In this document: in pieces, positions 1 through 64,000 of the stretch
Layout of the letters: the number at the start of each line of letters is the position of its first letter
How positions within the stretch are numbered: the first letter of the stretch is position 1
DNA from: Treponema sp.
GTDB taxonomy: Bacteria > Spirochaetota > Spirochaetia > Treponematales > Treponemataceae
Reading direction: 5' to 3'
Length of the DNA stretch: 64,000 bases
Assembly: GCA_018385315.1 (NCBI GenBank)
Contig: JAHAZJ010000149.1
Span: forward strand, 1-64,000
Position numbers and translations under genes: made by a program
The notes under the pieces: model-generated
Database searches by the model: none
The model's input: the letters and a program-made list of their open reading frames with translations, nothing else
Told to the model about the DNA's origin: nothing

Positions 1-183
1 TATATATTTTCCAAGAGAAAAATACAAGTCAATCAAAGTTCTGTTTACTGATGAATATGCCTTTATATGTGCATTTTTTATCATCAAAACTACATTCTCA
101 AAATCTTTTTCCCATTCCTCAGACAAGTCGTATGGAGTTTCTATATTTACTGAGTTATTTTGCCGTAATGCTTTTGTGTTCAT
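1..183 (-). CDS. Partial DUF1016/YhcG-like (PDDEXK nuclease family) protein, N-terminus only; continues off the left edge
   Basis: Minus-strand ATG at 183..181 opens MNTKALRQNNSVNIETPYDLSEEWEKDFENVVLMIKNAHIKAYSSVNRTLIDLYFSLGKYI..., resembling the DUF1016 N-terminal domain ('VNRxLIxLYxxxGxxI'). Starts 4 bp after the hsdM stop. Confidence 0.55.
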   Translation of the reverse strand, partial: MNTKALRQNNSVNIETPYDLSEEWEKDFENVVLMIKNAHIKAYSSVNRTLIDLYFSLGKYI

Positions 184-187
184 CTAA

Positions 188-1669
<1,482 letters not shown>

Positions 1670-1721
1670 TTATTTGTTATTTTCAAAATATTTGCGGGTT
1701 TTCGCTTTGCGGAAACTCGTG

Positions 1722-1752
1722 GCTTAAAAATGACAGGAGGTCATTTTTAAGC
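1722..1752 (-). other. Perfect 13-bp inverted repeat between hsdR and hsdM
   Basis: GCTTAAAAATGAC-AGGAG-GTCATTTTTAAGC (plus strand); the mRNA-sense loop is CTCCT. Confidence 0.8.
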
Positions 1753-1760
1753 ACTCATTT

Positions 1761-4565
1761 TTATGCTGCCTTTCCGTAGAATAAGTATTTAGATATAATC
1801 TGCATTTCATTATTTAATTTGTCTGGTCCAAAAATTGGAATTGCTTTTACAAATAAATCATGTTTTGCATTATTAAGTTCAATATTAGTTACACAGCCGT
1901 TTTGCACGATATATTCTGCAATCTGCTGTACAATTTCAACTTGTTCAGTAGTAAACTTTCTCCATGCTTGTCCACAGTAAAGATTGAAGTAACTACCAAA
2001 TCTTCGCTTTAATGAAACAAGTTCTTTTTCAATCTTAAATCCATATCTTACTAGCTGAATAAGATTCGTTAAAACTCCAAGTTCAGTTTCTTTATTAAGC
2101 GGTTTTACGTTTCCAGTTTCACCGTCTAAAGTCTGATAGCAAGTCCATAAGAATTCTGACTTGAACTGATTATTATAAGCAATAAGTTTCTTTTCCAAAT
2201 CTTTGAGCATAGAATAAGTAATAGCAACTTTTTCCTGATTGTAAAGAATTCTTAAAGCTTCAACTTCATCTTTGTTATCTTCAAGATATTTTTCGAATGT
2301 ATCAATGTATTGTTTAGCCTGTTCTTTAGAGAAGCCTGCCGAAACTAAAGTATCTGTTTTTTCTACTGCAATCTTTATAAATCCTGCATTAATTTCAAGT
2401 AGCTTTTTACGAGCTTTCAAATTATTAATCAATGCTGAAATTAAAATCTTTCGTTCTTTGTTTTCATCATTAATATCTTTGTATTCTGGCAGTTTGTATG
2501 TTTCAGGCGCGATTGCCTCATAAATATTCATTGCAAGCTGTTTTACTGTAATGCTGCCAAGTAATTCATTAAGCTCAATTAAATCTTCTGCTTCTGCCTT
2601 TTTATTCACATTAGACAAATATCCGGCAAGCAAACTTAAGTTTTCATCAGGTACTTCGCCATGTGCAAGATGTTCTAGTAAGTCTTTTAAAGATAAAATC
2701 TTTTTGCCAGGTCCTTTGCCAGGAGTAGGCATAGACTTTTCATGTTCTGTTACACCAACTGCATCAACAAGATAATAACAGTCTTTAGAATTAGCGTTAG
2801 TTGTAACATTTCGAAGTTTATCATCAGCAATTGTACGGCAGCCACGGCCTTTCATCTGCGTATATAAAACTTCAGAATTTATATCCCTCATAAATACAAG
2901 TATTTCAAGAGGTCTAACATCAGTTCCTGTTGCAACAAGAGTTACCGTGATTGCAATACGGAAATCTTTGTTGTTTCTAAAGTCACTAATAAGCTGATTC
3001 GAATTTCCTGATTTACAAGTAATGAGCTGGGCGAAATGTTCCGGCAATTTTTTATCAGGAAATTCATCTTTGAAAACTTTTTCAATTGCTTTCAAAATAT
3101 CTTGAGCATGACTTTCTTTTTTAGCAAAAAATAGAGTTTTAGGAATCATATACCAGTTCTTTTCTCTTTCTGGATATAATGATTCATAAATTGCATCTTT
3201 ATATGCTCGAACTACAGTTTCAATTTGAGAAGGTACTACAACACTTCTGTCAATTTCTGTCTTTGTAAACTGTTTTTCTTCTTTTTGTTTCTGTGTTTGA
3301 GATTGACCAGTCCAGTTCGAAACTTTCTTTACTTTTTCGCCGTCTTTAAGAGTTCCACCAGCTTCTGAAATCTCAGTCTTAATTCTATAAACACGTGGAG
3401 GTACGTTAACGCCATCAGCAATCGATTTTTCAAGAGTATAATTTACAACACGATTCTTATTAAAGAAAGCTTCTGCTTCTGGAGTAGGAGTTGCTGTTAA
3501 ACCAATGATTTTTGCGTTTGAGAAATATGTGAGAACTTGCTGCCAGTCTCCATAAATAGAACGGTGACATTCATCAATAATAATTACATCGAAGAAATCT
3601 GGTGGCAAAAGAACATTACCTATAAGCTGTACCTGCTTTCCTGGAGTATCTTCATCGTGCTCCATTTCTTCATCATCATCAGGCTCATCAACTTCTTGAC
3701 CAGTGAGGGCTGCAAAAAGTCTTTGGATTGTAGAAATAACGACACTGGCGTTTCCAATCTTTTCAACATTTCTAAGACGGTGAACAATATATTCATCAGA
3801 GAAAGCATTTCCTGTTTCTGTTAATTTATAAGTTCCAAATTCACCTTCGGCCTGTTTTCCAAGATTATTACGATCTACAAGGAAAAGAACTCTTTTTGCT
3901 CCCATGTAATTTAATAGACGGTAGGCGGCTGTACAGGCTGTAAAGGTTTTTCCTGCTCCTGTTGCTAAAACAATAAGAGCTTTTTTAAGGCCTTGCTTAA
4001 AAGATATTTCAAGATTAGTTATTGCTTCTGCCTGACATTCTCGTAAACCTTTTTGTCCAACAGGTGGAAGAGCCGGAAGTTTTGCAAATTGTGAGTTAAT
4101 ATCATCGCCAGCAAGATTTACAATTTCTTTAGGAGTAAACATCTTTTTAAGAACTTTATAACTTGGCTCTGATTCCCGCATATCCTTAAAAAGCAACATA
4201 TTTCCATTACAAAGAAAAATAAAAGGAAGTGGAGTTTTCCAAGCTTGTACCCAATTAGGAAGAATATTTCCGTAATTCTGTGCTTGTTCAGCAACTTCAA
4301 GACCAAGTTTATTTTCTTCTCTTTTAGCTTCAAGAACAGCAATAGCCTTTCCATCAAGATACAAAATGTAGTCAGCTTCAAGATTACCTTTCATAAGATT
4401 TTCTTCAACAGCCTGAGCATTTACAGCATCAAGAGTAAAGTCATCACGAGGAACAACAGTCCAGCCAGAATCTTTCAACATCTGATTAATTTTTACACGA
4501 GCTTTCTGTTCTGGTAAAAGTGAATCTAAATCATATGTATTATGGTGTATCTTGTATTCAGCCAT
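1761..4565 (-). CDS. hsdR: Type I restriction enzyme R subunit (DEAD-box translocase/endonuclease)
   Basis: HSDR_N-like N-terminus (ADYILYLDGKAIAVLEAKR), Walker A LATGAGKTFT, DECHRS box, ATGTDVRPLE helicase C motifs. Confidence 0.95.
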   Translation of the reverse strand: MAEYKIHHNTYDLDSLLPEQKARVKINQMLKDSGWTVVPRDDFTLDAVNAQAVEENLMKGNLEADYILYLDGKAIAVLEAKREENKLGLEVAEQAQNYGNILPNWVQAWKTPLPFIFLCNGNMLLFKDMRESEPSYKVLKKMFTPKEIVNLAGDDINSQFAKLPALPPVGQKGLRECQAEAITNLEISFKQGLKKALIVLATGAGKTFTACTAAYRLLNYMGAKRVLFLVDRNNLGKQAEGEFGTYKLTETGNAFSDEYIVHRLRNVEKIGNASVVISTIQRLFAALTGQEVDEPDDDEEMEHDEDTPGKQVQLIGNVLLPPDFFDVIIIDECHRSIYGDWQQVLTYFSNAKIIGLTATPTPEAEAFFNKNRVVNYTLEKSIADGVNVPPRVYRIKTEISEAGGTLKDGEKVKKVSNWTGQSQTQKQKEEKQFTKTEIDRSVVVPSQIETVVRAYKDAIYESLYPEREKNWYMIPKTLFFAKKESHAQDILKAIEKVFKDEFPDKKLPEHFAQLITCKSGNSNQLISDFRNNKDFRIAITVTLVATGTDVRPLEILVFMRDINSEVLYTQMKGRGCRTIADDKLRNVTTNANSKDCYYLVDAVGVTEHEKSMPTPGKGPGKKILSLKDLLEHLAHGEVPDENLSLLAGYLSNVNKKAEAEDLIELNELLGSITVKQLAMNIYEAIAPETYKLPEYKDINDENKERKILISALINNLKARKKLLEINAGFIKIAVEKTDTLVSAGFSKEQAKQYIDTFEKYLEDNKDEVEALRILYNQEKVAITYSMLKDLEKKLIAYNNQFKSEFLWTCYQTLDGETGNVKPLNKETELGVLTNLIQLVRYGFKIEKELVSLKRRFGSYFNLYCGQAWRKFTTEQVEIVQQIAEYIVQNGCVTNIELNNAKHDLFVKAIPIFGPDKLNNEMQIISKYLFYGKAA

Positions 4566-4826
4566 AAGATTCTTCCATTCTTCACATAGTTAAATATTAT
4601 AGGAAGATTATAGCACATAACTCTGCATTTTTGTAGACAAAGATAATGTAAGCAAGCCTGTAAGCAAGCCGAGGCCTGACTTGCAAGATACTTTTTTCTT
4701 TTTCTGAAGAATACAAATTTTCAACATATTCATTCAGTCCAGTATTTTCATAGGCTCATTATACAGGTTTTATTCTGCATTTTAAGAATAATTCTATAAA
4801 ATGTATATCTTTACTAAATGTTCTGG

Positions 4827-5798
4827 TTATTTTTCTGAACCATCCATTGTAATGATTCCGCCCTTGTCATCGAACTTCAATTCACGGAATTTTACGTTAC
4901 GTTTCTGATTTACACCATTTGAACGTTCACAGTCATGATAGAATAAATACCATTTTCCTTTATATTCAAGAATTGAGTGATGTGTTGTCCATCCTAATAC
5001 TGGTGTTAAGATTACGCCACCATATGTAAATGGTCCGTATACACTTTTTGATGTTGCATAACATAAAAGGTGTGTTGTTCCTGTTGAATATGTAAAGTAG
5101 TATGTGTCGCCTTTTTTGAACATCCAAGGATCTTCGAAGTAACGGCGTTCTTCATCACCACCTGTTAATGGTTTTCCATTTTCGTCTAAAATAACAATAT
5201 CTTTTGGTTCTTCTGCAATTTCAGTCATATTGTCTTTAAGAAGAGCAATTTTTGCTGTACATGCCAATTCTGAACCCTGTGGTTCTTTATTGTCTGCAGA
5301 CCATTTATTGTTTCTGTACTGATCAAGCTGTCCACCCCAAATTCCACCAAATGTAAGATAATATTTTCCATCTGTATCTGGGAAAGTACATGGGTCAATA
5401 CTGTATGTACCCTGAATATAGTCTGGTTCTGGTTTAAAAGGACCTTCTGGTTTATCACCAATTGCAACACCAACACGGAACATACCGTTTTTATCGCGAG
5501 CAGGGAAATAGAAATAATATTTTCCATTTTTTTCGACGCAATCTGGAGCCCAAAGTTGTTTTGAAGCCCATTTTACGTCTTCAAGTTTAAGAACGCAGCC
5601 ACAATCACGTGGAAGTGTATTTTCATCTTGCATTTCATAAACATGGTAATCTTTCATATCATACTGATCACCATTATCATTGTTTTCAACATCAATATCT
5701 TCGTCATGAGATGGGTAAATGTAGATTTTACCATTGAATACATGAGCCGAAGGGTCAGCTGTGTAAAGATCATTTACCAAAGGTCTTTTTTGAATCAT
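4827..5798 (-). CDS. Glycoside hydrolase family 43-like protein
   Basis: N-terminal NDLYTADPSAHVFNGKIYIYPSHDED and later FEDPWMFKKGDTYYFTYSTG, five-bladed beta-propeller GH43 signatures. ATG at 5798 preferred: GGAGAAAAAC precedes it, and the track start at 5810 is a TTG. Confidence 0.85.
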   Translation of the reverse strand: MIQKRPLVNDLYTADPSAHVFNGKIYIYPSHDEDIDVENNDNGDQYDMKDYHVYEMQDENTLPRDCGCVLKLEDVKWASKQLWAPDCVEKNGKYYFYFPARDKNGMFRVGVAIGDKPEGPFKPEPDYIQGTYSIDPCTFPDTDGKYYLTFGGIWGGQLDQYRNNKWSADNKEPQGSELACTAKIALLKDNMTEIAEEPKDIVILDENGKPLTGGDEERRYFEDPWMFKKGDTYYFTYSTGTTHLLCYATSKSVYGPFTYGGVILTPVLGWTTHHSILEYKGKWYLFYHDCERSNGVNQKRNVKFRELKFDDKGGIITMDGSEK

Positions 5799-5884
5799 GT
5801 TTTTCTCCAAATCAGGATTATTTTTATAATCTCATTGTATATAAAATTACTCAACGGACAATCAGAAGATTTACCTAAATTTAC

Positions 5885-6811
5885 CTAAATAATGGAACCT
5901 GGTGCTTCGGATTCTGCATTTCTTGCTGCACACCATGTTCCTTTTTTTAATGCTTGTTCAAAATTTTTACTTTTCAGGTATTCGTAGATAAAACCAGCGT
6001 TAAAACTGTCTCCACAAGCTGTTGTATTTACGGCTTTTACTTTTTCTGTTGGACATTCTGCAAAAGCACCACAATTAGCAGCAAAAGTCGACTTTATACC
6101 TCTTGTAACCACAATAATATTGTTTAATTCTTTACTGATTTTGGTAATTTGATTTTTTAATTCAGTTTCAGATATTTTTTCAAATTCTGAACCTGGTAGA
6201 AATGTCTTTACAAATTCTTCATCGTTAATTTTAATTATATCTGGAGTGACAGATTTTAATGTTTTTTCCATATCTGCACCAATGTAATCTGCAAGAAAAA
6301 GCTTGCCCTTATCTTTAGCCATTCCCCCAATTGTTGCATATAAATCCTCATGCCATATTCCAGGTCTGCTTCCTGCTAAAAGTACTGCATCTACCAAAGG
6401 AAAAGCTTCATAAATGAGTTTTAAAATTTTAATTTCTTGAGAATCAACTTCAAGGGGTGTTCCGTTAATTTCAACAGGTTCTCCAACTACAAGTTCTGTT
6501 GTACTTCCATTTTTTGAATCTAAAAGAGTCCAGCATTCTCTTGTAAAACCAGGAATTGTAACAGTTTGAACTTCTAAATCATCATTGGCCGCAAGGTTTA
6601 AAAATAAATCCAGATTCTTTTCACCTGCAGGGCAAATACTAAGGGAACATCCTTTTTCCAGCTGATTTAAAACTCGTGCTGAATTAATTGCTTTTCCAGA
6701 GGCATACTGTGTGTAATACTTTGAGCGATTTACTTTTGATAAAGAGATTGATTCAAAAGTAACTGAACGTTGGATTGTTGTGCTTAAACATATACATAAA
6801 ATACGTGACAT
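5885..6811 (-). CDS. PfkB-family carbohydrate kinase
   Basis: GKAINSARVLNQLE substrate-binding motif and C-terminal AVNTTACGDSFNAGFIYEYL (PfkB signature 2). ATG at 6811 (MSRILCIC...) preferred over the longer track ORF. Confidence 0.85.
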   Translation of the reverse strand: MSRILCICLSTTIQRSVTFESISLSKVNRSKYYTQYASGKAINSARVLNQLEKGCSLSICPAGEKNLDLFLNLAANDDLEVQTVTIPGFTRECWTLLDSKNGSTTELVVGEPVEINGTPLEVDSQEIKILKLIYEAFPLVDAVLLAGSRPGIWHEDLYATIGGMAKDKGKLFLADYIGADMEKTLKSVTPDIIKINDEEFVKTFLPGSEFEKISETELKNQITKISKELNNIIVVTRGIKSTFAANCGAFAECPTEKVKAVNTTACGDSFNAGFIYEYLKSKNFEQALKKGTWCAARNAESEAPGSII

Positions 6812-6913
6812 ATACTGTATTTTATATGCAAAAACATAAAAATATTCTATAATATAATTCCAAAATCGAAAAAAAAATGAGAGTAAATTAATATAATTAT
6901 TTAGGAGCATTTC

Positions 6914-7816
6914 ATGCCAGAAACATTACGTAACAAGTTTCAATCTCTTTTTGCAGAATTAACATCTGCTTCAAAAGCTGCTGCCAAAATTGATGAAACT
7001 TGTATTTATCAGCCAGCAAACTTGGGAACAAGAAAATACATGGATTATCTTTTAAAAGATAATTTTCTTGAAGGTTCGGGCTTAGGAAATATTGAAAATT
7101 TTAAAAAGTTTTATGATTTAATTGTAAATGAAGGAAAAACTGGTGTTATTATGATGGAGCATTTCTCTAATACAGATTTACCATCAATTTTATATCTTCT
7201 TGAACATTCTGGTTACGATTGGGCTGCTGATATGGCAAAACGTGTAGTTGCAATTGCCGGCATGAAATTAAATGAAGCCAGTGCCGGTGTTCGTGCATTT
7301 ACAGAAAGTTTTACTCGTGTTGTAATTTATCCAACAAGAAGTCTTGATGCTTTAAAGGGTAAAGTATCTGATGAAGAATATGAAGAAGAAGAAAAACGCG
7401 CTAGAAAAATTAACTTTGCAGCTATGAGGGCAATGGATGCTTGTAAAAAGCGTGGAGAAATCATTCTTGTATTCCCAAGTGGAACTCGTTATAGACCAGG
7501 AAAACCAGAAACAAAACGCGGTTTAAGAGAAATAGACAGTTATCTTCGTTTGTTTGATATTATGCTTCCAGTTTCAATTAATGGACATATTTTACATATT
7601 AATCCAGAAGCGGCTGATGATATGCTTGCGGATTTTATTGTTCCATCTGTTGTAAGAATGACTGCCAGCGAAGTTGTTGAATGTAAAGCCTTTAGAAACA
7701 GTGTTCTTGAAAAGCTTCCTGCAGATTATGAAGATCCAAAGCAGGCAACTGTAGATGCTGTTATGGAATTAATGGAAAATCAGCATGATTTAGTAGAAAA
7801 GGAGATGTCAAAATAA
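6914..7816 (+). CDS. Glycerol-3-phosphate / 1-acylglycerol-3-phosphate acyltransferase-like protein
   Basis: MMEHFSNTDLPSI (HX4D-like acyltransferase box) and LVFPSGTRYRPGKPETKRG. Confidence 0.7.
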   Translation: MPETLRNKFQSLFAELTSASKAAAKIDETCIYQPANLGTRKYMDYLLKDNFLEGSGLGNIENFKKFYDLIVNEGKTGVIMMEHFSNTDLPSILYLLEHSGYDWAADMAKRVVAIAGMKLNEASAGVRAFTESFTRVVIYPTRSLDALKGKVSDEEYEEEEKRARKINFAAMRAMDACKKRGEIILVFPSGTRYRPGKPETKRGLREIDSYLRLFDIMLPVSINGHILHINPEAADDMLADFIVPSVVRMTASEVVECKAFRNSVLEKLPADYEDPKQATVDAVMELMENQHDLVEKEMSK

Positions 7817-8545
7817 ATGAAAATCGTAAATACAAAAGAAGAATTAAGTAGAACAAGTTATCCTGGACGTGGAATTATTGCTGGTCTTAGTGAAGATGGA
7901 AAATATGCTGTTTCTGCATATTGGACAATGGGTCGTAGTGCAGGAAGCCGTAACCGTGTTTTTGTTACAGAACAGGAAGATGGAAAAGATGTTATTCGTA
8001 CAAAAGCATTTGATCCTTCTTTAATTGCTGGTGACCCAAGTCTTATTATTTATGCTGCTGTTCGTGAATTAGGAAATCAGACAATTGTAACAAATGGTGA
8101 TCAGACAGATACAATTTATGAAGGATTAAAAAAAGGCATGACTTTTGAGCAGTCACTTCGTTCAAGAAAATATGAACACGATGCTCCAAATTATACACCT
8201 CGCATTTCTTCATTGCTTACAGTTGAAGGTGGAAAGTATGATTATGCTCTTTCGATTTTAAAGAGCGATGATGGAAATCCTGATAATACATTGCGTTTTA
8301 CTTACACTTATGATTGCCCACAGAAGGGTGAAGGTCATTATATCCACACTTACATGGAAGATGGAAATCCTCTTCCAAGTTTTCAGGGTGAACCTGTAAA
8401 AGTTGAAGTAAAAGGTGATATTGATTCTTTTGCAAATCTTATTTGGACTTCATTGAACGAAGATAATAAAGTTTCTCTTTTTGTTCGCTATATTGATTTA
8501 GCAACTGGAAAATCAGAAACTCGCATTTTCAATAAAAATAAATAA
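7817..8545 (+). CDS. IMP cyclohydrolase-like protein (PurO-type)
   Basis: YPGRGIIAGLSEDGKYAVSAYWTMGRSAGSRNRVF and ALSILKSDDGNPDNTLRFTYTYDCPQKGEGHYIHTY, characteristic of the archaeal-type/PurO IMP cyclohydrolase family. Confidence 0.7.
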   Translation: MKIVNTKEELSRTSYPGRGIIAGLSEDGKYAVSAYWTMGRSAGSRNRVFVTEQEDGKDVIRTKAFDPSLIAGDPSLIIYAAVRELGNQTIVTNGDQTDTIYEGLKKGMTFEQSLRSRKYEHDAPNYTPRISSLLTVEGGKYDYALSILKSDDGNPDNTLRFTYTYDCPQKGEGHYIHTYMEDGNPLPSFQGEPVKVEVKGDIDSFANLIWTSLNEDNKVSLFVRYIDLATGKSETRIFNKNK

Positions 8546-8564
8546 ATATTTGGCAGGCTGTATT

Positions 8565-9203
8565 ATGAGTAGTTTTGTAAAGGGATTTAAACTTTTGGTT
8601 GTAAATGCACTTTGGGTAATTTGTAGTCTTCCAATTTTTACAATAGGTGCTTCATCTTGTGCAGCCTGCTATGTATGTTTAAAACTTTTAAATGAAGAAG
8701 ACGGAAATGTGGTTTCCTGGTTCTTTAAATCATTTAAGGAAAATTTTAAGCAGGGGACGATTATCTGGCTGTTTATTGCTCCTGCTTTTTACGCTGTAAC
8801 CCTTTGCTGGGGACTTTTAACAGGTGATGATGCAGAGTTTTTTGGAAAAATGGGATGTTTAGCTTTTATTCTTGTTTTTGCAGTTTCCATGATTTTTATA
8901 TTTCCTCTCATGGCCCATTATCACAATACAATTAAAGTGTTTGTAAGAAATTCTTTTCTTCTTGGTTTACAATATTTAACTAAAACTCTAATTGCAGTAA
9001 TTCTTGCTGCCCTAGTTTTTATTTTGTGGTCATTAACTCCTAAAACCATGATTGCAGGCATTTTCTTTATGCCAGGTCTTTTATTTTTTATTATGTCATT
9101 CTATGCAAATCCAATTTTCCAACAATTAGATAACAAAAAGAAAGTTGTAGTAGAAGATATTGAAGAAAATGATGGTGATGAGTCAGAAGAGGTTGAAAAA
9201 TAA
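8565..9203 (+). CDS. YesL/DUF624-family integral membrane protein
   Basis: FVKGFKLLVVNALWVICSLPIFTIGASSCAACYVCLKL plus several hydrophobic segments. ATG at 8565 preferred over TTG at 8550. Confidence 0.65.
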   Translation: MSSFVKGFKLLVVNALWVICSLPIFTIGASSCAACYVCLKLLNEEDGNVVSWFFKSFKENFKQGTIIWLFIAPAFYAVTLCWGLLTGDDAEFFGKMGCLAFILVFAVSMIFIFPLMAHYHNTIKVFVRNSFLLGLQYLTKTLIAVILAALVFILWSLTPKTMIAGIFFMPGLLFFIMSFYANPIFQQLDNKKKVVVEDIEENDGDESEEVEK

Positions 9204-9280
9204 AAATGATTTTACATTCGAGTTTATGCGACCTGGTTAATATCATTGTGTAAAACCGTTTTTTACTCTATATTGGATTT

Positions 9281-10456
9281 ATGAAAGAACTTGAACTTAA
9301 ATATGGATGTAATCCTAATCAGAAACCTGCAAAGGTATTTATGGAAAATGGCGATCTTCCAATCACTGTTGTAAATGGAAGACCTGGATACATTAACTTG
9401 CTTGATGCGTTAAACGGCTGGCAGTTAGTAAAAGAATTGAAAGAAGCAACTGGGCTTCCTGCTGCTACATCTTTTAAACACGTTTCTCCTGCAGGTGCTG
9501 CAGTTGGACTTCCTTTAAGCGATACTCTTAAAAAAATCTACTTTACAGATAATGTTGAATTAACTCCACTTGCATGTGCTTATGCCCGTGCTCGTGGTGC
9601 TGACCGTATGTCTTCCTTTGGTGACTTCATTTCTCTTTCTGACGAATGTGATGAAGCTACTGCTTTGTTGATTAAAAAAGAAGTTTCTGACGGTGTAATT
9701 GCTCCAGGTTATTCTGAAAAGGCTTTGGAAATCTTAAAAGCTAAGAAAAATGGAAACTACTGTGTAATTCAGATTGATCCAAACTATGTTCCAGAAGCAA
9801 CAGAAAAGAAACAGGTATTTGGTGTTACATTTGAGCAGGGACACAATTTCCTTAAAATTGACGAAGAATCTGCCCTTTCTAACATTGTTACAAAAAACAA
9901 GACAATGTCTGAAGATGACAAGAGAAACCTTCTTATTTCTCTTATCGTTCTTAAATATACACAGTCTAACTCAGTTTGTTTCGTAAAAGACGGACAGGCA
10001 ATTGGTATTGGTGCAGGTCAGCAGAGCCGTGTTCACTGTACTCGCCTTGCTGGTCAGAAAGCTGATAACTGGTGGTTACGCCAGAGTCCACAGGTTTTAG
10101 GACTTCAGTTTGTAGATGGAATTAAACGTGCAGACCGTGATAACGCAATTGATGTTTATATTGGCGAAGAATACATGGATGTTCTTGCTGAAGGTAAATG
10201 GCAGAATATCTTCAAAGTAAAACCAGAAGTATTTACTCGTGAAGCAAAAGCAGAATGGATTTCAAAGAATACAAATGTTGCTCTTGGTTCAGATGCATTC
10301 TTCCCATTTGGCGATAACATTGACCGTGCTAAAAAATCTGGTGTAACAGTAATTGCTCAGCCAGGTGGTTCAGTGAGAGATGATTTAGTAATCCAAGCTG
10401 CTGACGGCTACGGAATGGTAATGGCATTTAATGGTATAAGATTATTCCACCACTAA
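9281..10456 (+). CDS. Phosphoribosylaminoimidazolecarboxamide formyltransferase (AICAR transformylase), single-domain form
   Basis: LKYGCNPNQKPA, TSFKHVSPAGAAVG, GIGAGQQSRVHCTRLAGQKA, C-terminal GIRLFHH; no fused MGS-like IMP cyclohydrolase domain. Confidence 0.93.
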   Translation: MKELELKYGCNPNQKPAKVFMENGDLPITVVNGRPGYINLLDALNGWQLVKELKEATGLPAATSFKHVSPAGAAVGLPLSDTLKKIYFTDNVELTPLACAYARARGADRMSSFGDFISLSDECDEATALLIKKEVSDGVIAPGYSEKALEILKAKKNGNYCVIQIDPNYVPEATEKKQVFGVTFEQGHNFLKIDEESALSNIVTKNKTMSEDDKRNLLISLIVLKYTQSNSVCFVKDGQAIGIGAGQQSRVHCTRLAGQKADNWWLRQSPQVLGLQFVDGIKRADRDNAIDVYIGEEYMDVLAEGKWQNIFKVKPEVFTREAKAEWISKNTNVALGSDAFFPFGDNIDRAKKSGVTVIAQPGGSVRDDLVIQAADGYGMVMAFNGIRLFHH

Positions 10457-10474
10457 TTTGAAGAAACAAAAATA

Positions 10475-10505
10475 AAAAAGACTGTTCAAGTGAACAGTCT
10501 TTTTT
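10475..10505. terminator. Bidirectional intrinsic terminator
   Basis: AAAAAGACTGTTCA-AG-TGAACAGTCTTTTT, between convergent genes. Confidence 0.9.
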
Positions 10506-10508
10506 ATT

Positions 10509-11075
10509 TTAAAACTTAAGTATAAGTCCAATAATTGCACCCATTACAAACCACATAAATGGGTGTATCTTTTTTAGTGGTTTTATTTGCAAAAGTCCTA
10601 GTGTAATCGATGCAAAAATAATCAAGTTCCATTGTGGGGAAATCGATGTTTCAGTAATTTTGAATAGCGAAACCCTACAAATACTATAAACTGCAACTGC
10701 AATTATTGCAGCAACGGCAGGCCTGATTGTGGAGAAGGCCGACTGGACAAAAGGGTTTTTATTAAATTTTGAAAAGAAAGCTGCAATTATACAAATTATG
10801 ATAATACTAGGTGTTACAAGACCTAATGTTGAAATAATACCACCAATTGGTCCTAAAGTCTGGTAACCAACATAGGTTGCCATATTAATTCCTAAAGGTC
10901 CGGGAGTAGATTCACTTACAGCAATCATATTTGTAAGCTCTTCCATGGTAAACCAGTCAAACTTTTCTGTAAGCTCCATTAAGTATGGCAGTGTAGCAGG
11001 ACCTCCACCAACTGCAAAAAGTCCGATTTTGAAAAATTCCCAGAAAACTAAAAGAGCAAGCATAAAGTTATTCAT
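10509..11075 (-). CDS. Chromate transporter family protein (half-size ChrA)
   Basis: FWEFFKIGLFAVGGGPATLPYL and ESTPGPLGINMATYVGYQTLGPIGGIISTLGLVTPS motifs. Confidence 0.9.
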   Translation of the reverse strand: MNNFMLALLVFWEFFKIGLFAVGGGPATLPYLMELTEKFDWFTMEELTNMIAVSESTPGPLGINMATYVGYQTLGPIGGIISTLGLVTPSIIIICIIAAFFSKFNKNPFVQSAFSTIRPAVAAIIAVAVYSICRVSLFKITETSISPQWNLIIFASITLGLLQIKPLKKIHPFMWFVMGAIIGLILKF

Positions 11076-11649
11076 TTTCTCCCTCCTGTCTTCTAAGATG
11101 TTCTGTTTTTTCTTTAATTAAATCGGCAATAATTCCTGCAGCTGCTGCTAATAAAACCAAAATGATTGTTGGGATTTTTGTAAAGAAACCTAATAGTAAA
11201 ACTGCAAGAAAAACTAATTCTGTAAAAAGATTCTTAAGGCTTTTTTTACAAAGATTAATAACCGTATTACACAGTAGTGCACAAACAACACCACGCACCC
11301 CCTGTAAGGCATGCTGAAACCATATATTATCCATAAAATTCTTAAGGAACATTGCAATAATAGTAATAATCAAAATAGATGGAAAAATCATTCCCAAGGT
11401 TGCAAAAATTCCCCCAGAAATTTTGTTTTTCTTATAACCAACAAATGTTGCTGTATTAACTGCAATGATACCTGGTGTACATTGTCCAATAGCATAGCAA
11501 TCAAGTAATTCTTCTTCGGAAACCCATTCTTTTTTCTGAACAAGTTCATGTTCAAGCATTGGCAGCATTGTAAGTCCACCACCAAAGGTCATTCCTCCAA
11601 TCTTAAAAAAAGACCAGAAAAGTTCTAAGTTAAGTTTTATTTTACTCAT
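11068..11649 (-). CDS. Chromate transporter family protein (half-size ChrA)
   Basis: FWSFFKIGGMTFGGGLTMLPML and IGQCTPGIIAVNTATFVGYKKNKISGGIFATLGMIFPS; overlaps the downstream homologue by 8 bp. Confidence 0.9.
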   Translation of the reverse strand: MSKIKLNLELFWSFFKIGGMTFGGGLTMLPMLEHELVQKKEWVSEEELLDCYAIGQCTPGIIAVNTATFVGYKKNKISGGIFATLGMIFPSILIITIIAMFLKNFMDNIWFQHALQGVRGVVCALLCNTVINLCKKSLKNLFTELVFLAVLLLGFFTKIPTIILVLLAAAAGIIADLIKEKTEHLRRQEGENE

Positions 11650-11810
11650 GGGTAAATTATAACATTTAAATTATTAAAAATCTCAAGAATAACAAAAGAG
11701 CTAGGTGTAACACTAAAAATATTAATCAAGAAAAAATCAGTAGAATCTATTACTATTTTTTTTAATTTACTTTTATTAAGTACTGTTTTTCTATATAATA
11801 TTTGTTTACG

Positions 11811-13616
11811 ATGAATTATGAAAACCCATTAATTGTTCAAGGCGACCGGTCTCTTTTATTGGATGTTCATGCTCCTAAGGCAGATGAATGTCGTAATGCA
11901 TTAATCCCATTTGCAGAGCTGGAAAAATCTCCAGAACATTTACACACATATAAGCTTTCTCCCTTATCACTTTGGAATGCGGCTTCTGCAGGTTTTACTT
12001 CTCAGGATGCTATTGATGTTCTGAATAAATATGCCCGTTATGATGTGCCCCAGTCTATTGTAATGTGGATTAATGAAATTAGTGGACGTTTTGGAAAGCT
12101 TAAGCTTATTGAAGGGCCAGAGGTAAAGGTTCCTGTTGAGCCTTCAAAAATTGTAAAAGAAAGTGAAAAGCAGAATAAAGAATCTGAAAAATCGGATTTT
12201 ATTATCGAAAAATATCTTTATCTTGTGGCAGATTCTATTCCTGTATATAAGGAAATTGGGGCAAATCCATCTGTAAAAAAAATATTTTTAAAGAATGAAC
12301 TTGATGAAACTATCATAGAGAATGGAAATCAGAAAACTCCAGAATTAGGATTTCTTTTAAAATTAACAGATCGTGGAACTGTAAAACAGCTTCTTCTTCA
12401 AGCAGGATGGCCAGTAAAAGATGAAGTTTCTTTAGCAGACGGGGAACCCTTGTCTGTAAACTTGCGAAGTGAAACACTTACTGGGAAAAAATTAGAAATT
12501 CGAGAGTATCAGAAAAATTCTGCTAAGGCACTTGTTGGTGATAAAGGACCTGGAACTGGTTTTGGCACAATTGTATTGCCATGCGGTGCAGGAAAAACTA
12601 TTGTTGGCATGACAATTATGGATATGTTAAAAACATCAACCCTAATCATTACAACAAATATTTCAGCTGTACATCAGTGGATTGATGAATTACTTGATAA
12701 GACAGATTTAACTGCAGATCAGATTGCTGAATATTCAGGTGAAAATAAAGAAATAAAACCTGTTACTGTAGCTACTTATCAGGTTCTTACATGGCGACCT
12801 GCAAAAGATGGTCCATATCCTCATTTTTCAATTTTTCATGAGCGTCCATGGGGGCTTATTATTTATGATGAAGTTCATATGCTTCCAGCCCCAGTTTTTC
12901 GTGTTGTTGCAGAATTACAAGCAGTTCGTCGTGTTGGTTTAACAGCTACTTTAGTTCGTGAAGATGGATGTGAAGGCTATGTATTTAGCCTGGTTGGACC
13001 AAAACGCTATGATGTTCCATGGAAAGAATTAGAAAGAGATCATTGGATTGCAACTGCAGAATGTGTTGAAGTTCGTGTAGATTTACCTCTTGCAAGTGAA
13101 ATTGATTACGCTGTAGCAAATTCTCGGGAAAAACATAGAATTTCCAGCGAAAATCCAGATAAATTACCAGTTGTTAAAAAAATTATTGAAAAATATAAGG
13201 ATGATAAAATTCTTGTTATTGGACAATACTTAAGTCAGCTGGAAGAAATAGCTAAAATCTTAAATGTTCCAATCATAACTGGTAAAACACCTAATGCTCA
13301 GCGTGATTTAATATATAAGGATTTTCGCTCTGGCAAAATTCGTGTTCTTGTTGTTTCAAAAGTTGCAAATTTTGCAATTGATTTACCTGATGCATCAATT
13401 GCTATTCAGATAAGTGGAACTTTTGGAAGCAGACAGGAAGAAGCACAGAGATTGGGTCGTATTTTAAGACCAAAAGAAAGAGAATCTAAATTCTTTAGTT
13501 TAATTACCCGCAACACTGTAGAAGAAGAATTTGGTTCAAACCGTCAGAAATTCCTTGCAGAACAAGGGTACGCATACAGAATTGTTCGCTATAGTGGAGA
13601 TGATAATGATTTATAG
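11811..13616 (+). CDS. XPB/ERCC3-type DNA repair helicase
   Basis: IREYQKNSAKAL, LPCGAGKTIVGM, YDEVHMLP, VGLTATLVREDG, QRLGRILRP. ATG at 11811 preferred. Confidence 0.85.
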   Translation: MNYENPLIVQGDRSLLLDVHAPKADECRNALIPFAELEKSPEHLHTYKLSPLSLWNAASAGFTSQDAIDVLNKYARYDVPQSIVMWINEISGRFGKLKLIEGPEVKVPVEPSKIVKESEKQNKESEKSDFIIEKYLYLVADSIPVYKEIGANPSVKKIFLKNELDETIIENGNQKTPELGFLLKLTDRGTVKQLLLQAGWPVKDEVSLADGEPLSVNLRSETLTGKKLEIREYQKNSAKALVGDKGPGTGFGTIVLPCGAGKTIVGMTIMDMLKTSTLIITTNISAVHQWIDELLDKTDLTADQIAEYSGENKEIKPVTVATYQVLTWRPAKDGPYPHFSIFHERPWGLIIYDEVHMLPAPVFRVVAELQAVRRVGLTATLVREDGCEGYVFSLVGPKRYDVPWKELERDHWIATAECVEVRVDLPLASEIDYAVANSREKHRISSENPDKLPVVKKIIEKYKDDKILVIGQYLSQLEEIAKILNVPIITGKTPNAQRDLIYKDFRSGKIRVLVVSKVANFAIDLPDASIAIQISGTFGSRQEEAQRLGRILRPKERESKFFSLITRNTVEEEFGSNRQKFLAEQGYAYRIVRYSGDDNDL

Positions 13617-15660
13617 ACCAACAGTTTCAGAATGGCAGGAGTCTATTCTTTCTCTTGATGACTCTCAATTTTTTGATTTAATGCGGCTTTATATTGGAGA
13701 AGTAAAAACTCCGTATAATAAGCAGCGCCTTACTGAACAATTGGCAAGCTTCATTCATAATCAGGATAATCAAAATCACATTATTAATCTTCTCGATTCA
13801 TTTGATATAAGTATTTTATCTGCAATTTATTACACCAATAATCCTACAAAAGAAACACTAACCGATTTTTTTGCCGGGGATTATAAGTTAAGCGAAGTAT
13901 ATGCCCAGCTTTCCAATCTTGTATCCAGATTAATTCTTTTTATTCAAAAGGATAAATATTCAGATAAAGAATATTACAGAATTAATCCTCTTATTGGAGA
14001 CAAATTAAATCCTTATTTGAATATTTCCAATATTCTTTTTAGTAGTCCTGTTGTTACACAAAATTATAATGATGTATTTTATCTTTCGCCTAATTTTATT
14101 GCAGCGTTTATTTCATTTTTAACTGTGTATGGATGCTCGTGTAAAAATGATGGAACAATCAAAAAAACTGATTTTTCAAAATTAGAACAGATATTTCCAG
14201 GAAAAGAAAAATGTCTTCAGTTGCTCATGAACAGTTTTGTGAACCTTTCAATTGTAAAAGAAGGTGAACGAAAAATGGAAATTGATTTTGAGCGTTTACG
14301 TCTGTTTTGTGAATTGTCTGAAGAAACTCAAATTGCCTTTTTGTGTGCAGCGGCTGGTTCAAGGTTTAGTAGAGATGGATTAAAAAAGCAGGCACAGCTT
14401 TTGCTTGATTGTATTTCATCTATTCCAGAAACCGGATATACAATTCCAACAATCACAAAACTCGCTTTTATAACGGCTTCCAATTCATTATCTGGCGTTA
14501 CAAATTCAAACTCCCGCTTTTCACAGATTCTGGAAGCTGCAAAAAAAGAGGTTGATTTTGTTGGTCAGCAGGCGGGAAATCTTATAGAAGTAATGCTTGA
14601 GGCAGCTATTGAATTTGGTCTTTTGCAAGAGATTGGAAAAGATGAAAATGGTATGTCTGTTTACAAGGTTGGAAAATCTCAGACACAATCAGGCATGGAA
14701 AAAGTTTTGAATATAGATTCTGCATATACAGTTACAATTTTGCCAGGACTTCCTTTAGCAAAACTATTACCATTAACAACTTTTTTACAAATCCGCAGCT
14801 TTTCTATAGTTTCAGAGTATTCTATTACAAAGCAGTCAGTTTGTGCAGGATTTGATAAAGGATATAAACCAGAAGAAATTATTTCATATTTAAAGGATTT
14901 TTCTTCATATGAATTACCACAAAATCTTTTAATGTCTATTTCGGAATGGTATGCCAGTTATGTTTCTGCAATGATTTATTATGGTTATATTCTTAGGGTT
15001 TCTGGAAACAATATCCAAATTGCGGAAAATAATCCAAGAATAAAAAAACATATCAAAGAAAAACTAGCTGAAGGTATTTATTTGCTTGATGTTCCGCCAA
15101 CTGGTGATATAAAAGATTTTATAAACGAAAGTGGCTTTGATTTTATGGGGAAAGTTAAAAATACTATAGGACAAGGCGAAAAGATTCCATTCCCAATTTT
15201 GAAAAAAGGAAATCCTCTTGTTTTTGAAAGTAAAGAAAAAACTCCATTTAATTTTCAACCGGCAGCGGAAATTCTAAAGGAGTTGAAATCAGAGCTTGCC
15301 AATATGAAGCTTGAAAAAGTGGCCAACGAAAATCTTTTGAATAGAATTAATCAAAGAATGATTATTTCAAAAGAGCAGTTAAACAAAGCTTTTGTTCGCT
15401 CTGAAATACTTGAAGCAAATGGTACTGACTATGGTGGAAAAATTCATTTAATTGATTCTGCAATTGAAGCCGGTGATTTAATGGAAATTACACTTCCAGA
15501 TTCAAAAAATGCAGGAAAATATATTATACTTATTGGAAAACCAATCAGTTTAGTAAAACAAAATATGGAAGCAATTGCACGAATAAGCATTGTTCCAGAA
15601 AATAATATAGAAGGTTTTCTTGTAAGTAAAATTACACATTTACGAAGACTTAGATTTTAG
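13606..15660 (+). CDS. Helicase-associated (XPB partner, Helicase_C_3-like) protein
   Basis: Start codon overlaps the end of the XPB CDS by 11 bp. C-terminal segment (VLNIDSAYTVTILPGLPLAKLLPLTTFLQIRSFSIVSEYSITKQSVCAGFDKGYKPEEIISYLKDFSSYELPQNLLMSISEWYASY) resembles bacterial helicase-associated domains. The ORF-track start at 13531 lies inside the helicase gene. Confidence 0.5.
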   Translation: MIYRPTVSEWQESILSLDDSQFFDLMRLYIGEVKTPYNKQRLTEQLASFIHNQDNQNHIINLLDSFDISILSAIYYTNNPTKETLTDFFAGDYKLSEVYAQLSNLVSRLILFIQKDKYSDKEYYRINPLIGDKLNPYLNISNILFSSPVVTQNYNDVFYLSPNFIAAFISFLTVYGCSCKNDGTIKKTDFSKLEQIFPGKEKCLQLLMNSFVNLSIVKEGERKMEIDFERLRLFCELSEETQIAFLCAAAGSRFSRDGLKKQAQLLLDCISSIPETGYTIPTITKLAFITASNSLSGVTNSNSRFSQILEAAKKEVDFVGQQAGNLIEVMLEAAIEFGLLQEIGKDENGMSVYKVGKSQTQSGMEKVLNIDSAYTVTILPGLPLAKLLPLTTFLQIRSFSIVSEYSITKQSVCAGFDKGYKPEEIISYLKDFSSYELPQNLLMSISEWYASYVSAMIYYGYILRVSGNNIQIAENNPRIKKHIKEKLAEGIYLLDVPPTGDIKDFINESGFDFMGKVKNTIGQGEKIPFPILKKGNPLVFESKEKTPFNFQPAAEILKELKSELANMKLEKVANENLLNRINQRMIISKEQLNKAFVRSEILEANGTDYGGKIHLIDSAIEAGDLMEITLPDSKNAGKYIILIGKPISLVKQNMEAIARISIVPENNIEGFLVSKITHLRRLRF

Positions 15661-15678
15661 ATTCAGGAATAAAAAATT

Positions 15679-16275
15679 ATGGAACTTTATATTGTAAGAC
15701 ATGGTGAAACTGACTGGAACAAATTAAAGAGGTTTCAGGGAAATATTGATATTGAATTAAATGAAAAGGGAAGAGAATTAGCAGGTTTATTAGGAGCTCG
15801 TTTTGAAAAAGAAAATATAACCTTTGAAAGAATTTATTCTTCTCCACTTAATAGAGCTTATGAAACTGCATGTTTAATCCGTGGACATCAAAATGTAAAA
15901 ATTTTCCGGGATGAGAGACTTAAGGAAATCAGTTTTGGCGGAATGGAAGGTACTTTCTATGATGATTGGATGAATACCGACAATCCTCGAAAATATTTTT
16001 TTTCAAATGCGGCTCTTTATGTTCCCCCAGAAGGTGGTGAAAGTTTTCCTCACCTAATGGAAAGAACTAAAGCTTTTGTGCAGAATGAAATAGAACCTTT
16101 GTACAAAGATTATGGTGATAAAAAAATATTGCTTGTTGCTCATGGAGCTTTAATTGCAGGGCTTACCTGTTATTTAGAAAATCGTGATGTGGAAAACTAT
16201 TGGGGAAAAGGGTTAAAAGGCAATTGCGAGGAAACTGTTTATATTTTTGATGGTAAAAGCTGGAGTCTTAAATGA
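15679..16275 (+). CDS. Histidine phosphatase family (phosphoglycerate mutase-like)
   Basis: MELYIVRHGETDWNKLKRFQGNIDIELNEKGRELA (RHG motif). Confidence 0.92.
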   Translation: MELYIVRHGETDWNKLKRFQGNIDIELNEKGRELAGLLGARFEKENITFERIYSSPLNRAYETACLIRGHQNVKIFRDERLKEISFGGMEGTFYDDWMNTDNPRKYFFSNAALYVPPEGGESFPHLMERTKAFVQNEIEPLYKDYGDKKILLVAHGALIAGLTCYLENRDVENYWGKGLKGNCEETVYIFDGKSWSLK

Positions 16276-16868
16276 TTTACAAAAAAGATGCCAATGGTGC
16301 AGCAAAAGTTTTAGAAGCACTAAAAAAAAATCAGATTGTAATTATCCCAACAGATACTGTTTATGGTTTTAGTGGGCTTGTTTTAGAGAAAGATATTCCT
16401 TCCGATAAAGGAACTGATGCACAAATTCGAACAATTAAAGGCAGGGCAGAAACAAAACCTTTGATACAATTAATCGGTTGTCCACAAGATATAAAAAAGT
16501 ATACCGATGATAACATTCCTGACTCCCTTTTGAATAAATGGCCTGGTGCATTAACAATTATTGTAAATACTAAGAAAACCCATCCATTGTATAAAAGATA
16601 TCCAACCATCGCATTCAGATGTCCCGGCGATTTGTGGTTGCGTGAAATTATAATGAAGGCCGGTGCTCCCATATATAGTACCAGTGTTAATAGAAGCGGT
16701 TGTCCAGTGCTTGAAACTGTGCCAGAAATTGCAGCAGAGTTTGAAGAGGAGGTTGCCCTTATTATTGATGATGGGGATAAAAAAGGCGCCCTCCCTTCTA
16801 CCCTGGTGGCCATGGAAAATGGACTGCCAAAAGTTTTAAGACAAGGCGCTGTGAAAATTAGGAATTAA
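16272..16868 (+). CDS. L-threonylcarbamoyladenylate synthase family (Sua5/YciO/YrdC/TsaC)
   Basis: IIPTDTVYGFSGLV, KGRAETKPLIQLIG, WPGALTIIVNTK, FRCPGDLWLR, YSTSVNRSG. Confidence 0.9.
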   Translation: MIYKKDANGAAKVLEALKKNQIVIIPTDTVYGFSGLVLEKDIPSDKGTDAQIRTIKGRAETKPLIQLIGCPQDIKKYTDDNIPDSLLNKWPGALTIIVNTKKTHPLYKRYPTIAFRCPGDLWLREIIMKAGAPIYSTSVNRSGCPVLETVPEIAAEFEEEVALIIDDGDKKGALPSTLVAMENGLPKVLRQGAVKIRN

Positions 16869-16912
16869 AAATTAGGAATTAAGAATTAAGAATTAAGAAT
16901 TAAGAATAATTC
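16858..16912. repeat. AT-rich short tandem repeat (AATTAGGAATTA / AATTAAG units)
   Basis: aattaggaattaaaaattaggaattaagaattaagaattaagaattaagaat directly visible. Confidence 0.85.
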
Positions 16913-18079
16913 CTATTTCAGTAATTCCAGGTTTTTCTTTATTAATTCACATCTCTGCTTTACACAGTCTGGTGAGCGGTGTGGATCCCTTGGTGTGTTA
17001 AATGTGTAATCAATCAACTGTTCTACTGTTGTTGTAGCTACATGCATTCTTGTATCAGATGAAGCATAGTAAATAAATACTTTACCATCTTTTTCAATTG
17101 CACCATTACTGAAAACAACATTTGAAACATCACCTGTGCGTTCTTTGCCAAGAGGAACAAGGAATACGCCACTTGGTTCTGCAATTACTTTGCTTGGATC
17201 TTTTAAGTCTGTAGCATAAACATACAAAACATAGCGAAGACCATCTGCAGTATTTCTTACTCCGTGACTGATGTGAATCCATCCTTTTTCTGTTTTGATT
17301 GGTGTTGCACCAGCACCGTTTTTTGCTTCAGTAATTGTGTGATAAACCCGTTTAGAAATGATTTTTTCTTCATCAATTACAGCATTTGTAATATCATCAC
17401 AAAGACCAAAACCAACTCCACCGCCACTTCCTGTATTAATAAAATCGTCCATTGGTCGAGTGTAGAAAGCATATTTTCCATCTACAAATTCAGGATGAAG
17501 ACAAACATTTCTCTGCTGTGGAGATTTTTTTGTTATAAGGTTAGGAAGTCTTTCCCAAGTTTCTAAATCTTTTGTTCGAACAATACCTGCTGCTGCAACT
17601 GCCGCTCCTAAATCAGGATTGCTTGTATCTTTACTTTCAGAACAGAAAACTCCATAAATCCATCCATCTTCATGTTGTGTAAGTCGCATATCATAAACGT
17701 TTGTTTCTTCCGGACATGTATCTGGCAACTGAACAGGATAATCACGGAATCTAAAATTATCAATTCCATTTGGACTTTCTGCTACTGCAAAAAAGGATTT
17801 TCTGTCATTACCTTCAACTCGGCAAACCAGGCAATATTTTCCGTTTAAGTAAATTGCACCAGAATTCATGATTGCATTAATTCCAAGGCGTTCCATAAAA
17901 AATGGGTTTGTTTCTTTACAAAGATCATATCTCCATGTAAGAGGGAGAGAATCTCTTGTAAGAATTGGATTTACATAACGGTTGTAAACTCCATTGTAAA
18001 ATGTTTTGTCGATCTTGTTTTTACGTGAAATGAATTTTTCATATTCTTTTAGTTTTTTCGAGTACATTTCATGAATCAT
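16913..18079 (-). CDS. GH130-family phosphorylase (4-O-beta-D-mannosyl-D-glucose phosphorylase-like)
   Basis: [57 protein letters not shown] closely matches the GH130_1 N-terminus; good SD upstream. Confidence 0.85.
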
Positions 18080-18160
18080 GAATTTATCTCCTGAAAATAT
18101 TAGTGTTTATTTACTTAAATATTAAACTAAATTTACTTAAAAAACAAGAATAATTTAAAA

Positions 18161-18186
18161 AAAAAGCAGATTAAAACCTGCTTTTT
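18161..18186. terminator. Intrinsic terminator downstream of the (alpha/alpha)6 glycosidase gene
   Basis: AAAAAGCAG-attaaaac-CTGCTTTTTT. Confidence 0.75.
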
Positions 18187-18202
18187 TATGTAAAATAATT
18201 AA

Positions 18203-19633
18203 TTAAAGTTTATCAATCAGGATTGTACACTTTCCAGAAGGAACTGGTAATGTTTTTTGGGTTTGATCAATAATATTGATTGTAAAGTAATATAGTTTTT
18301 CACTTTCCATCTGAATTTCCCAACCACGAGAACTTTTATTACTTAAGATTGTAATAAGGTTACGTTTGAGAGAAAGATTTTCAATACCCATTATTTCAAG
18401 GTTTGGAATAATCCAATCTACAGTTTTTCTTGGCAAACTGATTGAAAGTCCAATTACATTTTCTATCATTAAGGCAATTGTTGAAAGTCCTACTGTAGCA
18501 AGGTAACGCTTTTTAGGGAAGTTAGGATTTCCTGGCATAATAGCTTTACCTTCTCTGTTAGGAAGATATGCTTCCCACAAGTCACCTGGTTCTTTATTTT
18601 CATTTGGCATAAGACCTTCAAGAACAAAGTATAAGTGTCTAATTGCACATTCTCTTGCAAGTTCATAGTGTCCGTATTTTTCCAAGCCTTTAATAACCAT
18701 AAAGTTAAAGCTTGGCATAACACTTCCACAATAGCCATTTCCATCTTCACTAAAATGTGGATCATCAGCACTTAAAGTAGGGAATGGGTGTTCTGTTCCA
18801 AAGGAATCAGGATTATTTAAATGATCAATAAGGTTATCAGCTTTATCTGCATTAGGAATTTCTGCCAGCATTGTCCAATAAGCAGCAATTGTTTTTACAG
18901 AAAGCTTATTACCATCTTTATCAAGATCATAATAGAAACCAGTATCATTATCCCACATAAGAGAATTGATTCTTGTCTTAATTGAAAAGTACATTCTCTT
19001 ATACTGGAAACTTAAATCTTTATCATTAAGAATATCCCCAAGAGCAGCCATGTAATTTGCATTAATTGCCATACATGCGTTAAAGTCGATTGGATAATAT
19101 GCATCATCTCTTGGGCTGTTTTCCATTCTGCTTACAGAAGCTGGAACTGCATATAAACCATTTTCCTGTTTGAAATTTTCATCTAACCATGTAACATATT
19201 TCTGCAGGAATGGCATAACTTCTTTTATTCTGCGTTTGTTAGCTGATTTATGATACAAATTATGTTCTGCCCACGCAAACAATGGTAAACCAATTCCATT
19301 TGGGTTGCTGGAATCAAGTACAGGCTGATCATTTTCTGTATCATATTTACAACGGATTGCACCATTTTCTTCCTGACGAGCATAGAAATAGTCAATATTT
19401 TTACAGGCATCAAAATTGCGATTTGAGTATACCAAAAAGAAAGAAGAAAAGATTGAATCAAACTGATTAATAATTTTTTTAGAGTTTTCAGGATAAATAA
19501 AAAGCCCCTCATTATCCTGTTCACCAGTTTTTGGATTCATCCAAAATGCTGAAACCCAAGTCCATGTTTTGCTATAAATGTCTACAAAATCCTGATCATA
19601 AAAATGGATTTGGGGAAAATCATGCTTACTCAC
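18203..19633 (-). CDS. Trehalase/GH37-GH63-like (alpha/alpha)6-barrel glycosidase
   Basis: LPLFAWAEHNLYHKS..., MWDNDTGFYYDLDKDGNKLSVKTIAAYWTMLAEIPNADKADNLIDHLNNPDSFGTEHPFPTLSADDPHF, GDLWEAYLPNREGKA. Confidence 0.7.
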   Translation of the reverse strand: MSKHDFPQIHFYDQDFVDIYSKTWTWVSAFWMNPKTGEQDNEGLFIYPENSKKIINQFDSIFSSFFLVYSNRNFDACKNIDYFYARQEENGAIRCKYDTENDQPVLDSSNPNGIGLPLFAWAEHNLYHKSANKRRIKEVMPFLQKYVTWLDENFKQENGLYAVPASVSRMENSPRDDAYYPIDFNACMAINANYMAALGDILNDKDLSFQYKRMYFSIKTRINSLMWDNDTGFYYDLDKDGNKLSVKTIAAYWTMLAEIPNADKADNLIDHLNNPDSFGTEHPFPTLSADDPHFSEDGNGYCGSVMPSFNFMVIKGLEKYGHYELARECAIRHLYFVLEGLMPNENKEPGDLWEAYLPNREGKAIMPGNPNFPKKRYLATVGLSTIALMIENVIGLSISLPRKTVDWIIPNLEIMGIENLSLKRNLITILSNKSSRGWEIQMESEKLYYFTINIIDQTQKTLPVPSGKCTILIDKL

Positions 19634-19773
19634 AAGTACTCCTAAAATAAATAACTTTTATTAAATGAATGTAAAAATCAGTATAACATAAAAATGACAA
19701 AATTGTTTAAAAAGTCGAAAAAAAAGTTTATTTTTTTGTAAATTTAGGAATTTTAGACTAGACAAGGGAATTA

Positions 19774-19835
19774 TGAAGTATGAAGTATGAAGTATGAAGG
19801 AGGAATTAGGAATTAGGAAGGAGGAATTAGGAATT
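19774..19835. repeat. Short tandem repeats (ATGAAGT units, then GGAATTA/GGAGGAATTA units)
   Basis: atgaagtatgaagtatgaagtatgaaggaggaattaggaattaggaaggaggaattaggaatta. Confidence 0.85.
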
Positions 19836-19920
19836 AAGCCCACAGATACTACAGATTTATAAAGATGCACGTGGATTTCTCTATAAAAAAATCCCGTTAA
19901 TCTGCGAAATCTGGGGGCTT
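19836..19920. repeat. ~85-bp imperfect palindromic intergenic element (AAGCCCACAGAT...ATCTGGGGGCTT)
   Basis: Outer arms AAGCCCACAGATACTACAGATT / AATCTGCGAAATCTGGGGGCTT are inverted repeats with 17 of 22 positions complementary; inner GGATTT/AAATCC stem. Confidence 0.75.
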
Positions 19921-19925
19921 AATAA

Positions 19926-21203
19926 TTAAATTGCAGCTAACCCTTTTTTAAGATCTTCGATGATATCATCAACATTTTCAAGACCAACACTTACACGAAC
20001 CATACCACCATCAATTCCTGCTGCTACCAGCTGTTCATCTGTAAGCTGGCGGTGAGTTGCACTTGCTGGATGTAACACACAAGTACGGATATCTGCTACA
20101 TGTACTTCATCTGAACAAAGTTCCAGAGCATCCATAAAGCGAACTGCGGCGTTACGTCCACCTTTAATACTGATAGAAATTACACCACAAGTTCCAAGTG
20201 GAAGATATTTTTGTGCTCGTTCGTAATATTCATCCCCTTCAAGTCCCGGGTAAGCAACTTTTGCAATTTTATCACTTGCTTTAAAGAATTCTGCAACTTT
20301 TTTTGCATTCTGGCAGTAGCGTTCCATACGGATAGGAAGTGTTTCCAACCCCATATTCAAATAGAATGCGCTCTGTGCTGCAGGATAACAACCAAAGTCT
20401 CTCATTAACTGAGTTCTTGCTTTTACAATGTAAGCTGCTTTTCCAAAATCACCAACATATTTCAAACCATGGTAAGATTCATCTGGTTCAACCATATCAG
20501 CAAATTTTCCTGTAGCTTTATATGCTTTTTCCCAATCAAAATTACCAGAATCAACAATACAGCCACCACCCTGAACAGCATGTCCATCCATATATTTTGT
20601 TGTTGAGTGAACTACTATATCAGCACCCCATTCAAATGGACGGCATAAATAAGGAGTTGCAAAAGTGTTATCAATAATCAAAGGAAGATTGTTATTGTGA
20701 GCAGCTTTTGCCCAAAGTTCAAAATCGAATACTGTAAGAGCTGGATTTGCAATTGTTTCACCAAAAATACATTTTGTATTAGGTTTGATTGCTTTTACAA
20801 TTTCATCGTAAGTTGCATTTACATCAACCCAGATACATTCAATACCAAGCTTTTTTAATGTAAAACCAAAAAGATTGATTGTTCCACCATAAATTGATGA
20901 AGAAGCAATAAAAGAATCACCTGCCGAACAAAGGTTTAATACAGAAAGCAAGGTTGCAGCCTGACCAGAAGAAGTAAGCATACATCCTACACCACCTTCC
21001 ATATCAGCAATTTTCTTCTCTACAGCATCACAAGTTGGGTTAGCAAAACGTGAATACATGAATTCTGTAGGTTTGTCAAAAAGAGCTGCAACGTGGTCAC
21101 AAGAGTCAAAGCGGTAAGTTGTACTCTGTACGATTGGGATTGTTCCAGGTCCGCCGTTTTCTGGTTTATAGCCTGAATGTAATACTTTTGTTTCAATTTT
21201 CAT
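19926..21203 (-). CDS. O-acetylhomoserine sulfhydrylase / Cys-Met metabolism PLP-dependent enzyme
   Basis: TKVLHSGYKPENGGPGTIPIVQSTTYRFDS, SSGQAATLLSVLNL, VVHSTTKYMDGHAVQGGG; start at internal MKIETKV. Confidence 0.88.
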   Translation of the reverse strand: MKIETKVLHSGYKPENGGPGTIPIVQSTTYRFDSCDHVAALFDKPTEFMYSRFANPTCDAVEKKIADMEGGVGCMLTSSGQAATLLSVLNLCSAGDSFIASSSIYGGTINLFGFTLKKLGIECIWVDVNATYDEIVKAIKPNTKCIFGETIANPALTVFDFELWAKAAHNNNLPLIIDNTFATPYLCRPFEWGADIVVHSTTKYMDGHAVQGGGCIVDSGNFDWEKAYKATGKFADMVEPDESYHGLKYVGDFGKAAYIVKARTQLMRDFGCYPAAQSAFYLNMGLETLPIRMERYCQNAKKVAEFFKASDKIAKVAYPGLEGDEYYERAQKYLPLGTCGVISISIKGGRNAAVRFMDALELCSDEVHVADIRTCVLHPASATHRQLTDEQLVAAGIDGGMVRVSVGLENVDDIIEDLKKGLAAI

Positions 21204-21236
21204 TTTATGCCTCCAGCACAAATTATATGATTTTTA

Positions 21237-22352
21237 TTAATTATTTTCTTGATTTTCAACAACTTTTTTTGCTCCAGCACCGGCTGCAGGTTCAAGAGCA
21301 AGGTCCCCTGGTTTAATCCAATTGATTTTGCGTAATAAAAGTCCAAATGCCCAGGAAAGAAGACCTGGAAGTACAAAACAAATTATTAAAAGACCAAACC
21401 AGTTCATAAATGAAGGTGATATTGCCATTGCTCCATGAGAGATGGCAGCTTCACTTGGTTCAAACCAGCCTGTAATTACACCAATCTGTCCTACAAAACC
21501 ACAGGTTCCCATTCCAGAACTTACGGCTGCGCCATTCATTTCCATTTTAAAAAGACAAGTTGATAAAGGGCCGGTTATTGCAGAAGCAATAATAGGTGGC
21601 AGCCAGATTTTAGGATTTTTAATAATATTTGGCATTTGAAGCATACTTGTTCCTAATCCCTGAGATAAGATTCCGCCCCATTTGTTTTCTCTAAAGCTCA
21701 TAACTGCAAAACCAACCATCTGTGCACAACAACCTGCAACTGCGGCACCTCCAGCTAATCCTGTAAGACCAAGAGCTGCACAAATTGCTGCAGAACTGAT
21801 TGGAAGTGTAAGGGCAATTCCAACTACAACAGAAACAATAATACCCATCCAGAATGGTTGTAACTGGGTAGACCAGATAATAAATTTACCAACGGAATTT
21901 GCCGCTAAACCAATATATTTTGCAGTTAATACTGTAAGTAATGCACCAGAAAGAATTGTTACTGCCGGTGTCACAATAATATCAACTTTTGTTTTTTTAC
22001 TTACGAGGCATCCCATTTCTGCTGCAATAATTGCAATAATAAGAACAGCTAAAGGACCACCTGCACCTCCAGTTACATTTGCAGCTGAACCAACTGCGGC
22101 CATGGAGAATAAAACAAGGGGCGAAACCTGCATTGCAAAACCAATACCAATTGCCATTGCAGCTCCAACTACATGGGCATCAGTTGCAAAATTTCCTGCA
22201 TCAACTAAAAACTGAAAAACTGGATTAACACTAAGACGTAAAAGCTGTTGACCTAAAGTTTTAATGATTGTTCCAATCAGAAGAGATGCGAAAAGCCCTT
22301 GGGCCATTCCGCTCATTGCATCAATAAAATACCGTTTAATATATTTATTCAT
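21237..22352 (-). CDS. PTS EIIC-like membrane protein (PTS_EIIC_2 type)
   Basis: MNKYIKRYFIDAMSGMAQGLFASLLIGTIIKTLGQQL, AMAIGIGFAMQVSPLVLFSM, CLFKMEMNGAAVSSGMGTCGFVGQIGVI. Confidence 0.75.
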   Translation of the reverse strand: MNKYIKRYFIDAMSGMAQGLFASLLIGTIIKTLGQQLLRLSVNPVFQFLVDAGNFATDAHVVGAAMAIGIGFAMQVSPLVLFSMAAVGSAANVTGGAGGPLAVLIIAIIAAEMGCLVSKKTKVDIIVTPAVTILSGALLTVLTAKYIGLAANSVGKFIIWSTQLQPFWMGIIVSVVVGIALTLPISSAAICAALGLTGLAGGAAVAGCCAQMVGFAVMSFRENKWGGILSQGLGTSMLQMPNIIKNPKIWLPPIIASAITGPLSTCLFKMEMNGAAVSSGMGTCGFVGQIGVITGWFEPSEAAISHGAMAISPSFMNWFGLLIICFVLPGLLSWAFGLLLRKINWIKPGDLALEPAAGAGAKKVVENQENN

Positions 22353-22474
22353 ACATCCTCCAGAATTTCTTTGTGAAAATGCATTTTACTCTCTTCTAAC
22401 AGAATATTATTACACAAAGGAATTATTATGTATTATTATCATCATAATATATAGAAAAAATGGAGGCGTTTCAA

Positions 22475-23422
22475 ATGATTGAAGTTTCCCACATTTACAA
22501 AAGTTTTGGTACTTTTCGTGCGGTGAACGATGTTAGTTTTTCTATTCCAACTGGTCAAATTGTTGGACTTCTTGGTCCTAATGGTGCTGGTAAAACAACT
22601 ACAATGCGTATGATTACAGGTTTTTTAGAACCATCGGCTGGAACAATTTTAATTGACGGACAAAATATTCAGGATAATCCTGTTGAAGTAAAAAAGAAAA
22701 TCGGATATATGCCAGAATCAGCACCACTGTATGGTGAAATGATTGTTAAAGATTATTTGGAATATATTGCAGCTATGCAGGGACAGGATCCTTCTGTGAA
22801 AGTTCCTGAGCTTTGCAGGGAATGTGGATTAAAAGAAGTTATGAGCAAAAATATTAGCGAACTATCTCGTGGTAACAGACAGAGAGTCGCTTTAGCCCAT
22901 GCTTTAATGAATGATCCGGAAATCCTTATTCTTGACGAACCGACTTCAGGGCTTGATCCAAATCAGGTGGAAGATGTAAGAGAGATTATTCGTGAGATTG
23001 GAAAAACAAAAACTGTAATTATTTCAACCCATATTCTTAGTGAAGTAGAAACTCTTTGCAGTAATATTATCATTATTTCTGATGGTCAGGTTGTTGCTAA
23101 CAGTCCAACAGAAGAACTTAAAGCTCAGTTTGGACATGCTTTAACTGTAAAGGTAACTGTAGATTCAAATAGCGTGGATGCTGCTATAACGGCTCTGGAA
23201 TCAAATAGCGATGTAGATTCAATTGCAGTTTCAGAAAAAAAAGATGGAAAAAATAATCTTTGTGTTTTGAGTATTTGTATAAAAGGTAATAAAGAAATAA
23301 GACCCCAAATAATTGAATCTCTTGTAAAGGCTAAGTGTGGAGTTTATGAAATGTCTCTTCATAAAAATTCTTTGGAAGATATTTTCCACCTGCTTACTGC
23401 TGAAAAATCGGAGGAAAAATAA
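22475..23422 (+). CDS. ABC transporter ATP-binding protein (GldA/CcmA-like)
   Basis: GLLGPNGAGKTTTMRMITG, LSRGNRQRVALAHALMNDPEILILDEPTSGLDP. ATG at 22475 preferred because GGAGG precedes it. Confidence 0.92.
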   Translation: MIEVSHIYKSFGTFRAVNDVSFSIPTGQIVGLLGPNGAGKTTTMRMITGFLEPSAGTILIDGQNIQDNPVEVKKKIGYMPESAPLYGEMIVKDYLEYIAAMQGQDPSVKVPELCRECGLKEVMSKNISELSRGNRQRVALAHALMNDPEILILDEPTSGLDPNQVEDVREIIREIGKTKTVIISTHILSEVETLCSNIIIISDGQVVANSPTEELKAQFGHALTVKVTVDSNSVDAAITALESNSDVDSIAVSEKKDGKNNLCVLSICIKGNKEIRPQIIESLVKAKCGVYEMSLHKNSLEDIFHLLTAEKSEEK

Positions 23423-24148
23423 ATGACTAAGAAACCAAGTACTTTAAGTGTAATAATGAAAAGGGAATTAAAAGCATATTTTACATCCCCTGTAGCATAT
23501 ATTGTTACATGTTTATTTTTGATTATAAATGGAGTTTTGTTCTTTTCATTATTTTTTGTTCAGAATAGAGCTGATTTAAGAGCATATTTTGCAAATCTTC
23601 CCCTGTTTTTATCATTCTTTGTTCCTGCTCTTACAATGAAGATTTTTGCAGAAGAACGTCGTTCAGGATCTATGGAAACTTTAATGACACTTCCTGTAAC
23701 AGAGTGGGATGTGGTAACAGGAAAATATCTGGCATCCTTTTTTGGAACACTTTTAATGATTGCACCCACCTTGCTATACGTCATAACCCTTGTTATTTTT
23801 GGTTCGCCAGATGCAGGTCCAGTAATTGGTGGATATGCTGGTGCTGTTTTTTTAAGCGCTGTTTATACTGCAATAGGTTGTTTTTCATCTTCAATTACAA
23901 AAAATCAAATCATCGCTTTTTTCACAGGCCTTGCAATTTGTCTAGGACTCACTTTGTGTGATATTTTTGTAATTATTTTGCCACCTTCACTTGTAAGTTT
24001 TGTATCATACATCTCTTTTAGAGCCCATTTCGATTCAATTGCAAAAGGAATTCTTGATACACGAGATATTATTTATTTTCTTTCTGTAACTGCTTTATTT
24101 TTTGTAATGACAGTAAAAGTTCAGAAACAGACAAAAAACAGGGGGTAA
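23423..24148 (+). CDS. ABC-2 type permease (GldF-like)
   Basis: IMKRELKAYFTSPVAYIVTCLFLIINGVLFF, EERRSGSMETLMTLPVTEWDVVTGKYLASF. Confidence 0.88.
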   Translation: MTKKPSTLSVIMKRELKAYFTSPVAYIVTCLFLIINGVLFFSLFFVQNRADLRAYFANLPLFLSFFVPALTMKIFAEERRSGSMETLMTLPVTEWDVVTGKYLASFFGTLLMIAPTLLYVITLVIFGSPDAGPVIGGYAGAVFLSAVYTAIGCFSSSITKNQIIAFFTGLAICLGLTLCDIFVIILPPSLVSFVSYISFRAHFDSIAKGILDTRDIIYFLSVTALFFVMTVKVQKQTKNRG

Positions 24149-24152
24149 AAAA

Positions 24153-26174
24153 TTGAAAAAGATTATAGCCTGGCTTAAAAGTTCAAAATCAGATTTTGTT
24201 CTATTTATTATTTTTCTTTTGTTGATAAATGTTTTCAGCATTAATTGTTTTAAAAAGATAGATTTAACTGAATCAAAAGGTTTTTCCTTATCAAATGCAA
24301 GTAAAAATCTAGTTTCATCATTGGAAGAACCATTAAATATTCGTGTTTTCTTTGATGAAGATTTACCTTCACCATATAACAATGTTTCTCAATATGTAAA
24401 AGATCTTCTGGAAGAATATAAAGCAGCCGGAAACAAAAATTTAACTGTTTCTTTTATGGATATGTCCAAAGAGGAAAATCAGGAAACTGCACAGTTATTT
24501 GGAATCAGACAGGTTCAAGATCAAATTCTTAAAAACAATGAAGTTTCTTTTAAGTTAGATTATCGTGGAATAGCTATCACTTATGGTGATGATGTTGAGT
24601 TGCTGGATCCAATTGAATCTTCATATGGTTTTGAATACACACTTACATCAACAATTTCAAAAATGATTGCGGCATCAGATATTATGTCTGCACTTCCTCC
24701 ATCTCAAAAGGTAAATGTAGATTTATACATGACAGAAGCATTAGATATTCTTCAGCCTGGAATTTGTGATGAACTTACAGATATTGTTCAGGAAGGATTT
24801 GATGTTGTAAATCAGAAACAGCAGAATAGACTAGTTTTTAAACATTCTCTTATTCAAGACAACAACGAAGTAATTGAAAAATATGGATTACCTGGAGTCA
24901 AAATCAGAAATCAGGATAATTCTATTTCACTGCTTTCTGTAGGCGTAGTTGTTTCTTATAATGATGAATTCCGTGTAGTTCCTGTGCATATAACAAATGA
25001 TATTTTTGGACTAACAGTTGCAGGGCTTTCGGAAATAGAAACTTTGCTTACACAGGCAATACAATCATTGCTTTCAAAACCAAATCAGATTGCTTATATA
25101 ATTGGTCATAATGAAGTTGATTTAAATAATTCTCAGTATGGTGGTGCTGCTTTCAAAAAATTACTGTCCCAATCTTACGAGCTGCTGGAAATTAATCTTT
25201 TGGAACAGGATATTCCTTTATCAGTAAATTCTGTGATTATAAATGGTCCAACAACAGATTATTCCCAGGAAGAATTATTTAAAATTGATCAGTTCCTTAT
25301 GAAGGGCGGAAATCTGATGTTCTTTATGGATTCATTTGTAGAAAATCCACAACCCCAAAGTTATTCAGATTCATTCCTGGAAAATCAGAATTCCTTAGAT
25401 ACATTATTGGAAAAATGGGGTATTAAACGTGGTTCAAATGTTATTCTTGATCCAGCTTGTTCACAGTATCCAAGTACAGGTGAAAAAGTTTATTTCCTTC
25501 CATTACTTTCTAAAAAACAGATTTCACAGACTCATCCAATTTCAAAAAATCTTGGAAATGTTTATATGTATCTAAATGGAGCTCTTGATATTTCTTTGGC
25601 CCAGGAAGACAAAAATATTGATGTTACAGTTCTTGCAAAATCAAGCAAAGATTCTTGGGCAGAACCTATTGAAAGCTTCTATCCATCTTATACTGATATG
25701 TATCCTTCAGGAGAAGTTTCAAAGGGACCTCAAAACATTGCAGTAATTCTGGAGGGAAAATTCCAAAGCGGATTTACACAAGCTCCTGTGGAAGATGAAA
25801 GCTTTATTTCTTCAAGTCGTTTGCCAGGAAAAGTTCTTGTACTTGGTTCTGCCTTTTCAACCCGTTCCAATTTTATTCAGGGAGATGGTTCATCTGCCTA
25901 TGAATTGCTACTTATGAATGCTGTTGATTATTTAAACCAGAATGAAGATTTCTGTCTTATGAGAACAAAAGGGTTAGATTTGAATTCTTTAGACATAAAA
26001 TCTCCAGCCCTTGCAATGATTATGCAGTATTTTAATGAATTTGGAATTGCTATTCTTGTAATTATTACAGGCATTATAGTATGGAGAATTAGAACAAAAC
26101 GCCGTAAAGAAATCAATAAAGAATATAATCCTGATGATAAACGTACTGTTGAAAAAACAAAGGCAGAAAAATAA
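24153..26174 (+). CDS. GldG-like ABC-associated protein
   Basis: TTG start; LTESKGFSLSNASKNLVSSLEEPLNIRVFFDEDLPSPYNNVSQYVKDLLEEYKAAG and C-terminal TM segment; located directly after the GldA/GldF-like genes. Confidence 0.75.
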   Translation: MKKIIAWLKSSKSDFVLFIIFLLLINVFSINCFKKIDLTESKGFSLSNASKNLVSSLEEPLNIRVFFDEDLPSPYNNVSQYVKDLLEEYKAAGNKNLTVSFMDMSKEENQETAQLFGIRQVQDQILKNNEVSFKLDYRGIAITYGDDVELLDPIESSYGFEYTLTSTISKMIAASDIMSALPPSQKVNVDLYMTEALDILQPGICDELTDIVQEGFDVVNQKQQNRLVFKHSLIQDNNEVIEKYGLPGVKIRNQDNSISLLSVGVVVSYNDEFRVVPVHITNDIFGLTVAGLSEIETLLTQAIQSLLSKPNQIAYIIGHNEVDLNNSQYGGAAFKKLLSQSYELLEINLLEQDIPLSVNSVIINGPTTDYSQEELFKIDQFLMKGGNLMFFMDSFVENPQPQSYSDSFLENQNSLDTLLEKWGIKRGSNVILDPACSQYPSTGEKVYFLPLLSKKQISQTHPISKNLGNVYMYLNGALDISLAQEDKNIDVTVLAKSSKDSWAEPIESFYPSYTDMYPSGEVSKGPQNIAVILEGKFQSGFTQAPVEDESFISSSRLPGKVLVLGSAFSTRSNFIQGDGSSAYELLLMNAVDYLNQNEDFCLMRTKGLDLNSLDIKSPALAMIMQYFNEFGIAILVIITGIIVWRIRTKRRKEINKEYNPDDKRTVEKTKAEK

Positions 26175-26184
26175 GGAGAAGACT

Positions 26185-26787
26185 ATGACAAAATTAAAAA
26201 TCAGAAAAATAATCTTACTTTCTCTGGATGCTGTTCTCCTTGCAGTTTGTATAATTCAAGGAATTTTATTAAACAGAGATACGACAAAGCTTTTTAAAAT
26301 GACTGACACTCCTGATGAAATTCATATTTATAATCAGGGACAGGATATTAATCTTGTATTCCAGGACGATAAATGGTACGTTGGACAGAATAAAGTAGAG
26401 GCTAGTCAGGCTTACGTAGAAAGTTTGATAAAGGCTATTACATCAGTTCGTGCAATTGATAAAGTTGGTTCTGTAAAAAATGAAGTTTATATTGAAAAAT
26501 ATCAGCTTGATGAAGAAAAATGCATTTCTATTGTAGCAAAGAAAAATGGTGAAATGATTCGTTCTTTGCAGCTTGGAAAAAATGGTGCAGATAAAAGACA
26601 GACATATGGTACTGTAGATGGAAGTGCAGATATATATCTTTTTTCAGGATCATTACGAGGCATATTTGATTTAACTGAATCTTCTTTAATAGAAAATACA
26701 GATACTGAAGAAACCGGGGATGTGGATGAAGAAACTATTCAGGCATTCCTTGGTAATATAAATGATTTAGAGGTTGAACAACAATGA
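26185..26787 (+). CDS. DUF4340-like protein
   Basis: N-terminal TM then MTDTPDEIHIYNQGQDINLVFQDDKWYVGQNKVEASQAYVESLIKAI; directly follows the GldG-like gene; ATG at 26185 with GGAG SD. Confidence 0.6.
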   Translation: MTKLKIRKIILLSLDAVLLAVCIIQGILLNRDTTKLFKMTDTPDEIHIYNQGQDINLVFQDDKWYVGQNKVEASQAYVESLIKAITSVRAIDKVGSVKNEVYIEKYQLDEEKCISIVAKKNGEMIRSLQLGKNGADKRQTYGTVDGSADIYLFSGSLRGIFDLTESSLIENTDTEETGDVDEETIQAFLGNINDLEVEQQ

Positions 26788-27443
26788 TAGAACTTGTAGC
26801 TTTTCTTGGAAATTATGGTCGTGAATATGAAAAAACCAGACATAATGTTGCCTGGTATTTTGAAGATTCCCTTCCTTTTGCAGGAAAAATAAACTGGCAG
26901 AAAAAGTTTAAAGGTCAATTTGCTTCTATTACGCCTTCAGAATTAGCAAATTGGGCTTGTGAATCAAAAATCTGCTCTACAAAAGAGGGAATGCCTGTAA
27001 AAGTTCCAGAAGAAGCTCCTGCTCATATTTATTTTCTTAAACCTGAAACTTATATGAACCTTTCTGGCGAGAGTATTATTGAAGTTGTAAATTTCTATAA
27101 GCTTAAACCAGAAAATGTTCTTGTAATTCATGATGAATTAGAAATGCTGCCAGGTTTTGTCAGTCTTAAATGGTCTGGGGGACTTGGCGGTCATAACGGT
27201 TTACGTTCTACAAAAGCAGTATTAAATACTCCAGATTTCTGGAGGCTCCGTTTTGGAATTGGGCGTCCATCAAATGATAAAATTTCAGTTGCCGATTATG
27301 TTCTTGGTCACTTTACAAACGAAGAACAGGAAATTATGGGAAATGTTTTTAGTCAGACAAATCTCCTTTTTGTAAAAGCACTTTTATCAAAAGAGCCTTC
27401 AAACCTCATATCTGCATGGGGAAAAAAGAATTTACTAGTATAA
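26784..27443 (+). CDS. pth: Peptidyl-tRNA hydrolase
   Basis: FLGNYGREYEKTRHNVAWYFED, KPETYMNLSGESI, VIHDELEMLPG, GGLGGHNGLRS. Confidence 0.92.
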   Translation: MIELVAFLGNYGREYEKTRHNVAWYFEDSLPFAGKINWQKKFKGQFASITPSELANWACESKICSTKEGMPVKVPEEAPAHIYFLKPETYMNLSGESIIEVVNFYKLKPENVLVIHDELEMLPGFVSLKWSGGLGGHNGLRSTKAVLNTPDFWRLRFGIGRPSNDKISVADYVLGHFTNEEQEIMGNVFSQTNLLFVKALLSKEPSNLISAWGKKNLLV

Positions 27444-27484
27444 ATAATTGCTAAAATATCGGTTTATGTGTATAGTATAAGTCT

Positions 27485-28474
27485 ATGGCAGAAAAAAAAT
27501 TCACAGTTTTGGATTTACTCGACCTTGATCTTTCTGGTCACGATGCATTGCATTTAAAGTGTATTGCGGGTAGAAGAGGTTTGCCACGTGCAATTACAAT
27601 TCCAGAAATCAATCGTCCGGGGCTAGCTTTATCTGGTTTTTATGAAAACTTTGCCAGAGGAAGACTCCAGCTTTTTGGTAGAGGTGAAACTGCCTATCTT
27701 CTTAAACTTCACAATGAAAATAAAACTGATGTTTTAAAAGAATTCTTTTCAAACGAGATTCCTTGTTGTGTTTTTACATATAATCTTGAACCAACAGAAG
27801 AATTTCGTCTCCTGGCAGAAGAATATTGTGTTCCAATTTTACAGACAGATTTAACTTCAACAGATTTTTCCAGCAGAATTATTCGTGTATTCTCTAATAT
27901 TTTTGCTCCTCACAAAACACTTCATGGGGTTTTAGTTGAAGTATACGGTATTGGAATTTTCTTAAATGGACATTCTGGTGTTGGTAAGTCAGAAACTGCA
28001 CTGGAATTGGTAGAACGTGGACATCGTCTTGTAGCAGATGATATTATTGAATTACGTTGTGTAAATGGTAATACATTGCTTGGTCGAGGTGCAAATGCAA
28101 TGATTAGCCACCACATGGAAATTAGAGGTCTTGGAATTATTAATATTTCAAAGCTTTATGGTGTTGGTGCTATTCGTAATCAAAAAGAAGTTCAATTAAT
28201 TGTTCAGCTGGAAGCTTGGGATTCAAATAAATCTTACGACAGAATTGGAACTGAACAAAATTATAAAGAGTTGCTTGGAGTAAAAGTTCCACTTATTGAA
28301 ATTCCAGTAAAACCTGGACGAAACCTTCCAATCATTATTGAAGCTGCTGCTATGAATGAAAGATTAAAGGATATGGGATATAACTCTGCAAAAGAATTTA
28401 ATCAGAACGTATTAAAATGGATCGAAACTGGAGATGCAAAAGCCGCATTCTATGGTATTGATGATTCATACTAA
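27485..28474 (+). CDS. hprK: HPr kinase/phosphorylase
   Basis: GVLVEVYGIGIFLNGHSGVGKSETALELVERGHRLVADDIIEL and HHMEIRGLGIINI. Confidence 0.96.
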   Translation: MAEKKFTVLDLLDLDLSGHDALHLKCIAGRRGLPRAITIPEINRPGLALSGFYENFARGRLQLFGRGETAYLLKLHNENKTDVLKEFFSNEIPCCVFTYNLEPTEEFRLLAEEYCVPILQTDLTSTDFSSRIIRVFSNIFAPHKTLHGVLVEVYGIGIFLNGHSGVGKSETALELVERGHRLVADDIIELRCVNGNTLLGRGANAMISHHMEIRGLGIINISKLYGVGAIRNQKEVQLIVQLEAWDSNKSYDRIGTEQNYKELLGVKVPLIEIPVKPGRNLPIIIEAAAMNERLKDMGYNSAKEFNQNVLKWIETGDAKAAFYGIDDSY

Positions 28475-28491
28475 AAATATAGGAGTCAACT

Positions 28492-28758
28492 ATGGTAGAA
28501 AAAATTTTAACAGTACAGAACAGAGCTGGAATTCACGCAAGACCTGCTGCTATAATTGCCCAGACATCAAATAAGTTTGAAAGCGAAATTATTATTAAAA
28601 GTGAAGATATTGAAGTAAACGCAAAATCAATCATGGGTGTTATAGCCATGGGTGCCGGTTACAATACACAATTAACCTTCTCAATCGAAGGTCCAGACGA
28701 ATCCGAAGCCGCAAGCGTTTTAGAAGATTTGTTCAATAGCAAGTTCGAGGAAGAGTAG
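28492..28758 (+). CDS. ptsH: Phosphocarrier protein HPr
   Basis: NRAGIHARPAAIIAQTSNKF and VNAKSIMGVIAMGAGYNTQLTFSIEGPDE. Confidence 0.93.
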   Translation: MVEKILTVQNRAGIHARPAAIIAQTSNKFESEIIIKSEDIEVNAKSIMGVIAMGAGYNTQLTFSIEGPDESEAASVLEDLFNSKFEEE

Positions 28759-28913
28759 AGCAAAACGCGAGCAGTGGCGCAGCGTTTTGACTCTACGTGT
28801 AAATGGTAAATAAAAGCGAAGCTTTTATATACCATCCAAAGAGCAAAACGCGAGCAGTGGCGCAGCGTTTTGACTCTACGTGTAAACAGTAAATAAAAGC
28901 GTTAGCTTTTATG
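28758..28913. repeat. Tandemly duplicated two-hairpin intergenic element between ptsH and lexA
   Basis: 46-bp identical GAGCAAAACGCGAGCAGTGGCGCAGCGTTTTGACTCTACGTGTAAA at 28758-28803 and 28841-28886 (83-bp period), each followed by ATAAAAGC...GCTTTTAT. Confidence 0.9.
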
Positions 28914-28930
28914 TATAAACAGGAGATATC

Positions 28931-29542
28931 ATGAAAGAAATTACAGAAAGACAAAAAGAAGTTCTTAATTATATTTCAGCCTTCACAGAGGAAAACTCAT
29001 TTCCTCCAACTGTTCGTGAAATCAGCACACATTTTGGAATTTCCTTACGTGCTATTCAGGATCATCTTGCTGCTTTACAGAAAAAAGGTTATCTCTCGGA
29101 ATCAAATAAAAGATCCCGTTCAATTAAAGTTCTTTCTGATTTAAGAGAAAAGGAATCAAAATTATATGTTGGCAAAGTTCCTTTACTGGGAACAGTGGCA
29201 GCTGGAAAACCATTGTTAAGCGAAGAAAATCTTGACGGGTACGTAAATTTAACAGAACCATTTGTTAGACCTGGAAAAAGTTATTTTGCATTACGTGTAC
29301 GTGGTGAAAGTATGATTAATGCTGGAATTTTAGATGGTGATTTAGCTGTAATAGAACAGTCATCTACTGCATTAGACGGTCAGATTATTGTTGCGGTAAT
29401 TGATGATGCAATTACCTTAAAAAGATATTACAAAGAATCTGAACGAGTAAGATTACAACCAGAAAATCCAGCATTTCAGGCAATTTATTGTCAGGATGTA
29501 AGAATTGTAGGAATTCTTTCAAACATAGTTAGAACATATTAA
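28931..29542 (+). CDS. lexA: LexA repressor
   Basis: TERQKEVLNYISAFTEENSFPPTVREISTHFGIS HTH; VAAG cleavage site; VRGESMINAGILDGDL. Confidence 0.95.
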   Translation: MKEITERQKEVLNYISAFTEENSFPPTVREISTHFGISLRAIQDHLAALQKKGYLSESNKRSRSIKVLSDLREKESKLYVGKVPLLGTVAAGKPLLSEENLDGYVNLTEPFVRPGKSYFALRVRGESMINAGILDGDLAVIEQSSTALDGQIIVAVIDDAITLKRYYKESERVRLQPENPAFQAIYCQDVRIVGILSNIVRTY

Positions 29543-29545
29543 TAA

Positions 29546-30559
29546 ATGAAAAGTCCAGTTTATCTATACACAGGCCCCGAATTTGGTCAGAGAAACGATG
29601 CTATTGATGCTGTAAAAAAATCTCTTGAGCAAAAATTTGGAGACATTGACAATCATCTTTTTTATCTCATTGAAACCCCATTTAGTCAGGTAATGACTAT
29701 TCTTCAAAGTGGAACATTATTTTCTAATGGGGTTTGTGTAGTTTGTAAAAATGCAGAACTTCTTAAAAAGAAAGATGATATTGAAATGCTTTCTCAGTGG
29801 TTAGAATCTCCATCTGAAAGTTCAGTATTAATTTTAGTCTCAGATGAGGTTTCTGTTGATAATAAATTAGATAAGCTTGTTCCTCCAGAAAACAAAAAGA
29901 AATTCTGGGAAATGTACGAATCTGATAAACTTCCCTGGATTTCAACTTTTTTTAACAAAAACGGATATTCCATAACTCAGGATGCCGCAAGTCTTATTTT
30001 AAGCATGGTAGAAAATAATACTTTGGCTCTAAAAAATGAATGTTCCAGATTTTTTGTACTTTTTCCAAAAGAACATGAAATTACAGATGAGGATGTTGAA
30101 TCAGTTTTAATCCACACAAGGGAAGAAAATGCATTTACATTGTTTAACCAGATTGCAAAATTTTCAGATTCGCCTCAGAAAAGATTTGAAAGTGGAGTGG
30201 AAATTTTACAGAAAATCAGACTTTCAAAAGAAAATAATTCTGTAATGATAATTTCTGGTTTAGCCTCTTGTTTTAGAAAACTGGTATTATGGCATAATTT
30301 ATGCTCAGGTGGTTATGAACCAGATGATTTTACATTTAAAACAAAAGGTTTTACATCAAGCACAATGAGGAAACAATACCGTAGTGCGGCTAAAATTTGG
30401 ACAACAGGGCAAGCTACTGCAATTTTAGCAATTCTAGGGTCAACAGATATGGAAATCAGAACTGGAGGCTCCCTTTTAGAAGATGTGTTGCTTCAGAAGA
30501 TGCTTTACGAAATAATTATAAAAAAAGGTGCCCCAATTTCAGACGCAACTATTCAATAG
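29546..30559 (+). CDS. holA: DNA polymerase III delta subunit
   Basis: VYLYTGPEFGQRNDAIDAVKKSLEQ, overall HolA-like layout and position. Confidence 0.75.
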   Translation: MKSPVYLYTGPEFGQRNDAIDAVKKSLEQKFGDIDNHLFYLIETPFSQVMTILQSGTLFSNGVCVVCKNAELLKKKDDIEMLSQWLESPSESSVLILVSDEVSVDNKLDKLVPPENKKKFWEMYESDKLPWISTFFNKNGYSITQDAASLILSMVENNTLALKNECSRFFVLFPKEHEITDEDVESVLIHTREENAFTLFNQIAKFSDSPQKRFESGVEILQKIRLSKENNSVMIISGLASCFRKLVLWHNLCSGGYEPDDFTFKTKGFTSSTMRKQYRSAAKIWTTGQATAILAILGSTDMEIRTGGSLLEDVLLQKMLYEIIIKKGAPISDATIQ

Positions 30560-30776
30560 AAATTGAATTCAGCAGGTTTTTAAGAGATAAAAGCTCTTCT
30601 TTTGTGAATGTAATTCCTTTTCCCATTTTTTCGTGGTCAGGAGACCAGCTTCTAATATCGTATTTTGCAGGTCGTTCACTCCAGGAAACCAGGTTTAATT
30701 CAACATTCCAGCCTCCTTTTCCTTCGCTAATTACACCTAAAGTTTTTTCAATTGAAAAAGAAAAATCATCAGCCAT
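30549..30776 (-). CDS. PC4/YdbC-family ssDNA-binding protein
   Basis: GGWNVELNLVSWSERPAKYDIRSWSPDHEKMGKGITFTKEEL, diagnostic for YdbC/PC4-like proteins. Confidence 0.85.
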   Translation of the reverse strand: MADDFSFSIEKTLGVISEGKGGWNVELNLVSWSERPAKYDIRSWSPDHEKMGKGITFTKEELLSLKNLLNSISIE

Positions 30777-30880
30777 AGCATAACTCCTTGTAAAATCTTC
30801 TGTTATCTATATTTATTATCGTTGTAACAATGAAAATTATGTAGTAAAATGTTAAAATCAAAATAAAAGTGAGGATTTGT

Positions 30881-31915
30881 ATGAAAAAACTCGTACTATG
30901 TGCTCTTTCGGCTTTCTTAATCCTGTCTTTTGTATCATGTGGTGGTGATCCAACTAATGAGAATGACAATCCAGAAGCTCCAGTGATTACAACTCAGCCA
31001 GATGACTTTGACAGTGCAACAATTTTGGAAACAATTGAAGGTGCAAGAAAATTAGCATTGGAATCAGGTGCAGAAGATCTCGCAGCTGATAAACTTGAAG
31101 CAATCGATAAACTTTACGAAGATATCAAGTTAAAAGCAGAAGATTCTTCTGTTGATATCTCAAAAGATGGAAAAGATATTGCTGACCGTTATTTAGCATT
31201 AGCAGGTTATATTACTGCAAAAGATGCTAAAGAAAAAATTGATGGTACAGAAATGATTTCTATCGTACAGAGTTTATACGATGAAGGAAGTTCTGCTCTT
31301 GCAGATTTAGAAGAAATGTTTGATGACCCAGAAGCTACAGGTTCTCAAATGTTAGAAAAAGCAACTACAGCTACAACTTGTCTTAATTCTGCTTTAGCTG
31401 CAATTTACAAGAAAGTTGCTAAAGATGAACGTGATGCTGCAATGGCTGCAAAAAAAGATGCAGACAGTGTAAAAGCTGCTGTTTCAATGAAAACTAAATA
31501 CAATGAAGCTGTTGGAAATTTCAAAACAGGTGATTCATTATATGCAATGCAGAACCCGGCAAAAGCATATGATAATTACAAAATTGCAAAAGAAATTTTC
31601 CAGGAATTATTCGAAGAAGTTTCTGCAAAACGTGAAGCAGCTTTAAAAGCAATTGAAGATGCTAAAAAAGCAGTAAGCGAAACTGAAACTTTTGCAGAAG
31701 AAGCTGATGTTCAGGCTCCAATTACAGAACCTGTAGAAGGAATTGAAGATGAAGATGCAGTTCTTCTTGAAGAAGAAACATATGCTGATCCATCAGAATC
31801 AGAAGCAGACTTGCCTGATAACCCAGAGGATCCTGTTCAAGATGCAATTAATGAAGCTGTAAAAGAAGCAACAGAAGCTGCATCTGGCATTCTTAATCCA
31901 GGAGATGCAAAATGA
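30881..31915 (+). CDS. Putative treponemal lipoprotein, Ala/Glu-rich
   Basis: MKKLVLCALSAFLILSFVSCGGD signal peptide with plausible lipobox Cys, then alanine-rich helical repeats. Confidence 0.7.
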   Translation: MKKLVLCALSAFLILSFVSCGGDPTNENDNPEAPVITTQPDDFDSATILETIEGARKLALESGAEDLAADKLEAIDKLYEDIKLKAEDSSVDISKDGKDIADRYLALAGYITAKDAKEKIDGTEMISIVQSLYDEGSSALADLEEMFDDPEATGSQMLEKATTATTCLNSALAAIYKKVAKDERDAAMAAKKDADSVKAAVSMKTKYNEAVGNFKTGDSLYAMQNPAKAYDNYKIAKEIFQELFEEVSAKREAALKAIEDAKKAVSETETFAEEADVQAPITEPVEGIEDEDAVLLEEETYADPSESEADLPDNPEDPVQDAINEAVKEATEAASGILNPGDAK

Positions 31916-32631
31916 TGAAAAAGTTAATTTCTGTTTTATTAGTAGCATTATTTACTTCAACAGTATTTGCTGCAACATTAAGTTACAAAAACAATACATA
32001 TCAGAAACTTGCTGATGAATACACAAGAAAAGCAGACAGAGCAATGGATGCAGGTATGTATGATGAAGCTGTAGAATATTCAAAGAAAGCTGAAGAAAAT
32101 GCAGCTCTTTCTAAGGCTTATATCGAAATGATGATGGCTCGTGGCGATGCAGAATCTGCACTTAAAACTGCAAAAACAAAGCTGGCTTGGGCTGAATCAA
32201 TTGATGCACAGAATACATTCCCAATGGCTTATACTTCTGCAAAAGAAAATTATGATAACGCTGTAGCCGCATTTGACGGTGAAGATTATCCAAAAGCTAT
32301 TGAATATGCAAACTTAGTTCTTGCATCTTTAGCTGGTGTTCGTGAAGTAACTCCACTCCCAGAATATTACATTGTTCGTCCATGGGCAGAAACAAAAGAC
32401 TGTTACTGGAATATTTCTGGTCGTCCTTATGTTTATAACAACCCATTGCTTTGGGAAAACCTTTATCAGGCTAACAAAGACAATATGCCAGATCCAAATG
32501 ATCCAAACTTAATTCACCCTGGTATGAAAATGAAAGTACCAAGTCTTACAGGTGAATATCGTTCTGGAACTTACGATCCAAAGAAATCTTATGAAGCTTA
32601 CGGTAGCGAAAGCTATAAAGTAAACAGATAA
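31912..32631 (+). CDS. Exported protein with C-terminal LysM-like region
   Basis: MMKKLISVLLVALFTSTVFA signal peptide; TPR-like helices; YYIVRPWAETKDCYWNISGRPYVYNNPLLWENLYQANKDNMPDPNDPNLIHPGMKMKVP is LysM-like. Start overlaps the previous stop. Confidence 0.7.
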   Translation: MMKKLISVLLVALFTSTVFAATLSYKNNTYQKLADEYTRKADRAMDAGMYDEAVEYSKKAEENAALSKAYIEMMMARGDAESALKTAKTKLAWAESIDAQNTFPMAYTSAKENYDNAVAAFDGEDYPKAIEYANLVLASLAGVREVTPLPEYYIVRPWAETKDCYWNISGRPYVYNNPLLWENLYQANKDNMPDPNDPNLIHPGMKMKVPSLTGEYRSGTYDPKKSYEAYGSESYKVNR

Positions 32632-32655
32632 GCTTGTACCATAAGTTTTAATTAA

Positions 32656-32709
32656 AAAGGCTGTCCGCTGGAGTTTATTAAAAACATTCCCAGGGGACAG
32701 CCTTTTTTT
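32656..32709 (+). terminator. Intrinsic terminator
   Basis: AAAGGCTGTCC ... GGACAGCCTTTTTTT. Confidence 0.88.
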
Positions 32710-32734
32710 GTAGTATAGTAATAAATATAAAGAA

Positions 32735-33298
32735 CTAATTTATAAAAGTTCTCATATACATCATTAATGCCGTTCCCATTAATCCATGCTGGCATGCTGG
32801 AGTTCCCATAGCATTTATTACATCTTTTTTATTCATTTCCAAATAATTAATATATTCATCATTGTCTAAAGTTTGTCTTCCTGTAAAGGTTAAATTTTGA
32901 GCAAGATAAATATGTACATGATTAGAAAACAAGGCAGGATTTGGATTCATACTGCCAAGTTTTATAAGCTTACCAGGTATAGCACCTGTTTCTTCTTTTA
33001 GTTCACGTAAGGCAGCGGCTTCTGGTTCTTCACCTCTGTCAATGACACCGCCAGGAAATTCCAAAGATAATTTTTTTTCTCCATGACGCCATTGTTTCAC
33101 CATCAGAAATTTATCATCTATTTCAGGAATAACAATAACCCAGTCTTTTGTATCACAAATAATATAATCGCCTTCAAGATTTTCAGAAGATTTGCAATGA
33201 TGGGATGTAACATCAAAAACAACAGTAGAAAGCAATGTTTTTTTTGATTCAGTAGACCATTTTAATTTTTCATCATCCTCATTAAAGTAAGAATTCAT
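32735..33298 (-). CDS. NUDIX hydrolase (ADP-ribose pyrophosphatase-like)
   Basis: Nudix box GGVIDRGEEPEAAALRELKEETGAIPG. Confidence 0.93.
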   Translation of the reverse strand: MNSYFNEDDEKLKWSTESKKTLLSTVVFDVTSHHCKSSENLEGDYIICDTKDWVIVIPEIDDKFLMVKQWRHGEKKLSLEFPGGVIDRGEEPEAAALRELKEETGAIPGKLIKLGSMNPNPALFSNHVHIYLAQNLTFTGRQTLDNDEYINYLEMNKKDVINAMGTPACQHGLMGTALMMYMRTFIN

Positions 33299-33369
33299 AA
33301 AAACTCCTGTTTATGTCGATTATATAATTAACTTAAACAACAATCTATTGTTAATGTACAGGAGTTCAT

Positions 33370-34191
33370 ATGGCAATTATTACTTTATCAAGACAAGTTG
33401 CAGCCCATGGTGATGAAATTGCAAAAAAAATATCTGAGTCATTAGGATATACTTTTATAAAACGTACAGATATAGAAAAAAGAATAATAGATTTAGGATT
33501 TGCAAAAGAAAAGTTACCAAAATATGATGAAAGAAAACCCGGTTTTTTTGCTTCTATTTCCAAAGGTATGTCAGAATATATTAATCTTACAAGATATGCT
33601 GTATTAGAAGTTGCCAGTCAGAATAACGTAGTCATTATTGGTCGTGGTTCTACACATATATTTCAAGGAATTCAAAATCAGGTTGGTATAAGATTTGTTG
33701 CTCCTATGAAAACAAGAATAGAGCGATTAATGAAAGAATTTGATTGGACAGAAAAACAAGCAATTCAACGAATAGAAGAGAGTGATGAAAATAGAAATTC
33801 ATTTAATAAAAAAATATATGATGTAGAACATACAGATCCAGAAAACTACCATATGGTATTAAATACAGGTTTACTTTCAGATGAAGAATGTGCAAAGATT
33901 ATTGCTGATTATGTAAAATTTAATATTACCAGTGAAGCCGAAGAGTTATCTGCCAAAAAAGTTAACAATTTATATAAGGCACAAGGGGTGATTAATAACC
34001 TGTTATACAAAAAAGAAATATTAATCGAGTCATTGCGGGCAAATTTTAATGACCAGAATATTATTCTTACAGGTTTAACAGATTCTGTTGTTAATGTTGA
34101 TGAAATTCTTATGGATGTAAAAGCAGTTTTTCCAGATTATTCTGTAAAATCAGAAATTAAACTTGTCCACGATTTTAAAGCATTTCAGTAA
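33370..34191 (+). CDS. Cytidylate kinase-like family protein
   Basis: MAIITLSRQVAAHGDEIAKKISESLGYTFIKRTDIEKRI and VVIIGRGSTHIFQ. Confidence 0.8.
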   Translation: MAIITLSRQVAAHGDEIAKKISESLGYTFIKRTDIEKRIIDLGFAKEKLPKYDERKPGFFASISKGMSEYINLTRYAVLEVASQNNVVIIGRGSTHIFQGIQNQVGIRFVAPMKTRIERLMKEFDWTEKQAIQRIEESDENRNSFNKKIYDVEHTDPENYHMVLNTGLLSDEECAKIIADYVKFNITSEAEELSAKKVNNLYKAQGVINNLLYKKEILIESLRANFNDQNIILTGLTDSVVNVDEILMDVKAVFPDYSVKSEIKLVHDFKAFQ

Positions 34192-34243
34192 TACTCTTAA
34201 AAGGTTGACTTTTGTTCTAATTATTATAATATTTAAAAGTATT

Positions 34244-34837
34244 ATGAAACTTTCAAACACATTTACATTTATTCGCATTTTATATGCACCAATTTTTTTG
34301 ATATTGTATTTTTTGCCTATTTGGACAGGAATCCCATCTGCAATTTCTTTAATTATTTCTATTCCCTTATTGATTTTTGCAGAATTCACAGATTATTTAG
34401 ATGGACATTATGCAAGAAAAAGAAACGAAGTGAGCGACTTCGGAAAAATGTTTGATCCTTTTGCCGATGTTTTCCTCCATCTTTCAACTTTTGTTTGTTA
34501 TATGTTTAGTGCAGGAACCATGGGTGGATATGTAAATCCAGTAATTTTCATTCTTCTTATGTGGCGTGAAATTTCTCAAAACTTCCTGCGTATGGTTGCC
34601 GCAAAACAGGGGACTGCAATTGCTGCAAGAAAAGGTGGAAAATATAAAACTGTTTTATATATTTTCTCAGGCTTCTATGCGTTGTTCCTGGAGCTTTTAG
34701 TAAGACTTAATGCTGTACCAGATTGTTTTGGAGCACTTAAACTTGCATCTTCAATTTTGTTCATTCTTTGTGTAGTTTTAAGTTATGCTTCATTTATTGA
34801 TTATTTACGTCATTTTGGAAAAGTTCTTAAGCAATAG
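34244..34837 (+). CDS. CDP-alcohol phosphatidyltransferase family protein
   Basis: LSNTFTFIRILYAPIF and DYLDGHYARKRNEVSDFGKMFDPFADV (D-DG-AR-G-D-D motif variant). ATG at 34244. Confidence 0.85.
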   Translation: MKLSNTFTFIRILYAPIFLILYFLPIWTGIPSAISLIISIPLLIFAEFTDYLDGHYARKRNEVSDFGKMFDPFADVFLHLSTFVCYMFSAGTMGGYVNPVIFILLMWREISQNFLRMVAAKQGTAIAARKGGKYKTVLYIFSGFYALFLELLVRLNAVPDCFGALKLASSILFILCVVLSYASFIDYLRHFGKVLKQ

Positions 34838-34854
34838 TGTTTCAAAATAATAGT

Positions 34855-34898
34855 AAAAAAAAGAGGTTGCCTGTTATATTAGACAACCTCTTTTTTTT
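34855..34898. terminator. Intrinsic terminator
   Basis: AAGAGGTTG ... CAACCTCTTTTTTTT. Confidence 0.88.
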
Positions 34899-34922
34899 GT
34901 GCATTTTTTTATGCAATTTTTT

Positions 34923-35339
34923 TTATGCAGTTATAGCAATTTTCTTTGGTGAAGCAACTGGCTTTTTCTGCATATTAATTGTCAAAACACCATTTGTAAA
35001 ACTTGCTGTAATAGCTTCGCTGTCTACATCAGAAGGTAAAGTAAATCTTCTGCAAAAAGTTTGTGAATGTCTTTCTTTAAGAATGTATTTTTCTTTTTTG
35101 TCAGACTTCTTTTCCTTGGTTTCTTCTTCAACAGATGAAACTATAAGATTGTCGTGATCCAATTCAATGTTTACATCTTTTTCACAGCGACCAGGTAATT
35201 CCATTTCTAAAGTGTAGGCATTGTTTTCTTCTTTTATGTCTACCTTTGGAGTTGCAAGAGAAGTTCTGTATACAACTGGTGAATAGTCAGTTCCAAAAAT
35301 GTCGTTGAAAAGTGAATTAAAAGTAGAAAGTTCGTTCAT
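34923..35339 (-). CDS. Hsp20/alpha-crystallin small heat-shock protein
   Basis: ATPKVDIKEENNAYTLEMELPGRCEKDVNIELDHDNLIVSS; ATG at 35339. Confidence 0.92.
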   Translation of the reverse strand: MNELSTFNSLFNDIFGTDYSPVVYRTSLATPKVDIKEENNAYTLEMELPGRCEKDVNIELDHDNLIVSSVEEETKEKKSDKKEKYILKERHSQTFCRRFTLPSDVDSEAITASFTNGVLTINMQKKPVASPKKIAITA

Positions 35340-35483
35340 GATAACACCTCTTATTTTTTTTAATTTTTTGTACTTACTGTACACTTAATATATAGCAAGT
35401 TTCGTGCCAAGTTCATAAAAATTCTTATTTTCTATTATTTTGGGGGCAAAATTAATTTAAAAGCGTTAAAATCCCACTAAAAA

Positions 35484-35574
35484 CCGGTGTTCCAGGGCTC
35501 GGTAACCCTCGGTCCTCTCAAGTTCGGACGGCCATAAAGGCCCCCTTCCATACCGGGCCCCATGGGTCTATGAG
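35484..35574. other. GC-rich intergenic island, possible structured RNA
   Basis: aaccggtgttccagggctcggtaaccctcggtcctctcaagttcggacggccataaaggcccccttccataccgggccccatgggtctatg: about 62% G+C by hand count in AT-rich surroundings; no ORF. Confidence 0.4.
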
Positions 35575-35625
35575 TAAAAATGACCCGTTTGATTCATTAA
35601 AATTTTGATTTTGAGTAAATAAGTC

Positions 35626-36981
35626 TCATTTTGAAAAAACAGTTTTTATAATATCTTTTATTGTGGAAACAAAAATACCCTCTTTTTCAGGACATACCAC
35701 ATTACAAAAACCTAAACTATTTGCCGCTTTTATTCTCTGTTTTGCTTTGTTTACAGGGCGAATTTCACCTGCAAGACTTAATTCACCAAAAACAGCAAAA
35801 TCGTTGTTTAATGCAAGATCAGTTCTTGCAGAATAAAGGGCGACGGCAAGGGCAGCATCAATAGAACTTTCTTCTAATCTGACTCCTCCGGCAACATTTA
35901 TATAAATATCCTGATCTGAAAAAACTATTCCACATCGTTTTTCTAAAACTGCTGCAATTCTTGCAACACGTCCAGAATCAATTTTCTCACTATAAACTCT
36001 GGAAATGGAAGCTTTTGCCGGAACAGTCAGGGCTTGAATTTCAACTAAAAATACTCTGGAACCTTCAAAAACCGGGGTGCAACATACTCCAGCAGGCTGG
36101 GAAGTTGTTCTTCTTGTAAGAAATAAAGATGCTGGATCAGCTACACATTCAAGACCTTTTTCACTCATAGAAAAAATTCCTAATTCATCAACTGAACCGA
36201 ATCTATTTTTCTGTGCATGTAAAAATCGTATATCATCATTATTTTTTTCAAAAGAAATAACAGTATCCACCATATGTTCCAGAGATTTAGGTCCTGCAAT
36301 GGCACCTTCTTTAGTAACATGGGCTGTCATTATTAAAACACTGTCCCGTTCTTTTACCCAGCTTATAAACTCATTTGCACAATATTTAAGCTGATTTATT
36401 GTTCCAGGAATTACACCCGCTTCTGCAGAATAAATCGTCTGAATCGAATCTATAATCACCAGTGTTGGTTTTAGGGAATCCAGTGCATCAAGACTATCTT
36501 CCAGTCTGCTGGTACTTAATAACTGAATACCATTGCAATTTATTCCCAATCTGTTTGCTCTTTCTTTTATTTGCCCCAAAGATTCTTCGCCACTAATATA
36601 TAAGACAGTAGAATCATTATTTAATTTTGAAATTGTTTTGGCAGCTGTTTGTAATAGCAAGGTGGATTTACCAATACCAGGTTCACCACCTAAAAGAATT
36701 GCAGAGCGAATTGCAGCTCCTCCACCTAAAACACGGTCAAACTCATCTATACCAGTAAATAAACGTGAGTTATTTTGAGCTTCAACAGTCTCAAGATTAA
36801 CAGGTTTTTGTTTTTCAACTAAAACATTTCCTCTTCCAGCCGGTGATACAGCATTTTTATCAAGTATAATTTCTTCCAGACTGTTCCATTCTCCACATTC
36901 AGGACATCTTCCAAGCCAACGAGGTTGTGAATAACCACAGTTACTGCATTTATAACTAATGCTTCCATTTTTTTTAGCCAT
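35626..36981 (-). CDS. radA: DNA repair protein RadA
   Basis: N-terminal zinc finger YKCSNCGYSQPRWLGRCPECGEWNS; Walker A GGEPGIGKST; KNRFGSVDELGIF. Confidence 0.97.
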   Translation of the reverse strand: MAKKNGSISYKCSNCGYSQPRWLGRCPECGEWNSLEEIILDKNAVSPAGRGNVLVEKQKPVNLETVEAQNNSRLFTGIDEFDRVLGGGAAIRSAILLGGEPGIGKSTLLLQTAAKTISKLNNDSTVLYISGEESLGQIKERANRLGINCNGIQLLSTSRLEDSLDALDSLKPTLVIIDSIQTIYSAEAGVIPGTINQLKYCANEFISWVKERDSVLIMTAHVTKEGAIAGPKSLEHMVDTVISFEKNNDDIRFLHAQKNRFGSVDELGIFSMSEKGLECVADPASLFLTRRTTSQPAGVCCTPVFEGSRVFLVEIQALTVPAKASISRVYSEKIDSGRVARIAAVLEKRCGIVFSDQDIYINVAGGVRLEESSIDAALAVALYSARTDLALNNDFAVFGELSLAGEIRPVNKAKQRIKAANSLGFCNVVCPEKEGIFVSTIKDIIKTVFSK

Positions 36982-37065
36982 GTTAATTTTCCTTTTTATC
37001 TAAGAATAGTATACCTTGATAATTATAAAATTCTGTAATAATTACAAAAAAAGTATTCTAAAATA

Positions 37066-37094
37066 TTGACAACTAAATCGTAGTGAGATATATT
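37066..37094 (+). promoter_or_regulatory. Near-consensus sigma-70 promoter for the putative sRNA
   Basis: TTGACA (37066-37071) - 17 nt - TATATT (37089-37094). Confidence 0.7.
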
Positions 37095-37097
37095 AAA

Positions 37098-37198
37098 GAC
37101 AGCTTGTAAATAAGCTGATAAACTCTCTCCGATGTCCAGCAATGCTGGACGGCAAGGTTCTCTTTTAGTGTTACTGTCTGAGAACCTTGTTTTTTTTT
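37098..37198 (+). ncRNA. Putative standalone ~100-nt small RNA
   Basis: Promoter above, hairpins CAGCTT-GTAAAT-AAGCTG and GTCCAGC-AAT-GCTGGAC, intrinsic terminator CAAGGTTCTC...GAGAACCTTG+T9; no ORF; intergenic. Confidence 0.6.
37153..37198 (+). terminator. Intrinsic terminator of the putative sRNA
   Basis: 10-bp stem CAAGGTTCTC/GAGAACCTTG followed by TTTTTTTTT. Confidence 0.9.
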
Positions 37199-37232
37199 AA
37201 CCCGAATTAGTTTTGGAATTAAAAAAGCAAGG

Positions 37233-38102
37233 TTATTTATTTTCCTGTGTTATAACCGAATTTGGTGCAACAGAAGATGTTACCCATGTGTTACCACCAA
37301 TTACAGAACCTTCACCAATAACAGTATCGCCACCAAGAATTGTTGCATTTGCATAAATTGTTACATTATCTTGAATTGTTGGATGTCGTTTTTTATCTTG
37401 CAAAACTTTTTTTACACTTAATGCACCAAGTGTCACTCCCTGGTAAATTTTTACATTGTTACCAATAACACAGGTTTCTCCAATAACGACACCTGTTCCA
37501 TGGTCAATAAAGAAAGATTCACCAATAGAAGCACCAGGATGAATATCAATTCCTGTTTTACCATGAATATGTTCGCTCATAATGCGAGGGATAATTGGAA
37601 TACCATTTTTATATAGAAAGTGGGAAATTCTGTTTACAAGTATAGCTTCTAATCCAGGATAAGATAAAATAACTTCTTCATTGCTTCTTGCTGCAGGATC
37701 TCCATTCAAAGCAGCCTGGGTATCTAATTGAATTTTTCTGCGAATTTCAGGAATTTCTTCAAGTAATGCAATAGAGGCTTTTTCAGCAAGTTTAAAACAG
37801 TGAGATTCAACAATTAAAGAAGGGTCTCTATTTGTTCGGGATAAAGTATAAATCAAGGCTTTTTGAATTTCTTTGGTTAATTTTGCAATAATATTATTAA
37901 CTTTTTCACCGGTAATATATCTTATGTTTGAAGGATTAATTTCTTCTGCAGTTCTAAAACCTGGAAAAACAAGACTTTGTAAATCAGATAGAACTGAAAC
38001 TACATTTTGTCTGTTAGGAAAGTTTTCTGCATCATTGCGATTAACTAGACCATAATCATCATATGATTTTAAAATACTTTCAATAATTTTATCTGTTTGC
38101 AT
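37233..38102 (-). CDS. cysE: Serine O-acetyltransferase
   Basis: HIHGKTGIDIHPGASIGESFFIDHGTGVVIGETCVIGNNVKIYQGVTLGA hexapeptide repeats. Confidence 0.93.
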   Translation of the reverse strand: MQTDKIIESILKSYDDYGLVNRNDAENFPNRQNVVSVLSDLQSLVFPGFRTAEEINPSNIRYITGEKVNNIIAKLTKEIQKALIYTLSRTNRDPSLIVESHCFKLAEKASIALLEEIPEIRRKIQLDTQAALNGDPAARSNEEVILSYPGLEAILVNRISHFLYKNGIPIIPRIMSEHIHGKTGIDIHPGASIGESFFIDHGTGVVIGETCVIGNNVKIYQGVTLGALSVKKVLQDKKRHPTIQDNVTIYANATILGGDTVIGEGSVIGGNTWVTSSVAPNSVITQENK

Positions 38103-38191
38103 AATAACCTCGTTGATGATATTATCACAGAAAGAAGATAATTTCTATTAAAGAAATTCTATGAATTTTTACAAATTCCTTGTTGAATTTA

Positions 38192-38220
38192 TTGACATTA
38201 TTTTCATCTTAATTTATAGT
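38192..38220 (+). promoter_or_regulatory. Sigma-70-like promoter for the tRNA-Thr/rpmG/tRNA-Trp/secE/nusG operon
   Basis: TTGACA - 17 nt - TATAGT, 46 nt upstream of tRNA-Thr. Confidence 0.7.
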
Positions 38221-38265
38221 TTCAAAACGCACGATTTTAAAAGCTGTGTGGAAATAATCTGCAAT

Positions 38266-38338
38266 GCCCATGTAGCTCAGTTGGTAGAGCACCACATCGG
38301 TAATGTGGAGGTCTGCAGTCCGATTCTGCACATGGGCT
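38266..38338 (+). tRNA. tRNA-Thr (GGT)
   Basis: GCCCATG/CATGGGC acceptor stem; anticodon stem CCACA-TCGGTAA-TGTGG with anticodon GGT. Confidence 0.95.
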
Positions 38339-38382
38339 TTAAAACAGTATAACAGTTAATGAGAATTAATTAGGAGTAAGAT

Positions 38383-38559
38383 ATGGGAAGCAAGAAAAAG
38401 GGCGCCGTAGAAATTATCGCTTTACAGTGTACAGAATGTAAGAGAAAGAATTATACTACTTACAAAAATCGTAAAAATATTACTGGAAAGTTAGAAAAGA
38501 ATAAGTATTGTCCTTTCTGCCGAAAGAGTATTTTACATAAAGAAACAAAAGCAAAATAA
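38383..38559 (+). CDS. rpmG: 50S ribosomal protein L33 (missing from the ORF track because it is under 60 aa)
   Basis: [58 protein letters not shown]. Confidence 0.96.
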
Positions 38560-38602
38560 TTTAGGTATCTAATTATCAGTATTTGCTGATGATTTTATAT
38601 AT

Positions 38603-38675
38603 AGGGCAGTAGTTCAGCTGGTAGAGCAGCGGTCTCCAAAACCGCCTGTCGTGGGTTCAAATCCTGCCTGCCCTG
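38603..38675 (+). tRNA. tRNA-Trp (CCA)
   Basis: AGGGCAG/CTGCCCT acceptor; anticodon stem GCGGT-CTCCAAA-ACCGC with anticodon CCA; GGGTTCAAATCC T arm. Confidence 0.95.
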
Positions 38676-38698
38676 ATTTTTTAAAGGAATTAAGTATT

Positions 38699-38881
38699 AT
38701 GGGTAAAGTATTTCAGTTTTTCCGTGAAAGCAAAGCAGAATTAAAGAAAGTTGTATGGCCAACTAAAGATGATGTATTCTCTTCAATCAGAGTTGTAATT
38801 GTATCAACATTCATTATTGCTATAGTACTTGGATTGTTTGACTGGGGCTTTACAGAATTATTCCGTTTAATAATGAAATAG
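38699..38881 (+). CDS. secE: Preprotein translocase subunit SecE
   Basis: FFRESKAELKKVVWPTKDDVFSSIRVVIVSTFIIAIVLGLFDW; ATG at 38699 (the track start runs through tRNA-Trp). Confidence 0.95.
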   Translation: MGKVFQFFRESKAELKKVVWPTKDDVFSSIRVVIVSTFIIAIVLGLFDWGFTELFRLIMK

Positions 38882-38893
38882 GACGGATTAAAG

Positions 38894-39454
38894 ATGTCAA
38901 GAAGTTGGTATATTCTTAATACTTATACAGGCTACGAAGGAAAGATTGAAAGAACAATCAGATCACTTTTAGATAAGAAAGAAATTGATTCATCTGTTGT
39001 TCTTGATGTAAGAGTTCCTGTTGAAGAAGTTGTAGAAATAAAAGACGGTAAAAAAAGAACAAGAAATAATAAATTTTTACCAGGCTACTTAATGCTTGAA
39101 ATGGATTTACCAGAATTAGGTTGGAAAGAAACTTGTTCTAAATTGTATCGTATACAGGGCGTATCTGGTTTTGTAGGAAATATTAGTCGTAATAATCGTC
39201 CAAGACCAATAACAAATGACGAAGCAAAAAATCTTTTGATGAAATCTGGTGCAATTAAGGGTGAAAAACAGACTCGTGTTAAACCAAGTTTCTCTGTTGG
39301 AGATATTGTTAAAATTAACGATGGACCATTTGCTTCATTTACAGGAACTATTAAAGAAATCTTCCTTGATAAGGAAAAAATGAGTGTAGAGGTTCAGATT
39401 TTTGGACGTCCAACACCTGTTGAATTAAATTTCTTACAGGCTGAAAAAGCTTAG
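38894..39454 (+). CDS. nusG: Transcription termination/antitermination protein NusG
   Basis: WYILNTYTGYEGKIERTI and FSVGDIVKINDGPFASFTGTIKEIF KOW. Confidence 0.96.
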   Translation: MSRSWYILNTYTGYEGKIERTIRSLLDKKEIDSSVVLDVRVPVEEVVEIKDGKKRTRNNKFLPGYLMLEMDLPELGWKETCSKLYRIQGVSGFVGNISRNNRPRPITNDEAKNLLMKSGAIKGEKQTRVKPSFSVGDIVKINDGPFASFTGTIKEIFLDKEKMSVEVQIFGRPTPVELNFLQAEKA

Positions 39455-39459
39455 TATAT

Positions 39460-39490
39460 AAAACCTGCAGTTTTGAAAATTGCGGGTTTT
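39460..39490 (+). terminator. Terminator-like hairpin after nusG
   Basis: AAAACCTGCA ... TGCGGGTTTT (one G-U pair). Confidence 0.55.
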
Positions 39491-39513
39491 AATTGTTTTT
39501 TGGCAAAATCAGG

Positions 39514-39538
39514 GATTTATGTTTCCCAAACATAAATC
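39514..39538 (+). promoter_or_regulatory. rplK leader hairpin
   Basis: GATTTATGTTT-CCC-AAACATAAATC, 11-bp perfect stem. Confidence 0.75.
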
Positions 39539-39638
39539 ATTAATCCTGTTTTTGGGAGAGGTACAAGTCCGTTGGACAAAGGTATCTCGTTAGTAAGAAA
39601 CCTTATGGTTCTTACACACCAATTTTAGGAGAAATAAA

Positions 39639-40070
39639 ATGGCTACAAAAAAAGTTTCTGCTATTATCAAATTGCAGTGTCCTGCAGGAGCAGCAACCCC
39701 AGCCCCTCCAATCGGTCCAGCTCTCGGACCTCACGGTGTAAGTGCTCCAAAATTTGTTCAGGAATTCAATGACAGAACAAAGTCTATGGAAAAAGGATTG
39801 GTAATCCCTGTTGTTATTACAGTTTACCAGGACAAATCTTACACATTCATTCTTAAGACTCCTCCAGCAGCAGTTCTTATTAAGAAAGCATGTAAACTCG
39901 ATAAGGGTTCAGGAAATCCTCTTCGTGATAAAGTTGCTACTCTTTCTAAAGCTGACTTGGAAGAAATCGCAAAAACAAAAATGCCAGATATCAATGCAAA
40001 TGATATTGAAGCAGCAAAAAAAATCATCGCCGGAACAGCACGTTCAATGGGCGTAGAGGTGGAGCAGTAA
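39639..40070 (+). CDS. rplK: 50S ribosomal protein L11
   Basis: [25 protein letters not shown]. Confidence 0.97.
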
Positions 40071-40071
40071 T

Positions 40072-40749
40072 ATGAAACATGGAAAGAAATATAATGCAGC
40101 TGTTGCAAAATATGATCTTACAAAAAAATATGACATCGCTTCAGCTTGTAAAATGATTCAGGATATGAAGTTTGCAAAGTTTGATGAAACTGTAGAAGCT
40201 CACGTTGCTCTTCGTCTTGAAAAAAATGCTACTGTTCGTGATACATTGGTATTCCCAAATCAGTTCCGTGGCGAAAAGAAAGTATTGGTATTCTGTAAAG
40301 ATGACAAAGTAAAAGAAGCTTTGGATGCTGGTGCAGCTTATGCTGGTGAAGAATACATCGAAAAAGTAAAGGGTGGTTGGCTCGATTTTGACGTTTGTGT
40401 TGCTACACCTGATATGATGAAAGATGTAGGTCGTCTTGGTATGGTTCTTGGTCGTAAAGGTCTTATGCCTAACCCAAAAACTGGTACTGTAACTCCAGAT
40501 GTTGCAAATGCTGTTGCAGAACTCAAGAAAGGTCGTACAGAATTCCGTGCTGATAAAGCAGGTATCGTACATATTGCTGTAGGTAAATGTTCTATGGATG
40601 CAGATAAGATCATTGCTAACTTCAACACACTTCTTTCTGAAGTAAGTAAGAAAAAGCCTGTTGGAACAGCAGCAGGATTTATCCAGTCTGTTTCTGTAAG
40701 TTCATCTATGGGCCCAGGTGTTTGGGTTGACTTCAAGGAAGGTGAATAA
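40072..40749 (+). CDS. rplA: 50S ribosomal protein L1
   Basis: [29 protein letters not shown]. Confidence 0.97.
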
Positions 40750-41252
40750 TGGCAGTAAGAGCAAAGAAAATTCAGCCAGCTAAAACAGCTGCAATTGAAG
40801 AAGCAAAAAAGATATTTGCTGATTACAGCGATTTTATTTTTGCTGACTACCGTGGATTGACAGTAGAACAGATTACTGCTCTCCGTGATAAACTTCGTGA
40901 AAAGAACGCTGTTCTTAAAGTTGTAAAAAATAACTTTGCACGTATCGCTTTCGAAGATATGAAAGTTGAAAACGTTTCTGATTATCTTAAAGGCCCTACA
41001 GTTGTAGCAATGGCTAAAGAAGATTCAAACGAAGTTGCTAAAGTTCTTTTCGACTTTGCAAAAGATGCTCCAGCTCTTTCAGTAAAAGGTGCTAGCATTG
41101 CAAATGAAATCTATGATCAGGCTAAAATCGAAGCTTATTCAAAGGTTCCTGGAAAGAAACAGCTTTATGCTATGCTTATGTCTGCAATGAATGGTCCAAT
41201 CCAGAAACTTGCAGCTACATTACAGGCTTACGCAGACAGCAAATCAGAATAG
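40749..41252 (+). CDS. rplJ: 50S ribosomal protein L10
   Basis: [37 protein letters not shown]. Confidence 0.96.
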
Positions 41253-41396
41253 GATTTACTATTCAAAAATTAAACATTATACCTGGTCAGGCTTCATAAC
41301 TGTCGACTGTCCGGGTTAAAAAGCGAAAATGCTCAGTAGAGATAAATTCGCAACCACTTAAGTGGAAATAAAAATATTTATTGTAAGGAAGACAAT

Positions 41397-41771
41397 ATGG
41401 CAGTTACAAAAGAAGAAATTCTCGACACAATCGCAGCTATGTCAGTTCTCGAAGTATCAGAACTCGTAAAGGCAATGGAAGAAAAATTTGGTGTTACAGC
41501 AGCAGTTGCAGTAGCAGCAGGTCCAGCAGTAGCAGCTGGTGGTGCAGCAGAAGAACAGACAGAATTCACAGTTACATTGGAATCATTCGATGCAGCTCAG
41601 AAAATTCCTGTTATCAAAGCTGTTCGTGAAATCACAGGTCTCGGACTTGGTGAAGCTAAAGCTCTTGTAGAAGGTGCTCCAAAAGCTCTTAAAGAAGGTG
41701 TAAGCAAAGCTGACGCTGACGAAATGATTAAGAAAATCGAAGCAGCTGGTGGTAAAGCTAGCAAGAAATAA
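41397..41771 (+). CDS. rplL: 50S ribosomal protein L7/L12
   Basis: [62 protein letters not shown]. Confidence 0.97.
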
Positions 41772-41799
41772 TAGTTTCATAGCTTAGAAACTATATTCA

Positions 41800-41835
41800 G
41801 GGGATGCCTAAAGAAGTAATTCTTTGGGTATCCCC
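41800..41835 (+). promoter_or_regulatory. 16-bp stem-loop between rplL and rpoB (attenuator or processing site)
   Basis: GGGGATGCCTAAAGAA-GTAA-TTCTTTGGGTATCCCC (two G-U pairs); only TTT follows. Confidence 0.75.
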
Positions 41836-41947
41836 TTTAGTCGTATTTAGAACAATTGTCATATTAATGACAGAATCAGTTTTATCTGTGCTGTACAGAG
41901 TTTCTAGTATGTAGCAGATAATCAACTGAACAAAATATCAGGGGGAA

Positions 41948-44900
41948 ATGATGTTCGCGAAAACACGGACTATCAACCGTCAGTACATTGGTAAAGATAT
42001 TCAAAGCTTTATGGATGTACCAAATCTTATTGCAATCCAGACAGCATCTTATGAAAGTTTTCTTCAGGCTGATGCCTTAAAAGAAAAGAAAGAAATTTTA
42101 CAGCAGGGACTTCAAGACGTATTTACATCTACATTCCCAATCGAAAGTCCTAATGGTGATATGGCTCTGGAATATGAATTCTATGAATTGGATTGGGACA
42201 ATATTAAATTTTCCGAAATTGAATGTAAAAAGAAGGGTTTAACTTATTCTGTTCCTTTAAAAGCTAGAATTAGTTTAAATTTCCTTCAGACTGGAGCTAT
42301 TCTCCAGAAAGATATATACATGGGAGATATTCCTCTCATGACAGATCGTGGTACATTCGTTATTAACGGCGCAGAACGCGTTGTTGTATCACAGATTCAC
42401 CGTTCTCCAGGTGTAATTTTCTGCCATGACAAAGGTCTTTATTCTTCTCGTATTATTCCTTACCGTGGTTCATGGTTGGAATTTGAAATTGATCAGAAAA
42501 AAGAATTAATCTTCGCTAAAATTGACCGCAAAAAGAAAATCTTAGGAACTGTATTCCTTCGTGCTCTTGGTTATTCAACCCGTGAAGAAATTATTCGTTG
42601 TTTCTATGATGTTGAAGATATTGATGTAAAATCAGACGCAGCTTCAAGAGAAGCACTGGTTGATAAAGTATTGGCTGATGCAATCATCATTAAAGATGAA
42701 AATGGTGAAGAAAAACGTCTTTTTAATGCAGGTGCCAAACTTCATCCTCATGATGTTGATGAACTTGTTGCAAATAATATCGAAAAAATTTGTGTAATCA
42801 GATTTGATACAAGAACAGGAAATGGCGAAAATACTTCTTTGAATTCACAGATGATTATTAACTGTTTTGAAAGAGAAGAAGTTAAATTTGTAAGAGAAGG
42901 TTCAGTAGATAACGAACCTACTAAAGAAGATTGTCTTGCAGCAGTTTATGCAATTCTTCAGCCTGGTGAACCAATGACTGTAGATCAGGCAGAAAAAGAT
43001 TTGAACTCACTGTTCTTCTCTGAACGACGTTATGATCTTGGTCGTGTTGGTCGTTACAAGTTGAATATGAAATTTGGTTACGATGATGATGTAAAAGATT
43101 TTACTCTTATCAAAGATGATATTATCAATACAATGAAAACTCTTATTAAAGTTTACATTGGTGAAGAACAAATTGATGATATTGATCATTTAGGTAACCG
43201 TCGTGTTCGTTCTGTTGGTGAATTGATGACTATTCAGTTGAAATCAGCATTTGCCCGCATGGAACGCATTGCAAAAGAAAGAATGAGTCTTAAAGAAACA
43301 GATACAATGAAACCTCAGGATTTGATTTCTATCAAACCTATTGTTGCATCTATTAAGGAATTCTTTGGTTCATCACAGCTTTCTCAGTTCATGGATCAGG
43401 TAAACCCTCTTGCTGAACTAACACATAAACGTCGTTTGAATGCTCTTGGTCCTGGTGGTCTTTCTCGTGATCGTGCTGGTCTTGAAGTTCGTGATGTACA
43501 TTATTCACATTATGGTCGTATGTGTCCTATTGAAACTCCTGAAGGTCCAAACATTGGTCTTATTGTTTCAATGGCTATGTTCACAAAAATCAATGATTAT
43601 GGTTTTCTTGAAGCTCCATTCCGTAAAGTTGAAAATGGTAAGGTAACTGATAAGGTTGAATACCTTACAGCAATGGAAGAAGATAAATATTACATTGGTC
43701 AGATTGTCGAAGGTCTTAAATCTGATGGTTCATTCCCTACAGAAACAATTCCTTGTCGTAAACATGGGGACTATACTCAGCGTTCACCTATGGATGTTCA
43801 GTATATTGACGTTTCTCCTCGCCAGGTAATTTCAGTTTCAGCTTCTTTGATTCCATTCCTTGAACATGACGATGCTAACCGTGCTCTCATGGGTTGTAAC
43901 ATGCAGCGTCAGGGTGTTCCATTGTTGTTCCCAGAACCACCTCATGTTGGTACTGGTATGGAAAGAAAAACAGCATACGATTCAGGTGTACTTGTAAAAG
44001 CAAATCGTGCCGGTGTTGTTTCATATGTTTCAAGTGATACTGTAAAAGTAAAAGTTGATGGCTCTGATGAGGTTGATACTTATACACTTTTGAAATATCA
44101 GAGAACAAACCAGGATACTTGTTATCATCAGCGTCCTACAGTAGAAGTTGGTGAAAAAGTAGAAAAAGGTAGTGTTCTTGCAGATGGTCCAGCAACATTT
44201 AATGGTGAACTTGCTCTTGGTAGAAACCTCTTAGTTGGATTCGTACCTTGGAATGGATACAACTATGAAGACGCCGTTTTGATTTCACAGAGAGTTGTTC
44301 GTGAAGATATGTATACTTCTATCCATATCAAAGAATACTCTATTGAAATTCGCGAAACAAAACTTGGTCCAGAAAAGATTACTCGTGATATTCCTAATAC
44401 TTCTGAAAAAGCTCTTGCTAATCTTGATAGTGAAGGTATTATCCGTATTGGTTCTAAAGTACGCTCTGGTGATATTCTTGTTGGTAAAGTTACTCCAAAA
44501 TCGGAAACAGAAACTACTCCAGAATTTAAGCTTTTGAACTCAATCTTCGGTGAAAAAGCTAAGGAAGTTCGCGATAGTTCACTTCATGTACCTCATGGAG
44601 TAGAAGGTATTGTAATTGATATCCAGCAGTTGAGTCGTCTTAACGGTGATGATTTGAACCCTGGTGTAGATAAAGTTGTAAAAGTTCTTATTGCTAACAA
44701 ACGTAAGTTACGTGAAGGTGATAAGATGGCTGGTCGCCACGGAAACAAAGGTGTTGTTTCTCGTATTTTACCAATTGAAGACATGCCTTATTTGGAAGAT
44801 GGTACTCCACTTGATGTTTGTTTGAACCCACTTGGTGTACCTTCTCGTATGAACATTGGACAGATTATGGAATCTGAACTTGGTATTGCTGGTAAATATT

Positions 44901-45484
44901 TGAATCAGTTCTTTGAATCACCAGTATTCCAGTCTCCATCACAGAAACAAATTGCTGATAAACTTGAAGAAGCAGGTCTTCCAAGAAGTTGTAAACAGAT
45001 TGTTCACGATGGTAGAACAGGTGAAGCTTTTGTAAATCCAATTTTCGTTGGTGTAATTTATTATCTTAAACTTCATCACCTTGTTGATGATAAGATGCAC
45101 GCTCGTTCAACAGGTCCTTACTCACTTGTTACTCAGCAGCCACTTGGTGGTAAAGCTCAGTTTGGTGGTCAGCGTCTTGGTGAAATGGAAGTTTGGGCTC
45201 TTGAAGCTTACGGTGCCGCAAACACATTGCAGGAAATGATGACAATTAAGTCTGATGATATGAATGGTCGTTCTAAGATTTATGAATCTATCGTAAAAGG
45301 TGATCCATCATCTCCAATCGGAATCCCAGAATCATTCAATGTATTGGTTCAGGAACTTCGAGGTTTGGCTCTTGATTTCACAATTTATGATGCTAAGGGT
45401 AAACAGATTGCTCTTACAGAACGTGATCAGGAATTAATTGAAAAGAATGCTTCCGGTTTTGATAAGGAGGATAAAAATGCGTGA
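41948..45484 (+). CDS. rpoB: DNA-directed RNA polymerase beta subunit
   Basis: [60 protein letters not shown]. Confidence 0.98.
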
Positions 45485-48400
45485 TGTACAGGATTTTGAC
45501 AGCTTAAAAATTAAACTGGCTTCTCCAGAAACTATTAAATCATGGTCATATGGTGAAGTTGAAAAACCTGAAACTATTAATTATAGAACACTTCGTCCAG
45601 AGAAAGCAGGTTTGTTCTGTGAAAAAATCTTTGGTACAACAAAGGAATGGGAATGTTACTGTGGTAAATTCAAATCTATCCGTTATAAGGGTGTTATTTG
45701 TGACCGCTGTGGCGTTGAAGTTACTCATTTCAAAGTACGCCGTGAAAGAACAGGTCATATTGAACTTGCAGCACCTGTAAGCCATATTTGGTATTACCGT
45801 TCAGTTCCTAGCCGTATGGGTCTTCTTCTTGATCTCCAGGTAGCAGCTCTTCGTTCAGTTTTGTACTATGAAAAATATATTGTAATTGATGCTGGTGATA
45901 CTGACCTTAAAAAAATGCAGTTACTTACTGAAGATGAATATCAGACTGCATTGGATCATTATGGTAATGCTTTCCATGCTGATATGGGTGCTGAAGCAAT
46001 TAAAACATTGCTGGAAGGTCTTGATCTTGATGCCTTAGCTGCTGAATTGCGTTCAAAGATGATTGAAAAGGGACAGAAGTCAGATAAACGTTTACTTCGT
46101 CGTATTGAAATTGTAGAAAATTTCCGTGCATCTGGAAATAAAGTTTCCTGGATGATTTTGGATGTAATTCCTGTAATTCCTCCAGAGTTGCGCCCTATGG
46201 TTCAGCTTGATGGTGGACGTTTCGCTACATCTGACTTAAATGATTTGTATCGTCGTGTAATTAACCGTAATAATCGTTTAAAGAAATTGCAGCAGTTATC
46301 TGCTCCAGATATTATTATCCGCAATGAAAAACGTATGCTTCAGGAAGCAGTTGATGCATTGTTTGATAATACAAAACGTAAACGTGCAGTTAAGGGTGCT
46401 TCAAATCGTCCTCTTAAATCAATTTCAGATATGCTTAAAGGTAAACAGGGTCGTTTCCGTTTGAACCTTCTTGGTAAACGAGTTGACTACTCTGGACGTT
46501 CTGTAATTGTTGTTGGTCCTGAATTGAAGCTCTGGCAGTGTGGTCTTCCTACAAAAATGGCTCTGGAATTATTCAAGCCATTCTTGATGAAAAAACTTGT
46601 TGATAAAGACGTTGTATTTAACATTAAGAAAGCAAAAATGCTTGTAGAATCTGAATCACCAGAAGTATTTGCTATTCTTGATGAAGTAGTTAAAGAACAC
46701 CCTGTTATGTTAAACCGTGCTCCTACACTTCACCGTCTTGGTATTCAGGCATTTGAACCTGTATTAGTAGAAGGAAAAGCTCTTAAACTTCACCCACTGG
46801 CATGTAAAGCTTTCAACGCCGACTTCGATGGTGACCAGATGGCTATTCACGTACCATTAACACAGGCTGCTCAGATGGAATGCTGGACATTGATGCTTTC
46901 TGCAAGAAACTTACTTGACCCAGCAAACGGTAATACTATCGTTGCTCCATCTCAGGATATGGTTCTTGGTATTTATTACATGACAGCTATAAAACCAAAT
47001 GCAAAAGGTACTGGAAAACGCTTTAGTTCTCCTGATGAAGTACGTCTTGCTGCTGAAAGTGGAAATATTGAATGGCAGGCACTTATTAAAGTTCCAGCTC
47101 CAAAAGCTTCTTTTGATTCGAAAGCTCTTAAAGTTAAGGGTGATGAAGAATTTATTAGTGGAACACAAGATTTTGCTGAAGGTGATTTAATTGAAACTTC
47201 TGCTGGTCGTCTTGCATTCAATGAAGCAATGCCAGAAGGTGTTGATTATGTAAACCGTCAGATGTTCGATAAGTCTCTTAAAGCTATGATTGAACATGTA
47301 TATCATACAAAAGGCTCTTGGCTCACAATTCAGATGCATGATGCAATCAAAGATGTAGGATATAAAAACGCTACATTCTATGGTGCAACACTTTGTATGG
47401 ATGATATTCTTGTTCCAGATGTTAAAAAAGAAATGATCGAAAAAGCAAATGCTGAAGTAGATGCAGTAATTAAAAAGGCTAGTAAAGGTCTTATTACTTC
47501 TGATGAACGCTATAATAAAGTTACTAACATCTGGTCTAGAACTAATGAACAGCTTACAAAGATCATGATGGATAACCTTGAAAAAGATAAAGATGGTTTC
47601 AATACTATCTGGATGATGGCTAAATCTGGTGCCCGCGGTTCTCGTGGTCAGATTTCTCAGCTTGCCGCAATGCGTGGTTTGATGACAAAACCTAATGGTC
47701 AGATTATTGAACTTCCTATTCGTGCAAACTTCAAGGAAGGTCTTTCGGTTATCGAATACTTCATTTCTACAAACGCCGCTCGTAAAGGTCTTTCCGATAC
47801 AGCGCTTAAAACAGCTGATGCTGGTTATATGACCCGTCGTCTTGTTGATGTTGCTCAGGATGTTGTAATTAATGAAGAAGACTGTTGTACAATCAATGGT
47901 ATTGATTATGCTGCAATAAAAGATGGAGATGATATTAAAGTTCATCTTAAAGACAGAATTGTAGGTCACTTTACTATTGAACGTGTTGTTCATCCAATTA
48001 CAGGCGAACTTCTTTGTGATGTTAATCAGTATATTGATGAAAACATGGCTGCTTTAATTGAAGAAGCTGGTGTTGAAAAAGTAAAACTTAGAACAGTACT
48101 TACATGTGAAGCAAAACATGGTATTTGTGTAAAATGTTACGGTAAAAACCTTGCACGTAATAAGATTGTTGAAATTGGTGAAGCAGTTGGTATTATTGCT
48201 GCTCAGTCAATTGGTCAGCCAGGTACACAGCTTACACTTCGTACATTCCACTCTGGTGGTACTGCAGATGTAGCTACAGATGATGATAGAATTGTTCTTA
48301 AGTTCAATGCATTCATTAAAGATATTACTGGTACACATGTTGAAAAAGATGGAAACTGGTTATTTACTCGTAAAGGTACAATGACTGTAATCCGAATTCT

Positions 48401-49781
48401 TGATCAGATTGATTTTAATTCTTCTGACAAAATTCTTGTTAGTGATGGTGAAAAGGTTATGCGTGGTAGTCCACTCATTAATCAGAACGGAAAAGATGTT
48501 TGTGCATCTGTAAACGGTTCAATCATCATTAAAGATAATGTTCTTTATCTTGTAAGTAAGGAACAGGCTCTTACAATTTCAAACGGTTCTACAATTTATG
48601 TAAAAGCTGGTGACATTGTTAAGAAAGGTGAAGCAATTGGTAAATTCGAACAGTACTTTGAACCAATTCTTGCTGAAAGCGATGGTTATATCCACTTTGA
48701 AGATATTATCGTTGGTTCTACACTTGAAGAAAAACATGATCTTAAAACAGGCATGGTAGAAAGAGTTATTTCTGATCTTCACCTTGATGTAAAACAGCCA
48801 AGAATCTTTATTACAGATGAAGCTGGAAACGAAATGGGAACATATTACTTACCTGCAGGTGCTAACCTTGTTGTAGAAGATAAAGCTCCTGTTAAAGCCG
48901 GTGATATGCTTGCTAAGATTCCAAAAGAAGCTGTTAAATCAAACGATATTACTGGTGGTCTTCCACGTGTATCTGAATTGTTTGAAGCTCGTAAACCAAA
49001 AGTTCCTTGTGTACTTGCTCAGATTTCTGGAACAGTTAAATTCAAGGGTATTACTAAAGGTAAGAGAATTGTTACTATCGAAGATGAATTCGGTAAAGTA
49101 TTTGAACACCTTGTATCTATGACAAAACGTATGATTGTACGTGATGGTGATAAGGTTGAAGCAGGTGAACCATTGTGTGCTGGTGCTCCAGTTCCACAGG
49201 ATGTACTTGCAATTCTTGGTGAAAATGCATTACAGAATTACTTGATGGATGAGATCCAGGGTGTTTATCGTACACAGGGTGTAGAAATTAATGATAAACA
49301 TATTGGTATTATTGTTCGTCAGATGCTTAGAAAGGTAGAGGTTGTAGCCGTTGGTGATACAAGATTTATTTTTGGACAGCAGGTTGATAAATATAAGTTC
49401 CATGAAGAAAATCAGCGTGTAATTAATGAAGGTGGACAGCCAGCTATTGGTCGTCCAATGTTCCAGGGTATTACTAAAGCATCTTTGAATGTAGATTCAT
49501 TCATTTCTGCTGCATCATTCCAGGAAACAACAAGAGTTCTTACAAATGCTGCTATTTCTGGTGCAACTGATGGTTTACACGGTATCAAGGAGAATGTTGC
49601 AATTGGTCACATGATTCCTGCTGGTACTGGTATTAAGAATTATAAAGACATTAAGCTTTTTGATGATGGTGATAAAGATTTAGATGTTCAGATGAATGAA
49701 ATTCTTGAACGTCGTCGTCAGGAAGAAGAAACTGAATCTGTAGTTGAAGAAGCAGCTTATGATTCAGAAGAAAATGACTAA
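45477..49781 (+). CDS. rpoC: DNA-directed RNA polymerase beta' subunit
   Basis: [47 protein letters not shown] at 45477. Confidence 0.98.
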
Positions 49782-49791
49782 AAAATAAATA

Positions 49792-49834
49792 AATTCCAAA
49801 GCAGGCAATTGACAACTTGCTTTGGAATTTTGTA
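49792..49834 (+). terminator. Intrinsic terminator after rpoC
   Basis: AATTCCAAAGCA ... TGCTTTGGAATTTT. Confidence 0.85.
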
Positions 49835-49904
49835 TATTTTTAGAACATATTTTTCGTTAATTTCTTCCGGGGTGCTGACCGGAATAGTAATAGGAGAATA
49901 GGCG

Positions 49905-50279
49905 ATGCCTACAATAAATCAATTAATTCGTCAGGGTCGTAAATCTGCTGCGAACAAAACAAAAGCTCCCGCACTTGAGTCTTGTCCACAGAAACGCGGT
50001 GTTTGTACACGTGTTATGACTCAGACACCAAAAAAACCAAACTCAGCATTGAGAAAGATTGCTCGTGTTCGTTTGTCAAATGGTATTGAAGTAACTGCAT
50101 ACATTCCAGGTATTGGACATAACTTGCAGGAACACTCAGTAGTATTAGTACGTGGTGGTCGTGTTAAGGACCTTCCTGGTGTACGTTATCACATCATTCG
50201 TGGTACAAAAGATACTCTCGGTGTAGAAGACAGAAAACGTGGCCGTTCAAAATACGGTGCTAAAAAACCTAAGGCTTAA
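49905..50279 (+). CDS. rpsL: 30S ribosomal protein S12
   Basis: [32 protein letters not shown]. Confidence 0.98.
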
Positions 50280-50291
50280 TGGAGGACTAAG

Positions 50292-50762
50292 ATGGGAAGA
50301 CATAAGAAATCAATCGAACGTCCATTATTGCCAGACGTTAAATACAACTCAAAAGTTGTTTCAAAATTTGTTTGCCGCATGATGCTTGATGGTAAAAAAG
50401 AGACTTGCCAGAAAATCATTTATCAGGCAATGGATAACCTTAAAGCTAAAACTGACAAGGATCCACTTGAAGTTCTTTTAAAGGCACTTGAAAATGTAAA
50501 ACCAATGGTAGAAGTTAAATCTCGCCGTGTTGGTGGTGCTACATATCAGGTTCCAATGGAGATTCGTGAATCACGTCGTGAAGCTCTTGCTATGAGATGG
50601 ATTATTGAAGCTGCTCGTAACAGAAGTGGACACGGAATGGCTGAAACACTTTCTTCAGAACTTTTGGATGCTTACAATAATACTGGTACAGCTTACAAGA
50701 AACGTGAAGATGTACACAAAATGGCTGAAGCTAATAAAGCTTTTGCTCACTACAGATGGTAG
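50292..50762 (+). CDS. rpsG: 30S ribosomal protein S7
   Basis: [39 protein letters not shown]. Confidence 0.98.
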
Positions 50763-50780
50763 AATTGCTAATCTGATAGA

Positions 50781-50816
50781 AATGGGATATTCTTTTGTGA
50801 ATATCCCATTTTTTTT
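50781..50816 (+). terminator. Intrinsic terminator after rpsG
   Basis: AATGGGATATTC-TTTTGT-GAATATCCCATTTTTTTT. Confidence 0.9.
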
Positions 50817-50837
50817 GACAAAATAGCTTTTATGGTA

Positions 50838-50866
50838 TTGAATAAAAAATCTAAAAAGTGTATAAA
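50838..50866 (+). promoter_or_regulatory. Candidate promoter of the tuf leader
   Basis: TTGAAT - 17 nt - TATAAA. Confidence 0.45.
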
Positions 50867-50872
50867 TTAAGA

Positions 50873-51324
50873 ACTAGTCTGTTTTACATAACAGTTATTG
50901 GGTTCTTTGAGAGTCAGGCAGAGTTTAATTGAAAATTAAATTACTGGTGTATCCGTAAAGCTAATCAGAAATGATTTTCAGGTATATACGGCCCTAAAAA
51001 TGTTGGTTTTTACTGTTAGTAAAATGTAGATGACAGGTTTGGGTTTCTGACGGTCTTTCAGTGACAAAAACTCGAATATACCAAACCAGTTGTCAGGTGA
51101 CGGTGATAATGATCGGTGGTACCGGGTTAGAGCATTTCGAAAAATTATGGAATGTTTTGAATGAATACTTTTCTATCCCTTACAATCAATCATATCTACT
51201 CAGTTAATTATTGTGTCTGCGAATGCAATTGTTTCTTAGTGAAGAAATATTGCGTTCTGGCTTAAAGTGCAACACATAAAAATAAATATGCCAGATGAAA
51301 TAGGGTTCTGGCAAGGAGAAAAAC
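50873..51324 (+). ncRNA. Long structured 5' leader (or leader plus embedded ncRNA) upstream of tuf
   Basis: No ORF over 60 aa; multiple complementary segments (AATCA-GAAA-TGATT; GACAGGTTTGG/CCAAACCagTTGTC; GAATGCAAT..TTTCTT-agtg-AAGAAA..ATTGCGTTC). Confidence 0.5.
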
Positions 51325-52515
51325 ATGGCAAAGGAGAAGTTCGTTAGAACTAAACCTCACATGAACGTTGGTACTATTGGTCACGTTGACCATGGTAAGA
51401 CTACACTTTCAGCTGCTATTACTACATATTGTGGTAATAAGTTCGGTGATAAAGTTCTTAAGTACGATGAAATTGATAACGCTCCAGAAGAAAAGGAACG
51501 TGGTATTACAATCAATACTCGTCACTTGGAATATCAGTCAGAAAAGAGACACTATGCTCATATCGACTGTCCAGGACATGCTGACTACATTAAAAACATG
51601 ATTACTGGTGCTGCTCAGATGGATGGTTCTATCCTCGTAGTATCTGCTCCAGACTCAGTTATGCCACAGACACGTGAACACTTGTTGCTCGCTCGTCAGG
51701 TAGGTGTACCAAAGATTATCGTTTTCTTAAACAAAGTTGATATGCTCGACGGCGATGAAGAAATGTTAATGCTCGTAGAAGAAGAAGTAAAAGATACTCT
51801 TCAGGAATACGGATTCTCTGCTGATACACCTATCATTAAGGGATCTGCTTTCAAAGCATTAAACGAATCTTCTGATCCAGCTAACACAGCTTGTATTGAA
51901 GAACTTCTTACAGCTATGGATACATGGTTCGATGATCCAGTTCGTGATGATCAGAAACCATTCTTGATGCCAATTGAAGACATCTTCACAATCTCTGGTC
52001 GTGGTACTGTAGTAACAGGTAAAATCGAACGTGGTGTAGTAAACATGAACGATCCTGTACAGATTGTAGGTATTCGTCCAACAGCTGATACAACAGTTAC
52101 TGGTATTGAAATGTTCCAGAAAACACTTGATTCAGGTATGGCTGGTGATAACGTAGGTATCCTCCTCCGTGGTGTTGAAAAGAAAGATGTTGTTCGTGGT
52201 CAGGTTTTGGCTAAGCCAGCTTCTATTACACCTCATACAAAATTCGAAGCACAGCTTTACGTTCTTTCTAAGGAAGAAGGTGGACGACACTCACCATTCT
52301 TCTCTGGATATCGTCCACAGTTCTACTTCCGTACAACAGATATTACAGGTACTATTGAATTGGAAGCTGGAACAGACATGGTAAAACCAGGTGATAACGT
52401 AAAAGTTATCGGTAACCTCATCCACCCAATTGCTATGGATGAAGGTCTTAAACTTGCTATCCGTGAAGGCGGTCACACAATCGCTTCTGGTCAGGTTACA
52501 AAAATTATTGAATAG
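51325..52515 (+). CDS. tuf: Elongation factor Tu
   Basis: [41 protein letters not shown]. Confidence 0.98.
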
Positions 52516-52589
52516 TTTTTAATTTTTTCAAACGAAAGGGCTGGTATTGTTTATCGGTCCTTTCGTTGTGAAAAAAGGAGTTAAATTAA

Positions 52590-52898
52590 ATGGCTAATGG
52601 AAAGATTCGTGTCAGACTCCGTGCATTTGATGTAGAGCTGATCGACCAGAGCGCAAAAGCAATTGTACAGACTGTACAGAAAGCTGGAGCAAAGGTTTCA
52701 GGGCCTATCCCTCTTCCAACAAGAATAAATAAGATTACAGTATTGCGTTCACCACACGTAAATAAAAAGTCACGTGAACAGTTTGAAATGCGTACTCACA
52801 AACGTCTTATTGATATTATGAACCCATCACAAGATGTTATGGATTCATTAATGAAGCTTGAACTTCCTGCTGGCGTTGAAGTAGAAGTTAAGCAGTAA
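52590..52898 (+). CDS. rpsJ: 30S ribosomal protein S10
   Basis: [58 protein letters not shown]. Confidence 0.97.
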
Positions 52899-52978
52899 TT
52901 GAAAAAATACCTTCGGGTAAAAAAAAATAAAGGTACGGTCCCCTTGGATCTGGGATGACGGCCTAGAAAAAAAAAGAG

Positions 52979-53009
52979 AGGATTTTAAGTTTCCCAATGC
53001 TTAAATCCT
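52979..53009 (+). promoter_or_regulatory. rplC leader hairpin similar to the rplK leader hairpin
   Basis: AGGATTTTAAG-tttcccaatg-CTTAAATCCT. Confidence 0.65.
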
Positions 53010-53025
53010 ATAGGAGAATATCAGA

Positions 53026-53646
53026 ATGAAAGGTCTGATTGCAAAAAAAGTTGGAATGACACAGATTTTCGACGAAAGCGGTAATCTTACACCAGTAACC
53101 GTGATCCAGGTCGAACCAAACGTTGTCGTTGCCAAAAAAACAAAGGAAAATTGCGGTTACGATGCAGTTGTTCTTGGTTTAGATGATATGAAAGCTTCTA
53201 AAGCAAGCAAGGCATATGCCGGACAATTCCCAGAGAACATCACTCCAAAACGTCACTTAAAAGAGTTCCGTAACTTCGAAAATGAAGTTAATGTTGGAGA
53301 TGCTGTTGGTCTTGAACTTTTTGAAGGCGTACGTTTCTTAGACGTTACAGCTACATCAAAAGGTAAAGGTTTCCAGGGTGTAATGAAGAGATGGGGCTTC
53401 CATGGTGGTCGTGCTACTCATGGTTCTAAATTCCATCGTGAGCCAGGTGGTACAGGAGAATGTACTACACCAGGACACAGCTTTAAAAATATTAAGCTTC
53501 CTGGACACATGGGAAACAGAAGAATTACTATTCAGAATTTGAAGATCGTTAAAGTTGATCCAGAATTAAAAGTAATTATGGTTCGCGGTGCTGTTCCTGG
53601 AAATAAGGACTGTACTCTCATCGTTAAGTCTGCAGTAAAGAAATAG
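53026..53646 (+). CDS. rplC: 50S ribosomal protein L3
   Basis: GLIAKKVGMTQIFDESG, GKGFQGVMKRWGFHGGRATHGSKFHR. Confidence 0.97.
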   Translation: MKGLIAKKVGMTQIFDESGNLTPVTVIQVEPNVVVAKKTKENCGYDAVVLGLDDMKASKASKAYAGQFPENITPKRHLKEFRNFENEVNVGDAVGLELFEGVRFLDVTATSKGKGFQGVMKRWGFHGGRATHGSKFHREPGGTGECTTPGHSFKNIKLPGHMGNRRITIQNLKIVKVDPELKVIMVRGAVPGNKDCTLIVKSAVKK

Positions 53647-53660
53647 TCAGGAGATAGGAT

Positions 53661-54299
53661 ATGGAAAAGAAAGTATATTCAACTTCTGGTAAAGAACTGC
53701 GTACAATCACACTTGATGACAAAGTATTCGGTCTTCCAGTAAATGACGACGTAATTTATTACGCAATCACAAATGAATTAGCAAATAAACGTGTTGGAAC
53801 TGCTTGTACAAAAACTCGTTCTGAAGTTCATGGTTCAAATAACAAACCATATAATCAGAAAGGTACAGGTAATGCACGTCGTGGTGATAAAAAATCTCCA
53901 ATTACAGTAGGTGGTGGTACAATTTTTGGACCAAAACCAAGAGATTTTTCTTACTCTATTCCTAAACAGGAAAAGAGACTTGCTATGAAAACTATCTTGA
54001 GTGCACATGCTCAGGGTGAAAGACTTACAGTTGTTGAAGATTTCACTGTAGAAAGTGGAAAAACAAAGGATTTAGTAACAATTCTTAATAATTTTGCTAA
54101 AGACGAAAGAACTGTATTAATTCTTAAAGACGATGATGCAAAAATCAAACAGGCTGCAAGAAATGTAAAAAATCTTACATTCCTTACATATAATCGTCTT
54201 AATGCACATGATTTGTACTACGGACGTAAAGTTATCGTACTTGAAAGTGCTGTAAAGAATTTGTCTGATTTCTATGCAGATAATAAGGAGGCTAAATAA
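53661..54299 (+). CDS. rplD: 50S ribosomal protein L4
   Basis: TRSEVHGSNNKPYNQKGTGNARRGDKKSPITVGGGTIFGPKPRDFSY. Confidence 0.96.
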   Translation: MEKKVYSTSGKELRTITLDDKVFGLPVNDDVIYYAITNELANKRVGTACTKTRSEVHGSNNKPYNQKGTGNARRGDKKSPITVGGGTIFGPKPRDFSYSIPKQEKRLAMKTILSAHAQGERLTVVEDFTVESGKTKDLVTILNNFAKDERTVLILKDDDAKIKQAARNVKNLTFLTYNRLNAHDLYYGRKVIVLESAVKNLSDFYADNKEAK

Positions 54300-54583
54300 T
54301 GAATTATACAGATATTCTTATTAGCCCTGTTGTTTCAGAAAAAGCAAGCGCATTGAGAGAACAGAATAAATATGTATTTATTGTTCACCCAGATGCAACA
54401 AAAACAGAAATTAAAGCTGCTGTTGCTAGCTTGTTCAATGTAAAAGTAGTTGATTGCACAACAATGAATGTGCTTGGAAAAATGAAACGACTTCGTGGAA
54501 AACCTGGTCGTACATCATCTTATAAGAAAGCTATTGTTCGTATCGCAGAAGGTCAGACAATTTCAGCTTTTGAAGGTGTATAA
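54299..54583 (+). CDS. rplW: 50S ribosomal protein L23
   Basis: ILISPVVSEKASALREQNKYVFIVHPDATKTEIKAAV. Confidence 0.96.
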   Translation: MNYTDILISPVVSEKASALREQNKYVFIVHPDATKTEIKAAVASLFNVKVVDCTTMNVLGKMKRLRGKPGRTSSYKKAIVRIAEGQTISAFEGV

Positions 54584-54610
54584 GATCAGTCGAGATTAAG
54601 GGGATAAAAA

Positions 54611-55435
54611 ATGGCTCTTAAAGTATTTAAGCCAATGACACCTGGTACACGTGGACGTGTAGACTTGTGTCGTGATGAACTGACAACTGATAGACCCGAG
54701 AAAACATTAGTGTCAGGTAAAAAGTCACATGGTGGACGTGGTGCTGGCGGACGTATTTCTGTACGTCATCAGGGTGGCGGACACAAAAAACTTTATCGTG
54801 ATATAGATTTTAAACGTAATAAGCACGGAATTCCTGGAACAGTAAAAACAATTGAATACGATCCAAACAGAAGTGCTAACATTGCTTTAGTATTCTATGC
54901 CGATGGTGACAAAAGATATATTATTGCACCAAAAGGTTTGCAGGTAGGACAGAAAATCATGTCTGGTGAAAATGCAACTCCTACAGTAGGAAATGCACTT
55001 CCATTAAACAAGATTCCTGTTGGTTTCACAATTCACAATATTGAATTAACACTTGGTCAGGGTGGACAGCTTGTTCGTTCTGCTGGTGCTAGTGCAATGA
55101 TTGCTGGTACAGAAGGTGATTACGTAATCGTTAGACTTCCTTCTAGTGAAATGCGCAAAATCAATGGTAAATGTTATGCAACAATTGGTGTTGTTGGTAA
55201 CGAAGAACATATGAATGTTAAACTTGGTAAAGCTGGTCACAGACGCTGGATGGGTGTTCGCCCTACAGTTCGTGGTATGGCTATGAACCCAGTTGATCAC
55301 CCACTTGGTGGTGGTGAAGGTGCTGGTAAAGGTCGCAATCCTGTTACTCCTTGGGGACAGCCTTGTAAAGGTTACCAGACTCGTAATAAGAGAAAGACTT
55401 CTAGCAATTTTATTGTTAGCCGTCGTAAGAAATAG
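54611..55435 (+). CDS. rplB: 50S ribosomal protein L2
   Basis: [47 protein letters not shown]. Confidence 0.98.
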
Positions 55436-55452
55436 TCGCAGAGGAGATAATC

Positions 55453-55731
55453 GTGTCAAGATCTGTTAAAAAAGGACCATTCGTAGAGAAATCTCTTTAC
55501 AAAAAGGTTCAGTTAATGAATAAAGAAGCAGACAAGAAAATGATTAAAACATATTCTCGCTGCTCAACAATCATCCCAGAAATGGTTGGAAATACTATTT
55601 CTGTTTATAATGGTAAATCATGGATTCCTGTATATGTTACAGAAAACTTGGTAGGTCATAAGCTTGGTGAATTTGCACCAACTCGTACTTATCATGGCCA
55701 TGGTGGTTCAGATAAAACTGCTAAGAAATAA
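55453..55731 (+). CDS. rpsS: 30S ribosomal protein S19
   Basis: [28 protein letters not shown]. Confidence 0.97.
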
Positions 55732-55746
55732 GGGTAGAGGTATATA

Positions 55747-56103
55747 ATGAAAGTTGAAAAAGGTTATGTAGCCACTACAAAGTTCCTTATTGCATCACCA
55801 ACAAAGGTTCGTCCAGTTGCTAATGTAATTAAACAGAAGTCTTATTCAGAAGCTATGGCTATTCTTGCAAATATGCCACAGAAAGGTGCTACATTGATCA
55901 GTGCAACATTAAAATCTGCAGCTGCTAACGCACTTAATCTGAATTCTAAATTAGATGAAGATATGCTTTACGTTAAAGAAATCAGAGTTGATGAAGGTCC
56001 AAGATTGAGAAGAATCTGGTGCCGTGCTCGTGGTCGTGCAGATCAGCTTTTAAAACGTATGTGTCATATTACCGTCATCGTTGACGAGAAGGCGGGGGAA
56101 TAA
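55747..56103 (+). CDS. rplV: 50S ribosomal protein L22
   Basis: [55 protein letters not shown]. Confidence 0.96.
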
Positions 56104-56104
56104 A

Positions 56105-56848
56105 GTGGGTCAGAAAGTTAATCCTATTGGTTTACGCTTAGGTGTAAACAAAACATGGCAGTCACGTTGGTATGCAGATCCACGTGAATATGCAGATTTA
56201 GTTCTTGAAGATTTGAAAATCAGAAAGTTGGTTTCAGAACTTCCTGAATGTAAAAATGCTGACATAGCTGAAATTGAAATTGTACGTCATCCACAGCGCG
56301 TTACAATCGTAATTCATACAGCTCGTCCAGGTGTAATTATTGGTGTAAAAGGTGCTTCAATCGAAAAGATTAGTGCTGATATCCAGAAAGAACTTACTAA
56401 AAAAGTTCAGATTAAGATCAAAGAAATCAAACGTGCAGATGTAAATGCTACTTTGATTGCACAGAATATTGGTCGCCAGCTTACTGGTCGTGGTTCATTC
56501 CGTAAGGCTATGAAACAGGCTGTTAGCAATGCTATGAGAGCAGGTGCACAGGGTGTTAAAGTTCGTCTTAGTGGTCGTCTTGGTGGAGCAGATATGTCTC
56601 GTACTGAAGAACACAAAGAAGGACGTGTACCACTTCATACTCTCCGTGCTGATATCGACTATGGTACATATGCAGCTCTTACTACATATGGAAAAATCGG
56701 TATTAAAGTATGGGTATACAATGGTATGAACTATGGTATCGATCATAATGAAGATGCTGGTCAGCTCGTAAAGAAACCAAGACGTCCTGCACGTCAGGCT
56801 TCTGAAAAGACTGATGGTGCTGAACCTGCTAAAAAGGCAAGGAGTTAG
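56105..56848 (+). CDS. rpsC: 30S ribosomal protein S3 (GTG start)
   Basis: [36 protein letters not shown] from GTG at 56105; KH-domain [13 protein letters not shown]. Confidence 0.97.
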
Positions 56849-56851
56849 TAT

Positions 56852-57271
56852 ATGCCATTAAGTCCAAAAAGAGTAATTCACCGTAAGGTACAGCGTGGTC
56901 GCGAAAAAGGTTTCGCAACTCGTGATAATAACATCGATTTTGGTGACATCGCTTTAGTAGCAATGGAACCAACTTGGTTGGATGCAAGAGTAATTGAAGC
57001 AGCCCGTGTTGCTATCAACCGTAAGCTTGAAAGAAAGGGAAATGTATGGATTCGTATCTTCCCTGATAAACCAATTACTAAAAAACCAGCTGAAGTTCGT
57101 ATGGGTAAGGGTAAAGGTGCTCCAGATCATTGGGCAGCTGTTATCAAACCTGGTATGATTTTGTTCGAAATTGGTGGAGTTGATCTTAAAGTTGCAGCAA
57201 GAGCTCTTGAGCTTGCTGGTGATAAACTTCCAGTTCTTACAAAAATTGTTTATAAGCCAACACGCGACTAG
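56852..57271 (+). CDS. rplP: 50S ribosomal protein L16
   Basis: MPLSPKRVIHRKVQRGREKG, RMGKGKGAPDHWAAVIKPG. Confidence 0.97.
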   Translation: MPLSPKRVIHRKVQRGREKGFATRDNNIDFGDIALVAMEPTWLDARVIEAARVAINRKLERKGNVWIRIFPDKPITKKPAEVRMGKGKGAPDHWAAVIKPGMILFEIGGVDLKVAARALELAGDKLPVLTKIVYKPTRD

Positions 57272-57282
57272 GAGGAAATAAG

Positions 57283-57489
57283 ATGGCTGATTCAAAGAAA
57301 AAGAATGACAAAGAACTGTCTTATAAAGAACTCGTAGCTAAACGTGACGAGCTTAAGAAAGAATACATGGATCTCCGTTTCAAAATGGTTGTGTCACATG
57401 TAGATAATCCAATGCAGAAACGTACAATGCGTCGCGAAATCGCTCGCTTGAATACGTTCATTCAGCAGAAAGCTGAAGATAATAAGTAG
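57283..57489 (+). CDS. rpmC: 50S ribosomal protein L29
   Basis: YMDLRFKMVVSHVDNPMQKRTMRREIARLNTFI, operon position. Confidence 0.93.
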   Translation: MADSKKKNDKELSYKELVAKRDELKKEYMDLRFKMVVSHVDNPMQKRTMRREIARLNTFIQQKAEDNK

Positions 57490-57499
57490 GAGCTGAACC

Positions 57500-57775
57500 G
57501 TGGAAGAGAAAACTGTTCAGACTGTAAAGACATCAAAACGTTCATTTGTTGGTATCGTAAGCAGCGAAAAAATGGATAAAACTATTGTAGTAACTATCGA
57601 AACAAAAAAGATGGACCGTCTTTACAAGAAATATGTTACTAGAACAAAGAAGTGCATGGCTCATGACGAAAACAATGATGCTCATGTTGGTGACACAGTT
57701 CGTATTGTTGAATGCAGACCATTAAGCAAAAATAAATGCTGGCGTCTTGCTGAAATTATCGAACGTGCTAAATAA
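57500..57775 (+). CDS. rpsQ: 30S ribosomal protein S17
   Basis: [36 protein letters not shown]. Confidence 0.97.
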
Positions 57776-57793
57776 GCGAGGAGTTGAAGTAAT

Positions 57794-58162
57794 ATGATTC
57801 AGATGCAATCTTGTATGACAGTTGCTGATAACTCCGGAGCAAAAATCGCTCAGTGTATTAAAGTTATCGGTGGTTCACATCGCAGATACGCAGGTATCGG
57901 TGATATCGTAGTAGTAGCAATTAAGGATGCAATTCCTACATCTACTATTAAAAAGGGTACTATCGAAAAGGCTGTAATTGTACGCCAAGCTAAGGAATAT
58001 CGTCGTCCAGATGGAACTTATATTCGTTTTGATGATAACGCTTGTGTTATTGTTGATGATAGCAAGAATCCAAAAGGAAAACGTATATTTGGACCTGTAG
58101 CACGTGAGCTTCGTGATATGGACTTTATGAAGATCATATCTTTGGCTCCGGAAGTTCTTTAA
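57794..58162 (+). CDS. rplN: 50S ribosomal protein L14
   Basis: [37 protein letters not shown]. Confidence 0.98.
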
Positions 58163-58173
58163 GGAGTAATGAA

Positions 58174-58488
58174 ATGTTAAAAAAATCAAAAATCCGCAAG
58201 AACGATACAGTACAGGTACTTGCTGGTAAAGATAAAGGAAAACGCGGAACTGTAGTTAGTGTAATCCTTAAGAAAGATGCAGTTATAGTATCTGGTGTAA
58301 ACATTGTTAAAAAAGCAATGAAGAAGAAGAGTCAGCAGGACCAGGGCGGTATCGCTGAGGTTGAAGCTCCTCTTAATATTTCAAATGTAGCAATCGTATG
58401 TAAAAAATGCGGTCCTACAAAAATTGGTTATAAAATCGACGGCGATAAAAAAGTTCGCGTATGTCGTAAATGTGGAGATGTTCTGTAA
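58174..58488 (+). CDS. rplX: 50S ribosomal protein L24
   Basis: [25 protein letters not shown]. Confidence 0.96.
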
Positions 58489-59039
58489 TGGCAAATTACG
58501 TACCTCGGCTTAAGAAAGTCTATAAAGACGAAATCGCACCAGCTCTTACAAAAGAGTTCAACTACACAACTCCAATGCAGGTTCCTGCAATTAAGAAGAT
58601 TGTTGTAAGTATGGGTGTTGGTGAAGCTCTCACAAATAAGAAACTCCTTGATGCCGCAGTAGCTGACTTAACTCAGATCACAGGTCAGAAGGCTGTTAAA
58701 ACAAAGGCTAAAAAGAGTATTGCTAACTTCAAGTTACGTGAGGGCAATGAAGTGGGTGCAATGGTAACATTGCGCGGAGATATCATGTATGAATTCCTTG
58801 ATCGTCTCATCAATGTTGCTTTCCCACGTATTAAGGATTTCCGCGGAATCAAAGCAACAGGTTTTGATGGTCATGGAAATTTCTCAGTTGGTATTACTGA
58901 ACAGTTGATTTTCCCAGAAATCGATTTTGATAAAGTTGTTAAAATCGCTGGTATGAACATCACATTCGTAACAAGTGCTAATACAGATGCTGAAGCAAAA
59001 GCACTTCTTACTAAGTTCAATATGCCATTCCGTAAGTAG
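58488..59039 (+). CDS. rplE: 50S ribosomal protein L5
   Basis: [37 protein letters not shown] at 58488 overlaps the L24 stop. Confidence 0.97.
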
Positions 59040-59047
59040 GTGAAGTT

Positions 59048-59233
59048 ATGGCAAAAAAATCAATGATTATTAAAGCAGCCCGTAAACAGAAGTATTCTAC
59101 AAGAGAATATCATCGTTGTCAGATTTGCGGACGTCCACGTGGATATTTGCGTAAGTTTAAGATGTGTCGTCTTTGCTTCCGTAAATTAGCAAGCGAAGGC
59201 CAGCTTCCTGGCGTTACAAAGTCAAGTTGGTAG
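59048..59233 (+). CDS. rpsZ: 30S ribosomal protein S14, type Z (zinc-binding)
   Basis: [46 protein letters not shown]. Confidence 0.96.
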
Positions 59234-59242
59234 GAGATAGAA

Positions 59243-59641
59243 ATGAGTGCATCAGATCCAGTAGCAGATATGCTCACAAAGGTTCGTAATGCGGCTATGG
59301 CCCGCCACGAGAAAGTAGATGTTCCTTCTTCAAAACTTAAGTTAGAAATCGTTAAGATTATGAAAACAGAAGGATATATCAAGAACTTTAAAAAAGTTCA
59401 GGAAGATGGAAAAAATACACTTCGTATTTTCTTGAAGTATGATGAAGAAAACAATTCGGTAATTCATGGTGTTGAAAAAATTTCTACACCAGGACGCCGT
59501 GTTTATTCTGGTTACAAAGATTTACCACGCGTTTATAACGGTTATGGTACAGTCATCGTTTCAACTTCTTCTGGTGTTACAACTGGAAAGAAAGCTTCTG
59601 AAAAGATGGTTGGTGGTGAATTAGTTTGCACAATCTGGTAG
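59243..59641 (+). CDS. rpsH: 30S ribosomal protein S8
   Basis: [32 protein letters not shown]. Confidence 0.97.
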
Positions 59642-59656
59642 TAGGAGGCAGAAAGG

Positions 59657-60196
59657 ATGTCTAAAGTAGGTAAACTTCCTGTTGCTATTCCAGCAGGTGT
59701 AACAATCAGTGTTGCTGATGGTGTAATTACTGTAAAAGGTCCTAAAGGTGAACTTAAACAGGCTTACAGCAGTGATATTGAAATTAAAGTAGAAGGAACA
59801 GAAGCAGTTCTTACAACTAAAAACAATGCTAAACAGACAAATGCATATCATGGTCTTTACAGAGCTCTTATTGCTAACATGGTAAAAGGTGTTTCAGAAG
59901 GCTTTACAAAGACTTTGGTTATTACAGGTGTAGGTTATCGTGCAGAAGTTAAAGGTAAAGAACTTGTAATGAACCTTGGTTATTCAAGTGACTATATTGC
60001 TATCATTCCAGAAGGTTTAACTGTAGCAACAACTCCAGATGGAAAAGTTACAATTACTGGTATTGATAAACAGTTGGTTGGTGAATTTAGTTCTCAGATT
60101 CGTAAGTTAAGAAAACCTGAACCTTATAAAGGAAAGGGTATTCGTTATGACAACGAAGTTATCCGACGTAAAGTTGGTAAAACTGGTGTTAAATAA
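59657..60196 (+). CDS. rplF: 50S ribosomal protein L6
   Basis: [37 protein letters not shown]. Confidence 0.97.
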
Positions 60197-60207
60197 GGTG
60201 AAGCTAT

Positions 60208-60570
60208 ATGTTTAAGAAAATGAACGACAAAAACAGAAAACGCTTGCACAGAAAAATTCATATCCGTAAGTCAATCTACGGTACTGCTGATCGTCCACGT
60301 ATGACAATTACACGCAGTAACAAGAATCTTTCAGTTCAGGTAATTGATGATGATGAAGGAAAGACTTTAGCTTCAATCTCAACTTTGGAAAAAGAATTTG
60401 CAGCTATAAAACCTAATATTGAAGGTGCTGCAAAACTTGGTGAAGCTTTAGGTGCAAGACTTAAGGACAAGAAAATCGCAAAAGTTGTTTTTGACAGAAA
60501 CGGTTACTTGTACCATGGAGTTGTAAAAGCTTTCGCTGATGGTGCCCGTAAAGCCGGTATCGAATTCTAG
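60208..60570 (+). CDS. rplR: 50S ribosomal protein L18
   Basis: [63 protein letters not shown]. Confidence 0.96.
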
Positions 60571-60578
60571 GAGAAATT

Positions 60579-61094
60579 ATGGAACATCAGAAAAACTTTG
60601 ATAAAGATCCAAAAGAAAAAGAGTTCGTTGAAAAATTAGTTACTCTTAATAGAACAAGTAAGACTGTAAAAGGTGGACGTCGTATGGCTTTCGCTGCTCT
60701 TACTGTTGTTGGTGATCAGAAAGGTCGCGTTGGATATGGTCTTGGTAAAGCTAATGACGTATCTGAAGCAATTAAGAAGAGTATTGATAAAGCAAAGAGA
60801 AATCTTATCACAGTTCCAATGAAAAACGGAACTTTACCACATGAAATCATTGGTAAATATAAGAGTTCAGAAGTATTGTTAAAACCAGCTTGTTCCGGTA
60901 CTGGAATTATCGCTGGTGGTACAGTTCGTGCTATCATGGATGCAGCTGGAGCAACAGATGTTCAGTCTAAATCTTTGGGATCAAGCTCAGCAGTAAATGT
61001 TGTTCGCGCTACTTTTGATGCAATCTCTAAATTGATGGATGCAAAGAAAGTTGCTGCAAACAGAGGTAAAACTCTTGATGAGTTGTGGGGTTAA
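60579..61094 (+). CDS. rpsE: 30S ribosomal protein S5
   Basis: VKGGRRMAFAALTVVGDQKGRVGYGLGKANDVSEAIKKS. Confidence 0.97.
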   Translation: MEHQKNFDKDPKEKEFVEKLVTLNRTSKTVKGGRRMAFAALTVVGDQKGRVGYGLGKANDVSEAIKKSIDKAKRNLITVPMKNGTLPHEIIGKYKSSEVLLKPACSGTGIIAGGTVRAIMDAAGATDVQSKSLGSSSAVNVVRATFDAISKLMDAKKVAANRGKTLDELWG

Positions 61095-61097
61095 TGT

Positions 61098-61286
61098 ATG
61101 GCTAAAGCAAAACAGTTGAAAGTTACATTAATTAAAAGCGTAATTGGTCAGAAACCAGAAAAAGTAGCTACAGTTCGTAGTTTAGGACTTAAGAAGATTT
61201 CTTCTTCTAATGTTCTTGCTGATAACGAAGCTATTCGTGGTATGGTTGCATCTGTATCTCATTTAGTAAAAGTAGAGGAGATCTAA
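61098..61286 (+). CDS. rpmD: 50S ribosomal protein L30
   Basis: [28 protein letters not shown]. Confidence 0.94.
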
Positions 61287-61287
61287 A

Positions 61288-61767
61288 ATGGCAGAATATA
61301 ATCCAATTCTTAGCGCTCCTTACGGTGCTAATAAACAGCCTAAACGTGTTGGTCGTGGTTCTTCTTCAGGACTTGGTACAACAGCAGGTAAAGGTAATAA
61401 GGGTCAGCAGTCACGATCTGGTGGAAAAACTTACGTTGGTTTTGAAGGTGGTCAGATGCCACTTTATAGACGTATTGCTCACAAAGGTTTCTCAAACTAT
61501 CCTTTCAAGAAAGAATATGTTTGTTTCAACCTTGACGTACTTGAAGCTAAATTCAATGACGGTGAAACAGTAAACAAGGAATCTCTTATTGCTAAGGGTC
61601 TTATTTCTGGCAAAGCAGAAGTTCTTGTAAAAATTCTTGGAAACGGTGACGTTAAAAAGAAGATCAACGTTGTTGTTGATAAGGTTTCTGAATCAGCAAA
61701 AGCTAAAATCGAAAAAGCTGGTGGATCAGTAACAGTAGCTGATGCAGCAGCAAAAAGCGATAAATAG
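61288..61767 (+). CDS. rplO: 50S ribosomal protein L15
   Basis: KRVGRGSSSGLGTTAGKGNKGQQSRSGGKTYVGFEGGQMPLYRR. Confidence 0.97.
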   Translation: MAEYNPILSAPYGANKQPKRVGRGSSSGLGTTAGKGNKGQQSRSGGKTYVGFEGGQMPLYRRIAHKGFSNYPFKKEYVCFNLDVLEAKFNDGETVNKESLIAKGLISGKAEVLVKILGNGDVKKKINVVVDKVSESAKAKIEKAGGSVTVADAAAKSDK

Positions 61768-61782
61768 TTACCGGAGTAGAAC

Positions 61783-63117
61783 ATGGCAAGCAATGCAATT
61801 GTAAATATGTTTAAAGTAAAAGAACTCAGAGGACGTTTGTTCTATACACTTATTGTATTAGCAGTGTTTAGACTTGGAAGTGTTATCACTATTCCAGGTA
61901 TTGATGCAAATGTTCTGCTCCAATACTTTGAAGAACAGGCTGCGCAGAGAAATAATGCCTTTGCCAGCTACATGGACTTCTTTGTAGGTGGTGCATTCTC
62001 TAGATTCTCTATCTTCATGCTCGGTGTAATGCCTTATATCTCGATGCAGATTATTATGCAGCTTGCTGTGATTATTTTCCCATCACTTAAACGTATATCT
62101 CAGGAAGATGGTGGACAAAGAAAGATTGCTTCATACATTCGTTTTGGAACAATCGTTGTTTGTATTATCCAGGCTTGGGGTGTAACTGTTTTAGCAGATA
62201 GTATCCCTGGATGTGTTATTTTTGATAATGCTATTGCTTTCAAGGCTCTAGCAATTGTTACTGTAACAACAGGTTCTATGGTTACTATTTGGCTTGGTGA
62301 TCAGATTACAGCACGTGGTATTGGAAATGGCGTATCAATGATGATTTTTGCCGGAATTGTAGCACGTTTGCCTAGTGCAGTTGCTGAATTAGTTCAGGCT
62401 GTAAAAAACGGTGAACCACAGTTGGTATTTGTCATCCTTGTTTTGATAATGTTTATTGTCATTATCGCTTTGGTAATTTTTGAAGAATCTGGACAGAGAA
62501 AAATCCCTGTTCACTATGCAAAACGTGTTGTTGGAAGAAAAATGTATGGTGGTCAGTCTACTTACATTCCATTTAAGGTTAATCCTTCAAATGTAATTCC
62601 ATTGATTTTTGCTAACTCTCTTCTTACATTACCATTAACACTTGTACAGACATTTTCTAAAGGTGCTAATTCAAAACCTTGGGTTGGAGCATTATCTAGA
62701 ATTTTGCAACCAGCCGGAATTTGGTATAATGTTTTGTTAATTGTTCTTATTATCTTCTTTGCATACTTCTACACTCAGGTAACCCTGAACCCTACTGAAA
62801 TCGCAAAGAACATCCGTGAAAACGGCGGCTCCATTCCGGGTGTGCGTACAGATAAGACAGAAGAATATCTAACAAAAATATTGAATAGACTTATATTACC
62901 AGGTTCATTGTTCCTTGCTTTAATAGCAGTAATTCCAACAGTTATCCAGTATGCTTTTGGATTCCCTCAGTCTGTTGCACAGCTTATGGGTGGAACTTCA
63001 TTAATCATCTTGGTTGGTGTTGATTTGGATACAATGAGTCAGGTTGAAGCACTTCTTAAAATGCATCATCATGAAGGACTTACTAAGAAGGGCAAAATCA
63101 GATCAAGAAGTTTATAA
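61783..63117 (+). CDS. secY: Preprotein translocase subunit SecY
   Basis: MLGVMPYISMQIIMQLAVIIFPSLKRISQEDGGQRKI; TEIAKNIRENGGSIPGVR. Confidence 0.98.
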   Translation: MASNAIVNMFKVKELRGRLFYTLIVLAVFRLGSVITIPGIDANVLLQYFEEQAAQRNNAFASYMDFFVGGAFSRFSIFMLGVMPYISMQIIMQLAVIIFPSLKRISQEDGGQRKIASYIRFGTIVVCIIQAWGVTVLADSIPGCVIFDNAIAFKALAIVTVTTGSMVTIWLGDQITARGIGNGVSMMIFAGIVARLPSAVAELVQAVKNGEPQLVFVILVLIMFIVIIALVIFEESGQRKIPVHYAKRVVGRKMYGGQSTYIPFKVNPSNVIPLIFANSLLTLPLTLVQTFSKGANSKPWVGALSRILQPAGIWYNVLLIVLIIFFAYFYTQVTLNPTEIAKNIRENGGSIPGVRTDKTEEYLTKILNRLILPGSLFLALIAVIPTVIQYAFGFPQSVAQLMGGTSLIILVGVDLDTMSQVEALLKMHHHEGLTKKGKIRSRSL

Positions 63118-63170
63118 AAATTTTTTGATTAACCAGTAGAAAAGAACTGGGAATATGTGATATATTATCT

Positions 63171-63214
63171 CTTACCGAATTGCTCTCATTGCGAGGTGCT
63201 AAAGATTCGGTAAG
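63171..63214 (+). promoter_or_regulatory. Hairpin in the rpmJ-rpsM-rpsK (alpha operon) leader
   Basis: CTTACCGAAT ... ATTCGGTAAG, perfect 10-bp stem with nested CTC/GAG pairing. Confidence 0.7.
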
Positions 63215-63237
63215 AATATTCTCATGGGGGCTTTTAT

Positions 63238-63351
63238 ATGAAAGTACGAACCAGTGTAAAACCTATCTGTGATAAATGTAAGGTTATTAAACGTAATGGT
63301 ATTATCCGTATCATTTGTACAAACCCAAAACATAAACAGAGACAGGGCTAA
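63238..63351 (+). CDS. rpmJ: 50S ribosomal protein L36 (not in the ORF track; 37 aa)
   Basis: [37 protein letters not shown]. Confidence 0.97.
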
Positions 63352-63368
63352 GGCTTAAGGAGAAACAG

Positions 63369-63737
63369 ATGGCTCGAATTGCGGGAGTTGATATCCCAAA
63401 TAAACATGTTGATACCGCATTAACTTATATTTACGGTATTGGTCGTTCATCGGCTTTGAAAATTTGCGAAGAAGCAAAGATTGATCCACAGGCAATGATT
63501 AATGACATTTCTCAGGATGATCTTAATAAAATTCGTGAAATTCTTGATAGAGATTATAAGGTAGAAGGACGTCTTCGTTCAGAAATCGGTCTTAATCTTA
63601 AACGCTTGATGGATATTGGTTGCTATCGTGGTCTTCGTCATAAGAGAGGTCTTCCAGTACGTGGACAGAGAACTCGTACTAATGCCCGTACACGTAAGGG
63701 TAAGAAGAAGACTGTTGCTAATAAGAAGAAAGCATAG
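63369..63737 (+). CDS. rpsM: 30S ribosomal protein S13
   Basis: [52 protein letters not shown]. Confidence 0.97.
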
Positions 63738-63753
63738 GACGGAGGTAAAGTAA

Positions 63754-64000
63754 TTGGCTACCACTAAAAAACGAAAGGAAAAGAAGAGCGTATATGAAGG
63801 TAATGTTTACATTCAGGCTACGTTCAATAATACTATCGTAACTATTACAGACTTGAAGGGTAATGCTTTGTCATGGGCTTCTTCAGGTGGACTTGGATTC
63901 CGCGGAGCAAAGAAATCTACTCCGTTTGCAGCTCAGACTGTTGCAGAAACTGCATTACAGAAGGCAGCAAGTTATGGTTTACGTGAAGTACACGTATATG
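63754..64000 (+). CDS. rpsK: 30S ribosomal protein S11, partial at right edge (TTG start)
   Basis: (M)[60 protein letters not shown]...; GGAGG SD upstream of TTG at 63754. Confidence 0.95.

Follow-up and report, generated by a model that had tools for sequence, protein, structure and literature searches.

A genus-wide small RNA gene of Treponema and its putative antisense counterparts in phage messages

A stretch of 64,000 nucleotides from a Treponema genome (genome G000, contig C194; hereafter the window) carries a short locus that is strongly supported, on comparative evidence, as a genuine standalone gene for a small RNA (sRNA) of a new family. Phages and prophages of the same genus carry sequences antisense to the 5′ part of this RNA in their own messages, and this mirror-image match points to binding, titration or exploitation of the sRNA by phages. 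The RNA family is new, and so is the setting of the antisense elements in phages. Only six sRNAs are annotated in the phylum Spirochaetes according to one review (PMC9029176). Through a conserved RNA mirrored by phage messages, riboregulation without Hfq would become tractable, and a contest between phage and host at the level of RNA in the rumen and gut would be directly testable. An earlier interpretation made from the letters of the window (the sequence-only reading) had proposed a trans-acting sRNA at this place. Its standalone sRNA gene is upheld here, whereas targeting of Shine-Dalgarno sequences and an internal pairing between AGACAG and CTGTCT are not; the antisense copies in phages and prophages were absent from it.

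The sRNA locus and its family

The sequence-only reading had described a promoter, a first hairpin, an open C-rich segment, a second hairpin and a terminator followed by nine Ts at 37066–37198, all of which are present (Table 1). It had also placed them on the plus strand between radA and cysE, both on the minus strand, as the leader of neither gene, and the strands and Pfam assignments of the neighbors confirm this: the sRNA has its own promoter and intrinsic terminator and is not part of any neighbor gene's leader. The predicted RNA has a fold energy of −38.2 kcal/mol, compared with −19.4 ± 2.9 for shuffled sequences (z = −6.5), and none of 200 shuffles equals it.

Table 1. Features of the sRNA locus, with positions in the window
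Feature	Position	Strand	Observation
Promoter, sigma-70-type, TTGACA-N17-TATATT	37066..37094	+	TTGACA at 37066–37071, TATATT at 37089–37094, 17 nt between; 11/12 matches; spacing to hairpin 1 kept in 132/143 copies
Predicted sRNA transcript, ~97 nt	37101..37198	+	Start deduced from promoter and onset of conservation
Hairpin 1, AGCUU-GUAAAU-AAGCU (AGCTTGTAAATAAGCT; RNA AGCUUGUAAAUAAGCU)	37101..37116	+	5′ stem-loop, nearly invariant
Unpaired C-rich segment GATAAACTCTCTCCGAT (RNA GAUAAACUCUCUCCGAU), proposed seed	37117..37133	+	Open in the fold; mostly 0 mismatches genus-wide
Hairpin 2, GUCCAGC-AAU-GCUGGAC (DNA GTCCAGC-AAT-GCTGGAC)	37134..37150	+	Changes on both sides in 6/7 pairs
Intrinsic terminator with inner mini-hairpin AGU-GUU-ACU and T9 tail	37153..37198	+	Arms CAAGGTTCTC...GAGAACCTTG at 37153–37189, T9 at 37190–37198; 13/13 pairs of helices 3 and 4 double-changed
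radA, divergent neighbor	35626..36981	− (start 36981)	Pfam; radA-like (cluster 1) at 59 flanks
cysE, serine acetyltransferase, convergent neighbor	37233..38102	− (stop 37233)	Pfam; cysE-like (cluster 0) at 79 flanks

Of 143 related sRNA copies, 142 are preceded by a promoter-like site with a score of 8/12 or higher. Because the −10 hexamer ends 6–7 nt before hairpin 1 in 132 of the 143, the transcript is predicted to start at the first base of hairpin 1, which in the window was set at 37101 (the −10 end plus 7). AGACAG (37097–37102), which the sequence-only reading had paired with CTGTCT, lies almost wholly 5′ of this predicted start, and neither motif is conserved: other copies have AAGTCAG, TTATAG, GTTAG and the like at the position of AGACAG, and CTGTCT is likewise not kept.

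By BLAST, the sRNA was found in 21 of 40 relatives, every one of the same genus. A 20-nt core, searched with up to three mismatches, is present in 174 of 196 genomes of the genus and in 80 of the 84 good ones, with no mismatch in most of the matches listed, while a reversed-pattern control gave sporadic matches only. The genus comprises gut and rumen Treponema; carriers include the host-associated T. bryantii, T. ruminis, T. berlinense and T. porcinum, and two or more copies per genome are often found. The order radA(−)/sRNA(+)/cysE(−) is kept in at least 44 loci.

The sequence-only reading had called for covariance in other treponemes, and within the genus it was found. An alignment of 80 diverse copies shows covariation in hairpin 2, in the stem of the terminator and in its inner mini-hairpin, and 19 of 25 pairs have changed on both sides; 93.2% of alignment cells are paired, compared with 76.7% after shuffling and 34–48% in slid versions, and the covariation score is 0.495 as opposed to 0.196 for the shuffled alignment. 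The covariance model matches the window copy, which was among the 80 sequences used to build it, at 37101–37197 with an E-value of 2.2e-19. The stem of hairpin 1 is kept in all 80 sequences, the sole change being A-U to G-U in the first pair. Overall, the first ~33 nt hardly vary, and no unpaired part of the RNA is better conserved than the C-rich segment, as expected of a seed. Because most copies were retrieved with 20 of the invariant columns, invariance is independently supported by the core search in 196 genomes and by the hairpin-1 arm that lies outside the search pattern.

In a sample of 199 genomes of the phylum, the covariance model detected the RNA in this genus only and in no other genus of the same family, under strict filters through which weak matches can be lost. 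The Rfam check that the sequence-only reading had proposed returned no family for the sRNA: in Rfam 15 there are weak, chance-level matches and none at gathering score, tRNAs alone passing the cut-off. Complete genomes lacking the sRNA exist, G204 and G001 having none, the latter despite a prophage site of the kind described below.

Some copies depart from the common form. Three divergent ones detected by the covariance model only (L329–L331, in G101, G021 and G161) have the seed AAAACTCTCTCCTTT and a shorter hairpin 1, with the core ACTCTCTCC retained. In sRNA-like copies of G074 and G132 (L192/L193) and of G065 and G124 (L190/L191), the seed ends in CTCTCTCCTTT or CTCTCTCCAAC instead of CTCTCTCCGAT, and these four are natural seed variants; a change in the sRNA of G065 is CTCTCTCCAACG.

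Candidate partners in the host and in phages

Hfq was found in none of the 21 relatives' genomes, while positive controls (E. coli and others) worked; the host-encoded Hfq that goes with the class of Hfq-dependent sRNAs was thus not found in these genomes. The sequence-only reading had the C-rich segment targeting Shine-Dalgarno sequences, and this is not supported: in 1.6 Mb of a related genome (G058), 8-mers complementary to the seed are not enriched over controls and duplex energies at gene starts do not go beyond controls. No host mRNA target above chance emerged from the same 1.6 Mb. Perfect seed complements are essentially absent from host genes but recurrent in phages of the genus. Outside sRNA genes, VGATAAACTCTCTCC occurs once and VAAACTCTCTCCGA 27 times in 196 host genomes; well over half of these 27 sites are in mobile elements, ~50–70 nt downstream of phage-type primase or major capsid genes, and the remainder is about the ~12 expected from base counts by our own estimate.

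When viral contigs were scanned for the 20-nt core, one contig (L154) matched, three times. It belongs to a tailed phage from the rumen with terminase and portal genes. The three copies are exact and antisense, each lies directly after a stop codon between small phage genes, and at one site complementarity to the sRNA extends over 34 nt. In the sense of the message, genes are followed by a UCGGAGAGAGUUUAUC-hairpin and, in two cases, by the next ribosome-binding site and start codon. Among the viral 14- and 15-mer matches, several to most seem to be due to chance. In a comparison of the phage DNA with 192 host genomes, in which two candidates were scored per genome, the sRNA element was the sole match among those listed, and L154 is therefore only a putative phage of this Treponema genus.

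In prophages, the elements are located just downstream of primase or major-capsid genes; a prophage of G058 with integrase, terminase, portal, capsid and primase genes has two sites. The orientation is always antisense to the sRNA and sense for the phage message, and the predicted messages are polycistronic. The sites are part of hairpins, of which some have T runs; the complement to the sRNA is constant in them, and the surrounding stems differ (AAGCUUCC/GGAAGCUU, AAGCAUCC/GGAUGCUU and CAGCUUCC/GGAGGCUG). In L188, L311, L314 and L316, a terminator-like hairpin precedes a T run and the complement overlaps the 3′ arm of that hairpin. In L309, L154, L169 and L170, the site is directly ahead of a ribosome-binding site; L182 and L315 have neither feature. 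The genes downstream of the elements are not conserved, and the elements have no match in Rfam. In L441, L439 and L185, GGAGAGAG is paired within the phage element itself, and one site of the genus (L434) has lost GAGAGAG.

The element L441, in the 3′ region of a primase gene of G050, has both ACUCUCUCCGAU and AUUGGAGAGAGU, as though the sRNA seed were copied in it alongside the complement of that seed, and folds on itself at −31.7 kcal/mol.

The link between the sRNA and the phage elements was examined in several ways. With up to two mismatches allowed, the motif is present at 22 of 38 loci downstream of primase genes in the genus (a few loci being the same place fetched twice), whereas none of the 17 informative homologues of other genera, which are ~50% identical, has it; a shuffled motif gave a mean of 0.02. 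At 29 of 33 sites, complementarity continues into hairpin 1 (20 nt past the seed against each site's own shuffles, p ≤ 0.05), and therefore the element appears to be antisense to the whole 5′ module, although the 33 sites are not independent because prophage elements share ancestry; L164 failed this test. The predicted duplexes between sRNA and element have energies of −36 to −57 kcal/mol. In the 1.6 Mb of G058, no predicted sense intergenic partner of the sRNA ranks above the two sites of the prophage, the locus of the sRNA gene itself aside, and all other partners are at the level of shuffled seeds.

Explanations of the antisense match and known counterparts

The explanation we prefer, with about even confidence, is that the RNA is a base-pairing sRNA independent of Hfq and that phage "anti-sRNA" elements bind its invariant 5′ module, acting as a sponge or exploiting the binding. 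In outline, the locus is a standalone gene, and its ~97-nt product would be a regulatory RNA confined to one Treponema genus. The functional part of this RNA would be the 5′ module, consisting of hairpin 1 and the 17-nt single-stranded CUCUCUCC segment, which would base-pair without Hfq, whereas hairpin 2 and the terminator would be required only to fold. Intergenic elements of phages and prophages, read in the sense of the message, are near-complete antisense copies of this module. Most likely, the phage transcripts either bind and occupy the host sRNA or make use of this binding to act on terminator or translation signals of their own. The gene anatomy, the genus-wide conservation, the covariation, the lack of a recognizable Hfq and the antisense elements in phages of the genus are supported at the level of sequence; that the RNA is transcribed, that it pairs in the cell, which way the effect runs and what the host targets are is inferred. 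A benefit to the phage is favored because a harmful non-coding site would be easily lost, yet the sites are retained, in multiple copies. The failure to find a host target above chance in G058, the shared ancestry of the prophage elements, the internal pairing of GGAGAGAG in L441, L439 and L185 and the two sRNA-less genomes, one of them with a prophage site, weigh against this explanation. A more far-reaching version, which we offer only tentatively as a possibility, makes phage transcripts the main partners of a genus-fixed chromosomal sRNA, so that the system would be an RNA front of phage-host conflict without Hfq, in which several phage lineages keep antisense copies to neutralize or exploit the RNA.

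The same extended complements, found almost only in phage and prophage messages, together with the near-universal presence of the gene in the genus, would also fit an immunity RNA with which the host silences phage transcripts by pairing with their intergenic elements, much like P4 CI or P1 C4 RNA inside a phage but encoded by the host chromosome. This main rival is unlikely: phages keep the easily lost GGAGAGAG across a range of primase identities and in up to three copies, which fits a benefit to the phage better; one site of the genus, L434, has lost GAGAGAG. Alternatively, binding of the sRNA may open the phage hairpin or terminator in which the site lies, so that read-through into downstream phage genes, or their translation, would depend on the presence of the sRNA. 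The sites overlapping terminator-like hairpins and those directly before ribosome-binding sites speak for such a switch, but L182 and L315, with neither feature, and the unconserved downstream genes speak against it, and it is improbable. It is less probable still that a protein recognizes the invariant 5′ stem-loop and tail and that phage antisense RNA masks both; near-invariance of ~33 nt including stem and loop is beyond the need of a pairing seed, and host mRNA targets were not found in the 1.6 Mb of G058, but there is no candidate protein and the phage elements match by base complementarity.

Little credence can be given to shared descent without function, in which both the elements and the sRNA gene go back to a single stretch of mobile DNA and are now unrelated in role. 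The prophage elements are alike and may have been inherited as a block, but the orientation is always antisense, the carriers differ (primase, capsid and small genes, and unrelated phages), and the surrounding stems change while the complement stays. It is very improbable that the locus is not an sRNA gene at all and represents a small ORF, part of a leader or a promoter and terminator brought together by chance. An ATG at 37132–37134 could open a frame of 22 codons, but it has no ribosome-binding site before it and becomes ATT or ACG in other copies, stem lengths shift the frame, the stems covary and the next gene is convergent; with neither frame nor start conserved, the small ORF was rejected. 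A phage attachment site was also considered and is unlikely because L154 has three copies and one of the two sites in the G058 prophage is central.

Known systems resemble parts of the preferred explanation. P4 CI RNA and P1/P7 C4 RNA are immunity RNAs made by the phage or satellite itself. Like them, the Treponema sRNA is small and has its complements in phage sequence close to a primase operon; unlike them, it comes from a conserved chromosomal locus, and its sites are downstream of primase or capsid genes. RsaE/RoxS and FsrA are sRNAs of Gram-positive bacteria with C-rich seeds. They share with the Treponema sRNA an unpaired C-rich segment and a promoter and terminator of their own, whereas sequence and host phylum differ, and for the Treponema sRNA neither an Rfam match nor, in the 1.6 Mb of G058, Shine-Dalgarno enrichment was found. 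Cluster K mycobacteriophages reportedly have start-associated and extended start-associated sequences, repeated before phage start codons and containing inverted repeats. The Treponema elements are likewise repeated phage elements with inverted repeats, of unrelated sequence, and we know of no host sRNA complementary to the cluster K sequences. The closest parallel on the phage side is with the anti-sRNAs encoded by phages of EHEC, AgvB against GcvB and AsxR against FnrS (PMC4104026): there, too, the seed of an sRNA from the core genome has its complement in phage-derived RNA, which has been proposed to titrate the sRNA (PMC4104026), and complementarity of phage sequence to a host sRNA's putative seed is what is found here. 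However, the EHEC anti-sRNAs are separate sRNAs that use Hfq (PMC4104026), whereas the Treponema elements lie between phage genes and cover stem-loop and seed, and Hfq was not found. Judged from sequence and by analogy, the Treponema sRNA may thus resemble trans-acting sRNAs with C-rich seeds in its action, as the phage elements may resemble AgvB, but without Hfq.

Other structures and genes in the prophage regions

Just after the prophage capsid gene at L461, L464–L465, L467–L471, L473 and L489–L490 is another conserved structure, CCAAAGAGCAATATATATTGCCCTTTGGAAAGCGGGGGCGAAAA...GGCTTGGCCTTGTATTTGACTGAACGGAGGTTATAC, which many prophages without an anti-sRNA site have at that place; it gave no convincing Rfam family in the four loci scanned. 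A DUF3800-XI RNA of Rfam scores above its gathering score (57.8 bits) at L461:3976–4023, in a prophage region. The G058 prophage has, between tail and capsid genes (L372:8921–14649), a cargo with two C5-cytosine methylase-like genes, one of them confirmed by Pfam, and further genes, perhaps a restriction or defense island.
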